This document shows, in pieces, positions 1 to 64,000 of a stretch of DNA of 64,000 bases. A program made the translations under genes and the position numbers. The DNA comes from Cycloclasticus sp. (GTDB lineage: Bacteria; Pseudomonadota; Gammaproteobacteria; Methylococcales; Cycloclasticaceae): positions 62,001 to 126,000 of the forward strand of contig PADC01000002.1 of NCBI GenBank assembly GCA_002700385.1, in the 5' to 3' direction. The stretch's first letter is position 1; each line of letters opens with the position of its first letter. A model generated the notes under the pieces. The model searched no databases. It saw nothing but the letters and a program-made list of their open reading frames with translations, and was not told where the DNA came from.

Positions 1-1
1 A

Positions 2-517
2 CAAAAAAATACCGCATCCGCTGGGGTTGAAACATCCGTTTCGCTGATTTTGGGTGGCCAAATTCAGGGAGACGAACCCACCCTGTATTTGATGTATTCG
101 GCCGGTAATTTTATTTCCGATTCAGACGAAACACCATTTTTGCAAATTGGTGAAAGCAAATACGGCAAACCCATTCTGGATCGCATCATTACTCGCCAAA
201 CTTCTTTAGAAGATGCCGCGCGCTGTGCGATTGTGTCCATGGATTCCACCATGAAGTCGAATGCGACGGTCGGGGCGCCTATAGAAATATTGGTTTATGA
301 AAATAATTCATTTACCAGTAATCACTATGTTCGCATGGATGAAGATGACCATTATTTGCATAATATTCGCCAAGCTTGGAGCGATACGTTGAGGAGCGGT
401 TTTGCTTCTCTGCCGCAATTCGAATGGGAGCACCGCGGGCAGTCAAATGAATTAGACAATAATGCACACACTAACGTCCTACCCATTAACCAAAACAATG
501 GAAACAATTCTCTCTAG
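2..517 (+). CDS. Anbu proteasome-like peptidase (3' part)
   Basis: C-terminal part of a proteasome-type peptidase of the Anbu family, a self-compartmentalising Ntn hydrolase related to HslV. The frame is open to the window edge (translatable from base 2), so the catalytic N-terminus lies outside. The TTG at 50 is internal, because strand-like family sequence (SVSLILGGQI) precedes it. Recognisable features are GGQIQGDEP, the YSAGNFI strand and the block LQIGESKYGKPILDR, which I know from Anbu proteins. The tail is Asn-rich and probably disordered. A transglutaminase/DUF2126 gene follows after 30 bp on the same strand. ATP-grasp and alpha-E genes lie on the opposite strand, which is the known gene company of Anbu and supports the call. 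The substrate is unknown in this family. Confidence 0.9.
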   Translation, partial: QKNTASAGVETSVSLILGGQIQGDEPTLYLMYSAGNFISDSDETPFLQIGESKYGKPILDRIITRQTSLEDAARCAIVSMDSTMKSNATVGAPIEILVYENNSFTSNHYVRMDEDDHYLHNIRQAWSDTLRSGFASLPQFEWEHRGQSNELDNNAHTNVLPINQNNGNNSL

Positions 518-547
518 TATTTTTTAACTGGCTTTCGGAGGTTTTAC

Positions 548-3500
548 ATGTCGATTCATGTCGCCATTCATCATAAAACGGTTTATAGCTATGATCGACC
601 AGTAAAACTTTCCCCGCACCTTGTTCGGTTGCGCCCGGCTGCTCACAGCCGCACCCCCATACTCAGCTATAGCCTTAATGTTTCCCCTGAAAAGCATTTC
701 GTCAACTGGCAACAAGACCCTTTCGGTAATTTTGTTGCCCGTTATGTTTTTCCAGAAGCCATTCGCCAATTCAGCATTGAGGTAGAGTTGGTGGCCGAAA
801 TGACGGTGATCAATCCCTTTGACTTTTTTGTCGAGGAATACGCCGACAAATGGCCTTTTAATTATGACGCTGAACTAAAGCAGCAACTTCGGCCTTACCT
901 TCAGATTCGCGAAGAGGGCCCATTAATTAAGGAGTGGGTGAAACCCGTCGATCGAAAACCTACTCAAATTGTCAACTTTCTGGTCAACCTTAACCAGCGC
1001 TTACAACAGGAAATTGCTTACCTGATTCGAATGGAATCGGGGGTACAAAGCTGTGAAGAAACCCTCACGAAAGCAACCGGCTCCTGCCGCGACAGCGCCT
1101 GGCTGCTGGTACAAATTTTACGTCACCTCGGTTTGGCAGCACGTTTTGTTTCAGGCTATCTGGTCCAGCTAACAGCCGATGTTAAAGCTCTGGACGGCCC
1201 CTCTGGTACTAAGGAAGATTTTACCGACTTACACGCCTGGACTGAGGTTTACGTGCCCGGTGCAGGTTGGCTTGGGCTTGACCCCACCTCCGGCTTGTTT
1301 GCAGGCGAGGGGCACATCCCTCTTTCTTGCACGCCGGACCCAGGGGCAGCAGCACCCGTGACAGGGCAGGTAGACCCTTGTGAAACTACTTTTCATTTTG
1401 AAAATAAAGTCACCCGCATTCATGAAGACCCACGCGTAACCAAACCCTATACGGAAAACCAATGGCAAGCCGTTATGGCGCTCGGCAACGCAGTAGACAA
1501 GCAGTTAGTCAAGCAAGATGTTCGTCTTACTCAGGGTGGCGAACCGACCTTTGTTTCTATTGACGATATGGATGGAGCGCAATGGAATACCACTGCGTTA
1601 GGATCGCATAAAGAAAGTTTGGCGCGGGAACTGCTTCAACGACTGAGCAAACAATTTGCCAACAAGGGACTGCTACACCTCGGCCAAGGTAAATGGTACC
1701 CCGGTGAAGAGCTGCCTCGCTGGGCGTATAACTGCTTCTTTCGACACGACAACGAACCTTTGTGGCAACACCCTGATTTACTGTCGCCACTTGAGCCTAA
1801 AGACTACGAAATAGCGGATGCACGACGCTTTGTGCAGACACTTGCTCAAAAACTCGATTTAGGTACGCGCAGTATTGCGGCGGCTTACGAAGATGCAGCG
1901 CATTACCTCCGTCAGGAAGCAAGCCTTCCGGCTGATATTGACCCTCGCGAAAGCAATCTGAAAGACCCGCTGGAGCGCCGCCGATTAGCTAAAGTGCTTA
2001 ATCAAGGCTTGGATAAGATTATCGGTTATGCACTGCCGCTGAGTTGGGACTACGCCGAAGAAAGCTGGCACAGCACACCCTGGCCTTTACGAAAAGAACG
2101 CCTCATTCTGCTGCCCGGTGACTCCCCGATGGGCTATCGATTACCCTTGGACTCGCTCCCATGGAAAATGCGTCGTCAGCCCCCCGCTTCCCCTCAAGAC
2201 CCGTTTGAAAAGCGCCAACCCCTGAATTCGGCTAGTGAAATCACGCGCCGTTACAGCCTATTCGAGCCAACCTTACCAAACCCACAAGTCATCCAAGAGC
2301 AAGCGTTGGCCGATGAGGAAGACAGTGTTGAAGACATCCCTCATACCGCTCTTTGCATACAACCCCGAGAAGGCCGTTTATGGATTTTCATGCCTCCACT
2401 CACTCATCTTGAGCATTGGATTGAGCTGGTAGGCGCGATAGAGGCGACTGCAAAGCAATGTAATATCGCTATTGAAATAGAAGGCTACGAACCACCGGAT
2501 GATGCCCGTCTGAGAAAACTGGCGGTCACACCAGATCCCGGCGTCATTGAGGTAAATATTCACCCAGCCCATAACTGGCAAGAACTGGTCAGCAATACAG
2601 AAGCTCTTTACGAACAGGCGCGATTGACTCGACTCGGCACAGAAAAATTTATGCTGGATGGCCGCCACACGGGTACAGGGGGTGGCAACCATGTCACCTT
2701 GGGAGCCGCTGATCCTGTTGATAGTCCGATGCTGCGCCGCCCTGATCTACTGGGTAGCCTCGTGCTTTTCTGGCAGCACCACCCTTCACTCTCATACCTG
2801 TTTTCTGGTCTGTTTATTGGCCCCACCTCGCAAGCACCCAGAGTCGATGAGGCACGTGATGATGCGCTTTATGAGCTTGAAATTGCACTCCAACAGCTCA
2901 AACCGGGGGAAGAGGCAGAGCCCTGGCTGGTAGACCGCCTGTTTCGTAATTTACTGGTGGATATTACCGGCAATACCCACCGTTCCGAATTCTGCATCGA
3001 CAAACTCTATAATCCCGGTGGCGGCGCTGGCCGACAAGGTCTTTTGGAGTTTCGAGGCTTCGAAATGCCACCTCATTGGCAGATGAGCTCAGTACAAATG
3101 CTGTTGCTGCGTGCTCTGGTAGCAAGTTTCTGGGAGAAACCTTATCGCGGCCGCCCTGCCCGCTGGGGAACTGCGTTGCATGACCGGTTTATGTTGCCTC
3201 ATTATGTGCAGATGGACTTTCAACAAGTCCTGGACAGCTTGAAAGATCACGGCTTTGATTTTGATCCTGCCTGGTTTGCACCATTTTTTGAATTTCGCTT
3301 TCCCCATTATGGTGCAATTCTTCGCCAGGGAATGAGCCTGAAACTTCATGGTGCCATTGAGCCCTGGCATGTATTAGGCGAAGAGGTCACTTCTCAAGGT
3401 ACATCCCGCTTTGTCGACTCTTCAGTTGAACGGCTTCAGGTAAAAGTGGAAAACTTCAATCGTGAACGCTATATACTCACCTGCAATGGTCGGCGTGTGC

Positions 3501-3841
3501 CCTTACAAAAAACCGATATAAACGGCGAGTATGTTGCAGGAATCCGTTTTAAAGCGTGGCAACCCGCCTTTGGCCTGCACCCGCATCTACCAAGTGATGC
3601 ACCACTGGTGTTTGATATCGTTGATCTGGCTAATGAAAAAAGCATTGGCGGCTGCACTTACCATGTTGCTCACCCCAGCGGCCGAAACTACGAAACCCTG
3701 CCGGTGAACGCCAACGAAGCAGAGGCAAGACGTATCTCAAGGTTCTGGGATCACGGACACACGCCCGGAACGCTATTACCGAAGGTGGAGCCGACTAACC
3801 CGGACTTCCCCTGCACTTTGGATTTGCGTTTCAGGCCCTAA
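548..3841 (+). CDS. Transglutaminase-like / DUF2126 fusion protein
   Basis: Large two-part protein of 1097 residues. The N-terminal ~300 residues form a bacterial transglutaminase-like (papain-fold) domain with a visible catalytic triad: Cys180 in GSCRDSAW, His229 in DLHAW and Asp245 in GLDPTSG. The remaining ~800 residues match the DUF2126 region usually fused to it; HTGTGGGNH near residue 715 is a good landmark. The ATG at 548 has a strong ribosome binding site (GGAGG, 8 bases upstream). No signal peptide is seen, so it is probably cytoplasmic. These proteins co-occur with Anbu, circularly permuted ATP-grasp and alpha-E proteins and are predicted to make or cleave isopeptide or peptide bonds. 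The exact reaction is not established. The length is normal for the fused form. Confidence 0.93.
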
Positions 3842-3864
3842 GCCAAAATAAGCGGCTCCAGTTA

Positions 3865-4896
3865 TTAGCCTGTTGACAGATTTGGCTTGGCATACGCCTG
3901 CATGCGTGCTTGATGTACAAAACGCAACTTATCAGCAACCGCTGGGGTCACTACAAAAGGATAAGCGTCAGCCAGGCCAATACTGCGGTTTAGCTCATTC
4001 AGTGTGACGGAAAAACTATCCCATACATTGATGAGACTGTTGATGTCGTTGCTATCAAAAGTATCAATTACACCCCTTTGCACAGCGGTCTCCAAGGTAT
4101 CAATGATATGCAGGTAATGGGCAAAACATTCGGCCCAATCTTCACTGGGATGAGAAGAAGCATAGGCGCTGATATGACTGAGTTCCCAACCCGGCAGCGG
4201 GCCTTCTGCATGGTATTGCTGTAAGGCAGCACTGTAAGGTTGCCTTGGATCACCAAACAGCGCAGTAAATGCGGTTAGATCATTCACTAACAGCTCATCA
4301 TAATAATGCCCCACCTCATGTCGCATATGGCCTAGCAGTGTGCGATAACGCTCGCTGCTTTGCTCGCGCTGCCAGATTCTCTGCACATCGTCGGCTTCAA
4401 TCACATTAATGGTAATCACACCATTCTGGTGACCTGTGGCGATAAATTCATCAGCCACATCCGGGTTGCTGCGTTTATCTTCAAGAAAGTCAAAACATAA
4501 ACCCCTTGGGTAACCTCCAACCGGTGCTTCCAGAGGCAGACCAAGAGTCAATAAGCCAAACAACAACCTGCGTTTCGCCTCTTCCAGTTTATTCCAGTGG
4601 GTCAGGTTGTCCTTTTTAGAAAGATCCGGGATTGTGCGATTAAGTCGGCATGAAAGACATAGTTCATGATTATCGGCAGCGTTTAAAACTGCATTACAAA
4701 CGTTGTATTGTTTTCGATAGCCACATGGTTTGACAAGTTCCCCACTGCCAGGTAACTGCCAATGATCATCGCTGAGAATCTGCAATGCAACCATGGTTCC
4801 GCGCTCTGGTGAGTATGCCACCAGCCGCTGACAATGAACACACACCCGGTTTTCAAGGAAAATTTCTCCGCCGCAAATACAATTGAAACGCCGCAC
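3865..4896 (-). CDS. Putative zinc-binding metallopeptidase with N-terminal zinc ribbons (Peptidase_Mx type)
   Basis: Protein of 343 residues. The N-terminus has two Cys-rich zinc-ribbon-like clusters (Cys6, Cys8, Cys19, Cys22; then Cys58, Cys67, Cys80, Cys83). The central metallopeptidase signature is HEVGHYYDEL at residues 193-202 (HExxH), and a downstream SEDWAECFAHY segment probably gives the third zinc ligand. This arrangement fits the 'putative zinc-binding metallo-peptidase' family (formerly DUF2248). It is the last gene of the minus-strand arm, 8 bp after the alpha-E gene, so it is probably co-transcribed with ATP-grasp and alpha-E and may process the peptide product of that system. 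No signal peptide is present. The function is inferred from the motif and the operon; no substrate can be named. Confidence 0.85.
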   Translation of the reverse strand: MRRFNCICGGEIFLENRVCVHCQRLVAYSPERGTMVALQILSDDHWQLPGSGELVKPCGYRKQYNVCNAVLNAADNHELCLSCRLNRTIPDLSKKDNLTHWNKLEEAKRRLLFGLLTLGLPLEAPVGGYPRGLCFDFLEDKRSNPDVADEFIATGHQNGVITINVIEADDVQRIWQREQSSERYRTLLGHMRHEVGHYYDELLVNDLTAFTALFGDPRQPYSAALQQYHAEGPLPGWELSHISAYASSHPSEDWAECFAHYLHIIDTLETAVQRGVIDTFDSNDINSLINVWDSFSVTLNELNRSIGLADAYPFVVTPAVADKLRFVHQARMQAYAKPNLSTG

Positions 4897-4904
4897 CGCT
4901 GACC

Positions 4905-5840
4905 TTAATCAGTTATACCAAAATAGGTATCCACAATGACGCCATGTAAATTGCCAATACCCAGTTGCAACTCATCAACATATTTGTGTAAGCCACTTCG
5001 ACGAAGCATCTTAATATCCACAGACTCTAATTCTTCAATTAAGGCATTTAGCTTACGCCTAGACGTATGAGGTTTATGCAGCACCTTAAGACAAGCGCCA
5101 ACCTCATCCAGACAATGATGAATAGAGCGGGGAAACTCGGAACTTTTTAGCAGATAACCCAAGATAGCTGTACCACTGATACCAACAAACCCTTGTTGAC
5201 GATAGGCCTGAAAGGCATTGAGTGATTTGAGCACACTGATCCATCGGACGGTAGCAAAAGCGGGGTTTATTTCTTCCTGATCGGGCAATAACTGCGCCGC
5301 ACCAACATCTATAATACGGCTACTCATATCAGCACGTTCCAGATTACGGCCAATAAGCAAAAACTGATAGGCATCGTCATGAGGCAGGGTGCCCATTGAG
5401 ATACCGATAATAGTCTGGCAACGGCAAATCAGCGCGCTCATAAAATCATTCCGTTTACGACGACTCAAAGAACCTTTTGCGTACTCTGACGAAAAATGAT
5501 AAAGCTCGTTGATCTGCTGCCACATCTCGTTGGGAATAATATCACGAGAAACACGCGCATTCTCTCGTGCCGAATCAATGCAATTGATGATCGAATTAGT
5601 GTTACGTTTGTCGGTGATTAAAAATTTCATGACCGCTCGTTCGCTCTGGTCTTCATCAAACAGTTCCTTAAACTGCTCCTCTGCCCCAAAAACGCGAACC
5701 AGCTCATACCATTCGACAGCGGCATGACGAGGCAGGTCGAGCAATAAATTACTGGTGCTGTTAATTAAGCGTGTCGTGTCTTCAGCTCGCTCCATATAAC
5801 GAGCCATCCAGTAAATATTTTCGGCAACCCTAGAAAGCAT
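4905..5840 (-). CDS. Alpha-E domain-containing protein
   Basis: All-helical protein of 311 residues of the alpha-E family (Pfam PF04168). It begins with the characteristic MLSRVAENIYWMARYMERAEDTTRL segment and carries a second family signature around LIGRNLERADMSSRIIDVG. The family has no demonstrated enzyme activity and is nearly always encoded beside a circularly permuted ATP-grasp protein, often with a transglutaminase and Anbu. Its start shares one base with the stop of the upstream ATP-grasp gene (5840), which indicates translational coupling. It is followed after 8 bp by the metallopeptidase gene. It probably acts as a partner or scaffold of the ATP-grasp ligase, which is inference. Confidence 0.92.
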   Translation of the reverse strand: MLSRVAENIYWMARYMERAEDTTRLINSTSNLLLDLPRHAAVEWYELVRVFGAEEQFKELFDEDQSERAVMKFLITDKRNTNSIINCIDSARENARVSRDIIPNEMWQQINELYHFSSEYAKGSLSRRKRNDFMSALICRCQTIIGISMGTLPHDDAYQFLLIGRNLERADMSSRIIDVGAAQLLPDQEEINPAFATVRWISVLKSLNAFQAYRQQGFVGISGTAILGYLLKSSEFPRSIHHCLDEVGACLKVLHKPHTSRRKLNALIEELESVDIKMLRRSGLHKYVDELQLGIGNLHGVIVDTYFGITD

Positions 5841-7297
5841 TATTTTTCTCCTCCCATATCGACCACCCAGGTATCTTTACTGCCACCACCCTGAGAGGAG
5901 TTCACCACCAAAGAACCTTCAATCATAGCCACCCGACTTAAACCGCCGGTTGTTGAGTAAAGGTTTTTACTTTGTAATGTAAAAGGACGGAGATCGACAT
6001 GACGCGGCGCCATTCCCCCATCATCAACCAGTGTCGGCACAGTTGAAAGGTTTAAGGTCGGTTGCGCGATGTAATTACGTGGATTCTCCTTTATTAATTT
6101 AGCAAACTGCTTAATTTGCTTTTTAGTTGCTCTGGGGCCAATGAGCAAGCCATAACCACCCGATTCATTAGCCGGCTTCACCACCAGCTCTTCCAGGTGT
6201 TCCAAAACATAATCCCGGTCGTCATCTCGCATGCACAGGTAAGTCGGGACATTAGGAATGATAGCTTCCTCGTTAAGGTAGTATCGAATCAACTCAGGGA
6301 CAAAAGCATAAACCACTTTGTCATCTGCCACACCCGCACCCGGTGCGTTAGCAATCCCCACCTTACCGGCTCTCCATGCTCGCATGAGTCCCGGCACGCC
6401 TAAGGTCGAATCCTTACGAAACACTTCCGGATCGAGGAAATCGTCATCGATCCGTCGATAAATCACATCCACACGCTTTAAACCATAAATGGTTTTCATG
6501 TAAACGCAGTCGTCGCTATCGACCAGCAAATCACTGCCTTGGACCAATTCGGCACCCATCTGTTGTGCCAAATAACTGTGTTCAAAGTAAGCGGAATTGT
6601 ATATACCCGGCGTCAACACCACCACCTCGGGTTGTTCACCCTGACGAGGAGAAAGAGCGGCGAGCATCTCGTATAGCTGAACGGTGTAATCATCCACGGG
6701 AAGGATGTCAATATTTTCAAACAGTTCGGGAAAAACACGCTTCATCACATGGCGATTCTCCAACATATAAGAGACACCCGAGGGCACTCGCAGGTTATCT
6801 TCCAAAACATACTGCGTGCCATCACCACCTGTAACAAGATCAGTGCCACAAATATGGGCCCACACCTGATGAGGTGGAGTCACGCCTTCACATTGCTTAC
6901 GATAATTAACCGAACCCGACAGTATGCCTTTTGGAAAAACACCGTCCTTAACCACCTGCTGATCGTGATAAAGGTCATTAATAAACATATTCAAGGCTTT
7001 CAGACGTTGCTTAAGACCGCTTTCAGTTATTGCCCAATCATGACTGGAAATCATTCGTGGAATCAAATCCATCGGCCAAACGCGGTCAATATTACTTCCT
7101 TCACTGTAAACAGTAAAAGAGATACCAAGAGACTTCATCGCAAGATCGGAAGCCTGCCTGAGCTCTACAACCTCTTCATCTGTTAAACCAGAAAAATAAC
7201 GACACAACTGACGGGCCACCGCCCTTGGCTTGCCCTGATTGGCAATCAACTCATCGTAACCCTTTAACGGACCGTACTTAGCAAAATCTAATGTCAT
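5840..7297 (-). CDS. Circularly permuted type 2 ATP-grasp protein
   Basis: Protein of 485 residues of the circularly permuted ATP-grasp group, predicted ATP-dependent carboxylate-amine (peptide) ligases. Landmarks are LRVPSGVSYMLENR near residue 170, the VVKPANESGGYGLLIGP nucleotide-binding segment near residue 370, and the C-terminal GGLSRVA and SSQGGGSKDTWV motifs typical of the group. The ATG at 7297 is preceded by AGAGGG. It is the first gene of the minus-strand arm, with its promoter expected in the 250 bp between 7298 and 7547. Together with alpha-E and the metallopeptidase it faces the anbu/transglutaminase arm. The family is known to associate with Anbu; the amino-acid substrate is unknown. 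Confidence 0.93.
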   Translation of the reverse strand: MTLDFAKYGPLKGYDELIANQGKPRAVARQLCRYFSGLTDEEVVELRQASDLAMKSLGISFTVYSEGSNIDRVWPMDLIPRMISSHDWAITESGLKQRLKALNMFINDLYHDQQVVKDGVFPKGILSGSVNYRKQCEGVTPPHQVWAHICGTDLVTGGDGTQYVLEDNLRVPSGVSYMLENRHVMKRVFPELFENIDILPVDDYTVQLYEMLAALSPRQGEQPEVVVLTPGIYNSAYFEHSYLAQQMGAELVQGSDLLVDSDDCVYMKTIYGLKRVDVIYRRIDDDFLDPEVFRKDSTLGVPGLMRAWRAGKVGIANAPGAGVADDKVVYAFVPELIRYYLNEEAIIPNVPTYLCMRDDDRDYVLEHLEELVVKPANESGGYGLLIGPRATKKQIKQFAKLIKENPRNYIAQPTLNLSTVPTLVDDGGMAPRHVDLRPFTLQSKNLYSTTGGLSRVAMIEGSLVVNSSQGGGSKDTWVVDMGGEK

Positions 7298-7547
7298 GAT
7301 CGCCCTCTTTATAAAAGACCTTTCACCATAATACTACTCTCACTTATTCAAAGTGGCTCATACAAGAACCGTGCAAAATCCTTTGCATACCCACTGTATT
7401 TATAGCATTATTCGTGCCGTTAACCGTATATTACCATTCAATAGTTAAAGCTCAATACAAAAGCAGTTTTGATATCTTAACCTGTTCTCATATGGCGTCT
7501 AAATCTGACAATGTTTATATGGCTGTTTTATAACCGTAAAAACGCCT

Positions 7548-8630
7548 TTATTTACCAATCCATTCTATATAACCAATGCCAGATTCTTTCAGATTTTGAA
7601 TATCGTGTCCGCCAAACCATATTTTGAAACGGCCATCTTCATACAACGCAGAAGGCGCACGAATTTCAGTTTTAGTCCAACTGACATCGTCTCTTTTCAG
7701 GAGACTTTGCTCATCCTCTATAAAATTGATGCCATCTGTCGATACAGCGTGATGCAGGGCAACTTGCTGCCAACTGGGTTTATTTGCAATCACGTCGTAG
7801 AAAAGATGCACCTTATTGTTAACGACAACTGCGCTTGGCGTGGAATATCCTAAAAATTGCTCTGGTGCATCGCTTGGATACAGAGGGCCCTGGGTAAGAA
7901 TTTTTTTCATCGGCGAAAAAGTCACACCATCATCCGACACGATATAACCAATAGCTGATTGATTGCTCGGACTACCTCCACCATCACGCCGGCCAGATGC
8001 ATGGAAATAAACATATAACCGATTTTTGAATACGACAGCGCCAGGTTCAGCAACGTGAAATCCATTCCAATCACGGAAGAAATTTCCCGTTGGCTTTATT
8101 AATGGTGTTTTTGATACTCGCCGCCAAACAACTCCATCGTTGGATATAGCATGCCCTATGGCCATTTTTTGCCTGATCAAGCCCTTGACTATACCGGTGT
8201 AGAACATATGATACTGGCCCTTGAAATGCACAATTGACGGTGTTTCTACTGAGTCCTCATCAAAACTACCGGATTGGCCTAATGCCAACAAGGGACGGGG
8301 ATTCATGACCCAATGAATACCGTCCTTTGATGTGCCACGAAATGGCAACACCGTCCCCCATTGACCCCCTACATTGGCCGTTGCATACATAACATAATGT
8401 TCATTGATTTTAATGACTGATGGGTCATTCCATAAGGCTTTTGACATATAGTCGCCAAAACTCAGTACACGATGCACGGTACCTTGCGGAGAAACTTCAT
8501 GAGCGATGCGACTCAACGACCCCGTTTTAACTTGTTCGATTTTGTTAACGGGCGGTATTTCATTTGTTTTTACGGGCGGCACACAGCCTACAAATACCGT
8601 CAACATCATTATTATCAAACCTGACTTCAC
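7548..8630 (-). CDS. Beta-propeller glycosidase-like lipoprotein (GH43/GH32-like)
   Basis: Predicted lipoprotein of 360 residues. The N-terminus is a short hydrophobic signal ending in a lipobox-like VFVGC (Cys at about residue 16), followed by a Pro/Thr/Asn-rich linker. The mature part has repeated 'YxMYYT...G...S.DGxxW' blades (YVMYATANVGG, YHMFYTGIVKG, YVYFHASG, VHLFYDVI, FKIWFGG), the pattern of five-bladed beta-propeller glycosidase-like proteins related to GH43, GH32 or GH117. I cannot identify the specificity, nor confirm the catalytic acids. It lies 89 bp downstream of nudK on the same strand, and no polysaccharide-utilisation genes are nearby. It could be a non-catalytic sugar-binding propeller. 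Confidence 0.65.
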   Translation of the reverse strand: MKSGLIIMMLTVFVGCVPPVKTNEIPPVNKIEQVKTGSLSRIAHEVSPQGTVHRVLSFGDYMSKALWNDPSVIKINEHYVMYATANVGGQWGTVLPFRGTSKDGIHWVMNPRPLLALGQSGSFDEDSVETPSIVHFKGQYHMFYTGIVKGLIRQKMAIGHAISNDGVVWRRVSKTPLIKPTGNFFRDWNGFHVAEPGAVVFKNRLYVYFHASGRRDGGGSPSNQSAIGYIVSDDGVTFSPMKKILTQGPLYPSDAPEQFLGYSTPSAVVVNNKVHLFYDVIANKPSWQQVALHHAVSTDGINFIEDEQSLLKRDDVSWTKTEIRAPSALYEDGRFKIWFGGHDIQNLKESGIGYIEWIGK

Positions 8631-8719
8631 TATGACCTCCTGTCTTATTTTGCTTTACTGTGTTCTATGCAATTATGGATTCTACATTTCTTGATAACTA
8701 AAGCCGTGCTGGGGAAAGT

Positions 8720-9313
8720 TTATTTCGCTGTTAAGCAGCTTATATTCAATTTTGCATACTGAAGCAACATGATGGTTTTTGCATCGACAATTTCACCACG
8801 CTCTATCATCGCGTAAGCCTCATCAAATTTAAGCTCCAATACTTCAATATTTTCTTGTTCGTGAGCTAAGCCACCGCCCTTGCCCACTTTCATTTGCGGG
8901 CTATATTCTGCTATAAAAAAATGAATGATTTCAGTCACTGCACCGGGCGACATATAGGCTTGAAAAACTTTTTTTACGGCTTCAACTTTATAGCCGGTTT
9001 CCTCTTCTGTTTCTTTTTTAATACAATGTTCTGGGCTATCGCCTTCCAATAATCCAGCGCAGGTTTCAATTAATAAACCACTGCGGTGGCCATTTAAGTA
9101 GCTCGGCAAACGAAACTGACGCGTTAAAATAATATGTCGTTTTTCTCGATTATAAAGGAGGATTGTTGCGCCATTTCCACGGTCATACACTTCCCTTTTT
9201 TGCTGTTGCCAACAACCATCATCTGCTTGAAAGTCAAACGTATAGTTGTGTAGTGTGTACCAGTTATTTGATAATAACTTTTTGTGTATATTTTTAATGA
9301 ACTGACGACTCAT
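8720..9313 (-). CDS. nudK: NudK-type Nudix hydrolase (GDP-mannose pyrophosphatase)
   Basis: Nudix hydrolase closely resembling E. coli NudK, which cleaves GDP-mannose and related nucleotide sugars to mannose-1-phosphate and GMP. The resemblance includes [17 protein letters not shown], the Nudix box variant GLLEGDSPE...KETEEETGY, and [18 protein letters not shown]. An in-frame upstream ATG at 9373 would add 20 residues overlapping rimI. I prefer the ATG at 9313 ([12 protein letters not shown]), because it lines up with the NudK N-terminus and clears the rimI stop at 9342. The ribosome binding site is weak (GGAG about 15 bases upstream). It is probably the fourth gene of pssA-udg-rimI-nudK. The specificity assignment rests on sequence resemblance only. 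Confidence 0.88.
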
Positions 9314-9341
9314 TTCTAAGACAGGCTCCGTCCTTAATACC

Positions 9342-9851
9342 CTATTCCAACTGATAAGAAAGCACCAAGGCATCTTCGCGCCCTTCTTTAGCGGGGTAAT
9401 AGTTTTTACGTTGACCGATTTGTTTAAACCCCGCCTTTTTGTATAGCTTAACCGCCACAGTGTTGGAAGGCCGCACTTCTAAAAAAACACTTTCTGCCTT
9501 TTTCTTCTTTGCAATGGTGAGTGTTTCTTGAAGAAATTGACGCCCTATCCCTTTACCTGTGTAGGCAGGATCCAGACAAATGTTCAGGATATGCGCCTCT
9601 GCAGCGGCGACAGATAAGATAACGTAACCGATCAGCTGCTCATTTTTTACATATGCCCAATTTGAATACCCAACTTTCAGACAATCTTTAAAAATACTTT
9701 CGCTCCATGGGTAGTGATACATTTTCTCTTCAATCGCTAAGACAGCACCAATATCATGCTCTTTTAATGGGCGAATATACAACGAAGGTTTTTTAGATAA
9801 GCCCAATAAAGCCGCAAGTCTAGCCAGCATATCGATTAGTCGCCTGCTCAT
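9342..9851 (-). CDS. rimI: Ribosomal protein alanine N-acetyltransferase RimI
   Basis: GNAT-family acetyltransferase of 169 residues. It acetylates the N-terminal alanine of ribosomal protein bS18 in E. coli. Acetyl-CoA-binding motif A is [11 protein letters not shown] at residues 97-107. The family block [19 protein letters not shown] and the ending [16 protein letters not shown] are typical of RimI. The annotated start overlaps the upstream glycosylase-like gene by 32 bp and gives an extra ~20 N-terminal residues compared with E. coli RimI. An internal ATG at 9830 would give a more usual length, so the start is uncertain. Gene order with the uracil-DNA-glycosylase-like gene directly upstream is common in gammaproteobacteria. 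Confidence 0.92.
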
Positions 9852-10497
9852 TAGCCAGTTGAAGATCAGTCCATGCTTGTTTTTTAGCCAGCGGAGTTTC
9901 TAATAAATCTCGCGGATGATGACTAACGACTATTGGTTTAGAAACATCATCAACGGCCCGCACTTTACCCCTTAGGGCACTTAAAGGTTCGTTTGATTTA
10001 AGTAAACTTTGAGCTGCCTTTTCACCTAACACATAGATGACACGTGGGTTTACCCGTTCTATTTGACGAATTAAGTAAGCTCTACAACTTGCAAGCTCAA
10101 TCTGTTCAGTCGTCGTGTTTGCTGATCGGCATTTAACGCTATTGGTTAAATAAACGGTCGTTTTATTACAGCCAACTGCTGATAACATTTCCGACAATAA
10201 ATGGGCACACTGATCGGTTATCGAAAGCCCTTGTTTTTCATCTTGCTCTGTTAGGAAATCACCAACGATGAGCCATTCCGCTTGTTCAGGGCCTTCACCA
10301 AAAACAACGTGCTTTCTCAAGTTCCCGGCATGACAACGCTGGCAAGTGGACGCTATCTGGTAAAGCTCGGCCAAACTATGGGCTTCGATAGTTTCAGTGG
10401 ACGCCTTGGCTGCTGGTTCTTCGTGCTGGACCCTTTCTTGCCAAACCTGAATACCCATCGCACCGAGATAGGCTAACTGCTTATCAGATACCCTCAT
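9820..10497 (-). CDS. Uracil-DNA glycosylase family 4-like iron-sulfur protein
   Basis: Protein of 225 residues with the core of a family 4 uracil-DNA glycosylase. Four cysteines at 52, 55, 123 and 138 are spaced as the usual 4Fe-4S ligands (CQRC, VKC and SC before a helix). The C-terminal active-site motif is SHHPRDLL, where family 4 has a His-Pro loop. However, the usual GEAPG water-activating motif is replaced by VGDFLTEQDE, so uracil excision activity is doubtful. The first ~45 residues are a variable linker. Its start overlaps the pssA stop by 4 bp, and its end overlaps rimI, so it is translationally coupled. Such proteins upstream of rimI are often annotated simply as 'uracil-DNA glycosylase family'. 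Confidence 0.82.
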   Translation of the reverse strand: MRVSDKQLAYLGAMGIQVWQERVQHEEPAAKASTETIEAHSLAELYQIASTCQRCHAGNLRKHVVFGEGPEQAEWLIVGDFLTEQDEKQGLSITDQCAHLLSEMLSAVGCNKTTVYLTNSVKCRSANTTTEQIELASCRAYLIRQIERVNPRVIYVLGEKAAQSLLKSNEPLSALRGKVRAVDDVSKPIVVSHHPRDLLETPLAKKQAWTDLQLANEQATNRYAG

Positions 10498-11243
10498 TCG
10501 GTTTGATCGGCCTTTTTATCTCGTCTTTTTCGTTGCAACAAACTCATTGTTAGCGCAATGCCCGACAAAGCATAAGCCAAACATACGATAAATAGCACCA
10601 AAGGCGGCGCTGCATATACCAGGGCCAATACCAGCATGACGATGACAGCAAAAACGAACGGCACCTTACCTGTAAAATTTAGTTCCTTAAAACTATGATA
10701 GCGAATATCACTGACCATTAATAAACCGGCTGATAAGGTGACCAGCAGCAAACCAACTATCGCGGCCGTACTATTGAGTTGATAATCTTCCATAAGCCAG
10801 ATATAACCGGCAACAAGCGCAGCAGCCGCTGGGCTGGCCAAACCTTGAAAATATCGCTTATCCGCGGTGCCATGTTGAACATTAAAGCGAGCCAGGCGCA
10901 GCGCACCACAGGTGGCATAAACAAAGGCGACCATCCAGCCAAACTTTCCTAACGAGGAGAGACCCCACGAATAAGCCACCGCAGCAGGGGCAATACCAAA
11001 CGACACCAGATCGGCCAAGCTATCGTATTGCGCTCCAAAATCACTTTGCGTGTTGGTCATTCGCGCCACTCGCCCATCTAAACCATCAAGCACCATGGCA
11101 ATAAAAATTGCAATGACAGCTATTTCAAAATGTTCATTAATCGCCCCACTAATGGCATAAAAGCCGGCAAATAAGGCACTGGTTGTAAATAAATTGGGTA
11201 GTAAATACAGCCCTTTTGATGCTGGATTTTTAGTTTTCTTCAT
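10494..11243 (-). CDS. pssA: CDP-diacylglycerol-serine O-phosphatidyltransferase
   Basis: Integral membrane phospholipid enzyme of 249 residues making phosphatidylserine from CDP-diacylglycerol and serine, the first step to phosphatidylethanolamine. The CDP-alcohol phosphatidyltransferase motif D-G-x2-A-R-x8-G-x3-D-x3-D is complete, with Asp53, Gly54, Ala60, Arg61, Gly70, Asp74 and Asp78 in the order expected for the family. About seven hydrophobic segments follow. It resembles the Bacillus/Pseudomonas-type (type II) enzyme rather than the E. coli phospholipase D-like one. It is the first gene of a run continuing into the glycosylase-like gene through a 4-bp overlap. A terminator downstream of ilvC separates it from ilvC. 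Confidence 0.93.
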   Translation of the reverse strand: MKKTKNPASKGLYLLPNLFTTSALFAGFYAISGAINEHFEIAVIAIFIAMVLDGLDGRVARMTNTQSDFGAQYDSLADLVSFGIAPAAVAYSWGLSSLGKFGWMVAFVYATCGALRLARFNVQHGTADKRYFQGLASPAAAALVAGYIWLMEDYQLNSTAAIVGLLLVTLSAGLLMVSDIRYHSFKELNFTGKVPFVFAVIVMLVLALVYAAPPLVLFIVCLAYALSGIALTMSLLQRKRRDKKADQTE

Positions 11244-11298
11244 TGAATGCTCACTCCGCTCATCGTTTTAGTATAGCCCAGCATGCCGTTATAAGGAC

Positions 11299-11323
11299 AA
11301 AAAAAACGGCCGTAAAACGGCCG
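11299..11323 (-). terminator. Rho-independent terminator of the ilv operon
   Basis: The GC-rich stem CGGCCG/CGGCCG (11307-11312 with 11318-11323) and a 5-base loop are followed, reading on the minus strand, by eight T residues (11306-11299). It lies just after the ilvC stop (11348) and before pssA. The + strand side has only a short T run, so it acts mainly on the minus strand. Confidence 0.88.
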
Positions 11324-11347
11324 CTTTTCTGTGCAACTAATGCTCGA

Positions 11348-12382
<1,035 letters not shown>

Positions 12383-12427
12383 TTAAATTTAATTGTCTTG
12401 CCTAGGCAAGGCACCACCCTCAATGAT

Positions 12428-12922
12428 TTACAGCGTTAATGATCTCTCACCACGAGATAAACCAATAACACCTGTACGGACAACTTCTATGACATCATCA
12501 CCTATTGATGCCAAGAACTCATCTAACCAAACTTTTTCACCCGACAACTCTATAATTAAATAGTCGTCGGTTTCATCGCTCACACAAGCCAACGTCTCTG
12601 TGCCTAAACTTTCAACCTTTTGCACCATCACATCGCTCTTTTTCACCTTTAACAAGGCGAGCTCTCGCTCCAATGAAAATGATTCTGATAAATCAATCAA
12701 CTTCACCACATCGATTAATTTATTCAATTGTTTTTTAATTTGCTCAATGGTTTCATCGCTTCCTACGGTGACCAACGTTAAGCGCGACAAAGTAGGGTCT
12801 TGAGTAGGTGCAACTGTTAATGACTCAATATTGTAGGCCCTAGCGGAAAACAAGCCTGAAACACGTGACAAAGCACCCGCTTCATTTTCCAATAAAACAG
12901 AAATTATATGCTGACGGCTCAT
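12428..12922 (-). CDS. ilvH: Acetolactate synthase regulatory (small) subunit
   Basis: Small subunit of acetohydroxyacid synthase, 164 residues. The N-terminal ACT domain begins HIISVLLENEAGALSRVSGLFSARAYNIESL and carries the valine-feedback site in homologues. A C-terminal ACT-like domain follows (residues ~80-164, ending GVIGLSRGERSL). It activates the catalytic subunit and confers valine sensitivity. Its ATG overlaps the ilvI stop by 4 bases (ATGA), so the two subunits are coupled translationally. The length and motifs are normal for the IlvH type. Confidence 0.97.
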   Translation of the reverse strand: MSRQHIISVLLENEAGALSRVSGLFSARAYNIESLTVAPTQDPTLSRLTLVTVGSDETIEQIKKQLNKLIDVVKLIDLSESFSLERELALLKVKKSDVMVQKVESLGTETLACVSDETDDYLIIELSGEKVWLDEFLASIGDDVIEVVRTGVIGLSRGERSLTL

Positions 12923-14649
12923 GCTAATACCCTTTTATATTTTGAGCTCGGAGCCATCACCATGTCATTATGCGCTTTACCTGCTTCAATCATGGGATAA
13001 ACGTTTTCTTCTGTGTCTGTCAAAAAGTCTAAGAAAACCGTGCGATCTTTCAAGGCAAACGCCTCTCTTAAGGCCGGCTCAACATCTTCCTTATTAGTAA
13101 TTTGCATACCCACATGCCCATACGCCTCTGCTAACTTTTTAAAATCTGGCAATGCCTCTAGATAAGAATGAGAATAACGGCTTTTATAGGTAAATTCCTG
13201 CCACTGACGCACCATACCTAAATAGCCGTTATTTAAATTAACGACTTTTACCGGCGTATCATACTGCAACATGGTGGATAACTCTTGCAGACACATCTGA
13301 ATACTGCCTTCTCCTGTTACACAGGCAACATCAGCATCGGGGTTTGCAAATTTAACCCCCATGGCTGCCGGCAACCCAAACCCCATAGTGCCTAAACCAC
13401 CGGAATTTATCCAGCGACGTGGTTGATCAAAAGGGTAAAATTGTGCAGCAAACATTTGATGCTGGCCCACATCTGAGGTTACAAAGGCTTCGCCATTCGT
13501 GACTTTGTACAATTGTTCAATAACATATTGCGGCTTGATTGTACCGCTCTCCATGTCATACGCCATACAATCAACTGCTCGCCAGTCATCTATTTGCTTC
13601 CACCACTCAGCGATACGTCCACGATCGAAGGTTTCACCAAGGCTTTCTATCTGGGCCAACATGTCTAGCAAAATAGGCTTTACTTGGCCAACAATAGGCA
13701 CATCGACCGTAATGGTTTTAGAAATGGACGCCGGATCCACGTCAATATGAATAATTTTTGCGTGGGGACAAAAATCTGCAATTTTTCCGGTCACTCTGTC
13801 ATCAAAACGCGCGCCAATGGCAATAATCAAATCGCTATTATGCATCGACATATTGGCTTCATAGGTGCCATGCATACCCAGCATCCCAATAAACTGTGGA
13901 TCTGTTCCTGGGAACGCACCTAAACCCATCAATGTTTGGGTTACAGGAAAGTTCAAGGTATGGCAAAGCTGTCTAAACTCGGCGCTAGCCTCGCCTAACA
14001 CAACACCACCCCCACTATATATAACGGGGCGCTTCGCCTTTTTTATTAACTTAATGGCTTTTCTGGTTTGTCCAATGTTGCCGCTAACCGTTGGGTTATA
14101 CGAACGCATCACCACCTCTTCCGGGTATTGATACGGAACCTTAATAGTCGGGTCGGTAATGTCTTTCGGAATATCAACCACCACTGGGCCTGGGCGGCCA
14201 GACGTTGCCAAATAAAACGCCTTTTTCATTGTTTCTGCAATATCAGCCACGTCTTTGACCAAAAAATTATGCTTAACACAAGGGCGCGTTATACCAACCG
14301 TATCCACCTCTTGAAAGGCGTCAGTTCCAATAACTGGTCTGGAGACCTGACCTGTTATAACAATCATTGGGATTGAATCCATAAAGGCGGTGGCTATACC
14401 TGTCACTGCATTTGTGGCACCCGGACCAGAGGTGACCAGCACAACACCGGGTTTACCGGATGAACGCGCGTAACCATCCGCTGCATGCGTGGCACCTTGC
14501 TCGTGGCGGACAAGGACGTGCTTGACATCATCTTGCTTAAAAATAGCATCATAAATATGTAATACGCACCCACCTGGGTACCCAAACACGTATTCCACAC
14601 CCTCATCTTTCAAGGATTGGATGACGATTTCACCGCCACTTAACTCCAC
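12919..14649 (-). CDS. ilvI: Acetolactate synthase catalytic (large) subunit
   Basis: Thiamine-diphosphate enzyme of 576 residues condensing pyruvate with pyruvate or 2-oxobutyrate, the first common step of branched-chain amino acid synthesis. The catalytic glutamate sits in VLVRHEQGATHAADGYAR (about residue 50), and the FAD-binding middle domain follows. The C-terminal ThDP/Mg2+ motif reads GEGSIQMCLQEL...LNNGYLGMV. The second residue is Glu where many enzymes have Asp; I recall the same GEGS variant in Pseudomonas IlvI, so it is not a defect. The start codon is GTG at 14649, with GGAG 7-10 bases upstream. It heads the ilvIHC operon. The 178-bp gap to the divergent DUF4124 gene must hold its promoter; I could not recognise a leader peptide with branched-chain codons. 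Confidence 0.97.
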   Translation of the reverse strand: MELSGGEIVIQSLKDEGVEYVFGYPGGCVLHIYDAIFKQDDVKHVLVRHEQGATHAADGYARSSGKPGVVLVTSGPGATNAVTGIATAFMDSIPMIVITGQVSRPVIGTDAFQEVDTVGITRPCVKHNFLVKDVADIAETMKKAFYLATSGRPGPVVVDIPKDITDPTIKVPYQYPEEVVMRSYNPTVSGNIGQTRKAIKLIKKAKRPVIYSGGGVVLGEASAEFRQLCHTLNFPVTQTLMGLGAFPGTDPQFIGMLGMHGTYEANMSMHNSDLIIAIGARFDDRVTGKIADFCPHAKIIHIDVDPASISKTITVDVPIVGQVKPILLDMLAQIESLGETFDRGRIAEWWKQIDDWRAVDCMAYDMESGTIKPQYVIEQLYKVTNGEAFVTSDVGQHQMFAAQFYPFDQPRRWINSGGLGTMGFGLPAAMGVKFANPDADVACVTGEGSIQMCLQELSTMLQYDTPVKVVNLNNGYLGMVRQWQEFTYKSRYSHSYLEALPDFKKLAEAYGHVGMQITNKEDVEPALREAFALKDRTVFLDFLTDTEENVYPMIEAGKAHNDMVMAPSSKYKRVLA

Positions 14650-14827
14650 AATGATTCTCCAAAAATTAAATGATTTAGCTTGATCAAAATATAGACTCGA
14701 TCACAACACGCAATCGAACTCGACAAAATACTCATTTTTACTCGCTTGGTCAAGCTCTTTCATTACTCAATAAGTACTATATACTAGACAAAAAACACCG
14801 ACATTACATAACCACAGGGACTTAATT

Positions 14828-15277
14828 ATGTATCGTACTATGCTGTTTTGCTTTTTCTTACTTTTTGCCAACTTGACCCATGCGGCCATATACCACTGGT
14901 ATGATCACGAAGGGCACCCGCACTATGGACAGAGACCGCCGAGCGACAAGTCCATTCAAGTACAAAAGATACATATTAAGTCGACTGTCCGAGTTAACGA
15001 CAATACCACTGAAAAAACAGTTCAAGACAGCGCTGATGAATTGGCCAAATCTAATGCCACTCGTCAAGCCGAATTAGAAAGCGCTCGGCAAAAGGCCCTT
15101 GAAGCCCATCGCATGCAGGAAAGGTGTGATATCAGCAGAGAAAACCTTGACCGATTAGATTATGGCGGCAATCGTTTATTTCGAGAGGCCGACGGGAGCT
15201 ATTCGCGACTTAACCCCGAAGAAAAGAACGAACGGCGCAAGCAGCTAGAGGCCTTCATTAACGAAAATTGTCGTTAA
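14828..15277 (+). CDS. DUF4124 domain-containing secreted protein
   Basis: Small exported protein of 149 residues. A cleavable signal peptide (hydrophobic residues 5-20, ending THA) precedes the DUF4124 motif IYHWYDHEGHPHYGQRPP, a short WW-like beta unit. A charged coiled-coil-like helix (residues ~75-110) follows, and the tail contains two cysteines (CDISRENLDRLDYGGNR and a final NCR). DUF4124 proteins are common periplasmic proteins of unknown function in gammaproteobacteria. It is transcribed divergently from ilvI, and its 3' end overlaps the 3' end of dsbA by 4 bp. The ATG has a GGGAC-type ribosome binding site. Confidence 0.85.
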   Translation: MYRTMLFCFFLLFANLTHAAIYHWYDHEGHPHYGQRPPSDKSIQVQKIHIKSTVRVNDNTTEKTVQDSADELAKSNATRQAELESARQKALEAHRMQERCDISRENLDRLDYGGNRLFREADGSYSRLNPEEKNERRKQLEAFINENCR

Positions 15278-15921
15278 TTGGTCATCGCTACCTTTTTTGC
15301 TTTTCTTTCTTTTTCGACTAAGAAATCTATAATCCTTAGCATGTTCTGGTAACTTTTCGCCATCTCACCAGTAATAAGGTATTTACCGTCGACCACCATC
15401 GCAGGCACACCGGTGACGCCATATCGACCAACCATTTCTTTAGCTCTAGATACTTTGGTGTTTACAACAAAAGAATGATAGGTTTTTTTAAATAACTCCT
15501 CATCTACCCCATAAGTCTTATAGAAAGCCGCTAGCTTATCAAGGGTATTTACAGGCTTTCTTTCCGCGTGCATTGCGTGAAACAACGCACTATGTGATTT
15601 GCCTAACACATCTAAAATATCTGCCGTAAAGTAAGCTCGAGCATGCACTTCCCATTGGTCGTTAAAAACAGCCGGCAGGCGGAAAAAATTCACATCTTTT
15701 GACGCACTGCTTACCCACGGGTTTAAAGAAGGTTCAAAACGATAGCAGGCCGGGCAGCCATACCAAAATATTTCTACAACTTCTATACGATCTGGGTCAT
15801 CCGTTGGTTGAGCAGGCTTGATTAATTGATAATCAACACCTTCGTTAAATTTAACCGCTTGTTCTGCAACAGCGGGGGCACTCAGTAACATAAAAAAACA
15901 AACCAACAATAACTGACGCAT
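15274..15921 (-). CDS. dsbA: Thiol:disulfide interchange protein DsbA
   Basis: Periplasmic disulfide oxidase of 215 residues with a signal peptide ending AVAEQ. The thioredoxin active site is WYGCPACYRFEP, Cys56 and Cys59. The dipeptide is Pro-Ala rather than the E. coli Pro-His, which is likely to alter the redox potential. The cis-Pro loop is GVTGVPAMVV, and the helical insert lies between. The start ATG has a clear AGGAGA site. Neighbours are ccsA, resB and the c cytochromes, which need reduced or oxidised haem-site cysteines. The dsbA-c4-engB-polA order matches Pseudomonas, with ccsA/resB interposed here. Confidence 0.95.
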   Translation of the reverse strand: MRQLLLVCFFMLLSAPAVAEQAVKFNEGVDYQLIKPAQPTDDPDRIEVVEIFWYGCPACYRFEPSLNPWVSSASKDVNFFRLPAVFNDQWEVHARAYFTADILDVLGKSHSALFHAMHAERKPVNTLDKLAAFYKTYGVDEELFKKTYHSFVVNTKVSRAKEMVGRYGVTGVPAMVVDGKYLITGEMAKSYQNMLRIIDFLVEKERKAKKVAMTN

Positions 15922-15945
15922 TTCTTTCTCCTAAATTAATTTCTC

Positions 15946-17121
15946 TTAAAGTTCACCGTATGAATGTAGGCCTGATAAAAACATATTCACGCCTAAAAAA
16001 GCGAACAACGTGACGAACAACCCAACTATAGCCCACACCGCCATCGGTTTGCCTCGCCAGCCTTTTGTTAACCTCATATGCAACCAAGCAGCGTAATTTA
16101 GCCAAACAATGAGCGCCCAGGTTTCTTTAGGGTCCCATGACCAGTACCCACCCCAGGCTTCTGCTGCCCACAAAGCACCCAAAATGGTCGCCAAGGTAAA
16201 AAAAGCAAACCCCAGGGCAATGGATTTGTACATTAAATCATCTAGAATATCTAACGTCGGTAATGCCAAGGCAAGGCTATGAGGGTTCCGCCCCTCAGCC
16301 CTGACACGGATAAGGTAAGCCGTTGCCACCATTGCAGCCAATGCAAATGCACCATAGCCAACAAAATTGGCGGGCACATGGATTTTCATCCAATAACTTT
16401 GTAATGCTGGCACTAATGGTTGAATCTCGGCTGCATTTCTATCAAAGGCATACCATAATAAAAAAGCAACCGCCGCACTGATGACCAATAAAACAAAACC
16501 ACCTAACATACGTGTTTGGTAACGGCGCTCATAAAATAAATAAAGCAACGCAGTAATAATTGAAAACAAGATGAATACTTCGTACAAATTGCTGACAGGA
16601 ATATACCCTACATCCAAGCCAATTAGGTACGACTCTCGCCACCTCACCATCAGCCCCACTAAGCCCATTGTTGTGGCTGACCAAGTCATCGCGCCAGCCA
16701 CTTTCCCGGTGAACTCTGAGCGCGTAAACAATGCAAGGAAATACGTTATGGTTGCCAGCACATACAATGCACTCATCCACATAATCGCAGACTGGCTCGA
16801 TAGCAAAAACCTTAGGAAAAAATCAACGCCAGCATCCTCAAGGCCATTTACATATCGGCTAACGCCAAACAGGCTGAGTAAAAAAACCGCTAAGGATAGC
16901 CATCTAATTTCTTTCCAATACCACCCCAAGGCCACCAAGCTAACACCAGTTGAAAGCAGGATAACCTTCTCATAACCATCCATTAACTCAGCATATCGAC
17001 TGTGGGCGTAGCCCGTTCCGATCAGCACAATAAGCCCCCAGACCCAATCAAAAAGACTTAGTCCCTTCCAAAAAGATTGCTGATCCAGCTCTTGCTTCAA
17101 TGCAGCTTGTATACTATTCAT
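15946..17121 (-). CDS. ccsA: System II cytochrome c biogenesis protein CcsA/ResC
   Basis: Polytopic membrane protein of 391 residues of the haem-handling CcsA/CcmC/CcmF superfamily. The tryptophan-rich WWD-type motif (EAWGGYWSWDPKETWALIVW, about residues 315-335) binds haem on the periplasmic face, and conserved histidines flank it. About eight or nine membrane segments are evident. With ResB (the next gene upstream) it forms the system II synthetase that exports haem and ligates it to CXXCH motifs. The ATG has an AAGG ribosome binding site and starts 9 bp after the resB stop, so the two are co-transcribed. Databases often call this family CcsB. Confidence 0.94.
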   Translation of the reverse strand: MNSIQAALKQELDQQSFWKGLSLFDWVWGLIVLIGTGYAHSRYAELMDGYEKVILLSTGVSLVALGWYWKEIRWLSLAVFLLSLFGVSRYVNGLEDAGVDFFLRFLLSSQSAIMWMSALYVLATITYFLALFTRSEFTGKVAGAMTWSATTMGLVGLMVRWRESYLIGLDVGYIPVSNLYEVFILFSIITALLYLFYERRYQTRMLGGFVLLVISAAVAFLLWYAFDRNAAEIQPLVPALQSYWMKIHVPANFVGYGAFALAAMVATAYLIRVRAEGRNPHSLALALPTLDILDDLMYKSIALGFAFFTLATILGALWAAEAWGGYWSWDPKETWALIVWLNYAAWLHMRLTKGWRGKPMAVWAIVGLFVTLFAFLGVNMFLSGLHSYGEL

Positions 17122-17130
17122 GTTGTTACC

Positions 17131-19116
17131 TTAACCTGTTAAGACACGATTAAACTGTGCTCGAATCTGTTGATATTGTTTTGAAAAGTCCAGTTTGTTT
17201 CTAATGGCATGCCCTGCCAACACAAACGACAGACCCTCGTCCGAAGGTTCTAACCTGGCCCATAAACGTTGCTGAGGCGCATAAAACATTAAAAATACGC
17301 CTAAAATAAGCATCGCACAACCCGGGTAGACCACGTATTTTCCTGGGGCTTTTGCAATTTGTAACCCGCTGGCTTGATGATGCACAAAGCTCGACAATTG
17401 GAAATAGACGGGCGAACCATAACGATTAAGCGCTCCAATCGCTACCGAGGCATCATCAAAAAACTGCGCTTTATTTTCATCCACACCTAAACTCACATCC
17501 ACGCCTTCTTTTCTCAGCACATCAACATACACGGCACCTAACATCTGTTGCAGCACTTTTATGTATAACGCCGATACTTCTTCACGTTTATCAGAGGGAA
17601 CATTTTTTTCAATCTGCTCAGTGACACCTTCCATACCTTTTTCAACAAACAAACCAACTAGCTTAATCAGCGCATCATTTAATTGTGCAGCACTATTAGA
17701 AGGCAGTGCAGAGCCAGGAAAGTTCAACTCAGTTACAATCCGTTTCAATAACGCCTCATCCCCTAGTGCATTGAGGTAGTTCATAAAGCGATCAATACCG
17801 CCTTTATCATCAACAGGAATGTATAAATACCGAAAATCCTCTGCTGGGGAACTGCGAACCCCACTCAGGTAGTAATACAAACCTTCCTTCTCCACAGGCA
17901 CCATGTAATTCAGAAATTCTTTTGCTTCACCTGTTTTATTTCGCATTTTGAACTGCACACTAGGCCCTGAGTTTTTAAATTTCCTGCCCGGTTCATCGGA
18001 CGGATTAATGTTAAATAAACGAAAATTAGAGGGCTCAAGAATCCACGGATCAGCAAATAAGCTCATCGACAACTCATCACCGACTTTGGTGTTTATTTTT
18101 TTATTTTTAATATCCCCACCCATTAATGGCCAAGCAATCATCTCCAACGCCGAGCCACCATCTGAAAAGCTCGCTTGATAGATAGAATACCCGTCGTAAA
18201 TTAATGGGTGATTAACAGAAATCGTTTGCTCCAGCGGCTGTTCCAAACGCTCGTCATGGATCACCAAATCACTTTCAAACGATTTTGGTTGACCACTGTC
18301 GTAATGCTCGATTCTAAAATCCTTCACCTCTACTGAGAAAGGCAGTTCTTGCACCAAATACCCGTCTCTATAGTTGAGAAATAAAACATCCGTTTTACGG
18401 CCTTCAGGTATGGAAACACTCCCTCTAAACGACGGATTATTAATACCTAAACGACTCATTTCCGGCACATCGCTCGCTGCAATATTTCTGGTCTCAGGCA
18501 CTATCTGCCCAAGTATTTGCCTCATTTTTAAAATGGCATTGCCATCAATTAAGCCACCGATGCAAATTAAAACAATGGCTAAATGCGTCAAAATATAACC
18601 TAATCGACTGGCACCTCCTTTCATACCAGAAATCAACGTATAACCTTCACCTTGCTTTAATCGCGCGCTGTAGCCATTATGAGAAAAAATTTGTTGCGCT
18701 GCATACTGAACATCTTCCTGCGGCTGCGTCAAAGACCAATGACACGAATTAGAGTAGTTTTCTAGCGTTTTAAGCTGAATATTCTGGCGGTACTCATGCA
18801 TCTCACGCACCATATTCGGTGCATTTCTATAAATACACGTGCTGGTTGAAAGCACTAAAAAAAATAAAATAAATAAAAACCAACCCGATGAATAAACATC
18901 GTACAGCGCCATTTGTTGAAACACCTCAAACCAAAAAGGCCCAAACTTGATGATGTAGTCTGTATACGGTTGATTTTGTTGTAAAACGGTTCCGATGATG
19001 GCCGCGATAGACAAGGCCACTAATAAGGTGATGGCCAAATTCATCGACCCCATAAACTTTAATAATAAAGCAGATGTTCTTGGTGGGGTCATAGGAGTTG
19101 TTGCTTGATTTTTCAT
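17131..19116 (-). CDS. resB: System II cytochrome c biogenesis protein ResB/Ccs1
   Basis: Membrane protein of 661 residues, partner of CcsA in system II cytochrome c maturation. Three N-proximal membrane segments (about residues 20-45, 75-95 and 170-190) are followed by a large periplasmic domain and a last membrane segment near residue 600 (VVYPGCAMLILGVFLMFYAPQQRLWAR). Landmarks are FWFEVFQQMALYDVYSSGWF and RLGYILTHLAIVLICIGGLIDG. The start ATG at 19116 has only a weak ribosome binding site, and the first ~15 residues are Pro/Thr-rich. It is separated from cytochrome c4 by a strong bidirectional terminator, so resB-ccsA-dsbA probably have their own promoter. Confidence 0.94.
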   Translation of the reverse strand: MKNQATTPMTPPRTSALLLKFMGSMNLAITLLVALSIAAIIGTVLQQNQPYTDYIIKFGPFWFEVFQQMALYDVYSSGWFLFILFFLVLSTSTCIYRNAPNMVREMHEYRQNIQLKTLENYSNSCHWSLTQPQEDVQYAAQQIFSHNGYSARLKQGEGYTLISGMKGGASRLGYILTHLAIVLICIGGLIDGNAILKMRQILGQIVPETRNIAASDVPEMSRLGINNPSFRGSVSIPEGRKTDVLFLNYRDGYLVQELPFSVEVKDFRIEHYDSGQPKSFESDLVIHDERLEQPLEQTISVNHPLIYDGYSIYQASFSDGGSALEMIAWPLMGGDIKNKKINTKVGDELSMSLFADPWILEPSNFRLFNINPSDEPGRKFKNSGPSVQFKMRNKTGEAKEFLNYMVPVEKEGLYYYLSGVRSSPAEDFRYLYIPVDDKGGIDRFMNYLNALGDEALLKRIVTELNFPGSALPSNSAAQLNDALIKLVGLFVEKGMEGVTEQIEKNVPSDKREEVSALYIKVLQQMLGAVYVDVLRKEGVDVSLGVDENKAQFFDDASVAIGALNRYGSPVYFQLSSFVHHQASGLQIAKAPGKYVVYPGCAMLILGVFLMFYAPQQRLWARLEPSDEGLSFVLAGHAIRNKLDFSKQYQQIRAQFNRVLTG

Positions 19117-19162
19117 AAATAGAAGTTTAAAGCCACTGACCAGACAACACTAGACTGAAAGC

Positions 19163-19191
19163 AAAAAGGGGCAACAAAGTTGCCCCTTTTT
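19163..19191 (-). terminator. Strong intrinsic terminator after cytochrome c4
   Basis: The perfect 8-bp stem GGGGCAAC/GTTGCCCC (19168-19175 with 19179-19186) has a 3-base loop and is flanked by A and T runs on both sides. It could work in either direction. By position, 16 bp after the cytochrome c4 stop on the minus strand, it terminates that gene before resB. Confidence 0.88.
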
Positions 19192-19207
19192 ATAAAAAAA
19201 TCTAAGT

Positions 19208-19816
19208 TTAATGCAACCCTGAAATATAGGAAGAAACCGCTTCGATTTCTTTATTCGACATACGGCCGGCAATATCCCTCATCATCGCTTGATGGTCGTT
19301 ATTGCGTGTTTCGGCTTTAAAATCTTTTAATGCTTTAGACAAGTACGCCGCATGTTGCCCACCGATACGAGGAAAACGTGCAGGCGCACTCCCCGCACCA
19401 TTAGGCCCGTGACAAGCAATACAAGCAGGCAACCCATTGTCAACCTTTCCTGCACGGTACAATTTCTCACCCAGTTTGATTTTGTCTGCGCTTGCCGCCT
19501 CGACAGTGGAAGGAAGACTCGCAAAATAAGCCGCCAAATTTTCAATATCAACAGCGCTCAAACCAGCGACCATCGGCGCCATAGATGGATCAACACGTTT
19601 TTGTTTTTGGAAGTCATGCAGTTCTTTTTCTATATAAAATGCATGTTGTCCTGCCAGTTTTGGCCATATGGGATTGACGCTATTACCATTTTGACCATGG
19701 CATGCAGCACATATCGCTGCTTTTGCTTTACCGGCTTGTACATCGCCCACGGCAAAAACTTTTGTTGACAGCAATGCCATAAAAAAACAAATCACTAATA
19801 CCTTTATTTTCATCAT
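19208..19816 (-). CDS. Dihaem cytochrome c4
   Basis: Exported dihaem cytochrome of about 202 residues in two homologous domains. The signal peptide ends KVFAVG. Haem motifs are CAACH at residues 36-40 and CIACH at 132-136, with Met ligands probably in the PSMAPM and QAMMRD segments. Cytochrome c4 passes electrons to terminal oxidases. I place the start at the double ATG at 19816/19813, with TTGGA upstream. A longer reading from 19864 would add a non-signal-like leader overlapping the previous gene. It is adjacent to its monohaem paralogue, and both depend on the CcsA/ResB system encoded next door. Confidence 0.93.
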   Translation of the reverse strand: MMKIKVLVICFFMALLSTKVFAVGDVQAGKAKAAICAACHGQNGNSVNPIWPKLAGQHAFYIEKELHDFQKQKRVDPSMAPMVAGLSAVDIENLAAYFASLPSTVEAASADKIKLGEKLYRAGKVDNGLPACIACHGPNGAGSAPARFPRIGGQHAAYLSKALKDFKAETRNNDHQAMMRDIAGRMSNKEIEAVSSYISGLH

Positions 19817-19835
19817 TATTCCAAGCCTGACTAAA

Positions 19836-20138
19836 TTATTTGATTCCAGCATAATATGCAGCAAGGTTTGCTATATCTGCATCAGATAAGGCACTCACCA
19901 TCGCTTTCATTGAAGGATCTTTACGTTCTCCATCACGAAATGCTTTTATTTGTTTTACTAAATACTGCTCTTTTTGGCCAGCCAAATTGGGGTAGATACC
20001 CATTGGGCTTATTCCCGCTGCACCATGACACGCTGCACATTGTGCCGCTTTCACCTTACCTGCTGCCGCGTCACCTGCCCAGGCCTGGCTTACCGCAGAT
20101 AACATCAAAACCATTATCGCCCATGAGATCTTCTTCAT
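19836..20138 (-). CDS. Monohaem c-type cytochrome (c4 half-domain)
   Basis: Small periplasmic class I cytochrome c of about 100 residues. The signal peptide ends [11 protein letters not shown], the haem motif is CAACH at residues 34-38, and the probable Met ligand lies in DPSMKAM. It looks like half of the neighbouring cytochrome c4 (shared YPNLAGQ and [10 protein letters not shown] blocks), suggesting duplication. The ATG at 20138 has GGAGAAG 8 bases upstream; an upstream in-frame start at 20162 would add eight residues before the signal sequence and is unlikely. It is divergent from engB, as in Pseudomonas. Confidence 0.92.
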
Positions 20139-20296
20139 TCTTGCTTCTCCAATATATTTCACTAAACGCTAAATTATTGAGTAATTTTACAATAAAACCG
20201 TATCAAGTTTAGTACTTTCTAGGTCAATTTTTTGATATATACCCTGAAATTACTCTCTCCGGTACAATAAGGCACCTTTACCAGCCACCCTTCTAC

Positions 20297-20920
20297 ATGA
20301 ACCCTTTCTATCACCGCGCCGAATACCTGCTTAATGCCCCAAACCTTAAAACGACGCCAGAAGGTATTGAATATGAAGTTGCCTTTGCGGGGCGTTCCAA
20401 CGCTGGCAAATCAAGCGCGATTAATACACTAACCCACCAAAAGAGCCTTGCCAGAACGAGTAAAACTCCAGGTCGAACTCAGGAACTTGTGTATTTTAAA
20501 CTTGATGATCAGCGTTGCTTAGTCGACCTACCCGGTTACGGCTACGCTAAAGTACCCCCTAACGTTCAGCAAAAATGGCAAATTGAACTTGAGCGCTATC
20601 TAGAAAAAAGAAGCGCACTAAACGGGCTGGTTTTACTTGTGGATATTCGCCGCTCCCTTGGCGAACACGATATGCAAATGATTGAATACGCCCGTCATTT
20701 ACAGCTGGATATGTATATCGCCCTAACAAAAGCGGACAAACTCAGTCGTAATGCCGCTAAAAATACGTTATTTGCTGTTCAAAAATTACTGAACGATTCA
20801 GCAACTAATACACAGGTAGAATTATTTTCTTCCTTAAAAAAAGAAGGCATTAAAGAGCTTCATCACTGGCTCGATGAACACCTTAATACAGCAGAAATAA
20901 CAAACAAAAAAAAGCCCTAG
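20297..20920 (+). CDS. engB: Ribosome biogenesis GTPase EngB (YihA/YsxC)
   Basis: Small TRAFAC GTPase of 207 residues required for large-subunit assembly. Visible G motifs are G1 GRSNAGKSS (residues 32-40), G2 Thr in KTPGRTQ, G3 DLPGYGYAKV (around 79-88) and G4 TKADK. The C-terminal tail is Lys/Asn-rich. Its stop codon lies within the inverted-repeat terminator used by the minus-strand sRNA described at 20906-21020. It is convergent with polA, the arrangement found across gammaproteobacteria. The ATG at 20297 lacks a strong ribosome binding site. Confidence 0.96.
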   Translation: MNPFYHRAEYLLNAPNLKTTPEGIEYEVAFAGRSNAGKSSAINTLTHQKSLARTSKTPGRTQELVYFKLDDQRCLVDLPGYGYAKVPPNVQQKWQIELERYLEKRSALNGLVLLVDIRRSLGEHDMQMIEYARHLQLDMYIALTKADKLSRNAAKNTLFAVQKLLNDSATNTQVELFSSLKKEGIKELHHWLDEHLNTAEITNKKKP

Positions 20921-20943
20921 CGCTATACAAAATAGCCTAGGGC
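20906..20943 (-). terminator. Intrinsic terminator of the engB-polA intergenic sRNA
   Basis: Reading on the minus strand, 12 paired bases form a stem (GCCCTAG and GCTAT with ATAGC and CTAGGGC; one bulged base at 20921). The loop is 5 bases and eight T residues follow (20913-20906). It is a far stronger terminator on - than on +, because no T run follows on +. It overlaps the last codons of engB. Confidence 0.9.
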
Positions 20944-21020
20944 CAAATCAAATCCGATTATTGCTAACCGAAAACTTGCTCAAGGGGAGGGGGATAATGA
21001 GCAAGCATATCTGTAAAGAT
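20906..21020 (-). ncRNA. Predicted ErsA/Spot 42-like small RNA
   Basis: A candidate sRNA of about 115 nt lies downstream of polA on the same strand and convergent with engB. This is the position of spf (Spot 42) in E. coli and ersA in Pseudomonas. Seen in the sequence: a sigma-E-like promoter (21027-21054); a start near 21020; a hairpin with a perfect 8-bp stem (20998-21005 with 20975-20982) and a 15-nt loop reading UUAUCCCCCUCCCCU on the RNA, a pyrimidine-rich anti-Shine-Dalgarno type of loop; an A/U-rich stretch; and an excellent terminator. ErsA is known to be transcribed by the envelope-stress sigma factor in Pseudomonas. Homology to ErsA or Spot 42 is inferred from position and architecture, not from alignment. 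Confidence 0.72.
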
Positions 21021-21026
21021 ACGATC

Positions 21027-21054
21027 AATAGACGCTATCTTTCAGAAAAAGTTC
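21027..21054 (-). promoter_or_regulatory. Sigma-E (RpoE/AlgU)-like promoter for the sRNA
   Basis: On the minus strand GAACTT (21054-21049), a 16-base spacer and TCTATT (21032-21027) match the extracytoplasmic stress sigma consensus (GAACTT-N16/17-TCtgA type). A perfect inverted repeat, AAAGATA-N14-TATCTTT (21015-21042), overlaps the -10 and the expected start and may be an operator. A TTGAAC box also exists here but is badly spaced for sigma-70. Confidence 0.6.
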
Positions 21055-21128
21055 AAACCCTTTCATTTTTTTTCATTGTCGGCTTAATTTCCCCCGGGTA
21101 GGGTCGTTAACAAATAAACCATGAACGA

Positions 21129-23846
21129 TTAATGCGCCTCATCCCAATTCGTCCCAGTGCCAACATCAACCTCTAACGGCACATCTAAAGTAGCTGCTTC
21201 GCTCATTTTTTGCTGAATGATGTTTGAAGCCTGATCTAGAAAAGCATTTTTAACTTCAAACACTAATTCATCATGCACTTGCATCACCATTCGCACAGGC
21301 GGTTTAGCCTGCTGCAGCCAATCATCAACGGACAACATCGCTAATTTGATAATGTCGGCTGCGGTACCTTGCATTGGCGCATTAATAGCCGTTCTTTCAG
21401 CGTATTGTCTTCGCTGCCCGTTCTTGGCATTGATATCGGGTAAATATAATCGCCGACCAAACAAGGTTTCAACATAACCCTGTTCATGCGCCAGCGCTCG
21501 CGTTTCATCCATATAGGTTTTTACGCCCGGATAACGTTCGAAATACAGATTGATATATCCTTGCGCGGCGCCTCGGTCGATATCAAGTTGCTTTGCCAAA
21601 CCAAAAGCGGACATGCCATAGATCAGCCCAAAATTAATCGCTTTGGCAGAACGCCGCTGGTGCGTTTCCACCTGATCAAGCGGCACACCAAAGACCTCGG
21701 CCGCTGTTGCTTTATGCACATCCAACCCATCTTTAAATGCTTTTAAAAGCCCCGCATCTTGTGATAAGTGCGCCATGATACGCAGCTCAATCTGTGAATA
21801 GTCAGCCGCTAATACTGTGTAACCCGGCTCAGCAATGAAAGCTTGACGTATTCGTCGCCCTTCCTCACTTCTTATAGGGATATTTTGCAAATTTGGGTCG
21901 GAAGAAGATAAACGCCCCGTGGCCGCAACCGCTTGGTGATACGAGGTATGTACTCGCCCTGTGACTGGGTTAATTTGCTTCGGCAGTTTATCCGTGTAGG
22001 TAGAACGCAATTTACTTAAACTGCGGTGCTCAAGAATTAATCTGGGTAATGGAAAATCAACCGCCAAATCTTGCAAAACAGTTTCTGCTGTTGAAGGTTG
22101 GCCTTTAGGCGTTTTCTTTAAAACAGGCAAACCCAGTTTGTCATACAAAATTTCTTGTATTTGCTTTGGCGAACCCAGATTAAAAGGCTGGCCTGCCACC
22201 TCATGCGCCTGCGCTTCCAGCGACTTGATGTTTAAGGCCAGTTCAGCGCTTTGTTCGCTCAGCATCTGCTCATCAACCAGCACCCCGGTTTGCTCCATTC
22301 TTGCCAAAACGGGGATTAACGGCATCTCTATCGTTTGATAGACTTTTTTCAACGCCTCTATTTTTTCCAGTTTAGAAAAAAGCTCATGATGTAGACGCAA
22401 TGTTATGTCAGCATCCTCTGCTGCATACGGCGCGGCTACATCAACAGACACCTGATCAAAGCCGATTTGTTTTGCCCCTTTGCCGGCCACATCCTCATAG
22501 TGAATTGTCTCTTGCCCTAAATATTTTTCAGCCAAGGCATCCATGTTGTGCCGAGTCGCTGTGCTGTTCAACACATAAGACTGCAACATCGTATCGTGAC
22601 AAATCCCTGCCATATGGATGTCATGATTAACCAAGACATTCGCGTCGTATTTAAGGTTTTGACCCACTTTATGGACATTGTCTGACTCCAATAAGGGCTT
22701 TAATTGATCTAACACCCACTGTCGAGACAGCTGCTTGGGCGCACCCGGATACGCATGGGCTAATGGCACATAGGCGGCATGGCCTGCTTCCACGGCAAAC
22801 GAAACGCCGACGATCAACGCTTTGGTGTAATCCAAATGGGTTGTTTCAGTATCAAAAGCAAATAACTCGGCTTTTTTCAGCCTGTCTAGCCATACATTAA
22901 AACTGCTTTCATCAAGAAGCGTCTCGACCTTTAATTTAACCTTCTCTGGTAAAACCTCATCACCCGCTTCCTCATCGGCATGTTGTTGCTTTTCGCCTCC
23001 TGTTAATTGTTTTAACCATGAATTAAATTCAAGATGGCTTACCAAACTATGCAGCGTGTCGGCATCGGCGTCTTTTCTTACTAAATCTGTGGGTGCCTGA
23101 TGTAGCGGGACATCACATTTAATCGTTACCAGCTTTTTTGAAAGAGGGATAGCATCAAGGTGGGCGCGCAAACTCTCACCGACTTTACCGTTCACTTCAT
23201 CTGCTCTGGCTATAATTTCATCCAGCGAACCAAATTGATTTAGCCACTTTGCTGCTGTCTTGGGCCCTACTTTCGGCACCCCCGGGATATTATCTGAGGC
23301 GTCGCCCATCAACGCTAAATAGTCAATAATTCTTTCAGGCGACACACCAAATTTTTCCTTCACGCCTTCTTCATCCAACTGCTGGTTATTCATCGTATTG
23401 ATCAACGAAATTTTATCGGTGACCAATTGCGCTATATCTTTATCACCGGTTGAAATCACCACATTTAGACCCTCAGCTTCGGCTTGTTTAGCTAATGTAC
23501 CAATCACATCGTCTGCCTCCACACCGGCCTCCATCACTAATGGCAAACCCATCGCCTTAATCAACGCATGCAATGGCTTTATTTGCTCCCTGAGCTCTTC
23601 CGGCATTGACGCCCTATTTGCCTTGTAGTCTGCATACATCTCGTTACGAAAGGTTTTCCCCGGCGCATCAAAGATGACACCGAAGTAGGCCTCTGGATAG
23701 GTTGACACCAACTTTTTCAGCATATTGGTTACACCTAAAATGGCGTTGGTATAGTCACCTTTAGAATTTGTTAATAATGGCAGCGCATGATATGCACGAA
23801 AAAGGTATGAAGAGCCGTCAACAAGCACCAGCGTTTTGTTAGCCAT
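21129..23846 (-). CDS. polA: DNA polymerase I
   Basis: Family A DNA polymerase of 905 residues with all three domains. The N-terminal 5'-3' exonuclease/flap nuclease spans residues 1-~300 (VDGSSYLFRAYHA, GVEADDVIGTLA, LMGDASDNIPGVPKVGPKTA). The 3'-5' exonuclease has an intact FDTETTHLDY motif near residue 332. The polymerase has motif A DYSQIELRIMAHLS (~682), motif B RRSAKAINFGLIYGMS (~737) and motif C VHDELVFEV (~858). It functions in Okazaki fragment maturation and excision repair. The length is near that of E. coli Pol I. The start ATG has a weak site (GATATT). The region downstream on the same strand encodes the predicted sRNA. Confidence 0.98.
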   Translation of the reverse strand: MANKTLVLVDGSSYLFRAYHALPLLTNSKGDYTNAILGVTNMLKKLVSTYPEAYFGVIFDAPGKTFRNEMYADYKANRASMPEELREQIKPLHALIKAMGLPLVMEAGVEADDVIGTLAKQAEAEGLNVVISTGDKDIAQLVTDKISLINTMNNQQLDEEGVKEKFGVSPERIIDYLALMGDASDNIPGVPKVGPKTAAKWLNQFGSLDEIIARADEVNGKVGESLRAHLDAIPLSKKLVTIKCDVPLHQAPTDLVRKDADADTLHSLVSHLEFNSWLKQLTGGEKQQHADEEAGDEVLPEKVKLKVETLLDESSFNVWLDRLKKAELFAFDTETTHLDYTKALIVGVSFAVEAGHAAYVPLAHAYPGAPKQLSRQWVLDQLKPLLESDNVHKVGQNLKYDANVLVNHDIHMAGICHDTMLQSYVLNSTATRHNMDALAEKYLGQETIHYEDVAGKGAKQIGFDQVSVDVAAPYAAEDADITLRLHHELFSKLEKIEALKKVYQTIEMPLIPVLARMEQTGVLVDEQMLSEQSAELALNIKSLEAQAHEVAGQPFNLGSPKQIQEILYDKLGLPVLKKTPKGQPSTAETVLQDLAVDFPLPRLILEHRSLSKLRSTYTDKLPKQINPVTGRVHTSYHQAVAATGRLSSSDPNLQNIPIRSEEGRRIRQAFIAEPGYTVLAADYSQIELRIMAHLSQDAGLLKAFKDGLDVHKATAAEVFGVPLDQVETHQRRSAKAINFGLIYGMSAFGLAKQLDIDRGAAQGYINLYFERYPGVKTYMDETRALAHEQGYVETLFGRRLYLPDINAKNGQRRQYAERTAINAPMQGTAADIIKLAMLSVDDWLQQAKPPVRMVMQVHDELVFEVKNAFLDQASNIIQQKMSEAATLDVPLEVDVGTGTNWDEAH

Positions 23847-23982
23847 GAATAATATCCAGTCGTTTTATTGTTTTAGAATTATACCTAAGGGGCATCAGTT
23901 TCACACAAACGATCTCGAGCGTATATTTTAGTTCTATACTGTCTCTATTGATGATCACGTGATACAAAAAAAGGGGACTCAG

Positions 23983-24660
23983 ATGGGCGACCAAAAACGT
24001 GAAGCCTGGAAAATATTTCAAATTATTGCAGAATTTGTCGATGGCTTCGAACAACTTTCACATGTCAGGCCGGCTGTCAGCGTTTATGGCTCGGCCCGGC
24101 TCAAAGAAGACCACCCGGATTACCAACGTGCCGAAGCGATTTCTCTGGCCTTATCCAAAGCCGGGTTTTCTGTCATCAGCGGTGGTGGCCCTGGCATTAT
24201 GGAGGCTGTCAATAAAGGGGCTTTTAACGGCCCATCTGCCAGTATTGGGCTCAACATCCAATTGCCTCATGAGCAACTGGCCAACCCGTATCAAGATGTT
24301 AGCCTGAACTTCAGGCATTTTTTTGCTCGTAAGGTGATGTTTGTTAAATACGCAACGGCTTATGTTGTCTTACCCGGTGGGTATGGAACATTAGACGAAT
24401 TAGCTGAGATCCTGACCCTGGTCCAAACAGGAAAAACTCGAAAAATACCCATCATCCTTATTAACAAAAACTTTTGGGCTGGCCTGATTGATTGGTTTAC
24501 AAACTCTTTATTGGCCGCCGGCACGCTCGCAAAGGAAGATCTGGACCTGTTTCAAATTTGTGAAACACCCGATGAAGTCCTCACGGCTATTTTTGATTTT
24601 TACGAACAACGCGGCTTTGAACCGTCTGCTGAAGAAGAGGAAATACTATTAGAGCTCTAA
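23983..24660 (+). CDS. LOG family Rossmann-fold protein (TIGR00730)
   Basis: Protein of about 225 residues of the lysine-decarboxylase-like/LOG family, many members of which are nucleoside 5'-monophosphate phosphoribohydrolases. The nucleotide-binding motif SGGGPGIMEAVNKGAF and the active-site motif PGGYGTLDEL are both intact. The ATG at 23983 has an AAGGGGA ribosome binding site 6-12 bases upstream. The GTG at 23959 would add eight residues without a good site. It is divergent from polA. The precise substrate (cytokinin-type or another nucleotide) cannot be told from sequence. Confidence 0.9.
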   Translation: MGDQKREAWKIFQIIAEFVDGFEQLSHVRPAVSVYGSARLKEDHPDYQRAEAISLALSKAGFSVISGGGPGIMEAVNKGAFNGPSASIGLNIQLPHEQLANPYQDVSLNFRHFFARKVMFVKYATAYVVLPGGYGTLDELAEILTLVQTGKTRKIPIILINKNFWAGLIDWFTNSLLAAGTLAKEDLDLFQICETPDEVLTAIFDFYEQRGFEPSAEEEEILLEL

Positions 24661-24742
24661 ATGGCGTCGTAACAAAGCGAAATTGTAAAAACTCGCTAGA
24701 TAATGTCATAATTGAGCAAACACTTTACCTCAAAGGAACACC

Positions 24743-25084
24743 ATGCGCCGGATCTTAGCCGTTTTTTTAGTCTCAACTCCACTATATACCTCATTTGCCT
24801 CGGCAGATGAAACACCACCGGCCGTTCTTCCTGAACCCCCTGAGCTACCCTCTCAGATCGTCAGCGGTGAAAATATGTCGCCGGATATTACGATCACCCG
24901 AAAAAAGAAAGAAACCATCACCGAATACAGCGTGAATGGTAATGTTTACATGGTAAAAATCTCACCTGAGAATGCGCCCGCGTATTACATGATAGACACT
25001 GATGGAGATGGAAACTTAGAAACCCAACGTTTCGAGCTGGAAAAAGGCATGAGGATCCCGCAATGGTTACTGTTTAGCTGGTAA
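24743..25084 (+). CDS. DUF2782 domain-containing periplasmic protein
   Basis: Small exported protein of 113 residues. A signal peptide ending SFASADE is followed by a Pro-rich linker (PPAVLPEPPELP). The DUF2782 core comes next, with IVSGENMSPDITITRKKKETITEYSVNG and a terminal YMIDTDGDGNLETQRF segment with acidic residues. The function is unknown. The same gene sits between polA and thrB in Pseudomonas, and the position here, directly before thrB (20 bp), is the same. The ATG is preceded by AAAGGAAC. Confidence 0.88.
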   Translation: MRRILAVFLVSTPLYTSFASADETPPAVLPEPPELPSQIVSGENMSPDITITRKKKETITEYSVNGNVYMVKISPENAPAYYMIDTDGDGNLETQRFELEKGMRIPQWLLFSW

Positions 25085-25104
25085 CCTAGGCATTTCTTTA
25101 AAGC

Positions 25105-26049
25105 ATGTCTGTTTACACGATCGTTGAGCGTGCTCAATTAGTCACCCACTTAAAAACTTACTCATTAGGCGAACTGCTGGATTTTCAAGGCATCAGTTCT
25201 GGTATTGAAAACACCAATTACTTTGTCACCACAACAGTTGGTGAGTACGTGCTCACACTTTTTGAAGAATTAAAGGCAGAAGAGCTTCCGTATTTTTTAA
25301 CCCTTATGGCGTTTGTTTCAGCCAACGGTGTCCCTAGCGCTCAACCCATTCGTAATAATGACGGCGCCTACTTAACCACCTTAAATGGCAAACCTGCGGC
25401 CCTGGTTGAAAAACTGGCTGGCCGTGACGTTGAATCGCCCAGCCCAAAGCAATGCGCTATCATCGGCCAAACCATGGCAAACCTGCACCGCACCAGTTTA
25501 AAACTCGATATCTATCGTGAAAACAGCCGAGGAGCCGTTTGGCGACAACAAGCGGCTGAATTGCTTTTACCCCTGGTGGACAACGATTCTGCCGAGCTGA
25601 TTAAGCGTGAACTGGCTTTTCAAGCAAGCTACAGCGACTTGAGCTTGCCCAAAAGCGTTATCCATGCTGATTTATTCAGGGATAATGCTTTATTTTCTGG
25701 CGATCAGTTATCCGGCATTATTGATTTTTATTATGCTTGTAACGATTATTTGACATACGACATAGCCGTGGCAGTGAATGACTGGTGCGTTACCGCTGAG
25801 GGTACTTTAGACGATAAACGATTTAATGCCTTTATTTCTGCTTATCAAGCAATAAGACCATTGACTGAACATGAAATTGTTCATTGGCCCATCGTGATAC
25901 GGGCCGCTGCGTTCCGCTTTTGGTTATCAAGGTTACGTGATGTGCATTTTCCTAAAGAAGGTGAAATGACCCACTTAAAAGACCCCAACGCCATGAAACG
26001 CATTTTAATGGCCCGCATTAACCACCCAGATAATTACGGCATCGTTTGA
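25105..26049 (+). CDS. thrB: Homoserine kinase (APH-fold, ThrB type II)
   Basis: Protein of 314 residues, homoserine kinase of the aminoglycoside-phosphotransferase fold used by Pseudomonas and many proteobacteria instead of the GHMP-type E. coli ThrB. It phosphorylates homoserine in threonine synthesis. Landmarks are GISSGIENTNYFVTT at the nucleotide-binding hairpin, the catalytic loop HADLFRDNALF (~residues 187-197; H-x-D-x4-N) and the Mg-binding IIDFYYA. The C-terminal KDPNAMKRIL helix is typical. Its 3' end overlaps the 3' end of the DUF3106 gene by 16 bp. Confidence 0.95.
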   Translation: MSVYTIVERAQLVTHLKTYSLGELLDFQGISSGIENTNYFVTTTVGEYVLTLFEELKAEELPYFLTLMAFVSANGVPSAQPIRNNDGAYLTTLNGKPAALVEKLAGRDVESPSPKQCAIIGQTMANLHRTSLKLDIYRENSRGAVWRQQAAELLLPLVDNDSAELIKRELAFQASYSDLSLPKSVIHADLFRDNALFSGDQLSGIIDFYYACNDYLTYDIAVAVNDWCVTAEGTLDDKRFNAFISAYQAIRPLTEHEIVHWPIVIRAAAFRFWLSRLRDVHFPKEGEMTHLKDPNAMKRILMARINHPDNYGIV

Positions 26050-26456
26050 TTTTCTCTCCATCGCTGCCGTAGTTCTTTCTTCCGCTCTGGAGGTAAATTT
26101 TTCAGCCATTGTGCTCGCTGACGCATTTTTTGTTTTTTTTCAGGTGGCAGTGACTGAAACTGACGAAAACGCTCTCGCAATTTATCTTTCTGCTCGGGCG
26201 TTAAATTTTGCCATTTTTTGAAACGTTTTTTCGCCCGCGCCTGCTGTTCAGCAGACATCCCAAGCCAACGGTCAGCGCCCTTCATGAGCTTTGCCTGCCT
26301 TTCTGCTGATAACGAAGGCCATTTGTCCGAAAAAGGCTGAAGCAATTTTTGTTGCTCGGATGACAAGCGACCCCAGTCCATTTTTTCACTCGATATAGCC
26401 ACGGGTTGGTACAACAAGACCAAAATCGCTATTAATATTAATGTGTTTAATTTCAT
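26034..26456 (-). CDS. DUF3106 domain-containing exported protein with ~21-residue repeats
   Basis: Small basic protein of 140 residues with a signal peptide (hydrophobic residues 5-20). The rest is made of about five helical units of ~21 residues, each with a W/F-x-x-L-[ST/P]-x-E-[QRK]-[QK] core: LSSEQQKLL, LSAERQAKL, MSAEQQARA, LTPEQKDKL, LPPEKKQKM and LPPERKKEL. This is DUF3106. The L-[TP]-x-E-Q pattern recalls periplasmic LTxxQ stress proteins such as CpxP, but homology is not shown. It is the last gene of a four-gene set headed by a sigma factor. Confidence 0.85.
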   Translation of the reverse strand: MKLNTLILIAILVLLYQPVAISSEKMDWGRLSSEQQKLLQPFSDKWPSLSAERQAKLMKGADRWLGMSAEQQARAKKRFKKWQNLTPEQKDKLRERFRQFQSLPPEKKQKMRQRAQWLKNLPPERKKELRQRWRENQTMP

Positions 26457-26459
26457 TTT

Positions 26460-26678
26460 TTACTCCCGCTCAAGGTCTTCTTCTCGATCATCACTTTTTG
26501 TATGCTGTTCAACTTTTTTTTCAACCAATTGTTCATCTGTCTGTAAGAGCGTGACTTCTCTATCATCTTCGGCAAGAAACTCTAAAAACTCAAGACTCGG
26601 TTGCTCCTCAGAAAAGCAATTAAATGACACCCCCATGCAGATGAGAATGACCACGGCATAGACAACAGAACACCTCAT
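26460..26678 (-). CDS. Small acidic exported protein of unknown function
   Basis: Predicted protein of 72 residues. The N-terminal signal-like segment (VVYAVVILICMGVSFNCFSEEQ) may be a signal peptide, or a lipoprotein signal with Cys20. The remainder is dominated by Glu and Asp with charged clusters (EFLAEDDREV, DDREEDLERE). It starts by a 4-bp overlap with the stop of the DUF3619 gene (26675-26678) and ends 3 bp before the start of the DUF3106 gene, so it fills the operon exactly. It was not recognised as any family. An acidic exported protein next to the very basic DUF3106 protein suggests that they may pair, which is inference. Confidence 0.65.
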   Translation of the reverse strand: MRCSVVYAVVILICMGVSFNCFSEEQPSLEFLEFLAEDDREVTLLQTDEQLVEKKVEQHTKSDDREEDLERE

Positions 26679-27013
26679 CCCGCTGCCTCAATTTCATCTA
26701 GCCAGGTTATAAAATCCAACTCTTCATAAAGCTCTATTTCATCGTCCGATAACACCAAATTTATATCGTCAACAGCCAGCAAATTACCTGCAGGCAACGG
26801 CGAATTTGGCTGCCAAATCATTACTAACAGGGCAACAAAGGCGGTCACCGCAAACCCTCCTAAGCCCCAGGAGAATCTGTCTTTTTCAACTTCAGACACC
26901 GAATCAATGGCTGAATAACGGGCTTGCCTTAATGAGCTGCTAACCTGAGCAGAGAGTTGTTTCGCCTGTTCATCCAACGCGTCTTTGGCTTTTTTTTCAA
27001 TTACGTCTGTCAT
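26675..27013 (-). CDS. DUF3619-like single-pass membrane protein
   Basis: Protein of about 112 residues. A cytoplasmic helical N-terminus (MTDVIEKKAKDALDEQAKQLSAQVSSSLRQARYSAI) precedes one membrane segment at ~55-75 (LGGFAVTAFVALLVMIW). An acidic C-terminus follows (DDEIELYEELDFITWLDE). The layout matches DUF3619-type proteins encoded right after ECF-like sigma factors. A cytoplasmic helix, one membrane span and a periplasmic tail also describe an anti-sigma factor. The start ATG at 27013 lies just after the sigma stop (27015), with the GGAGATC of the sigma gene's end as its ribosome binding site. The anti-sigma role is inference. Confidence 0.75.
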   Translation of the reverse strand: MTDVIEKKAKDALDEQAKQLSAQVSSSLRQARYSAIDSVSEVEKDRFSWGLGGFAVTAFVALLVMIWQPNSPLPAGNLLAVDDINLVLSDDEIELYEELDFITWLDEIEAAG

Positions 27014-27014
27014 C

Positions 27015-27545
27015 TTAATGATCTCCAAGCAATTCTCGTATACGAGAATTTGCACGATTCAAATGTGTTTTTACACTGCCGTCAGAACAACTCATCGCTT
27101 TTGCCGTTTCCTTCACGGTAAAACCCTCCCATACACGAAGCAAAAACGCTTGCTGTTGCCTCAAGGGTAACTGCTTAATCGCCTCTACCAACTCCCGACC
27201 TGTATTTTCTCCAGCCAACTGATGAAGCGGTTCGGCAGCTGGTTGAGCCGGCTGATTCTGCAGTTGGCTTTGATGCTCATCCGAATCAGCACCAAACCAG
27301 CCCCTCCACCGAGAACGCACCGCAGAACGTCGATACCAATCCCGAATTTGGTTTTGTAAAATTCGGTGAAAAAGTGCCGGCCATTGTGTCGTGGGGCTGT
27401 TTGCATATTTACTCACAAAAGCCAGCATCGTTTCCTGCACTATATCCAAGGCTTCTTCGGTTTGCTTCGTTGCAAATTCAGCATGACAAAAGGCTTTCCT
27501 TTCCACACCGGCTAAAAATTTATCGAGCTCATCTTTGTTATCCAA
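27015..27545 (-). CDS. ECF-like RNA polymerase sigma factor
   Basis: Sigma-70 family protein of 176 residues with region 2 (ALDIVQETMLAFVSKY...RILQNQIRDWYRR, residues ~32-75) and region 4 (LVEAIKQLPLRQQQAFLLRVWEGFTVKETAKAMSCSDGSVKTHLNRA, ~118-168). A Gln/Pro-rich linker separates them, and region 3 is absent, so it is an ECF-type factor. It heads the set sigma / DUF3619 / acidic protein / DUF3106. This association is known from other proteobacteria, but the regulon is uncharacterised as far as I know. It does not look like RpoE/AlgU. The immediate upstream gap to dctQ is 114 bp and holds both divergent promoters. Confidence 0.9.
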   Translation of the reverse strand: MDNKDELDKFLAGVERKAFCHAEFATKQTEEALDIVQETMLAFVSKYANSPTTQWPALFHRILQNQIRDWYRRSAVRSRWRGWFGADSDEHQSQLQNQPAQPAAEPLHQLAGENTGRELVEAIKQLPLRQQQAFLLRVWEGFTVKETAKAMSCSDGSVKTHLNRANSRIRELLGDH

Positions 27546-27659
27546 AAAAACCTCATCGCATCATCTTCTTCCGTTGTCATACACAATACTAACGCACAGG
27601 CCTGTATTCGGTTGACAACACGTTGTAATATATCGTCTCGCTTTTGAAACTCAACCCTT

Positions 27660-28172
27660 ATGCTGAATAAGATCATTCGCCTTATAGATGCCATCAATCA
27701 AACCATTTCAACCATGGTTTCCTGGTTAATTGCACTAATGGTAGTCACTATGTTTGGTATTGTTGTGCTGCGCTATGGCTTTGATATAGGGTCAATTGCT
27801 GCACAAGAATCCATTACTTATATGCACGGCCTTGTTTTTATGCTCGCCATTGCACACACACTTAAAATAAACGGCCATGTTCGTGTGGATATTTTGTATC
27901 AACATTGGGGGGAAAAAGGCCAAGCCATTGTTAATTTGCTGGGGTCTTTATTTTTATTGTTACCCGTTTGTGCGTTTATCGCCTTCATCAGCTGGGACTA
28001 TGTATCAACTTCGTGGAGTTACTATGAAGGTTCCAGGGATGCCGGCGGAATTGACGGCGTATTCCTGCTGAAATCATTGATTCCCCTGATGGCCTTGCTA
28101 CTCTTTCTGCAAGGTTTATCTGAAGCCATGAAAGCCATTTGCACTCTACAAGGAAAACATGATGGACGGTAG
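27660..28172 (+). CDS. TRAP transporter small permease (DctQ family)
   Basis: Membrane protein of 170 residues with four predicted spans, the DctQ subunit of a tripartite ATP-independent periplasmic transporter. Typical features are LRYGFDIGSIAAQESITYMHGLVFMLAIAHTLKINGHVRVDILY, matching the 'E-x-x-x-Y...G...RVDI' pattern of TakQ/DctQ subunits. It overlaps the large permease gene by 14 bp. No binding protein is encoded next to it; the nearest candidate is the DctP gene at 37863-38945 on the other strand. Confidence 0.92.
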   Translation: MLNKIIRLIDAINQTISTMVSWLIALMVVTMFGIVVLRYGFDIGSIAAQESITYMHGLVFMLAIAHTLKINGHVRVDILYQHWGEKGQAIVNLLGSLFLLLPVCAFIAFISWDYVSTSWSYYEGSRDAGGIDGVFLLKSLIPLMALLLFLQGLSEAMKAICTLQGKHDGR

Positions 28173-29538
28173 CATGGCATTATGGATGTTTGCTGCGGTC
28201 TTCCTTGTATTATTAATGGGTTACCCCGTTGCCATTAGCTTAGCGGGCACGGCTTTAATTTTTGCCTTTGTCGGTCACTATTTTGGCGTTTTTGATGCCG
28301 TATTTTTAGAGGCTTTACCCAATCGTTTGTTTGGCATTATTGAAAACGACACACTGGTTGCTGTTCCCTTGTTCGTTTTTATGGGCGTCATGTTAGAGAA
28401 ATCCAAGGTTGCCGAAAGTCTACTGGAGAATATGTCTAAATTATTTGGCGGGCTGCCGGGTGGTTTAGGGTTTTCGGTTGTTCTCGTTGGCATGTTGATG
28501 GCAGCCAGCACTGGGATTGTCGGCGCCACCGTTGTTACCATGGGTTTATTATCTCTGCCCACGATGTTAAAACGTCATTATGACCCCGCGCTCGCCTGTG
28601 GAACGATCTGCGCATCTGGGACACTTGGCCAAATCATCCCACCGTCCATTGTGCTCGTTTTGTTGGGCGATGTGATTTCATCAGCTTACCAACAGGCACA
28701 ACTTGATATGGGTATTTTCTCACCAGACACTGTTTCTGTTGGCGACCTGTTTGCTGGCGCACTGATTCCCGGCCTTCTGCTTGTTTTACTTTATTTAATG
28801 TACTTGATTGGTGTGTCAATTTTTAAACCCACCTCTTGCCCACCTATAGAGACACCGAGCATTCACCGTTCTTTATGGCTTGAACTGGTGAAAGGTTTAT
28901 TTCCTCCGCTGGTTCTTATTATTGCAGTCTTAGGCTCAATTATCGCCGGTATTGCCACGCCAACCGAAGCCGCTGCTGTTGGTGCAATGGGCGCCACCTT
29001 GTTAGCTTACTTTAAAAAGCAGCTTCACTTTAAACAACTTAAAGAGGTCACTCAAAGCACCACTCAAGTTACCAGCATGGTGTTTTTTATCTTAATTGGC
29101 GCCTCACTGTTTTCTCTGGTTTTTCGCGGTTTGGGTGGGGACGAGCTTGTTGAAGAATTATTGTCTGATTTACCCGGTGGCGTCTTAGGTGCCATGCTGG
29201 TCGTTATGCTGGTTATGTTTCTTTTAGGGTTTGTTTTAGACTTTATTGAAATTACCTTTGTTGTTGTGCCTATCGTTGCGCCAATTTTATTAGCCATGGA
29301 TATTGACCCCGTTTGGCTCGGTATTATGATTGCGTTGAATCTGCAAACGTCCTTCCTAACACCTCCGTTTGGTTTTGCCTTGTTTTATTTGCGAGGCGTT
29401 GCGCCTGACTCAATTAAAACCAGTCAACTATACCGGGGGGTTTTACCCTTTATTTTGATACAGCTTCTACTGTTGGCTCTATTAGCTCAATGGCCTGATC
29501 TTGTGACTTGGCTCCCCAATCTCATTTATAACCATTGA
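28159..29538 (+). CDS. TRAP transporter large permease (DctM family)
   Basis: Membrane protein of 459 residues with about 12 spans, the ion-coupled DctM subunit. Landmarks are GYPVAISLAGTALIFAFVG, FVFMGVMLEKSKVAESLLENM, AASTGIVGATVVTMGLLSLPTML, ASGTLGQIIPPSIVLVLLGD and GIATPTEAAAVGAMGA. An insertion of ~20 residues with polar sequence after residue ~170 (SAYQQAQLDMGIFSPDTVSVGD) is typical of the TakM/mannitol-chloroaromatic subgroup. The start is a double ATG behind AAGGAAAAC, inside the dctQ 3' end. It pairs with DctQ and probably with the distant DctP. Confidence 0.94.
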   Translation: MMDGSMALWMFAAVFLVLLMGYPVAISLAGTALIFAFVGHYFGVFDAVFLEALPNRLFGIIENDTLVAVPLFVFMGVMLEKSKVAESLLENMSKLFGGLPGGLGFSVVLVGMLMAASTGIVGATVVTMGLLSLPTMLKRHYDPALACGTICASGTLGQIIPPSIVLVLLGDVISSAYQQAQLDMGIFSPDTVSVGDLFAGALIPGLLLVLLYLMYLIGVSIFKPTSCPPIETPSIHRSLWLELVKGLFPPLVLIIAVLGSIIAGIATPTEAAAVGAMGATLLAYFKKQLHFKQLKEVTQSTTQVTSMVFFILIGASLFSLVFRGLGGDELVEELLSDLPGGVLGAMLVVMLVMFLLGFVLDFIEITFVVVPIVAPILLAMDIDPVWLGIMIALNLQTSFLTPPFGFALFYLRGVAPDSIKTSQLYRGVLPFILIQLLLLALLAQWPDLVTWLPNLIYNH

Positions 29539-29630
29539 TCTCGATCACTAAGACGAACTCTTTCTATATCATCACTTTGTTTTTATGAAAGTTAGTAATA
29601 AACTGAACGGAACCAAACAGGAGGCTCATA

Positions 29631-31766
29631 ATGTCATCTCTAGCTGAAGATGTAAGTCATCACGCAAAAATAACAAAAACCATCTTACTTAATACTGGCA
29701 ACGTTCAGCAAAAAAAGGAAGAAATTCGCGACTATTTGTATAAAACCTTCGAACTGGAAGAGCAGCTTTATCAAACGCTCAAAGAGGATAATGCCTTTTA
29801 CTTAAGGCCCGAGGTGTTGCGTCACCCTTTGGTGTTTTATTATGGCCACACAGCCAGTTTCTTTATCAATAAACTGACTTTAGCCTCATTGATCCAAAAG
29901 CGAATAAACCCGCGTTTTGAATCAATCTTTGCTGTTGGTGTTGATGAAATGTCATGGGATGACTTAAATGAAGCCAACTATGACTGGCCAAGCATCAATG
30001 ACGTTCGTCAATACAGACAAACCGTTCTTGCTCTTGTTAATTCATTGATTGACACCCTGCCTCTGGAACTGCCCCTAACCTGGAGCAGCCCTTTTTGGCC
30101 CATTTTAATGGGCATTGAACACCAGCGTATTCACATAGAAACCTCATCCGCTATTATTCGCCAAATGCCTCTGGCGCACCTTCAACAACTTAATACGTGG
30201 CATGTCTGCCCCCACTATGGAGAAGCACCTGATAACCAACTGCTAAACGTAGAAGGCGGACAAATTCAACTGGGCAAAGATAAAAGCCATCAAACCTATG
30301 GCTGGGATAATGAATATGGAAAAAAGGTCGCCGATGTCGACACCTTTTCTGCTAGCAAATTCCTCGTGTCTAATGGTGAATTTCTAGGTTTTATTGAAGA
30401 GGCTGGTTACCAACAAAAAAAGTTTTGGACAGACGAAGGCTGGAACTGGGTGCAATACAAAAAACCCGAACACCCGCTCTTCTGGGTTAAAAAAGACGGT
30501 CATTATGCCTTACGCACCTTACTGGCTGAACAGGAAATGCCTTGGAACTGGCCGGTTGAGGTTAATTACCTTGAGGCAAAAGCCTTCTGCAACTGGTTAA
30601 GTGAGAAAAAAGGCAAAACCATTCGCCTGCCAACAGAAGAACAATGGCAATACTTACACGAACGCCATGACATTCCTGATCAACCTGATTGGGAGCAAGC
30701 CCCTGGAAATATTAACCTTGAACATTGGGCTTCAGCTTGCCCCGTCGATCATTTTGCTTTTGGCGAATTTCACGATTTAATTGGTAATGCCTGGCAATGG
30801 ACAGAAACACCCATAAGCGGTTTTGATGGCTTTGAGGTTCACCCTCTTTATGACGATTTTTCGACACCTACTTTCGATACTCAACACAACCTCATTAAGG
30901 GCGGCTGTTGGATTTCAACCGGTAACGAAGCCACCAAACACGCCCGATATGCCTTCCGACGTCACTTTTATCAACATGCGGGCTTCCGCTATGTAGAATC
31001 AGAGCAACCCATGGAAAAACCAACTGCTATGTACGAAACCGATACCGCTGTCTCCCAATATTGCCACTTCCACTATGGCCCCACCTATTTTAATGTAGAA
31101 GACCTCTCTGCGCATTGCGTGAGACTTTGCATGGAAAAACTTCAAGATAAACCCACCGCACGCGCACTCGACCTAGGCTGTGCCGTTGGCCGAGCGTCGT
31201 TTGAACTGGCACAACACTTTGATGCTGTCACCGGCATCGACTTTTCTGCACGCTTTATTCGCATTGCTCATCAAATGCAGCAGAAAGGGAATATTCATTA
31301 TGAACTGATCGAAGAGGGTGAAATCGTGTCATTCCACGAACAAAAACTCTCAAGTATGGGGCTCGATAAAAACCAACAAAATATCGAATTCATCCAAGGT
31401 GACGCCACTAATTTAAAACCCCAATTCACGGATTACGATTTAGTACTCGCCATCAATCTCATTGATCGATTGCGTACACCCGCTGTTTTTCTTGAGAATA
31501 TACGTCATCGCATTAACGTAGGCGGCGTGCTCGCCATCGCATCACCTTATACCTGGCTTGAAGAATTCACCCCAAAAGAAAACTGGCTCGGTGGCATTCG
31601 AAAAGACGGTGAACCCTATTCCACTTTAGAAGGGTTAAAAGACCACCTTGGCGCACATTTCAAATTGATTAATAAGCCAACTGATGTGCCGTTTGTCATT
31701 CGTGATACGCGGCGCAAATTTCAGCATAGCTTCAGTCAACTGACTATTTGGCAGCGTATCAGCTAA
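29631..31766 (+). CDS. ovoA: 5-histidylcysteine sulfoxide synthase / mercaptohistidine N1-methyltransferase
   Basis: OvoA, the bifunctional enzyme of ovothiol A biosynthesis, 711 residues. The N-terminal DinB-like plus sulfatase-modifying-factor-like non-haem iron sulfoxide synthase joins Cys to His with O2. Iron ligands are probably His73 (YGHTASF), His164 and His168 (EHQRIHIE). The FGE-like region runs ~200-460 with GGCWISTGNEA. The C-terminal SAM-dependent methyltransferase (from ~480) carries the ALDLGCAVGRAS motif near 512. It has an excellent GGAGG ribosome binding site. No PLP-dependent OvoB sulfoxide lyase is in the window; cells can use another lyase. Ovothiol is an antioxidant thiol, which fits the redox-rich surroundings. 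Confidence 0.94.
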   Translation: MSSLAEDVSHHAKITKTILLNTGNVQQKKEEIRDYLYKTFELEEQLYQTLKEDNAFYLRPEVLRHPLVFYYGHTASFFINKLTLASLIQKRINPRFESIFAVGVDEMSWDDLNEANYDWPSINDVRQYRQTVLALVNSLIDTLPLELPLTWSSPFWPILMGIEHQRIHIETSSAIIRQMPLAHLQQLNTWHVCPHYGEAPDNQLLNVEGGQIQLGKDKSHQTYGWDNEYGKKVADVDTFSASKFLVSNGEFLGFIEEAGYQQKKFWTDEGWNWVQYKKPEHPLFWVKKDGHYALRTLLAEQEMPWNWPVEVNYLEAKAFCNWLSEKKGKTIRLPTEEQWQYLHERHDIPDQPDWEQAPGNINLEHWASACPVDHFAFGEFHDLIGNAWQWTETPISGFDGFEVHPLYDDFSTPTFDTQHNLIKGGCWISTGNEATKHARYAFRRHFYQHAGFRYVESEQPMEKPTAMYETDTAVSQYCHFHYGPTYFNVEDLSAHCVRLCMEKLQDKPTARALDLGCAVGRASFELAQHFDAVTGIDFSARFIRIAHQMQQKGNIHYELIEEGEIVSFHEQKLSSMGLDKNQQNIEFIQGDATNLKPQFTDYDLVLAINLIDRLRTPAVFLENIRHRINVGGVLAIASPYTWLEEFTPKENWLGGIRKDGEPYSTLEGLKDHLGAHFKLINKPTDVPFVIRDTRRKFQHSFSQLTIWQRIS

Positions 31767-31767
31767 A

Positions 31768-32325
31768 ATGAATGACATGCCCGATACAGCCGTTACGGTG
31801 TCCATTGCCAGAAAAGTCAGAAAAGGCGCTGAGAAACAATACGAAGACTGGCTTCACCGCATTACAGAAGTCGCTGTTGATTTCCCTGGCCATCAAGGCG
31901 TACACATACTCAAACCATCAGAAAAAACCGGAGGCGAGTATGTGCTCATTGTCGGATTTAACTCCTATGCTCATCAAAAAATGTGGGAAGAATCTGAGCA
32001 AAGGCAACAATTTATAGATGAGCTTGATAAAAAAAACTTAATAGAAGGTGACACCAAAATCAAAAAAGTTTCCGGCCTTGAATTTTGGTTTACACTTCCT
32101 GAAATACCCAGCAACGCCGTACCTAACCAGCACAAAATGGCCCTTGTGCTCATGGTCGTTGTTTTTTCCCTCTTATCCCTCATCAACCTCTTGCTTGGCA
32201 CATCGTTATCAGCTTTACCCGCCCCATTAAAGCTCGCCATTATGGTTATCGGGCAAGTGCTGCTGATGACCTATTTAGTCATGCCAGTCGTAACACGGTT
32301 ACTAAAAAACTGGCTGTATCGATAA
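31768..32325 (+). CDS. Antibiotic biosynthesis monooxygenase (ABM) domain protein with membrane tail
   Basis: Protein of 185 residues starting 1 base after the ovoA stop. The N-terminal ~105 residues form an ABM ferredoxin-like domain (VSIARKVRKGAEKQYEDWLHRITEVAVDFPGHQGVHILKP). Two membrane segments follow (KMALVLMVVVFSLLSLINLLLG and LAIMVIGQVLLMTYLVMPVV). Proteins with this layout are usually annotated as 'antibiotic biosynthesis monooxygenase' without known activity. The tight coupling to ovoA suggests a role in ovothiol metabolism or use, which is inference. The ribosome binding site is not obvious, consistent with translational coupling. Confidence 0.85.
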   Translation: MNDMPDTAVTVSIARKVRKGAEKQYEDWLHRITEVAVDFPGHQGVHILKPSEKTGGEYVLIVGFNSYAHQKMWEESEQRQQFIDELDKKNLIEGDTKIKKVSGLEFWFTLPEIPSNAVPNQHKMALVLMVVVFSLLSLINLLLGTSLSALPAPLKLAIMVIGQVLLMTYLVMPVVTRLLKNWLYR

Positions 32326-32341
32326 GCCCAAAACAATAAAA

Positions 32342-32761
32342 CTACTTTTCCTGATGTTGCTGCAAATCAGTACGTATCCATTCTGCCATTTTAGTGGCTC
32401 TGGCAAGCCAACTATCCGCGTGATCCTTTGGCAAGTGCTCATACAAATGACCAGAAAATAAAACCAACCAATCATCAATCAAATCCGGCGGAATGTTTAA
32501 ATAACGGTGCACTGCATGCGGATTATAAATATCTTCCCGGTAACGCTCGCCACCCAAATCAATCCACCAAAAGTGGCCAATCCTGGCCTTCAGCTCGTCC
32601 CAATCTTTAACCTCTGAAAAATAAGGCCCCAACGTTGGATGCCCTTTAATAAGATCATAAAACCCAGCCACCACAGCTTGAATTTTATCTTTACCTAACG
32701 TCTCGTGTAACTGCCGATACGCCCTGCTCTGATCTAAGTCTTCTGTCTGATCTTTCACCAA
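32342..32761 (-). CDS. Group III-like truncated haemoglobin
   Basis: Globin of 139 residues. The helix E/F region reads FWWIDLGGERYREDIYNPHAVHRYLNI and resembles group III truncated haemoglobins. The proximal haem ligand is probably His85 in NPHAVH, and the B/C region is AVVAGFYDLIKGHPTLGPYFSEV. The start could be TTG at 32761 or the adjacent GTG at 32758; both sit behind GGGAGAAG. It is convergent with the ABM/ovoA pair. Group III globins are thought to bind O2 or NO or to take part in peroxide or NO chemistry; no function is demonstrated for this branch. Confidence 0.85.
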   Translation of the reverse strand: MVKDQTEDLDQSRAYRQLHETLGKDKIQAVVAGFYDLIKGHPTLGPYFSEVKDWDELKARIGHFWWIDLGGERYREDIYNPHAVHRYLNIPPDLIDDWLVLFSGHLYEHLPKDHADSWLARATKMAEWIRTDLQQHQEK

Positions 32762-33168
32762 CTTCTCCCATAAAACCCAAAATATTACTCACTTTTAACA
32801 TAAAAATTCAGGCATAGCAGCTTAACCGAGCAAGCTCTAAAACAACCCCCCCTCGCCAAATAAACTTATTATTGATAACGCATTACCCTATCGTTTATCA
32901 CACCGATAACAGCAACAAAATTAAACAATCAATCATGTTATCTTAAGCTGACAAAACAAAACATAATCCCCTGTTTAGTTGATTTTCGTATAACAGGGCA
33001 CTATAGTTCGTATCAGTTAAGAAATTACAGCGGAGTTTTTATTCTTCTTAATAACCGGTTAGGTCTGTGTGCCGCTTGATTGCCCTTAGTCAGAGCGCGA
33101 AGCAGCGCAGTCTATGCAAAGACAATGTCAATTTCCGAGTACCGTTACATGTCAATGGGAGTAATAAA
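32762..33168. other. 407-bp non-coding region upstream of the attC-like cluster
   Basis: No convincing reading frame. It holds a sigma-70-like promoter (32979-33007), an inverted repeat around its -35 (32969-32975 with 32992-32998), a TTAAGAA/TTCTTAA hairpin near 33018-33048, and a GTTAGGT element at 33052-33058 that could be the end of a decayed attC site. The reading frame that runs from 33067 into the ABM gene is not protein-like before 33169. Confidence 0.5.
32979..33007 (+). promoter_or_regulatory. Sigma-70-like promoter reading into the cassette cluster
   Basis: TTGATT (32979-32984), a 17-base spacer and TATAGT (33002-33007) give a good sigma-70 match, with the expected start near 33014. 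An inverted repeat CCCTGTT-N16-AACAGGG (32969-32998) straddles the -35 and spacer and could be an operator. By position it drives the ABM gene (33169) and perhaps the DUF1275 gene. Confidence 0.55.
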
Positions 33169-33450
33169 TTGTCGAAGATAACTTTACAAGGATATATCAC
33201 TGTACCAGATGATGATTTAGCTTCTGTGCAGGCCGAGCTTCCGCAACACGTTAAACTGACCCAAAAGGAAGACGGTTGCTTGATTTTTAGGGTCTCTCAA
33301 GATGCCGAAAACCAGAATGTTTTCAATGTGTACGAGGCGTTTGTTAATCGTGTTGCATTTGAAAAACATCAGCAGAGAGTTAGAAATTCGCGTTGGGGTA
33401 AAATTGCGGAAAATGTTAAAAGGCATTATCAAATCAGTGAAGGTAGTTAA
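33169..33450 (+). CDS. Small ABM-fold monooxygenase-like protein
   Basis: Protein of about 93 residues of the antibiotic biosynthesis monooxygenase / quinol monooxygenase fold (beta start SKITLQGYITVPDDDL, EDGCLIFRVSQDAEN, NVYEAFVNRVAFEKHQQ). The likely start is TTG at 33169 (LSKITLQ) behind GGGAG with 8-base spacing. The upstream in-frame stretch from 33067 has no family sequence. Ten bases after its stop lies an attC-like element (33461-33541), and a promoter lies 165 bp upstream, so it has the form of an integron cassette. The substrate is unknown. Confidence 0.75.
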   Translation: MSKITLQGYITVPDDDLASVQAELPQHVKLTQKEDGCLIFRVSQDAENQNVFNVYEAFVNRVAFEKHQQRVRNSRWGKIAENVKRHYQISEGS

Positions 33451-33460
33451 CTATGGCTGC

Positions 33461-33541
33461 ACACAACAAACACATTAAAAATCACTCCATTTCGTTACCC
33501 TGGGCCTCGCTGAGGCCCCACCTTTTATGTCGGCGTTAGCC
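33461..33541 (+). repeat. attC-like recombination site 2 (candidate)
   Basis: The 3' end GGCGTTAGCC carries the core GTTRRRY consensus (33535-33541). The 5' end has AAC at 33465-33467. Between them, ACAT(T)AAAA (33472-33480) can pair with TTTTATGT (33523-33530) with one extrahelical T, and a perfect 7-bp terminal hairpin GGGCCTC/GAGGCCC (33502-33508 with 33512-33518) closes the fold. The site sits directly between the ABM and DUF1275 genes. This is the architecture of an integron attC site. Confidence 0.55.
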
Positions 33542-33560
33542 ATACTGAAGAGCTCTAAGG

Positions 33561-34220
33561 TTGATTTCACAACTACCAAAATGGGTAGAGCTTGGAGCCT
33601 TCTTTCTGGCTTTGATTGCAGGTTGCATTAACGCAATGGGGCTACTTGGATTTGAGCACCAGTCGGTGTCTCATTTATCTGGCACAGCCACCTTGCTAGG
33701 CATTGAGTTGCCGAGTCTGCAATTCCAAAAGATATTCCACATCCTAGGTATTTTGCTTTCATTTTTGAGTGGTGCTTGCGTAGCTGGCTTCTTACTGCAT
33801 GGATCAACTCTAAAACTAGGCAAACATTACGATACGGCGTTATTAATTGAATCGATTGTGTTGTGTGCATCTTCATGGCTTTTAGTTTCAGGTTCGTTTT
33901 ATGGCCACTTTCTCGCTTCGGCTGCGTGCGGCCTTCAAAATGCACTTGCCACAACATACAGCGGTGCAATTATTCGAACTACCCATGTCACGGGTATTTT
34001 CACCGACCTAGGAATAATGCTGGGTTCTATTTTTAGAGGCCAGGTTCTTGATAGGCGAAAAGCAAAACTGTTTTTATTTATAATTTTTGGTTTTATTCTT
34101 GGCGGCATGTCGGGTGCGTTACTTTATGCAGAATTTCTATTTATTGCTTTACTTATTCCTGCGATTGTATGTTTAATCATGGCAGTGACCTATCGTGTTT
34201 ATTCTCATGGTCACAGCTAA
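33561..34220 (+). CDS. DUF1275 (YoaK-type) membrane protein
   Basis: Integral membrane protein of 219 residues with about six spans, of the YoaK/DUF1275 family. Landmarks are ELGAFFLALIAGCINAMGLLGF at the N-terminus, HLSGTATLLG, CGLQNALATTYSGAIIRTTHVTGIFTDLGIMLG and the C-terminal paired spans. The start appears to be TTG at 33561 with only a weak purine stretch (GAAGAG) upstream, 20 bp after the attC-like core GTTAGCC. The stop TAA lies inside the next attC-like element. The function of the family is unknown (possible transporter). Confidence 0.85.
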   Translation: MISQLPKWVELGAFFLALIAGCINAMGLLGFEHQSVSHLSGTATLLGIELPSLQFQKIFHILGILLSFLSGACVAGFLLHGSTLKLGKHYDTALLIESIVLCASSWLLVSGSFYGHFLASAACGLQNALATTYSGAIIRTTHVTGIFTDLGIMLGSIFRGQVLDRRKAKLFLFIIFGFILGGMSGALLYAEFLFIALLIPAIVCLIMAVTYRVYSHGHS

Positions 34221-34261
34221 CAAACTATTCAAAGCGGCGCGGTTTAATTCAATCGTGACCC
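34215..34261 (+). repeat. attC-like recombination site 3 (decayed candidate)
   Basis: It begins GCTAACAAACTATTCAA at the DUF1275 stop, a typical attC 5' end. It continues GCGGCGCGG-TTTAA-TTCAA-TCGTGACC, which closely resembles the 3' half of the aadA-type 59-base element as I remember it, with one base changed in the core (GTGA for GTTA). It is short (47 bp), so probably degenerate. Confidence 0.5.
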
Positions 34262-34276
34262 CACGTATATTGCCTT

Positions 34277-35179
34277 TTAGCTCTTAGGTTGCATTTTTTC
34301 TTTAGCCCATTCGACAAACTCATGTAAGGTGCAACTGCCAGTTGTCCCTTTCCGGTCACCGTCTACTACCCGGTACACAATCAAATAAAGCGAAGGGTTT
34401 TTGTGTTCTCGATGGTCAACAACCTGGCGTACCGACCAATCTCTACCGGGCTTTCCGTTGGTATAGAAAGCGCCTGGTTCTAGAACAAAGCCTGCAATTA
34501 GCTCCTCATGATAAATTGCATCTGCAATATCAACAATGTGCTTTATTTGTTCATCACTAGCATCAATTACTAACTCTGAGCGTTTTATCGCTTCATGAAT
34601 ATGCTGCATTTTGATACCGCGTGTATCTGGGTGATACCCGGCACTTTGGTATCGCATAAAACTTTGCGGGTATCTTCGCCAACTAAATAGGTTATTAAAA
34701 ACCAGAGATACAGAAAATAATACACAACAGTTGATAAGTGTTGGAGTAAGCACATACCAATAACCAAGTTCATTTATAGCGGTTCCACCTATAACTGCGG
34801 CTAAAGCTGTTGCACCTCCTGGAGGATGAAGGCTTCTGGTAATGTGCATTGCTAAAATAGATAAAGCCACTGCCATTGGGGCTGCGAGAGTAATGGGGCT
34901 AATAAATTTTGAACAACTTACTCCAACAAAAGCTGACAGCAAGTTTCCCGCGAGAAATGCCCATGGTGTAGAAAGTTGGCCGTGAGGCACGGCAAAGAGC
35001 AATACAGCTGAAGCCCCCATTGATGGTAAAATTGCGATTGAGCCGGTTGCTCCAATAAAATATGTGGTCGTATAGAAGCAAAAAAAAATTGCTAGCATTC
35101 CGCCTAGCGTGGCTACCAATTTCTCGGAAGATACCACTCCACTTTGAATACCAAGAAATTCAATCGCTGTTTTAATCAT
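34277..35179 (-). CDS. HPP family membrane protein
   Basis: Protein of 300 residues. The N-terminal HPP domain has about five membrane spans and the signature LHPPGGATALAAVIGGTAI (near residues 117-135). A soluble C-terminal region of ~120 residues follows. It is not a CBS pair, which is the usual fusion, and I do not recognise it (HIVDIADAIYHEELIAGFVLEPGAFYTNGKPGRDWSVRQVV). HPP proteins include plastid nitrite transporters, but bacterial roles are unproven. It lies in reverse orientation between two attC-like sites. The start ATG has no strong ribosome binding site. Confidence 0.85.
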   Translation of the reverse strand: MIKTAIEFLGIQSGVVSSEKLVATLGGMLAIFFCFYTTTYFIGATGSIAILPSMGASAVLLFAVPHGQLSTPWAFLAGNLLSAFVGVSCSKFISPITLAAPMAVALSILAMHITRSLHPPGGATALAAVIGGTAINELGYWYVLTPTLINCCVLFSVSLVFNNLFSWRRYPQSFMRYQSAGYHPDTRGIKMQHIHEAIKRSELVIDASDEQIKHIVDIADAIYHEELIAGFVLEPGAFYTNGKPGRDWSVRQVVDHREHKNPSLYLIVYRVVDGDRKGTTGSCTLHEFVEWAKEKMQPKS

Positions 35180-35270
35180 GATGTGTCGCTTATAGTATTA
35201 AAAAATCAGGTGCCATTTTTAGCTGATTCATGATAAACCATGAGCTAGCAAAGTATACTGATGACATCGC

Positions 35271-35342
35271 CTATTACAAAGCGCTGCTGTCGGACAAATT
35301 TTCCTCTGTGCTCCAAATTTGCTGCAGAGCGCGACGTTAACC
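35271..35342 (+). repeat. attC-like recombination site 4 (candidate)
   Basis: 72-bp imperfect palindrome: outer ATTAC (35273-35277) opposite CGTTAACC (35335-35342); inner GCGCTGC (35281-35287) opposite GCAGAGCGC (35324-35332) with bulges; and the perfect 7-bp arm CAAATTT/AAATTTG (35295-35301 with 35315-35321). This is the layout I associate with integron attC sites of marine gammaproteobacteria. The core GTTAACC deviates from GTTRRRY at one base. Confidence 0.55.
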
Positions 35343-35471
35343 TCACCGTTGTAAACCATAGACAGCATCTCTACAAACCCACAACGGCGCTTCTAAAAAA
35401 GCCAAACAATCAAGCGCTTAGCAACAGCTTAATCGTCTCTCGCCATTCAGTCACATAACAGCCCTTTTTGC

Positions 35472-36779
35472 CTAGCTCTCTTTTTTATGCAGGAAGATAA
35501 CGGCCATACCCGCCAAAAAAGAACCTGACGCCATAATAAGGGCTACGTTTTGAAAGGCGAGGCCAGCGGCGAATAAAAAACCAGGAACCATTGGGCCAAT
35601 AACGGCGCCGCCACGTCCAATACCAAGCACCATACCTGAACCTGAGCCTAAAATTGAAGAAGGAAAACTGCTTGAGAAAAGTCCGAAAAAACCTGATATA
35701 GATGCCATAGCAAAAGTCCCTGCAAAGAAACCCATCATTTTCATATTGACCATGCTGTCTGTAAAGTGCGGGAATAGCGCCACACCCACTGCTGTTAGCA
35801 TAAGGCTGGTGAACATCAGCGGTCTAATGGGTATAAATAAAGCACATAAACTAATGCCCATAGAGCCAAGAATGCCGCCTAAACTGGCAATACCGAGAAC
35901 CTCGGCAGCTTGTGAAGCCGTGTAACCTAAATCTGTAACGGCCGTTGGTAGCCACTTTACAAAGTAATAGTACGTCATTACATTTGCGAAGTACGCAAAG
36001 CACAATAGCAATGTAATATATCGCAAACTTGGGCTAAATAAGTTTTTCATTCCAACCACTTCTGATTCTTTTTCAGCTTCGGATGGCAAAGCCTCAGGTG
36101 CGGTATGCCCTAAACGTCGCATGGTTTTTTGAATCTGTTCTAACGCTCCGGCAGGGCGCTTACGATTTAAAAATGAAATTGTTTCTGGTACGTAAAAGTA
36201 AACCAGAGGAATGAACAGAAAGCTGAAAAAAGCACCCAGATAAAAGGCAATACGCCAGTCATACTGTTTAAGTAAAGGCGCAAGAAAGGTCGCACCAAGG
36301 TAGATACCAAACGGAAACCCTCCGGCAACAAGTGAGACTGACATCACTCGGTTTTTATCATTACAAAAATCTGAACAAGTTGCTGCGGCTGCGGCCATAA
36401 CGCCCCCGACCCCTATTCCTGTTACAAAACGTGCCGCACCTAGGACATAGATATTGGGCGCAAGGCCAGCGACAAGCATACCCAGAGTCACAACGGTGAT
36501 GCCTGACAACATGGTAAAACGCCGGCCATGACTATCGGCAAATGATCCAAGAAAAATCGCACCTCCGGCCATACCCGCTAGTTCAATCGACAAAACAACG
36601 CCAAGGACAGATTTAGATAGTCCCCACTCTTGCGTCATGCCTGGGGCAGCAAACGCGATGGATAATACATCATAACCATCCAGTGCCAATGTGCCGATAC
36701 AAATCGCAACAATGATCCACTGCCCTACGCCCATAGGCTCGGATTTTAAGCGCTCAAGTGCATTTTCGTCGTTGACCAT
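35472..36779 (-). CDS. MFS transporter, aromatic acid:H+ symporter (AAHS) family
   Basis: Major facilitator protein of 435 residues with 12 predicted spans. The first span carries ALDGYDVLSIAFAAPGMTQEWGLSKS, including the DGxD motif that defines AAHS carriers (PcaK, BenK, MhbT). The loop 2-3 motif GSFADSHGRRFTML and the loop 8-9 equivalent fit the family. It imports aromatic carboxylates in characterised members. The start ATG has a GGAG site. No ring-cleavage genes are adjacent; the aldehyde dehydrogenase at 41411 is the nearest aromatic-linked gene. The substrate cannot be fixed. Confidence 0.9.
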   Translation of the reverse strand: MVNDENALERLKSEPMGVGQWIIVAICIGTLALDGYDVLSIAFAAPGMTQEWGLSKSVLGVVLSIELAGMAGGAIFLGSFADSHGRRFTMLSGITVVTLGMLVAGLAPNIYVLGAARFVTGIGVGGVMAAAAATCSDFCNDKNRVMSVSLVAGGFPFGIYLGATFLAPLLKQYDWRIAFYLGAFFSFLFIPLVYFYVPETISFLNRKRPAGALEQIQKTMRRLGHTAPEALPSEAEKESEVVGMKNLFSPSLRYITLLLCFAYFANVMTYYYFVKWLPTAVTDLGYTASQAAEVLGIASLGGILGSMGISLCALFIPIRPLMFTSLMLTAVGVALFPHFTDSMVNMKMMGFFAGTFAMASISGFFGLFSSSFPSSILGSGSGMVLGIGRGGAVIGPMVPGFLFAAGLAFQNVALIMASGSFLAGMAVIFLHKKES

Positions 36780-36992
36780 TTTATCTCCTCATTTTATTAA
36801 TATTATTTTTACGCTCCATAAGGCGTTTGGAGCTTAGCCCTCACACCAAGCAAAATATATTAACCTATTCTCTGTAAAGCAACCGCTTAATTTTAAAATT
36901 TTATAGGGTCCGCACCGTTGTCTTTAATGTGTTCATAACGTTTGCTTTACACTGTCCCTTATAATCCTGTAAAAAAAATATTTCCCTTAGGT

Positions 36993-37868
36993 ATGCAAGC
37001 TGACATTTTAACCACCGTTATTCTTCCCACGTCGCTCTTTATCATCATGCTTGGTTTAGGGCTAAGCTTACGCACAGAAGATTTCACCCGCGTTATCAAA
37101 CAACCCAAGGCGGCTTTTATTGGCCTGTGTGCTCAAGTAGTCGCGCTGCCTTTCATTGCATTGTTAGTTGCTGTCTTATTTAAACTTCCCCCAGAATTGG
37201 CTGTTGGCCTGATGATTATTTCCTTTGCGCCCGGCGGAGCCACATCTAACCTGTTCACCAACCTTGCTAAAGGTGATGTTGCGCTGTCTATCAGCTTAAC
37301 GGCCGTCACCAGTTTAATAACGCCCTTTACGCTGCCACTGTTTACTGTGTTGGCTATGAACTATTTTATGGGTAACGGTGAGGCATTCGAGCTTCCTGTA
37401 CTAAAAATCATCATGCAATTAATAGCGATCTCTGTCGTGCCCGTTATGATTGGCATGTTGGTCCTGTCGAAATGGCAAAAAGCAGCAAAAAAAGCGGACG
37501 CTGTTATCCGAGTCTTTTCTATCATCTTTTTGTTCTTGATCATCGCGGCTATTATTTTAGACAATAAAACTCAGATGGCTGACTTCTTTTTAGCAACAGG
37601 GCTAGCCACTTTAACGTTAAACATTTTAGTTTTGGCTTTGGGGTATGGTTTAGGCCAGTTCTTCAAACTACCTCGTGCGCAAGCAGTGTCAATTGGCTAC
37701 GAGGTGGGCATGCAAAATGGCACGCTCGCCTTATTAGTAGCCGGTACCTTAATCGGCAATAGCACGATGATGATTCCCGCTGTTACTTACAGTATTTTAA
37801 TGTTTTTTACGGGGTTTTTATTTGGTGTCATACTGAAGAAATTATCATCTGATGAAAGCCGCTTATAA
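36993..37868 (+). CDS. Bile acid:sodium symporter (BASS) family protein
   Basis: Membrane protein of about 291 residues with nine to ten spans. Signature segments are IMLGLGLSLRTEDF, SFAPGGATSNLFTNLAKGDVALSISLTAVTSLITPFTLP (Na+-site region) and GYEVGMQNGTLALLVAGTL (crossover helix). Bacterial BASS members carry Na+-coupled organic anions such as pantoate or keto acids. I place the start at the ATG at 36993, because the upstream in-frame extension (from 36942) is not family-like and the region is promoter-like. It is convergent with the DctP gene, with 3' ends overlapping by 6 bp. Confidence 0.9.
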   Translation: MQADILTTVILPTSLFIIMLGLGLSLRTEDFTRVIKQPKAAFIGLCAQVVALPFIALLVAVLFKLPPELAVGLMIISFAPGGATSNLFTNLAKGDVALSISLTAVTSLITPFTLPLFTVLAMNYFMGNGEAFELPVLKIIMQLIAISVVPVMIGMLVLSKWQKAAKKADAVIRVFSIIFLFLIIAAIILDNKTQMADFFLATGLATLTLNILVLALGYGLGQFFKLPRAQAVSIGYEVGMQNGTLALLVAGTLIGNSTMMIPAVTYSILMFFTGFLFGVILKKLSSDESRL

Positions 37869-38945
37869 AGCCCTGGCCCTCATGTACGCATACTCAGACA
37901 CCTTTGACCATTTCGTCGCCTGTTGTTGAAACTCGGTATACGACGCATATACTTTTTGCGAAAACACATCTCTGTCCACGATTTCTTGCACCACCTCATT
38001 CGATAGGGTATGCAGTTTTTTCAGCACGTCATCTGGTAGCGGTTTAACATTCACTTGGTGCTTATTAACCAAGGTCGTTAACGCCGCGTTATTTTTAGCA
38101 CTAAACTCCGATACCATATCCATGTTGGCATCTTTACAAGCGTGTTTTACTATCGCTTGCAGGTCCTTTGGCAAGTCATTAAAGGCCTCCTTATTAATGA
38201 ATGTTTCTAACGTTGAGCCAGGCTCATGCCAACCGGGGTAATAATAATTCTTCGCCGCTTTGTATAAACCGAAGGCTAGGTCGTTATATGGCCCAATCCA
38301 CTCCGTTGCATCAATGGCGCCCGATTGCAACGAGGTAAAAATCTCACCGCCCGGCATATTCACCGGAGTTCCACCCGCACGGCTCAATACCTCACCGCCC
38401 AAACCGGGTATACGCATTTTTAAACCGTTAAGGTCTTCAACCGAATTAATCTCTTTGCGAAACCAGCCGGCCATTTGAACGCCGGTATTGCCTGTTGCCA
38501 TGGGGACTAAATTAAACTGGTCGTATAATTCTTCCCATAATGCCAACCCACCACCGTAATATAACCAGCCATTAACTTCCTGTGCCGTCATACCAAAAGG
38601 AATGGCAGAAAAAAACTGCGTTGTTTCGTTCTTACCTTTCCAATAATACGCCGCACCATGGCCCATTTGAGCCGTGCCTCTAGAAACTGCATCAAACGCT
38701 TCAAAAGCAGGCACCAGTTCATTCGCACCAAACACTTTGATTCGAATGCGCCCCGCGGTCATTTCTTCGATTGTTTTTGCTAAATAATTGGCATTAGTGC
38801 CCAACACGGGAAAGTTTTTTGGCCATGTTGTCACCATTTTCCATTTAAACTCAGGTTTTGCAGCAAACGCTTGACCACCCACGGCTAGCGATGAAGCCGC
38901 TACCACGCTCGAACCCAACGATTTTAATACATCACGACGTTTCAT
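37863..38945 (-). CDS. TRAP transporter substrate-binding protein (TakP-like DctP)
   Basis: Periplasmic solute-binding protein of about 360 residues with a twin-arginine-type signal (MKRRDVLKSLGSS...GQAFAAK). The mature part has WKMVTTWPKNFPVLGT, GAAYYWKGK, MAGWFRKEI and GATEWIGPYNDLAFG-like blocks typical of TakP/mannitol-chloroaromatic binding proteins, which bind 2-keto acids or other carboxylates. I chose the ATG at 38945, with GGAG upstream; a start at 38969 would place eight residues before the Tat motif. It is an orphan: the only dctQM genes in the window are ~8.3 kb away on the other strand (27660-29538). Confidence 0.93.
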   Translation of the reverse strand: MKRRDVLKSLGSSVVAASSLAVGGQAFAAKPEFKWKMVTTWPKNFPVLGTNANYLAKTIEEMTAGRIRIKVFGANELVPAFEAFDAVSRGTAQMGHGAAYYWKGKNETTQFFSAIPFGMTAQEVNGWLYYGGGLALWEELYDQFNLVPMATGNTGVQMAGWFRKEINSVEDLNGLKMRIPGLGGEVLSRAGGTPVNMPGGEIFTSLQSGAIDATEWIGPYNDLAFGLYKAAKNYYYPGWHEPGSTLETFINKEAFNDLPKDLQAIVKHACKDANMDMVSEFSAKNNAALTTLVNKHQVNVKPLPDDVLKKLHTLSNEVVQEIVDRDVFSQKVYASYTEFQQQATKWSKVSEYAYMRARAL

Positions 38946-39006
38946 TTCTTTCTCCAATAGATCACTCACACCAGCTTGCAGTTCATTTAGGTTTATTTAA
39001 TTGTTC

Positions 39007-39138
39007 TTATCCATACGCTTCAATAACACGATACCCCACGTTATCGTAGGTTTTCTGGCTGCCCTTATTTATAAATTTGGCATCGTCCCACAGCACACCA
39101 ACAAAGTACGCGACTGATTTACACTTGAAACCTAACAT
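39007..39138 (-). CDS. Possible small protein (43 residues), unknown
   Basis: Open frame of 43 codons on the minus strand with an AAGG ribosome binding site 7 bases before the ATG. It starts MLGFKCKSVAYFVGVLWDDAK and ends with NVGYRVIEAYG. The composition looks protein-like, with no stop and mixed aromatic residues. It ends 62 bp before the start of dctP, on the same strand. No family was recognised. The rest of the 327-bp gap (38946-39272) shows nothing else I can support. It may be a real small protein or a remnant of a longer gene. Confidence 0.35.
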   Translation of the reverse strand: MLGFKCKSVAYFVGVLWDDAKFINKGSQKTYDNVGYRVIEAYG

Positions 39139-39272
39139 GGAATGCCTTGCTGTTTTTTTATTATCGATTATAGCGTGCCTATACTACCGACAACACATGG
39201 CCTTGAGAAGTCTTCAACAAGACAAACAAGTCGTTGTATACTTACTTTTTTTTAATTGACTACCGTTTTCAC

Positions 39273-39773
39273 ATGGCAACAATCGAACACACATTAGAAA
39301 GAATTCTTTATGCCTCCAGATGGCTACTCGCTCCGATCTATTTGGGCTTGAGCCTGGCACTTATTTTACTGTCGATTAAGTTTTTCCAAGAAGCCTTTCA
39401 TTTTTTCCCCATCATTCTATCGACAACAGAGTCTGACATGGTGCTTGTTATTCTCTCCCTCGTTGATATGTCACTGGTTGGCGGGCTTATTATTATGGTC
39501 ATGCTCAGCGGGTATGAAAATTTTGTATCACGAATTGATATTGAAGACGGTGCTGAAAAGCTCTCATGGCTCGGCAAATTAGATTCAGGCTCTCTTAAAC
39601 AAAAAGTAGCGGCCTCTATCGTCGCCATTTCATCCATTCATTTGCTGCAAAAATTTATGAATGCCGAGCATATCGAAAATGACAAGCTCATGTGGTATGT
39701 CATTCTGCATATTACCTTCGTCTTATCTGCCATTGGAATGGCTTGGGTAGACAAAATGAATCAACAAAAATAA
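39273..39773 (+). CDS. UPF0114 (YqhA/TIGR00645) membrane protein
   Basis: Inner-membrane protein of about 166 residues with four predicted spans. The N-terminus [30 protein letters not shown] and the segment [14 protein letters not shown] are characteristic of the TIGR00645/UPF0114 family. The function is unknown. I use the ATG at 39273; an upstream frame from 39234 is possible but not family-like. It is followed 9 bp later by the aldo/keto reductase gene, which suggests an operon. Confidence 0.9.
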
Positions 39774-39782
39774 GGACTCGTT

Positions 39783-40823
39783 ATGCAATACAGAAAATTG
39801 GGCAGAACAGACCTCGAGGTCAGCTTAATTGGTTTAGGCACCATGACATGGGGCCGCCAGAACACACAAGATGAAGGCTTTGAGCAAATGGATTATGCAC
39901 TCGAGCAAGGCATTAACTTTTTTGATACTGCCGAGATGTATGCTGTCCCCCCCAATGCTGAGACCTATGGCAAAACCGAAACCATTATTGGCAACTGGTT
40001 TGATGCTCGTAAAAACCGTGAACAAGTCATTCTGGCCACTAAAATTGCAGGGCCCGGCATGGCTTGGGTTCGAGAAGGTAATAACACGATAGACCGTAAA
40101 AACATTTTATTGGCGGTAGAAGACAGTTTAACGCGTCTAAAAACCGATTATATTGACCTTTACCAGCTGCACTGGCCAAACCGTGGCTCTTATCATTTTG
40201 GCCAAATTTGGGACTATGCACCTAACTTTGATAAAGCCGCCGTTGAAGCAAATTTTATTGAGGTATTAGACACCTTAGACGAACTGATTAAAGCTGGCAA
40301 AATACGCCATATCGGCCTATCTAATGAAACCGCTTGGGGAACTTGCAAATGGCTTGAGCTGTCAGAAAAATACAAGCTTCCGCGCATGGCCTCCATTCAA
40401 AATGAATATTCCTTAATGGCTCGTCACTTCGAACCCGACCTCAGCGAAATTTCTTTACATGAAGACTGCGGGCTCTTGGCTTGGTCTCCATTAACACGTG
40501 GGCTCATCAGTGGCAAATACCTCAATGGCGCAATGCCTGAAGGCACTCGCCTCGCGATAGATAGTCGAAAGGAGCACCGTGCAAACCTGCAAACTGATGC
40601 CACCATCGAAGCTTATATGGCCTTAGCTAAAGAACATAATCTTGACGTCTGCCAAATGGCCTTAGCTTTTGTGAGCCAACAACCTTTCGTTACTTCCAAT
40701 TTAATCGGCGCCACTTCAATGGAGCAACTTAAAAGCAACATTGACTCAATTAATTTAACTCTTTCGCAAGAAGTTATTGATGGCATTAAAACTGTTCGGC
40801 GACGCTTCCCCATGTCATTTTAA
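39783..40823 (+). CDS. tas: NADP(H)-dependent aldo/keto reductase (Tas type)
   Basis: (beta/alpha)8 aldo/keto reductase of 346 residues closely resembling E. coli Tas. The start is MQYRKLGRTDLEVSLIGLGTMTWGRQNTQDEG. The catalytic region is FFDTAEMYAVPPNAETYGKTE (Asp and Tyr of the tetrad), with YQLHWPNRG (His). C-terminal NADP-binding motifs are LIGATSMEQLKSNI. The ATG has an AAGGA site. Tas has no firmly known physiological substrate (it was isolated as a suppressor of tyrosine auxotrophy), so the role here is general aldehyde or ketone reduction. Confidence 0.9.
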   Translation: MQYRKLGRTDLEVSLIGLGTMTWGRQNTQDEGFEQMDYALEQGINFFDTAEMYAVPPNAETYGKTETIIGNWFDARKNREQVILATKIAGPGMAWVREGNNTIDRKNILLAVEDSLTRLKTDYIDLYQLHWPNRGSYHFGQIWDYAPNFDKAAVEANFIEVLDTLDELIKAGKIRHIGLSNETAWGTCKWLELSEKYKLPRMASIQNEYSLMARHFEPDLSEISLHEDCGLLAWSPLTRGLISGKYLNGAMPEGTRLAIDSRKEHRANLQTDATIEAYMALAKEHNLDVCQMALAFVSQQPFVTSNLIGATSMEQLKSNIDSINLTLSQEVIDGIKTVRRRFPMSF

Positions 40824-40875
40824 ATACTTCTCCATAACCGCAACTCAACTCGGTGAGTTGCCTGAGCACAGCTCT

Positions 40876-41145
40876 TTACTCTACTTTATGAGCAGGGTGC
40901 GTGCTAACAAAGTGTTGAAGCACCAACTTCAATTTGGCTGCTTTTACAAGATCTTCTTTCTCTTGCGCCGCCTTAATATCATCCAAAATAATTTTCTTAA
41001 TCGCAGGAATCCCTGCCTCAGTTTCGAGTAAATAATGGCCTAACTCCAAGGCCACTAATCGAGGCACATGTTCGTGTTCAGCAATAGCCTCTATCTCTTC
41101 ATCCGTAAGACCACTCAAATCAACACAGTCTTCATAGGTCAACAT
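40876..41145 (-). CDS. Conserved small helical protein of unknown function
   Basis: Predicted cytoplasmic protein of 89 residues, mostly helical, acidic in the first half (LSGLTDEEIEAIAEHEHVPRLVALELG) and Lys-rich later (KKIILDDIKAAQEKEDLVKAAKLKLVLQHF). A strong AAGGAGA ribosome binding site and a clean start support that it is real. I recall similar uncharacterised proteins in gammaproteobacteria, but it has no functional name. It is convergent with tas and divergent from the aldehyde dehydrogenase gene. Confidence 0.8.
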   Translation of the reverse strand: MLTYEDCVDLSGLTDEEIEAIAEHEHVPRLVALELGHYLLETEAGIPAIKKIILDDIKAAQEKEDLVKAAKLKLVLQHFVSTHPAHKVE

Positions 41146-41410
41146 GGCTTTCTCCTTTCTATAACGCTTATTTGTATAGATAAGCTTATCTTACTCTTTT
41201 CTCACTAAACACTTCACTTAACTCCATGAAATACGATGTAAGCTGACGTGAATCAAATAACCTGCTTAAACTTTTTTCCTGCCATCCTGCCTCATTTATC
41301 TATGTTTTTTAAACCTGACCCCTCTCGATTTTTATTTGCATTTTTAAATTGTAGTCCGCAAAAAAAACATACATAATTAAACGCTTATATTTAAATGTGT
41401 ATGGAGTGCC

Positions 41411-42868
41411 ATGAAAACCCAACTTATCATCAACAATGAAGCAGTCGATGCTTCAAACGGCGCAACCTTCGAGCGCCTAAATTCACTCACCGGCAAACTG
41501 GTTACTCAAGGAGCCGCAGCCACCGTAGCGGATGCCAATAAAGCGGCCGATACGGCTGCGACGGCTTTTAAAACCTGGTCTGAAACCGGCCCCACTGAGC
41601 GACGCTTGTTATTACTTAAAGCAGCCGACCTGCTTGAAAGCAAAACCAACGATTTTATTCAAGCCATGGCGGCTGAAGTAGGCGCTTCCGCTCTTTGGGC
41701 AGGCTTTAACGTGATGATGGCAGCCGGTTTGTTCCGAGAAGCTGCCAGCTTAACCACCCAAATTCAAGGCGAAACCATTCCCACCGACAAACCAGACACT
41801 TTATCAATGACTTTCCGTCAACCCGTGGGGGTTGTGCTGAGCATGGCTCCATGGAACGGCCCTATTGCACTAGCAGCACGAAGTATCGCTTATCCCATTG
41901 CCTGCGGAAATACCGTTGTATTCCGTGCCTCTGAAGTCAGTCCAAAAACTCATATGCTAGTTGTAGATGCCTGTTTGGAAGCGGGCTTACCGCCAGGCGT
42001 ACTCAACGTTATCACTCATGCCTCGGAAGATGCGGCGGACATTACTGAAGCGCTTATCGCCCACCCTGCGATTAGGCGTATTAATTTCACCGGTTCCACT
42101 CGGGTTGGTCGCATTATTGCTCAACAAGCTGGCCAGCACTTAAAACGTTGCCTGCTTGAACTGGGCGGCAAATCGCCGTTAGTTATTCTGGATGATGCTG
42201 ATATCGATGAGGCCGTTAAAGCAGCCATTTTCGGCTGCTTCCTATATCAAGGGCAAATTTGCATGACCACTGGTCGTATCGTCATTGACGAAAAAATAGC
42301 CGATGAATTTGTTGAAAAATTCAACATCGCCGCTCAAAAGCTCACCATGGGTAACCCCGCTGTTGAAGGTAATGAGCAATGTATTATTGGCCCCTTGGTG
42401 GATGCCTCCTCGGGTGCAAGGCTCAATAGTATTGTTGAAGATGCCGTAGAAAAAGGAGCCACCCTCGTCACGGGTGGGGCAGCTGACAACGCAAGCATGC
42501 CCGCTACGATTCTTGATCACGTAACAAGCGACATGCGAGCCTACCACGAAGAATCTTTTGGACCCGTTATTTCAATCATTCGCATCAAAGATGACGAACA
42601 AGCTCTGTTTGTTGCCAACGATACGGAATACGGCTTATCCGCCTCGGTGTTCAGCCAAAACTTCCCAAGGGCGATGAAAATAGCGAAAAAAATTGAATCC
42701 GGTATTTGCCACATCAACAGCGCGACTGTGAACGGTGAAGCACAAGCACCTTACGGTGGCACCAAATCTACCGGCTACGGCCGCTTTGATGGCCGTGCTG
42801 TGATTGACGAATTTACCGAATTACGCTGGTTAACCGTTGCGCCGAACCAGGTACACTACCCCTTCTAA
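41411..42868 (+). CDS. Aldehyde dehydrogenase, salicylaldehyde/vanillin dehydrogenase-like
   Basis: NAD(P)-dependent aldehyde dehydrogenase of 485 residues. The catalytic Glu250 lies in LLELGGKSP and the nucleophile Cys284 in GQICMTTGR. The nucleotide-binding motif is INFTGSTRVGR. The sequence style (ETIPTDKPDTLSMTFRQPVGVVLSMAPWNGPI and C-terminal GRFDGRAVIDEFTELRW) is that of salicylaldehyde and vanillin dehydrogenases used in aromatic degradation. The ATG has a GGAG site. It stands alone between two terminator/promoter regions, without ring-hydroxylating genes beside it, so the true aldehyde is uncertain. A 15-bp perfect hairpin follows the stop. Confidence 0.9.
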   Translation: MKTQLIINNEAVDASNGATFERLNSLTGKLVTQGAAATVADANKAADTAATAFKTWSETGPTERRLLLLKAADLLESKTNDFIQAMAAEVGASALWAGFNVMMAAGLFREAASLTTQIQGETIPTDKPDTLSMTFRQPVGVVLSMAPWNGPIALAARSIAYPIACGNTVVFRASEVSPKTHMLVVDACLEAGLPPGVLNVITHASEDAADITEALIAHPAIRRINFTGSTRVGRIIAQQAGQHLKRCLLELGGKSPLVILDDADIDEAVKAAIFGCFLYQGQICMTTGRIVIDEKIADEFVEKFNIAAQKLTMGNPAVEGNEQCIIGPLVDASSGARLNSIVEDAVEKGATLVTGGAADNASMPATILDHVTSDMRAYHEESFGPVISIIRIKDDEQALFVANDTEYGLSASVFSQNFPRAMKIAKKIESGICHINSATVNGEAQAPYGGTKSTGYGRFDGRAVIDEFTELRWLTVAPNQVHYPF

Positions 42869-42877
42869 AACAGCCTG

Positions 42878-42912
42878 TTAACCCCCAGCTTATTGAGTAA
42901 GCTGGGGGTTAA
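42878..42912. terminator. Convergent hairpin between aldehyde dehydrogenase and uvrD
   Basis: A perfect 15-bp inverted repeat (42878-42892 with 42898-42912, CCCCCAGC core) has a 5-base loop, exactly between the convergent stops at 42868 and 42914. T runs are poor on both sides, so it may work as a transcript-end stabiliser or a weak bidirectional terminator. Confidence 0.75.
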
Positions 42913-42913
42913 T

Positions 42914-45085
42914 TTAAACTGATAGTTTGTCTAATTTGGCATAAGCCAGCATTAACCATTTAGGCCCTTCGGAGGAAAAATTCACATGAACCCGCGCTTG
43001 AGCCCCACTGCCCTCAATATTCAATACCACACCCTCGCCAAATTTTGCATGCCGAACAGATTGCCCCATTTTAAAACCATCCGCTGTTTTTTCTCCAAAA
43101 CTTGCCTGATGAGTGGGCACAACCGGCCTTGTTACACGCGACCCTAAACGGACTTCTTGCATTAATTCGACAGGAATTTCTCTAATAAATCGCGACGGCA
43201 TGGGGTAATTTTCCTGGCCATGCAAACGACGTGACTCAGCATAGGTTAAATACAGTTTCTCCATCGCCCGAGTAATGCCCACATACGCTAACCGCCTTTC
43301 TTCTTCTAATTTGCTAACATCATCCACTGATCGCTGACTGGGAAATAACCCCTCTTCCATCCCACTTATAAAGACCAACGGAAACTCCAGGCCTTTCGCA
43401 GAATGCAGGGTCATTAACTGTACACAATCTTCAAATGGATCAGCTTGCCCTTCACCGGCCTCTAAAGCTGCATGCGCCAAGAAAGCATCTAACTCACTGA
43501 GCCCTTCATGATCTTCTGCCTCATCTGAAAATTGTCGAGCAGCATTAATCAGCTCCTCCAAGTTTTCAACACGTGTTTCGCCTTTCTCGCCTTTTTCTTT
43601 TTTATGATGTTCAATCAACCCTGAGCGACTGATAACTTCTGCTACTTTTTCATGCAAATTCATCGAGTCCATATCGGTTTCAAGTTGACGAATAAGCGTC
43701 ATAAAACCACTTAAGGCATTAAGCGCCCGACCATTCAAAGCAGCGCCTTCACACAGGCTCTTTGCTGCATGCCACAAACTGATATTTTGCGCCCTTGCTT
43801 GTTCACGAACAATATCCAGCGTGCGTGTACCAAGTCCTCGAGTGGGTGTATTGACAATACGCTCAAAAGCGGCATCGTTTTCTTTATGTGTCACTAATTG
43901 TAGATAGGCCAACGCATTTTTAATTTCCAGTCGTTCGAAAAAACGATAACCGCCATAAATTCGATAAGGCACTCCGGCTGCCACTAGGTATTCCTCAAAT
44001 AAACGTGATTGAGCGTTTGAGCGATATAAAATAGCCACCTCATCACGACAATGCCCCTGACTCACCCAATCTTTAATTCTATCGACCACAAAACGGGCTT
44101 CGTCTTGATCGTTATAACCGGCATAAAGCGAAATTAACTCGCCTTCCTCGCCGTCGGTCCACAACTCTTTGCCCATCCGTCCATCGTTATTAACAATAAG
44201 GGCATTGGCCGCGTTTAGAATCGTACTGGTTGAACGGTAATTTTGTTCCAGACGAACAACTTTATGTCCCACATAATCTTTTTGGAAACGGTGGATATTC
44301 TCAATTTTTGCACCTCGCCAGCCATAAATTGATTGATCGTCGTCACCCACCACATACAGGTTTTCAGACGCTTGTGTTAGTAACCGTAACCAGGCATATT
44401 GAATGGTGTTGGTATCTTGAAATTCATCGACCAACACGTGTCGAAAGCGCTGCTGATAATGTTCTCGCACCTCATCGTTATCTCTCAACAATTCGTGTGC
44501 TCGCAATAGTAACTCGGCAAAGTCAACCAAGCCCGAGCGCTGACACACCCTTTCGTATTCCGCATAAATGTCTAACATTTTTTGCTCAAAATGATCACTC
44601 GAAGGTGCAATGTGCTTAGCTCGTTTACCTTCATCTTTTTGTGCATTGATGAACCATTGAACCTGACGCGGAGGCCACCTTGTATCATCCACATCCATCG
44701 ACTTGAGTAACCGCTTAATCAAGCGAAACTGGTCATCCGAATCTAACACTTGAAATGCATCTGGCAAGCCTAACTCTTGGGCATGCATCCGCAATAAACG
44801 ATGTGCTATGCCGTGGAAAGTACCAATCCACATGCCACCTACGGGTGTTTTAAGCATCGCTTGCACACGCTCTCGCATTTCACCAGCCGCCTTATTAGTG
44901 AAAGTGACCGCTAGAACACTGAACGGAGACACCCCTTCAACTTGCATTAACCAGGCGATTCGATGCACCAATACTCGCGTTTTACCGCTCCCTGCCCCAG
45001 CAAGAATCAACGCAGCTTTTTCTGAGCTACTCACCGCATCGCGTTGAGCATCGTTTAAACCATCCAATATATGTGTAATATCCAT
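42914..45085 (-). CDS. uvrD: DNA helicase II (UvrD)
   Basis: Superfamily 1A 3'-5' helicase of 723 residues for nucleotide excision and mismatch repair. Walker A is GAGSGKTRVL (residues 30-39), followed by TFTNKAAGEMRERV. Walker B is LVDEFQDTNTIQYAWLR (~220) and motif III is VVGDDDQSIYGWRGA. EQNYRST, TLHSAKGLEFP and YVGITRAMEKLYLTYAESR complete the set. The C-terminal region with FKMGQSVRHAKFGEGVVLNIEG is the RNA-polymerase-contacting Tudor-like domain of UvrD/PcrA. The length and motifs point to UvrD rather than Rep. Confidence 0.97.
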   Translation of the reverse strand: MDITHILDGLNDAQRDAVSSSEKAALILAGAGSGKTRVLVHRIAWLMQVEGVSPFSVLAVTFTNKAAGEMRERVQAMLKTPVGGMWIGTFHGIAHRLLRMHAQELGLPDAFQVLDSDDQFRLIKRLLKSMDVDDTRWPPRQVQWFINAQKDEGKRAKHIAPSSDHFEQKMLDIYAEYERVCQRSGLVDFAELLLRAHELLRDNDEVREHYQQRFRHVLVDEFQDTNTIQYAWLRLLTQASENLYVVGDDDQSIYGWRGAKIENIHRFQKDYVGHKVVRLEQNYRSTSTILNAANALIVNNDGRMGKELWTDGEEGELISLYAGYNDQDEARFVVDRIKDWVSQGHCRDEVAILYRSNAQSRLFEEYLVAAGVPYRIYGGYRFFERLEIKNALAYLQLVTHKENDAAFERIVNTPTRGLGTRTLDIVREQARAQNISLWHAAKSLCEGAALNGRALNALSGFMTLIRQLETDMDSMNLHEKVAEVISRSGLIEHHKKEKGEKGETRVENLEELINAARQFSDEAEDHEGLSELDAFLAHAALEAGEGQADPFEDCVQLMTLHSAKGLEFPLVFISGMEEGLFPSQRSVDDVSKLEEERRLAYVGITRAMEKLYLTYAESRRLHGQENYPMPSRFIREIPVELMQEVRLGSRVTRPVVPTHQASFGEKTADGFKMGQSVRHAKFGEGVVLNIEGSGAQARVHVNFSSEGPKWLMLAYAKLDKLSV

Positions 45086-45221
45086 CAGAGCATTTTATAC
45101 CAGGATCCCTTCAATTCATTCAATCGCAGAAAAAATAGTGTGCATTACCCCTCGTCACTTAAACTTCTATACAGTGAGCTATACTATTAACGTACCGTTC
45201 AACTTCCTTTTTAAAAGACAC

Positions 45222-45839
45222 ATGAGTGACCCAAACGATAAAGAAACACTAACCATTCGTCATTATGATGACCATGCTGAAGCGTTTTGGGCAGGAACAA
45301 AAGACCATGATGTCTCACAAAATATAGAAGCCTTTCTTACTGCCTTGCCAAAAGGCAAGCCGCTGAATATTCTTGATTTTGGATGTGGCCCCGGTCGAGA
45401 CTTGCAACACTTTAAATCATTAGGGCACCATCCTATCGGCTTAGACGGCTCTAAAACCTTTTGCAAAATGGCCACAAAATTCAGCGGTTGCCCCACATTG
45501 AATCAAACATTCACTACCCTGAATTTGCCCACTGAATATTTTGATGGCGTATTCGCCAACGCTTCTATGTTTCACGTTCCCAGCACGCACCTGTTAGCTG
45601 TACTGAAGACATTGCACCATTGTTTACGGCCTAATGGCGTACTGTTCACTTCTAACCCACGCGGTAACGCCGAAGGCTGGCAAGGTCAACGTTATGGGCA
45701 TTACCAAGAAATTGAGGAAAGTAAAGCGTTTATAGAACAAGCCGGCTTTGAATTATTGTCACATTACTACCGACCAAAAGGCAAACCCATAGAGCAGCAA
45801 CCCTGGCTCGCCATGCTCAGTCGCCGAGTGAGCCTTTAA
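45222..45839 (+). CDS. Class I SAM-dependent methyltransferase
   Basis: Rossmann-fold methyltransferase of about 205 residues. Motif I ILDFGCGPGRDLQHFKSLGH and post-I GLDGSKTFCKMA bind SAM. FDGVFANASMFHVPSTHLLAVL is the motif IV region, and PNGVLFTSNPRGN follows. I prefer the ATG at 45222 (MSDPNDKETL). The upstream frame from 45138 reads through promoter-like sequence and lacks a family resemblance. The substrate is unknown; related proteins are annotated only as methyltransferase domain proteins. It is divergent from uvrD. Confidence 0.87.
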   Translation: MSDPNDKETLTIRHYDDHAEAFWAGTKDHDVSQNIEAFLTALPKGKPLNILDFGCGPGRDLQHFKSLGHHPIGLDGSKTFCKMATKFSGCPTLNQTFTTLNLPTEYFDGVFANASMFHVPSTHLLAVLKTLHHCLRPNGVLFTSNPRGNAEGWQGQRYGHYQEIEESKAFIEQAGFELLSHYYRPKGKPIEQQPWLAMLSRRVSL

Positions 45840-45982
45840 AAACGACATTGACTGTTTGCTTCTTAAAAAGAACCAAGAGAACTTTTTCAACCCCTCAGAC
45901 CCTAAGGCGCTTCAACACCTTGATTTTAAGATCCAACTGAATTAGCCTTAGCTTTAAAACAATAAAAATAAGCCATAGAGGA

Positions 45983-46393
45983 ATGCTCATCAATATGGAT
46001 GTTTTCTTATCCCGATTGCCAGACAAGACCACACTAAGCGAACTGGAGAGCACCTGTCTGTCTCTCCTCTCCAAAAAATTTCGCTTGCCTTTCACAAAAT
46101 CACCTGAGCTGATCAGCTGTAGAATAATGGAAATACGTGATAAGCATGATCGATCTGAGTACCATGGTCTCATTCATATAAAGCCTGACGATGTCGCTAC
46201 CTGGTTCATTAAAAACTGTCGCGGAAGCAAAATTCATGGCAAACGTTTATTAGCGCACCAGTATAAAATGCGAGATTCCAGCTGGAAGCCCGACTATTTT
46301 AACGAAGCTGATCATAGACGACCGTCATTAAAAACATGCTACATAAACATAAAATCGCCCTCTTACACAACCCGTCCTTATGAAACGCATTAG
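45983..46393 (+). CDS. Small basic protein, possibly RRM-like
   Basis: Protein of 136 residues, very basic. The first ~90 residues (MDVFLSRLPDKTTLSELESTCLSLL ... YHGLIHIKPDDVATWFIKNCRGSKIHGKRLLAHQY) have the beta-alpha-beta-beta-alpha-beta spacing of an RNA recognition motif. The second half is Arg/Lys-rich (DHRRPSLKTCYINI). I recall similar conserved RRM-like proteins in gammaproteobacteria but cannot name one. The start may be the ATG at 45983 or at 45995. It overlaps the copC start by 14 bp. Confidence 0.55.
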   Translation: MLINMDVFLSRLPDKTTLSELESTCLSLLSKKFRLPFTKSPELISCRIMEIRDKHDRSEYHGLIHIKPDDVATWFIKNCRGSKIHGKRLLAHQYKMRDSSWKPDYFNEADHRRPSLKTCYINIKSPSYTTRPYETH

Positions 46394-46775
46394 AACAAAA
46401 TCAAATTGGGTCATATTATTCACTCTTGTGTGCCTTACAACAGCACCACAAATTTTTGCCCATGCAAAGGTCATCAGCACTGACCCTGCTCCTCGATCTA
46501 CCCTTAGCCGTCCCCCCGAGTCTATTAACATTTTATTTAATCAACTGTTTGAGCCTGCTTACTCAAGCATCACGGTTAAAAGAGCCGATGGCAGCGTCTT
46601 GACAACGGAAAAAGCAATCGTCGATCCCAGCAATCAAAAACGCCTCGTCCTCTTGTTGCCCGTTCTCTCAGCAGGTCAATATACTGTTAGCTATAAAGTA
46701 TTATCGTTAGATGGGCACACAATATCTTCAACCTATAGCTTTCGAATTAAAAAGGAAAAACCCCTCGCCCACTGA
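46380..46775 (+). CDS. copC: CopC-domain periplasmic copper protein
   Basis: Protein of 131 residues with a signal peptide cleaved before HAKVISTDPAP, which gives mature His1, a Cu(II) ligand in CopC. The beta-barrel domain contains NILFNQLFEP and the second metal site region DGHTISSTYSFRI (Asp and His). The Met-rich loop of Cu(I)-binding CopC is not evident, so Cu(II)-only binding is likely. The stop and the start of the next gene share one base (TGATG at 46773-46777), so CopC and the CopD-like protein are coupled and probably act together in copper uptake or delivery. Confidence 0.93.
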   Translation: MKRIRTKSNWVILFTLVCLTTAPQIFAHAKVISTDPAPRSTLSRPPESINILFNQLFEPAYSSITVKRADGSVLTTEKAIVDPSNQKRLVLLLPVLSAGQYTVSYKVLSLDGHTISSTYSFRIKKEKPLAH

Positions 46776-48793
46776 TGGAGACTTTTGGTTTCTTCGTCAC
46801 TTTTCTGCACTCTGTTGCTGGGTTATTTATTCTTGGCACGGCCGTTATCTGTCTGCTCTCTTGCGGGGTCAAGCCAGCTACGCTTCATGCAACACGCCAG
46901 CAACTTATTCAATCCAGTTTATTATTAGCTCTCGTTCTTGTTGTTTCGGGGCTTTTTCTGCCTTCTTTACAAGCCTTCTCTATGTCCGGTCACCCTGACA
47001 GCGCCCTCGATCAAGACCTTATAAAACTTATTCTTTTTTCAACGCGATTTGGCTCCGTTTGGCTTACGCAAGAGCTGTTGGCCCTTCTCATTTTCTTCAG
47101 CCTTCTGGCTCGCCATCGCCTTAATCCAAACGCCGACAACCGTTACTTTTTTATTTGGCTTATCGCGGCCAGTTCTGTCTTACTGTTTGCCGACTCGCTA
47201 AAAAGCCATGCCGCCGGTATTGAACCTGCTTGGCCGGGGTTAATCGGGCATGGGCTTCACCTGTTAGCCGCTGGCAGTTGGCTAGGCGCGCTTCCTGCGT
47301 TGATTTTTTTGCTTCGCCTCTCGCCAAAAGCGACACAGAATACACCTGACCCTTCTGCCGTTTGGCAGATACTCAATAAATTCTCGATTTTAGCCAGTAC
47401 GATGGTCGGTATTATTTTACTGAGCGGCTCATTCATCGCTTACCTTCAGATCAGTCGTTGGGCCGAGTTATTCGCGACACCTTATGGTCATTTGTTGCTT
47501 ATTAAAATTTTTCTTTTTATCAGCATGTTGTCGGTTGCAGGCATCATTCGACGCTATTATATGACCAAAGGTGTGCACCAACGCCAATCGCTAGCCGTCA
47601 CCAACGCAGTCATCGCAAAATGGGTATCACTTGAAACCAGTCTAGGACTTGTTTTATTAGGGTTTGCCAATATTTTGAAAAGCACGACACCCGCCCTTCA
47701 TGAAACGCGAGTTGTATGGCCTTTTGATTTTCGTTTTTCATTAGACGCCACATGGGATCAAACGACTTCAGTGCAAACACAAGTCCTTCTCGGCCTCATG
47801 CTAATCAGTTTAGCCATCGGATTAAGCCTTTACTTTTTACGTTTTAAACATTTAAAGAAAATGGCCATTATTGCTGGCTTTTGCCTATCGACCGTTGGGG
47901 TTACCATCGCCCTCCAACCCCTAGCAGTAAAGGCTTACCCAGATACTTATCGCAACTCCAGCGTGCCTTACGATGCGATAAGCATTGATAACGGAAGACA
48001 GCTTTATAGCGAGCATTGCGCAAGTTGTCACGGTGCAGAGGGAAAAGGGGATGGCGCGCTAGCAGAAGCACTGGACGTGATGGTCATGGACTTAAATCAC
48101 ATGCACTCAGCTGGTTCTACAGCGGGCGATATGTATTGGAACTTTACTCAAGAGCTCGCCGTTGATAATTTTCATTCCTCAATTAATTCATTGGATGAAG
48201 ACGAAATTTGGGAACTGATCAATTATCTCAACGCCACGACTGCCAGCTCTAACGGCACTAGCCTCTACACCTATATTGAGCCAAACGAGCCTTTCTTAGG
48301 CGCTCCAAATTTTTATTATTCAACCGACACCACTAGCGGCCATTTAATAGACCATAGAAAGAAAAATGCCCTTTTATTGGTTTTTTTCTCATGGCCAGAA
48401 GAAAAGTCTCGCCTGGATAACTTAAAAAACCACTACAAAGATATCACAGCAAACAACACAGACATTATCGCCATTGAAATAACAAAGCCGAGCAGTGAAG
48501 CACCGACCAATAAACCTGCTTATCCGTTTATTGTTGTGACAGAACAAACCGAGCCGATTACTAATACCTACTCACTTTTTCGTCGCAGCTTTATGGACGA
48601 GCGCGACGTCGATGACACACGCCCTCTAACCCACATTGAATACTTGATAGATCGCTTTGGCTATCTACGTGCACGCTGGAACCCGGAACACAACTCAAGC
48701 CAATGGACGGACTTCGCTTTACTCACCAATGAACTAAAAAAGCTGGCTAACGAGCCTGAAATTTTGCCGCCGCCCGATGAGCATGTTCATTAA
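46775..48793 (+). CDS. CopD membrane domain fused to cytochrome c and thioredoxin-like domains
   Basis: Multidomain protein of 672 residues. The N-terminal ~375 residues carry eight to nine membrane spans of the CopD copper-import family (conserved His in HGLHLLAAGSWLGALPALI). A class I cytochrome c domain follows at ~400-500 with CASCH at residues 415-419 and the MHSAGSTAGDMYW segment near a Met ligand. The last ~170 residues resemble a thioredoxin/SCO-like fold (ALLLVFFSWPEEKSRLDNL ... LIDRFGYLRARWNP) without a CxxC. It is fused to copC by overlapping codons. The fusion links copper handling to periplasmic redox; the haem would be attached by the CcsA/ResB system. Confidence 0.88.
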   Translation: METFGFFVTFLHSVAGLFILGTAVICLLSCGVKPATLHATRQQLIQSSLLLALVLVVSGLFLPSLQAFSMSGHPDSALDQDLIKLILFSTRFGSVWLTQELLALLIFFSLLARHRLNPNADNRYFFIWLIAASSVLLFADSLKSHAAGIEPAWPGLIGHGLHLLAAGSWLGALPALIFLLRLSPKATQNTPDPSAVWQILNKFSILASTMVGIILLSGSFIAYLQISRWAELFATPYGHLLLIKIFLFISMLSVAGIIRRYYMTKGVHQRQSLAVTNAVIAKWVSLETSLGLVLLGFANILKSTTPALHETRVVWPFDFRFSLDATWDQTTSVQTQVLLGLMLISLAIGLSLYFLRFKHLKKMAIIAGFCLSTVGVTIALQPLAVKAYPDTYRNSSVPYDAISIDNGRQLYSEHCASCHGAEGKGDGALAEALDVMVMDLNHMHSAGSTAGDMYWNFTQELAVDNFHSSINSLDEDEIWELINYLNATTASSNGTSLYTYIEPNEPFLGAPNFYYSTDTTSGHLIDHRKKNALLLVFFSWPEEKSRLDNLKNHYKDITANNTDIIAIEITKPSSEAPTNKPAYPFIVVTEQTEPITNTYSLFRRSFMDERDVDDTRPLTHIEYLIDRFGYLRARWNPEHNSSQWTDFALLTNELKKLANEPEILPPPDEHVH

Positions 48794-48822
48794 ATAATCA
48801 CGCTTTGTGTGATACCACGCCG

Positions 48823-50712
<1,890 letters not shown>

Positions 50713-50784
50713 TTAACGATATTGACACCCGGTATCTTATCACACACTGTTATAATTATTTTTGCATAATAAACGTACTTATAT

Positions 50785-51105
50785 ATGAAAACCATTTCCG
50801 CAAGTCAACTCAAATTACTGATCGATACAGCAGATACACCGCCTTTTCTACTCGATGTCAGGGAACCACATGAATTTGACTATTGCCATATTGCAAACAG
50901 CCATTTAATACCCATGCAAAGTATTCCCAGTCAACTGGATCAACTCTCAAAAACAACGCCCATTATCACCATTTGTCATCATGGCATGAGAAGTCAGCAA
51001 GTAGCTCAATATTTAATGCAACATGGTTTCAAAGACATTACTAATTTAACTGGCGGCGTTCATGCATGGGCTAGCGAAGTGGAACCCGCTATGCCCACAT
51101 ACTAG
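50785..51105 (+). CDS. Rhodanese-like sulfurtransferase
   Basis: Single rhodanese domain of 106 residues. The CH2A motif LLDVREPHEFDYCHIANSHLIPM and the active-site loop ICHHGMRSQQVA with Cys64 are both intact. These small cytoplasmic sulfurtransferases are GlpE-like; the physiological acceptor is unknown. It is divergent from thiC, so a sulfur-delivery role in thiamine synthesis is conceivable but not shown. The mismatch glycosylase gene starts 4 bp after its stop. Confidence 0.9.
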   Translation: MKTISASQLKLLIDTADTPPFLLDVREPHEFDYCHIANSHLIPMQSIPSQLDQLSKTTPIITICHHGMRSQQVAQYLMQHGFKDITNLTGGVHAWASEVEPAMPTY

Positions 51106-51109
51106 TTGA

Positions 51110-51652
51110 ATGGAAACTCTTCCTGATCTACTTTGTGACCCGATGTCGGTTCTCTCAGTTGGACTCAACCCCTCTATCCCTTCCGTAAAAGCGGGATTTT
51201 ATTTCGCCAACCCGAGAAACCGTTTCTGGAAAGCACTGAATCAATGTGGTTTTTTTAAAAAAAATTTAACACCCAGCCTAGACAGCTGCCAATACTTGCT
51301 CGAACAGTATCAAATTGGGTTCACAGACCTTGTTAAGCGCCCCACCCCTGGCTGCAAAGAGCTAAGAGCGGATGATTATCGTACCGGCAGCAACCGTTTA
51401 CAAATTCTTGTTAACGACATACGGCCTCAGGCGGTTTGGTTTCACGGTAAGCTGACTTGCCAAAAGTATTTACAATACGGCAGCGAAAACAAGCATTCTG
51501 TGAACTGGGGATTACAATCATGGGCCATCAATAATCAACCCGTTTATGTCACACCGAATCCAAGCCCTGCTAACGCCGCCTTCTCGCTAACCACTATCAG
51601 CGATAGCTACGCTGATTTGCTCAACCGTCTTTGCATTTCATCAAAATGCTAA
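51110..51652 (+). CDS. Mismatch-specific (G:U/T) DNA glycosylase, Mug/TDG-like
   Basis: Protein of 180 residues of the Mug/TDG branch of uracil-DNA glycosylases. The active-site strand is SVGLNPSIPSVKAGFYFANPRNRFWKAL, with Asn in GLNPS, the catalytic residue position. GFTDLVKRPTPGCKELRADDY and the C-terminal TPNPSPANAAFS supply the intercalation region. The ATG at 51110 is 4 bp after the rhodanese stop. Its 3' end overlaps dtd by 7 bp, so the trio is one transcript. E. coli Mug removes uracil or ethenocytosine opposite G. Confidence 0.9.
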   Translation: METLPDLLCDPMSVLSVGLNPSIPSVKAGFYFANPRNRFWKALNQCGFFKKNLTPSLDSCQYLLEQYQIGFTDLVKRPTPGCKELRADDYRTGSNRLQILVNDIRPQAVWFHGKLTCQKYLQYGSENKHSVNWGLQSWAINNQPVYVTPNPSPANAAFSLTTISDSYADLLNRLCISSKC

Positions 51653-52098
51653 CCGTCATTCAACGCGTCACCCACGCCAATGTTCGTGTTAATGACATCT
51701 CCATCGGGGAAATCAAGCAAGGCATCGTTGCTTTGCTTGCTATCAAGCAAGGCGACAGTGAAGCAGAGGCGCAACAACTCATAGATCGAATCTTATCCTA
51801 TCGAATATTCACTGATGAAAAAGATAAAATGAATTTAAGCCTTAAAGACATCAAGGGTGGCTTATTACTGATTCCGCAATTCACCTTAGCCGCCGATACC
51901 AAAAAAGGCGCCCGACCCAGCTTTGCCCCAGCAGCCTCACCAGCTATCGCCAAACCTTTATTTGAATTCGCTGCTCACTATGCAAGACAGCAGCATGGCA
52001 ACGTAGCATGGGGTGAATTTGCTGCCGATATGCAAGTTTCATTGTGTAATGATGGCCCGGCTACATTCATTTTAAACACCGATAATCATGGCGATTAA
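51646..52098 (+). CDS. dtd: D-aminoacyl-tRNA deacylase
   Basis: Protein of about 150 residues that removes D-amino acids (and Gly from tRNA-Ala) from mischarged tRNA. The start MLTVIQRVTHANVRV at 51646 matches the family N-terminus; the five upstream residues overlap the glycosylase gene. The Gly-cisPro motif NDGPATF near the C-terminus and the active-site segment PQFTLAADTKKGARPSFAPAA are intact. The length is normal. Confidence 0.96.
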   Translation: MLTVIQRVTHANVRVNDISIGEIKQGIVALLAIKQGDSEAEAQQLIDRILSYRIFTDEKDKMNLSLKDIKGGLLLIPQFTLAADTKKGARPSFAPAASPAIAKPLFEFAAHYARQQHGNVAWGEFAADMQVSLCNDGPATFILNTDNHGD

Positions 52099-52160
52099 AC
52101 AGACTAATTGGCTGCCTATATGCTAAAGTATGAACCATACGATCAACCCGCTGAATCACT

Positions 52161-53495
52161 ATGAAAACGCTAAGAAAATTTTTACTCTGCCTTATTCTTT
52201 GCAGCTCTCCAACAGTCAACTTTGCGCAACCGCTGAATTTGGTGACCGCGTACGAGCTAGCCCTCGAACATGACGCCGACTTACACGCTGCTTACAACCA
52301 GTTACTGTCATCAAAAGAAGTCAAACCTCAGGCGTTGGCAGATTTACTGCCCAATATTAACGCTTCGGCCCGTTCAGATGAGGTACGACAAGAAAGCGAA
52401 AGCAGCTTTTCCGGCAGCGGCAAAAACACGGAGCAATTTCGAGATGAAGGGTTTTCTATCTCTTTAAGACAACCGCTTTTCAACTGGGCTTACCTCACAC
52501 GCTTCAAGCAAGCCACAAAGCAGGTTTCCAAAGCAGAAATCAATTATCAACTGGCTGAACAAGCGCTAATTTTACGTTTAACCCAACGATACATGGCAGC
52601 ACTTCAAGCAGAGGTCAATTTAAAACTGGCCGACGATGATGTAAAGGCCTTTACCCGCCAACTTGAACAAGCCAAAGTACGCTTCGATGTAGGGCTGGTC
52701 GCCATTACCGACGTGCATGATGCCCAAGCGAGATATGATTTGGCCATTGCCACCCAAATTGCCGCTCACGATACCTTGTATTCAGCGCAAGAGGCTTTAC
52801 GGGAAATTATTCAAGCCAACACATTCACCCTGACCCCGTTAGCACCGTCTTTCCCTTTAGCTGCACCAGAACCCAACAAGATCGGCCATTGGGAAACAAA
52901 CGCAGCGAACAACAATCTGGCGTTAAAGATGGCACGACATGATGTCAGTATTGCAAAAAAGGACATTGATATTAACCGTTCGGGACACTACCCAACGGTT
53001 GACATTGTTGCCTCACACCAATATAGCGAAACCGGTGGCGGCAGTTTTGGAACCGGCTTTAGAAACGAATCAGACCGACTTGGGGTAGAATTAAACTTGC
53101 CGTTATTTGCTGGCGGTAAAACCAGCTCAAAGACGAGGCAGGCAGCGTTTAATCACCAACAATCATTGGATGTTTTGCAATCTCTCCAGCGCACCACACT
53201 CAGAGAAACACGTGATGCTTTCCGAGGGGTTACAACAAACCTTAAGCGAGTTAATGCCTTAAAACAGGCCATCATTTCGAACAAAAGTTCTTTAGATGCC
53301 AATGAAGCCGGCCTTGACGTTGGCACACGGACAATTGTCGATGTCCTCAATGCTCAAAGCAATTTATCACGGGCTAAACTCGAACTGAATGAAGCAAAAA
53401 TAAACTATATACTCAGCATTTTAAACCTTAAACACAGCGCCGGTTCATTATCTAAAGCTGACCTTGAAACGATCAATCATTGGTTAGAGCACTGA
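52161..53495 (+). CDS. TolC family outer-membrane protein
   Basis: Outer-membrane channel protein of 444 residues with a signal peptide ending VNFAQP. It has paired long coiled-coil-like helices in two OEP repeats. LNLVTAYELALEHDADLHAAYNQL opens the first. DVHDAQARYDLAIATQIAA and VGTRTIVDVLNAQSNLSRAKLELNEAKINYI close the two halves, as in type I secretion TolC proteins. Efflux pump or ABC secretion genes are not adjacent. It stands alone between dtd and an MFS gene, so it probably serves several pumps, like TolC. Confidence 0.92.
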   Translation: MKTLRKFLLCLILCSSPTVNFAQPLNLVTAYELALEHDADLHAAYNQLLSSKEVKPQALADLLPNINASARSDEVRQESESSFSGSGKNTEQFRDEGFSISLRQPLFNWAYLTRFKQATKQVSKAEINYQLAEQALILRLTQRYMAALQAEVNLKLADDDVKAFTRQLEQAKVRFDVGLVAITDVHDAQARYDLAIATQIAAHDTLYSAQEALREIIQANTFTLTPLAPSFPLAAPEPNKIGHWETNAANNNLALKMARHDVSIAKKDIDINRSGHYPTVDIVASHQYSETGGGSFGTGFRNESDRLGVELNLPLFAGGKTSSKTRQAAFNHQQSLDVLQSLQRTTLRETRDAFRGVTTNLKRVNALKQAIISNKSSLDANEAGLDVGTRTIVDVLNAQSNLSRAKLELNEAKINYILSILNLKHSAGSLSKADLETINHWLEH

Positions 53496-53527
53496 GACGC
53501 TAAATCGCTTTATTGGTAACCCCTTTC

Positions 53528-54718
53528 TTAAGACGTTGACTCCAGCAAATCAACGTCTTTTGATGCCCATTTTTTGATCGCTAAAATAACAAGGGAACCA
53601 AACATCACAAACCCACTCGCCATTAATAACGACGCATCATAATGACCGGTCGCCGCCGCTAAATAACCCGCTATTGTGGGCGCCACAATCTGCGGTACCC
53701 CGTAGCTCATTGTTAACATGCCCATTAGTTTTGCCGGCTTTGTTGGATAAAAGCGCCCAGCCATTGTTAACACAATGCTGACAATGCCAACGAAGGTAAA
53801 ACCATACAAAGCCGCGCTCAGTAAAGCAAACCATAGGGTATGACCGATCACCGGGAGCACAATACCCATGGCATGGACGATAAAGGCTAACAGTAACGCA
53901 TTCAAAATGCCTGTTTTTCTGGAAATTAAATCCCAAAAAATACAGGCTGGAGCGGCAAAAACACCCAATATCAGAAAGGCCATTTCACCCTGCCCCCTTA
54001 ATTCATCCTGATTTTCCACAATCGCAACAATATAAGTCGCGCTGATAACAAAACCAAATCCTGCGCAAAAATAAACAACCAGCATCAGCTTTAAAAAAAG
54101 GCGACTCGGGGGCTTATCATCAAGCACTTGCCCTTGCTCACTGATCCCGGTTGTATCTGGGGATGGCAACCAACACCATGCAGGAATGGCTAACAAAACA
54201 CCCACACTACCCAAAAGCAACCATTGTTCCGACCACATCAACGTTTCCGTCTGTTCGAGCAATAAGGCCACTAAGACAATCCCTATGCCGATGCCGGCAA
54301 AATGAATGCCCATTTCACTGCGATAATGATGCCTTATTAACCAATTTAACATCAGACCCGCTCCAATCAATAAGCCTGCTGCCGAGCTAAACCCAGCAAC
54401 GAACCGGGAAACGCCCCAGACCCAAGGTGATTCAACCAGGCCCATCATTAGGGTGGTGAGAACTGCAAGCACCAAACCTGTGCGATAAATACGGTCCTTG
54501 ATAATAAGGTTCCCCACCAAGGCGGCCGTGAGTGCTCCTGACATATAACCCAAATAATTGATCGTTGCCAACCAACCCGCCAGCACCTTAGTTAATCCGG
54601 CCTGCTCAAACATAATAGGCATCATGGGCGTATAAGCAAAACGGGCTATACTCAATGTCAGCACTAAACAAAAAATGCCTGACGCGAGGACTTTGTATCG
54701 TCGACTAAAGCGGCTCAT
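53528..54718 (-). CDS. YbfB/YjiJ family MFS transporter
   Basis: Membrane protein of 396 residues with 12 predicted spans. The N-terminus ILSIARFAYTPMMPIMFEQAGLTKVLAGWLATINYLGYMSGAL is typical of the YbfB/YjiJ (DUF1228) subfamily, often called 'YbfB/YjiJ family MFS transporter', and sequence in the TM11 region (TMSYGVPQIVAPTIAGYLA) agrees. The substrate is unknown. Its start overlaps the waaA stop by 14 bp, so it is co-transcribed with the LPS core genes, although it need not share their role. Confidence 0.88.
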   Translation of the reverse strand: MSRFSRRYKVLASGIFCLVLTLSIARFAYTPMMPIMFEQAGLTKVLAGWLATINYLGYMSGALTAALVGNLIIKDRIYRTGLVLAVLTTLMMGLVESPWVWGVSRFVAGFSSAAGLLIGAGLMLNWLIRHHYRSEMGIHFAGIGIGIVLVALLLEQTETLMWSEQWLLLGSVGVLLAIPAWCWLPSPDTTGISEQGQVLDDKPPSRLFLKLMLVVYFCAGFGFVISATYIVAIVENQDELRGQGEMAFLILGVFAAPACIFWDLISRKTGILNALLLAFIVHAMGIVLPVIGHTLWFALLSAALYGFTFVGIVSIVLTMAGRFYPTKPAKLMGMLTMSYGVPQIVAPTIAGYLAAATGHYDASLLMASGFVMFGSLVILAIKKWASKDVDLLESTS

Positions 54719-55976
54719 TCAACATGCTGATAATACGTTCCGCTACGTTGCTTACCGCGCCTTTGTTTTTTTCGACAAAGTGATAACCCGCTGCGCCCAT
54801 CTGATCACGCTTTTCAGGATGCTCAAGCAACTCAATCACTTGCTGCGCAAGCTGATCTGGGTTTTCCACTTGTAAAGCGGCTCCATTTGCTAGCAAACGG
54901 TCACTAATCTCAGTAAAGTTATGCACAAATGGGCCGAACAACACAGGCACTGAATGAGCGGCTGCTTCCAGCATATTATGTCCGCCCGTTGGGACAAAGC
55001 TACCCCCAATGAATGCAACATCAACTGTCGCATAATACAATTTCAGCTCACCCAGTGTATCGAGCAAAAAAACATCCGTCTTAACCAACGACGATTTTTG
55101 CTCACTGCGACGTGTAACGGTATATCCCCGTTTTTCACATAATTTTGCGACTGAGTTAAATCTTTCCGGGTGCCTGGGCACTAACACCAATAGGGTATCG
55201 GGCTGCTGTTTTTTTATTATTGAAAAAGCCTCCAGTACCTTCTCATCCTCACCCTCATGCGTACTGGCCGCAATCCAGCTGGGGCGTTGCTGAAACCAAT
55301 CACGCCTGATAACCTCTGCTTGTTCAAACAAATAAGCAGGCATGTCGGTATCAAATTTAATATTACCTGGCACGCTGATTTTGTTTTTATCTAAACCCAG
55401 GTCGATAAAACGAGTTAAGCTCGCCTCTGTCTGCGCACACACATATGAAACATGCCCCAGTGTTTGCGTCATGAATGCTCCTAATTTTGCATAGCCTCTC
55501 GCGGATTTCTCAGAGAGCCTTGCGTTAACAATGATCGAAGGCACGCCATGTTGCTTCGCTTGGTAAAGCATATTCGGCCAGATTTCAGTTTCCAGAATAA
55601 TGGCCATTTTGGGTTTAAAACGACGATAAAATCGTTTCATCGCACCTGGCAAATCATACGGCAAGTACACATGATGCACTCGATGACCCAGAAAGGCTTT
55701 AACACGTGCAGAGCCTGTCGGTGTTGTTGTCGTCACCAAGATAGGGGTATCTGTGTATTTTTTAGCTATCTCATCTATTAATGGGAAGGCTGCCTCTGCT
55801 TCACCAACCGATACCGTATGAAACCAGATAACGCCTTCAGGCTGGCCTTTTTCATACCAGGCAAAACGTTCATGCCATCGACTTAAATAAGCAGGCGCCT
55901 TTCGCCCACGCACCAGCAGTCGCAAAACGAGAAAAGGGGATAAAAGATACAGTAAGGCTGAATACGCCAGTCGCAT
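54705..55976 (-). CDS. waaA: 3-deoxy-D-manno-octulosonic acid transferase (Kdo transferase)
   Basis: Membrane-anchored glycosyltransferase (GT30) of 423 residues adding Kdo to lipid IVA. One N-terminal hydrophobic anchor is followed by WHERFAWYEKGQPEGVIWFHTVSVGEAEAAFPLI (acceptor side; Glu in GEAEA is the catalytic base position), VTTTTPTGSARVKAFLG and GNIKFDT. The C-terminal Kdo-binding motif is SFVPTGGHNMLEAAAHSVPVLFGP. It is encoded 4 bp after hldD in hldE-hldD-waaA. The length is like E. coli WaaA. Confidence 0.95.
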   Translation of the reverse strand: MRLAYSALLYLLSPFLVLRLLVRGRKAPAYLSRWHERFAWYEKGQPEGVIWFHTVSVGEAEAAFPLIDEIAKKYTDTPILVTTTTPTGSARVKAFLGHRVHHVYLPYDLPGAMKRFYRRFKPKMAIILETEIWPNMLYQAKQHGVPSIIVNARLSEKSARGYAKLGAFMTQTLGHVSYVCAQTEASLTRFIDLGLDKNKISVPGNIKFDTDMPAYLFEQAEVIRRDWFQQRPSWIAASTHEGEDEKVLEAFSIIKKQQPDTLLVLVPRHPERFNSVAKLCEKRGYTVTRRSEQKSSLVKTDVFLLDTLGELKLYYATVDVAFIGGSFVPTGGHNMLEAAAHSVPVLFGPFVHNFTEISDRLLANGAALQVENPDQLAQQVIELLEHPEKRDQMGAAGYHFVEKNKGAVSNVAERIISMLNEPL

Positions 55977-55980
55977 GAAA

Positions 55981-56922
55981 TTATTTAGCGTTTAACCATT
56001 CCATGTAACACTTTACACCCTCTGCCACTGTTTTAAATGTCACATCACAGCCAGCAGCACGCAGCGCCGTTAGATCGGCTTCGGTGAAACTTTGATAATG
56101 ACCAACCAAATGGTCAGGAAAAGGAATATAACTCAAGCGACCTTTTTGATGATAATCGAGCACACCTTTAGCGACATCATTAAATGGCTGGCTCTTGCCC
56201 GTGCCGCAATTAAAGATGCCCGAAACCGTTGGGTTATCTAAAAACCATAAGTTCACATCAACAACATCAGACACGTAAACGAAATCTCGGACTTGTTCAC
56301 CGTCTCTATAACCATCACAACCAGCAAATAATTTAATCTCACCAGAATCTAATAATTGGTTATTGAGATGGAAAGCAACACTCGCCATACTCCCTTTATG
56401 CTGTTCGCGCGGCCCATACACATTAAAATAGCGCAAACCCACCACTTGACTGCCAATATCTTGTGCGCGCACATATTGGTCAAACAAAAATTTAGAATAA
56501 CCGTACACATTTAACGGCTCTTCATTCTTCAGATCTTCTTCAAACTCGCTACCGCCCCCATAAACAGAAGCACTGGAAGCGTAGATAAAAGGGACCTGAT
56601 TGGCTTGGCAGAAATGCAAAAGCGCCTTGGAGTATTCGTAATTATTGTCCATCATAAACCGCCCATCCCACTCTGTCGTGGAAGAGCAAGCGCCTTCATG
56701 AAAAATTGCCTCAATGGGCACATCATCAAACCCACCACTCAACACGCCGTCTAGAAAGTCGTCTTTATCCATGTAGTCTGCGATTTGACTATCTACGATA
56801 TTTTTAAATTTTGCGCCATCTTTCAAGTCGTCGACCACTAGAATGTCGCTAATGCCTCTGGCATTTAAACCTTGAATAATATTACTGCCAATAAAACCCG
56901 CACCGCCCGTTACTATGATCAT
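55981..56922 (-). CDS. hldD: ADP-L-glycero-D-manno-heptose 6-epimerase
   Basis: Short-chain-type epimerase of about 313 residues, the last step of heptose precursor synthesis for the LPS inner core. The Rossmann motif is [11 protein letters not shown] at the N-terminus, and [12 protein letters not shown] holds the catalytic Tyr-x3-Lys. [16 protein letters not shown] and [14 protein letters not shown] are typical. I use the ATG at 56922 (MIIVTGG) behind AAGAGGTAAAG. The ORF could extend to 56940, overlapping hldE, but the resulting MKRGKE leader is not family-like. Confidence 0.96.
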
Positions 56923-56926
56923 TTCT

Positions 56927-58360
56927 TTACCTCTTTTCACTTGTATCGCGAATATTTTTGATTAAATTCGTCGTCGAACACCCTTCAACGTAATCGAGCA
57001 CATAGGTTGCCCCGCCCGCCTTAGCAACACAATCAAACCCTTCTATATCTTCAATGCTTTTGTAGTCACCGCCTTTAACTAAAATATCGGGCAATATTCG
57101 GCAGATATGCTCACGCGGGGACTCTTCAGAAAAAGCACAGACCCAATCAACGCAGGCCAGAGCCGACAACATTTCTGCACGTACTTCCAGCCGATTAATG
57201 GGGCGCTCAGGCCCTTTCAAACGCGATACCGATGCATCATCGTTCACTAAAATAATTAATCTGTCGCCCAGTGCCTTTGCTTGTTGCAAATATCGCACAT
57301 GCCCAGGGTGTAAAATATCAAAACACCCATTGGTCAGCACAATTTTTTCACCATTAATTCGCGCCTTAGCAATCGCGAGTGATAAGTCTTCAGCACTGAC
57401 AAAACCACGCGGCATGTCTTCTAACGTATGCAAACTTGCTTTTAGCTCATTTTGCGTTACGGTGGCTGTTCCCAATTTAGCGACCACCAAACCCGCCGCC
57501 TGATTCGCCAAGACTGTTGCGTCGGGCAAGCTGGACCCTGCGGCCAAGCAGGCTGCTAAAGTTGAAATAACCGTATCGCCAGCCCCGGTCACATCAAACA
57601 CTTCTTGCGCCTGCGTCGGTAAGTGAATGGGGTCTTGATCCGGTTGAAGTAAAGTCATGCCTTTTTCGCCTCGCGTCACTAACAACGCCTCTAAGTTCAG
57701 CTCCTCAAGCAAGGCGGAACCTCGGCTGACCATTTCTTCTTCATTCTTACACTCACCAACAACCGCTTGGAATTCACTCCAATTTGGCGTAATCAGCGTT
57801 GCACCTCGATACTTGGTAAAATCTGTTCCTTTAGGATCGACCAACACTTTTTTTCCCGCCGCTCTGGCTGTCGCAATCAGCTGCTGCACGGAAGCCAAGG
57901 TGCCTTTGCCGTAATCTGACAGCACCACAACGTCATGTGAAGGTAACGCTTGCTCGTAGTCTTGCTGCAATTGCTCAACTGGTAAGTCGTGGAAACTCTC
58001 TTCAAAATCCAACCGAATTAATTGCTGATGCCGACTGAGCACCCTCAGCTTAGTGATCGTTGGCTGATCGGTTAAATGCTCAAACTGACACGTCACCTTC
58101 GCTTGCTCTAACTGCTCTTTCAACGCACGTGCAGCCGCATCCTCTCCGGTATAGCCCAAGACAGTCACGGTCGAATTGAGACCAGCAATATTAAGCGCAA
58201 CATTACCCGCACCACCTGGGCGATCTTCTATGTCTTTAACATGAACAACAGGAACCGGCGCCTCGGGAGAAACACGCGATGTATCACCCTGCCAATTTCT
58301 ATCTAGCATCAAATCACCAACAACCAAGACCGCTGCTTGGCTAAAATCAGGTAGCTTCAT
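56927..58360 (-). CDS. hldE: Bifunctional heptose kinase/adenylyltransferase HldE
   Basis: Two-domain enzyme of 477 residues. The N-terminal PfkB-type kinase (residues 1-~320) phosphorylates D-glycero-beta-D-manno-heptose 7-phosphate; the motifs [16 protein letters not shown] and [16 protein letters not shown] are intact. The C-terminal adenylyltransferase (~340-477) activates it; [25 protein letters not shown] carries the HxGH motif. It is followed directly by hldD and waaA. It starts 119 bp from the divergent arsC gene. Confidence 0.97.
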
Positions 58361-58479
58361 CTTTTAATTCTTATTCAATAATCTGCCCACCATCATATCA
58401 TGCGGCATCCAAAGCAGAAAAAGCCTGTCGTAAATTAGCAGATAATTTATAATCTTCGAAAACACTCATTGAGGATATT

Positions 58480-58830
58480 TTGTTGAGCATTAAAATTTAT
58501 CACAACCCACGTTGCAGCAAATCTCGCCAGACACTCAAGATTCTGGAAGAACAAGGCATTCAGCCAGATATTATTGACTATTTAAAAAACAAGCCTAACA
58601 AAGAGGAACTTGAGACCGTTTTAACATTACTGGGAATGTCCCCACGTGATTTAATGCGTAAAGGCGAAACCATTTATAAAGAACTCAATCTGAAAGACAA
58701 CACGTTAAGCGACGAACAATTACTTAACGCAATGCTCGAAAACCCTATTCTAATTGAACGTCCCATCGTACTGGCCAACGGCAAAGCTGCTATTGGGCGC
58801 CCTCCTGAAAGTGTCTTGGGTATTCTATAA
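58480..58830 (+). CDS. arsC: ArsC-family arsenate reductase (glutaredoxin-type)
   Basis: Protein of 116 residues of the ArsC/Spx-like thioredoxin fold. The active-site Cys12 lies in YHNPRCSKSRQTL. The downstream Arg-containing motif IERPIVLANGKAAIGRPPE completes the arsenate site of glutaredoxin-linked ArsC. No other ars genes are nearby, so detoxification of arsenate or a housekeeping role (YfgD-like) are both possible. The start is one of two tandem TTG codons (58480 or 58483) behind GAGG. It is followed directly by wrbA. Confidence 0.9.
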   Translation: MLSIKIYHNPRCSKSRQTLKILEEQGIQPDIIDYLKNKPNKEELETVLTLLGMSPRDLMRKGETIYKELNLKDNTLSDEQLLNAMLENPILIERPIVLANGKAAIGRPPESVLGIL

Positions 58831-59779
<949 letters not shown>

Positions 59780-59780
<1 letters not shown>

Positions 59781-60472
59781 TGCACCCACAACTGCCGCTG
59801 CCTTTTAAATTACAAGATGTTTTTAATTTTGAAAACTTCATTGCAAGCGACAATGAAATCGTTGTCCAAGCCTTAAAAAACCCTAATGAGCCCTTTATTT
59901 ATCTGTGGGGGGAGGCTGGAACCGGTAAAACACATTTGCTGCAATCAGCTTGCCAACATCAAACCGAGCAGGCTGGTACCGCGTGTTATCTAGCCGCCAA
60001 AGAAATAGCCACCAACCCACCCTCTATCCTGGAAGGCTTAGCCAACCTTAATTTAGTCTGCTTAGATGATATTGACACCTTCTTTGGACAAGCTACTTGG
60101 GAAGAAGCCCTCTTCAATTTGTTCAATCAGATCAAACAGGCTAACGGCCGTTTAGTCGTAAGCGCTAGTTTTTCTCCTCAACAGGCAAACATCATACTGA
60201 ATGACTTAAAAAGCCGCTTAAATAGCGGGCTTCCGTTGAATTTAACAACGTTAAATGACGAGGACACCATCAAAGTTTTACAAACCCGTGCTCAACAACT
60301 TGGTTTAGAGCTTAATCATGAAACAGCCCGCTATCTGATGACGCATTTCCCAAGGGATATCAATACACTCTGGGGGTTGCTTGAGCAATTAGACCAAGCC
60401 AGCCTTGCTGCCCAACGTAAATTGACCATTCCTTTTTTAAAAACCACGTTGCTAAACCCACTTCAACTGTGA
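59780..60472 (+). CDS. hda: DnaA regulatory inactivator Hda
   Basis: AAA+ protein of 230 residues homologous to DnaA domain III that, with the loaded beta clamp, triggers DnaA-ATP hydrolysis. The clamp-binding motif is at the very N-terminus (HPQLPLPFKL, with QLPLPF). Walker A is GEAGTGKTHLL and Walker B LVCLDDIDTF. Sensor regions include SASFSPQQANIILNDLKSRL and a C-terminal RDINTLWGLLEQLDQASL. The start ATG overlaps the previous stop. The wrbA-DUF2069-hda order is conserved. Confidence 0.95.
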
Positions 60473-60533
60473 AATATTAAGCTTGTGTTCAGTTTGGACA
60501 GATAGGATACTCTTTTTTTAAATAAGGCCTTTC

Positions 60534-61280
60534 ATGAGCCACATGCTAAAACAAACTGTTCTTGCTTATGCTTTACTAAGTTCATCATTCGCTCATGCGG
60601 GTTTTCTTGACTTTATTAAAGACATTGACACAAGCAAACTCACCAGCTCAACAGCGGCTTCGTTACCGGCAAACCTCAGCAACGCGGAGGTTGTTTCCGG
60701 CCTTAAGCAAGCACTAAAAAAGGGAACCTCTTTTGCTGTTGACAACCTCAGCTCTGAAGGCGGATTTTTAAATCAACCTGATGTAAAAATCCCCATCCCC
60801 GCCAGCTTAAAACCGATTGCCTCGTCGTTGGAAATGATCGGGCAAAATAGCCTGGTTGCAAACTTCCAGACGACACTCAATAAAGCGGCTGAACAGGCTG
60901 TATCAGAAGCAGCCGCCATTTTCGCTGACACCATTCAAAATATGAGCATTGAAGAGGCAGCAAACATTCTAAAAGGACCTGAAAATGCAGCCACTGAATA
61001 CTTCAAAAAACGCAGTTCAGAGCAATTATTGGAAAAATTTCTGCCTATCGTTAAACAAGCAACCAATAACGCTGGCGTAACCGCCAGTTACAAGCAATTA
61101 ATCGCACATACTGGCTCTTTCGGTAACTTTATTTCATCGCAATCACCTGATATTGATAATTTTGTTGCTCAAAAAGCCGTTGATGCGTTATTTTTGCGTA
61201 TCGCAGAACAAGAAAAGTTGATTCGGGAAAACCCCGCTGCTAGAACCACCGATTTATTAAAAAAAGTATTTACTCCCTAA
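60534..61280 (+). CDS. DUF4197 exported protein
   Basis: Exported protein of 248 residues with a signal peptide ending FAHAG. The DUF4197 domain covers the rest: NAEVVSGLKQALKKGTSFAVDNLSSEGGFLNQPDVKIPIPASLKP and the C-terminal KAVDALFLRIAEQEKLIRENPAARTTDLLKKVF. Predominantly helical, function unknown. The next gene (mscS) begins 19 bp later, so they probably form a unit. Confidence 0.88.
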   Translation: MSHMLKQTVLAYALLSSSFAHAGFLDFIKDIDTSKLTSSTAASLPANLSNAEVVSGLKQALKKGTSFAVDNLSSEGGFLNQPDVKIPIPASLKPIASSLEMIGQNSLVANFQTTLNKAAEQAVSEAAAIFADTIQNMSIEEAANILKGPENAATEYFKKRSSEQLLEKFLPIVKQATNNAGVTASYKQLIAHTGSFGNFISSQSPDIDNFVAQKAVDALFLRIAEQEKLIRENPAARTTDLLKKVFTP

Positions 61281-61299
61281 CTTAATAAGAGATATTGAC

Positions 61300-62133
61300 A
61301 TGGACAATTTATTATCAGAAGGCACCCTGACTCAAATTCAAGAACTACTTACCGTCTACGGTCTTAAGGTCATTGCCGCCTTAGCGATCTTTATTATCGG
61401 TAAAATAATTGCAAAAGCCATTAGAACAGGCGTCTCCAACGCCATGAATAAAGGTGGGTCAGACCCAATCCTTATTTCGTTTACAACCAATATGCTTTAT
61501 GCCGCTTTATTAGCTTTCGTGATCATTGCGGCCCTTGGCCAGCTCGGCATTCAAACCACCTCCTTTATTGCCATCTTAGGTGCCGCCGGTCTTGCGGTTG
61601 GTCTGGCACTTCAAGGCTCTCTCGCGAACTTTGCCGCGGGCGTACTGATGATTATTTTCCGCCCTTTCAAACAAGGTGATTTTATTGAGGGCGCTGGCGT
61701 TTCTGGTATTATTGAAGAAGTGCATATTTTTAACACCATCATGCGTACAGGTGACAACAAAACCATTATTATTCCTAATGGTAGCTTGATGAGTGGCAAT
61801 ATCGTCAACTACTCGACCAAACCAACACGTCGTTTAGATCTCGTTATTGGAATCGGTTACGATGACGATATCAAGAAAGCCAAACAAGTGTTAGAAGACT
61901 TAATGGCAAGCGAAGAGCGCATATTAAAAGACCCAGCGCCAACCATAGGCTTACTTGAACTGGCTGATAGCAGTGTAAATTTTGCCGTTCGCCCATGGGT
62001 TAACTCTGCCGATTATTGGGGCGTCCATTTCGACCTGTTAGAACGTATTAAACTGCGCTTTGATGATGAAGGCATCAGCATTCCTTATCCACAGCAGGAC
62101 ATTCACCTTCACAATTCACCTGCTGATCAATAG
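61300..62133 (+). CDS. mscS: Small-conductance mechanosensitive channel MscS
   Basis: Three-span membrane channel of 277 residues that opens on hypo-osmotic swelling. TM3 carries the pore pattern GAAGLAVGLALQGSLANFAAGVLMIIFRPFKQGDFIE. The beta domain is GIIEEVHIFNTIMRTGDNKTIIIPNGSLMSGNIVNYS, and a cytoplasmic alpha/beta domain ends the protein. It is slightly shorter than E. coli MscS (286) but complete. A strong terminator follows 18 bp after the stop. Confidence 0.95.
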   Translation: MDNLLSEGTLTQIQELLTVYGLKVIAALAIFIIGKIIAKAIRTGVSNAMNKGGSDPILISFTTNMLYAALLAFVIIAALGQLGIQTTSFIAILGAAGLAVGLALQGSLANFAAGVLMIIFRPFKQGDFIEGAGVSGIIEEVHIFNTIMRTGDNKTIIIPNGSLMSGNIVNYSTKPTRRLDLVIGIGYDDDIKKAKQVLEDLMASEERILKDPAPTIGLLELADSSVNFAVRPWVNSADYWGVHFDLLERIKLRFDDEGISIPYPQQDIHLHNSPADQ

Positions 62134-62151
62134 GCCATTTTGCTCCATCTT

Positions 62152-62180
62152 AAAAAGGGCTGTCATACCAGCCCTTTTTT
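62152..62180 (+). terminator. Intrinsic terminator after mscS
   Basis: The stem GGGCTG/CAGCCC (62157-62162 with 62169-62174), extended by A5/T5 pairing, has a 6-base loop and is followed by six T residues on +. It ends the DUF4197-mscS transcript before sodB. Confidence 0.88.
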
Positions 62181-62305
62181 ATTGCGCGCATGAAAATACC
62201 ACTTAATTTCAAAAAATATTGATTTATATCATGAATTTCACTATTGTTAAGCTCACATTTATATCCGCGCTTGGCGCATAACTTAACCATAAAGGAACAA
62301 CTGAC

Positions 62306-62878
62306 ATGGCTCATGAATTACCTCCTCTACCTTATGCAATCGATGCATTAGAACCTCACCTCTCTCAAGAAACTCTTGAATTCCACCACGGCAAACATCA
62401 CGCAACGTACGTGACTAAATTAAACGGCTTAATCCCTGGAACAGAATTTGAAAATGCCAGCCTTGAAGAGATTGTTAAAAATTCTTCTGGCCCCATTTTC
62501 AACAATGCGGCACAAATCTGGAACCACACTTTTTACTGGAACTGCCTAACACCCAACAACACAGAACCTTCGGGTGATTTATTGGCCGCTATCAACGACA
62601 CTTATGGCTCTGTTGACGCATTTAAAGCTGAATTCACTGACAAATCCGTCAATCTGTTTGGTGCGGGCTGGTGCTGGTTGGTAAAAAATGCTGATGGCAA
62701 ACTGGAAATTGTTCAAACCAGTAATGCGGGTACACCGCTAACTGCTGGCCAAACTCCACTATTAACATGTGACGTTTGGGAACATGCGTATTACATTGAT
62801 TGCCGCAATGCTCGTCCTGCTTACATGGACAAATTCTGGGCATTAGTGAACTGGGATTTTGTTGCCAGTAACCTATAA
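62306..62878 (+). CDS. sodB: Superoxide dismutase [Fe]
   Basis: Iron superoxide dismutase of 190 residues. The ligands are visible: His27 in [11 protein letters not shown], a histidine in [15 protein letters not shown], and Asp and His in [19 protein letters not shown]. The [13 protein letters not shown] and GAGWCWLV segments are the FeSOD form rather than MnSOD. It is cytoplasmic, with no signal. The ATG has an AAAGGA site. It is likely regulated by iron, but I saw no clear Fur box. A GGCGCC hairpin follows the stop. Confidence 0.96.
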
Positions 62879-62893
62879 TCCATTTGTTACGAT

Positions 62894-62922
62894 AAAAAAG
62901 GCGCCTTTTAGGCGCCTTTTTT
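62894..62922. terminator. Bidirectional terminator between sodB and the AI-2E gene
   Basis: The stem GGCGCC/GGCGCC (62900-62905 with 62911-62916) is flanked by six A residues on the left and six T residues on the right, with a 5-base loop. It lies between the convergent stops at 62878 and 62921, so it can terminate on both strands. Confidence 0.88.
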
Positions 62923-63970
62923 ATGTCTTCGAGTAAAGCTCACTTTCTTTATATTGATCATTGGCATGCCGCAATACCACCAGTAGCGCAGCCCCTACGG
63001 GTAAGGCCAATAAAACACCTGTAAAGCCAAACAAGTGCCCCCCTGTCATCACAGCAAAAATAACCGCAACCGGATGCAAGCCAATTTTATCGCCAACCAA
63101 TATCGGCGTTAACGCAACACTTTCCAAAACCTGAACCACGCCGAAGACCAACAATATAGGCAAAATCGCACTCGCGTCATGAAACTGAAAGATTGATGCA
63201 CCACAAGCCAGCGCAAGCCCTGTAATTAAACCCAAATAAGGCACAAAACTAACCAATCCCGCCAGCAAAGCGATCAATAAGGCAAACTCCAATCCCACAA
63301 TGCTTAGCCCAAGGTAATAAATCACCGATAAACTCAACATGACAAGGATTTGTCCCTTAAAAAATGCGCCTAACACCACATCTATTTCTTTTGATATTGT
63401 CGTTAATTTGCCTTCCATGCGACGAGGAAAAATATCCTGAAGGTGCTTTAACATCGCACCCCAGTCCCTTAGCAGGTAAAAAGTTACAACAGGAATGAGT
63501 ATCAGATTAGCCAAGCCTGAAAGAAGCGCAAGACCGGACGAACTTATAGAGCCCACTACATTTGCTAATATACCGCCAGCACGCCCTATATTCTCTTGCA
63601 AGGTTTGTTGTATCTGCTCTGTATTAGCCGTTCCCAAACCATCTAATCGCAGTTGAAACCAAGGCAATACCGTTTCTCGAGCCCATTGAATAATAGCGGG
63701 CACTTTCTCAATAAGACTCGTTATTTGTTGCTCGATAAGAGGAACTAAAACAATTAAGATTACCGTCGAGCCAATAAAAATAACAGCAAAAACCAGACTC
63801 ACTGCCCATGTTCTTCGCCACTTCCTACTTTCTAGTGCATTGACTAACGGGTTCCCCAAATAGGCCAGTAGTGCGGCAATCAAAAAAGGCATCAGAACCG
63901 GAGAGAGACTATAAATCAATCCGATCAATACAATAAAAAATATGACGTACTTCGTGCTATTACTGACCAT
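62921..63970 (-). CDS. AI-2E family transporter (PerM-like)
   Basis: Membrane protein of 349 residues with seven to eight predicted spans of the AI-2E/PerM (PF01594) exporter family. Landmarks are LIYSLSPVLMPFLIAALLAYLGNPLVNAL at the N-terminus, VTFYLLRDWGAMLKHLQDIFPRRMEGK in the middle and GDKIGLHPVAVIFAVMTGGHLFGFTGVLLALPVGAALLV at the end. The substrate is unproven in most members. The start ATG is 30 bp from the window edge, and the gene appears complete. Confidence 0.93.
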   Translation of the reverse strand: MVSNSTKYVIFFIVLIGLIYSLSPVLMPFLIAALLAYLGNPLVNALESRKWRRTWAVSLVFAVIFIGSTVILIVLVPLIEQQITSLIEKVPAIIQWARETVLPWFQLRLDGLGTANTEQIQQTLQENIGRAGGILANVVGSISSSGLALLSGLANLILIPVVTFYLLRDWGAMLKHLQDIFPRRMEGKLTTISKEIDVVLGAFFKGQILVMLSLSVIYYLGLSIVGLEFALLIALLAGLVSFVPYLGLITGLALACGASIFQFHDASAILPILLVFGVVQVLESVALTPILVGDKIGLHPVAVIFAVMTGGHLFGFTGVLLALPVGAALLVVLRHANDQYKESELYSKT

Positions 63971-64000
63971 AACTACCGCCCTTTTTTAATATCCCAAGCC

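Follow-up and report, generated by a model that had tools for sequence, protein, structure and literature searches.

Three small RNAs (sRNAs) that have been studied separately, ErsA of Pseudomonas, sX13 of Xanthomonas and anti-hemB of Burkholderia, appear to form a single family, with a common locus, a common fold and, for the most part, a stress promoter. The RNA described here, found in a 64,000-nucleotide stretch of a genome of Cycloclasticus, an oil-degrading bacterium (hereafter the window, to which all positions refer), is an additional member of this already known kind of sRNA; the proposed class-wide link of ErsA, sX13 and anti-hemB is the new part. We consider it probable that the window RNA is a free-standing, trans-acting sRNA induced by RpoE, the C-rich loop of which acts on G-rich ribosome-binding sites, and that it represents the Cycloclasticus branch of a class-wide family.

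A predicted sRNA gene between polA and engB

The host genome (2.52 Mb, 99.99% complete) contains, on the minus strand of the window, a predicted sRNA of about 115–120 nt (20906–21022), as indicated by its fold, the alignment and covariance. R1, a covariance model built from 14 Cycloclasticus sequences with the promoter left out, matched it at G000:C8:82906-83023, which corresponds to window positions 20906–21023. According to the open reading frames of the window, the gene sits between polA and engB and is read from the polA strand, as expected for an sRNA of the ErsA type. The upstream neighbour, on the same strand (21129–23846, with the stop at 21129), was taken from its sequence to be polA, encoding DNA polymerase I, the name also used in an earlier sequence-only reading of this DNA; it gave tblastn matches in relatives, and the E. 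coli homologue is annotated polA. The convergent neighbour (20297–20920, plus strand), which served as a search query, presumably encodes a GTPase of the engB/yihA type, and the 3' end of the sRNA overlaps its last 15 nt in antisense.

The region 21020–20900 had a minimum free energy of −41.2 kcal/mol (z = −5.5), and none of 200 shuffled sequences was equally stable. Four hairpins were predicted, all on the minus strand. P1 (21006–21023) was defined by the fold and by covariation in the genus. P2 (20975–21005), defined by the fold and the alignment, consists of 8 bp closing a 15-nt C-rich loop, UUAUCCCCCUCCCCU, at 20983–20997, which we propose as the seed. P3 (20953–20972) was found by folding, and 7 of its 8 pairs display two-sided changes in the genus. 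P4 (20906–20944) is an intrinsic terminator, composed of a hairpin (20944–20913) and a tract of eight U residues (20913–20906). Upstream, a −35 box, GAACTT (21049–21054, minus strand), is followed after 15 nt by a −10 box, GTCTATT (21027–21033, minus strand), and the position of this promoter would place the start of the sRNA near 21020–21024.

The sequence-only reading had described a GAACTT-N16-TCTATT promoter, an 8-bp hairpin exposing UUAUCCCCCUCCCCU and a terminator with eight U residues. These correspond to GAACTT-N15-GTCTATT on the minus strand at 21054–21027 (N15 to GTC being the same as N16 to TCTATT), to P2, as judged from sequence and fold on the minus strand, and to P4 with its U-tract, respectively. 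The coordinates given proved correct to the base, with the element spanning 21054–20906 on the minus strand; hairpin P3, the three-loop relatives, sX13 and anti-hemB were absent from that reading.

Conservation within Cycloclasticus

A search with EngB covered 18 genomes of the genus and gave a full-length match in 15, in 14 of which the element adjoins engB. The exception was G015 (loci L030 and L127), in which no element was detected by R1 even with the filters off (best score 7.0 bits). In this genome, polA and engB are adjacent, and a different GC-rich hairpin (AAGGGAGG...CCTCCCTT) occupies the place of the RNA. Genomes G010, G011 and G012 (73–83% complete) yielded no R1 match and, with EngB, only weak matches to GTPases, and are therefore uninformative. 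The earlier reading was to be given up if the loop and promoter were lost in close relatives with the flanking genes kept; such loss was looked for and was encountered in one genome of 15 (G015), which does not refute it.

In the alignment of the 14 genus sequences, the four-helix structure was paired in 96.1% of cells, and two-sided (compensatory) changes were observed at 14 of the 31 pairs. These changes occupied 36 cells, compared with a mean of 8.7 in shuffled alignments (0 of 500 as high) and no more than 8 in slid versions. P2 is nearly invariant and its own covariation is small (1 of 8 pairs); its loop is C-rich in all 14 sequences, and the P3 and P4 loops are C-rich in none. Conservation begins at the −35 box: majority identity is 0.50 over the 40 nt upstream and 1.00 for GAACTTT, which is invariant in 14 of 14 sequences, followed by 0.63 for the spacer, 0.83 for the −10 columns and 0.78 for the RNA. 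The −10 columns start with GTC in ten sequences, CTC in two, ATC in one and GAC in one.

The alignment also bears on a possible coding function. The annotation of E. coli spf includes spfP, and in the window a frame of 14 codons starts at an ATG located before the P2 stem, as might be expected of a micropeptide or a dual-function RNA like spf/spfP. However, the length and reading of this frame shift with loop indels over the 14 genus sequences, several of which lack the frame altogether. We regard this explanation as highly improbable, and a conserved small ORF was rejected because the frame is not kept.

The element might alternatively be only the 3' end and terminator of the polA mRNA, lacking its own promoter and possibly giving rise to a 3'-UTR-derived RNA. 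The upstream edge, with its fully conserved −35 box and spaced −10 box, argues against this view, as does the position of polA in the genus. A polA gene was present within the examined 420 bp in 8 of the 15 genomes, G015 among them, so that 7 of the 14 RNA-bearing genomes keep promoter and RNA at engB with no polA within this distance. In three of these seven, polA is on the locus but about 0.8 kb away, and in the other four (one cut by a contig end) it is missing from the fetched locus; promoter and RNA are kept beside engB in all of them, and the element is therefore not just the end of polA. The earlier reading of a stand-alone sRNA gene at the spf/ersA locus is supported.

Promoter and sigma factor

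The genome encodes a single RpoE above the NCBIfam cut-off (300.7 vs 236.15 bits), and two weaker matches to the RpoE model, one inside the window, were also found. The genes behind rpoE were read, by their sequences, as rseA and rseC. The sequence upstream of rpoE, TTGAACTA-N15-GTCATTA (GAACTA-N15-GTCATTA), has the same form as the sRNA promoter. At this level of sequence form, the sigma-E-type promoter claimed from the letters of the window was supported, and it is of the sigma-E/AlgU type associated with ErsA. No exact match to GAACTTN{15,16}GTC was found at the rpoE locus, because rpoE has GAACTA. Over the 64 kb of the window, the same pattern gave two matches vs 0.57 expected, a number reached in 12 of 100 shuffles. 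The pattern alone is weak evidence; it is not rare by itself, and the weight of the promoter comes from its position and conservation.

Transcription might instead depend on sigma-70 or on another ECF sigma factor, in which case the element would be a C-loop sRNA and not an envelope-stress RNA, as sX13 may be. In PMC3771888, sX13 is reported to be constitutive and Hfq-independent, and an sX13-like locus identified below (L236) has no clear GAACTT-GTC pair. A second ECF-sigma-like gene is also located in the window, 6 kb from the sRNA (27015–27545; 28.7 bits, below the cut-off of the RpoE model). However, no sigma-70-like site was listed at 21020–21060 on the minus strand, and the promoter has the same form as the one upstream of the genome's own rpoE. 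Such an origin of the transcript is unlikely in our judgement, and control by RpoE remains the reading that we prefer. The second ECF-sigma-like gene is followed by a small membrane-protein-like ORF (26675–27055).

Distribution in the order

At E ≤ 0.01, R1 matched 50 of the 201 order genomes searched, 14 of them from the genus; the genome-wide score for genome G104 was 46.7 bits. Sixteen R1 loci from outside the genus were returned (L065–L080). engB was present on three of them (L065, L070 and L073), and the other 13 lacked both engB and polA. By eye, most of these 13 showed a strong terminator only, with L067 also containing a C-rich hairpin; we regard the 13 as unproven.

The sequence downstream of engB was then read at 47 engB loci from outside the genus, three of which (L125, L126 and L128) had been chosen as R1 matches. 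Twenty of the 47 were positive by eye. R1 matched 18 of these 20 at E ≤ 0.01 and, when four loci from tubeworm symbionts were added, 24 of 24 at E ≤ 1 (3e-9 to 0.64). A second covariance model, R2, was constructed from 14 order and 8 Cycloclasticus transcripts, in an alignment with two-sided changes at 24 of 29 pairs. The window RNA, which is itself in the model, scored 77.3 bits against R2, with the P1–P4 architecture and the C-rich P2 loop. Applied to all 47 loci, R2 gave 21 matches, 14 of which belong to its own alignment: the 20 loci identified by eye and L110 (17.4 bits). As far as R2 sees, nothing is present at engB in the remaining 26 loci, including L092, for which only 208 bp were available downstream. 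No element was visible at L091, where the locus is cut by a contig end. R2 also matched an RNA beside engB in nine of nine named loci, from a Cycloclasticus MAG (L013), a Methylococcaceae-labelled MAG (L012, the sequence of which was already in R2 under the handle L027) and seven symbionts of tubeworms or lucinids.

Ten of the 14 order loci in alignment A5 carry CCC in each of the P2, P3 and P4 loops, as in CUACUCA-UUUCCUCCCUUA-UGAGUAG. The loci of family f8 (L086, L095, L119, L122, L123 and L128) display a promoter-like GAACTT, one C-rich hairpin and a terminator; they resemble the Cycloclasticus layout but differ in stem sequences.

Distribution in the class

The class, which we take to be Gammaproteobacteria in the GTDB sense, with Burkholderiales, was sampled with 370 genomes, each at least 90% complete. 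With strict search filters, which lose weak matches, R2 matched 157 of the 370 genomes and 127 of 272 genera at E ≤ 0.01. We examined 68 of the matched loci, comprising the 28 best matches, one of which (L129, from G020) was already in R2, and 40 picked down the list with some skipped.

Searches with tblastn over about 1.5 kb on each side of the 68 loci identified polA on 47, engB on 52, at least one of the two on 61 and both on 38. polA was upstream on the same strand in 44 of the 47 loci carrying it, an arrangement that favours the view of the element as a polA 3' end. Conversely, 14 of the 68 loci (52 minus 38) have engB but no polA match, and, with the promoter boxes and the genus loci described above, we consider that view very unlikely and retain the reading of a separate sRNA gene. 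In L144, L172 and L209 the usual order is reversed: the RNA follows engB, shares its strand and is convergent to polA.

A GAACTT-like box (5 of 6 positions) followed by N14–17 to NTC was found upstream of the RNA in 59 of the 68 loci, with a spacer of 15 in 50 of them, whereas the same scan on 200 letter shuffles averaged 2.6 and never exceeded 8. This count is independent of R2, since the model has no promoter columns. Nine loci lacked the promoter form, and all seven loci with neither polA nor engB carried it.

When the 68 loci were searched again with R2, 78 matches were obtained. CCC was present in the P2 loop of 73, the P3 loop of 72 and the P4 loop of 66 of these copies, and in the P1 loop of 7; 56 copies had all three C-rich loops, 21 had two and one had a single C-rich loop. 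Two-sided changes were observed at 29 of 29 pairs (518 cells vs 116 in shuffled alignments), a result that is favoured by the fitting of the alignment to the structure of the model. Tandem copies of the RNA were seen at several loci: four in L181 (1249–2002), three in L183 (1216–1668) and two each in L133, L145, L149, L177 and L200; G445 has four at one place.

Genomes negative with R2 were probed by locus. EngB was used on 20 of them (17 listed negatives together with G344, G439 and G532), engB was found in 16, and one R2 match was obtained there (L224, 35.7 bits). PolA was used on 17, polA was found in 15, and R2 matched in two cases, L229 and L236. The other polA and engB loci of these genomes gave no R2 match, so that, as far as R2 sees, the presence of the RNA is patchy. 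The genome-wide figure of 157 of 370 should be taken as a minimum.

Relationship to ErsA, sX13, anti-hemB and Spot 42

The sequence-only reading had assigned the element to an ErsA/Spot 42 type. The ErsA-type part of this assignment is supported by the locus, the form of the promoter and the C-rich loop, but membership of the Rfam Spot_42 family did not hold, as the window RNA scored 15.9 bits against RF00021, for which the gathering score is 80. At gathering thresholds, Rfam gave no match in the window and none in 10 loci of the order.

In P. aeruginosa, the ersA locus follows polA. We assigned one genome (G344) as Pseudomonas-like by a match to PrrF above threshold (127.5 bits), taking PrrF to be a marker of Pseudomonas. 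At its locus L229, GAACTT-N16-GTCATAG is found after polA, followed by an RNA at the ersA position. R2, which contains no Pseudomonas sequence, gave a weak match to L229 (19.8 bits, E 0.0012 in 57.9 kb), and G344 was below the threshold in the genome-wide R2 scan. The putative link to ErsA comes from one genome and a weak score. The two RNAs have in common the locus after polA, a GAACTT-N15/16-GTC promoter (N16 in L229), a strong terminator and C-rich segments. However, the C-rich runs of L229 are in the P3-like and terminator loops and the P2 C-loop is missing, whereas the reverse is the case in Cycloclasticus. ErsA is reported to depend on sigma-22 and to act, aided by Hfq, on the targets algC, oprD and amrZ (PMC5819304, PMC8395346), and a review describes it as a functional orthologue of Spot 42 (PMC8395346).

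According to PMC3771888, sX13 lies downstream of polA, is 115 nt long and forms stem-loops with C-rich loops, which repress mRNAs with G-rich motifs near their start sites. The same paper also names the alpha-r7 RNAs, which are found at polA in Alphaproteobacteria. The window RNA is likewise downstream of polA and about 115 nt in length, but it has one C-rich loop (P2) where sX13 has three. In the class, the loop regions of L154 and L236 hold CCCCU, CCCCA and UCCCCCU in that order, which fits the printed wording for loops 1–3 of sX13 (PMC3771888), although in L154 the fold pairs one C of CCCCU. The loop pattern of sX13, compared here through its printed description, fits members of the class.

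Forty of the 68 class loci were submitted to Rfam, and three of them (L134, L156 and L136) exceeded the gathering score of anti-hemB, RF02837 (51.7–57.9 bits), over most of the R2 match. Anti-hemB thus looks like a branch of the R2 family. The window RNA differs in this respect, with 17.5 bits for anti-hemB (Burkholderia RNA 7) vs a gathering score of 49.5. A search of its own genome for anti-hemB at E ≤ 10 returned 11 matches below the cut-off, the best of them (22.7 bits) elsewhere and none at the sRNA locus, a result that carries no weight because 13 of 14 control genomes matched at the same limit. Anti-hemB corresponds to ncS04, a 105-nt RNA listed in PMC5688073 among the strongly expressed sRNAs of B. 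cenocepacia biofilms.

Spot 42 shares the locus, the order in E. coli being polA, RNA, yihA. The best match of R2 in the E. coli polA-yihA region (L169, 499–610) covered spf from end to end, but scored only 11.9 bits, and no C-rich loop is seen in the fold of E. coli spf. Spot 42 is under the control of CRP.

We suggest that ErsA, sX13, anti-hemB and the Cycloclasticus RNA are likely to be branches of one ancient family, ancestrally controlled by RpoE, fixed between polA and engB and equipped with three C-rich anti-Shine-Dalgarno loops; this family would occur in nearly half of the gammaproteobacterial genera sampled, with tandem amplification in some of them. That Spot 42 is a derived member which stayed at this locus but lost the loops is a tentative proposal, which we think rather doubtful. 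In the literature searched, we found no statement that ErsA, sX13 and anti-hemB belong together in one class-wide family, no paper treating ErsA and sX13 together and no paper with a title concerning a Cycloclasticus sRNA.

Proposed mechanism and targets

In the mechanism that we propose, envelope stress would lead RpoE (sigma-E), with core RNA polymerase, to transcribe the sRNA of about 115–120 nt from GAACTT-N15-GTCTATT. The transcript is predicted to fold into its four hairpins, leaving the 15-nt P2 loop (UUAUCCCCCUCCCCU) single-stranded as the seed, and P4 would terminate transcription and provide a U-tail that may serve as an Hfq site. By analogy with sX13 and ErsA, the P2 loop may pair with G-rich Shine-Dalgarno or enhancer sequences (AGGGGAGG-like) and thereby lower the translation of the targets; the C-rich loop thus probably blocks the translation of other genes. 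The common form of the family has C-rich loops in P2, P3 and P4; Cycloclasticus has only that of P2 and may have lost the other two.

The suggestion that targets could be predicted from G-rich ribosome-binding sites met with little success. The pattern AGGGGAGN{3,11}ATG occurred at 20 places in the genome vs 11 for a reversed control, and no target was established. Seven of the 20 places open an ORF of at least 30 codons and 13 open none; of the seven, one is antisense to the sRNA and two resemble internal ATGs. The ORFs at the pattern include some that we take, from their sequences, to be pdxA-like and transport-ATPase-like genes. The target prediction is weak and was kept out of the evidence.

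Implications

If ErsA, sX13 and anti-hemB are indeed one family, findings on targets and on the use of Hfq would become transferable among them, and an envelope-stress RNA could be annotated in many genomes. It would then also become possible to test where Spot 42, the textbook sRNA of this locus, came from.
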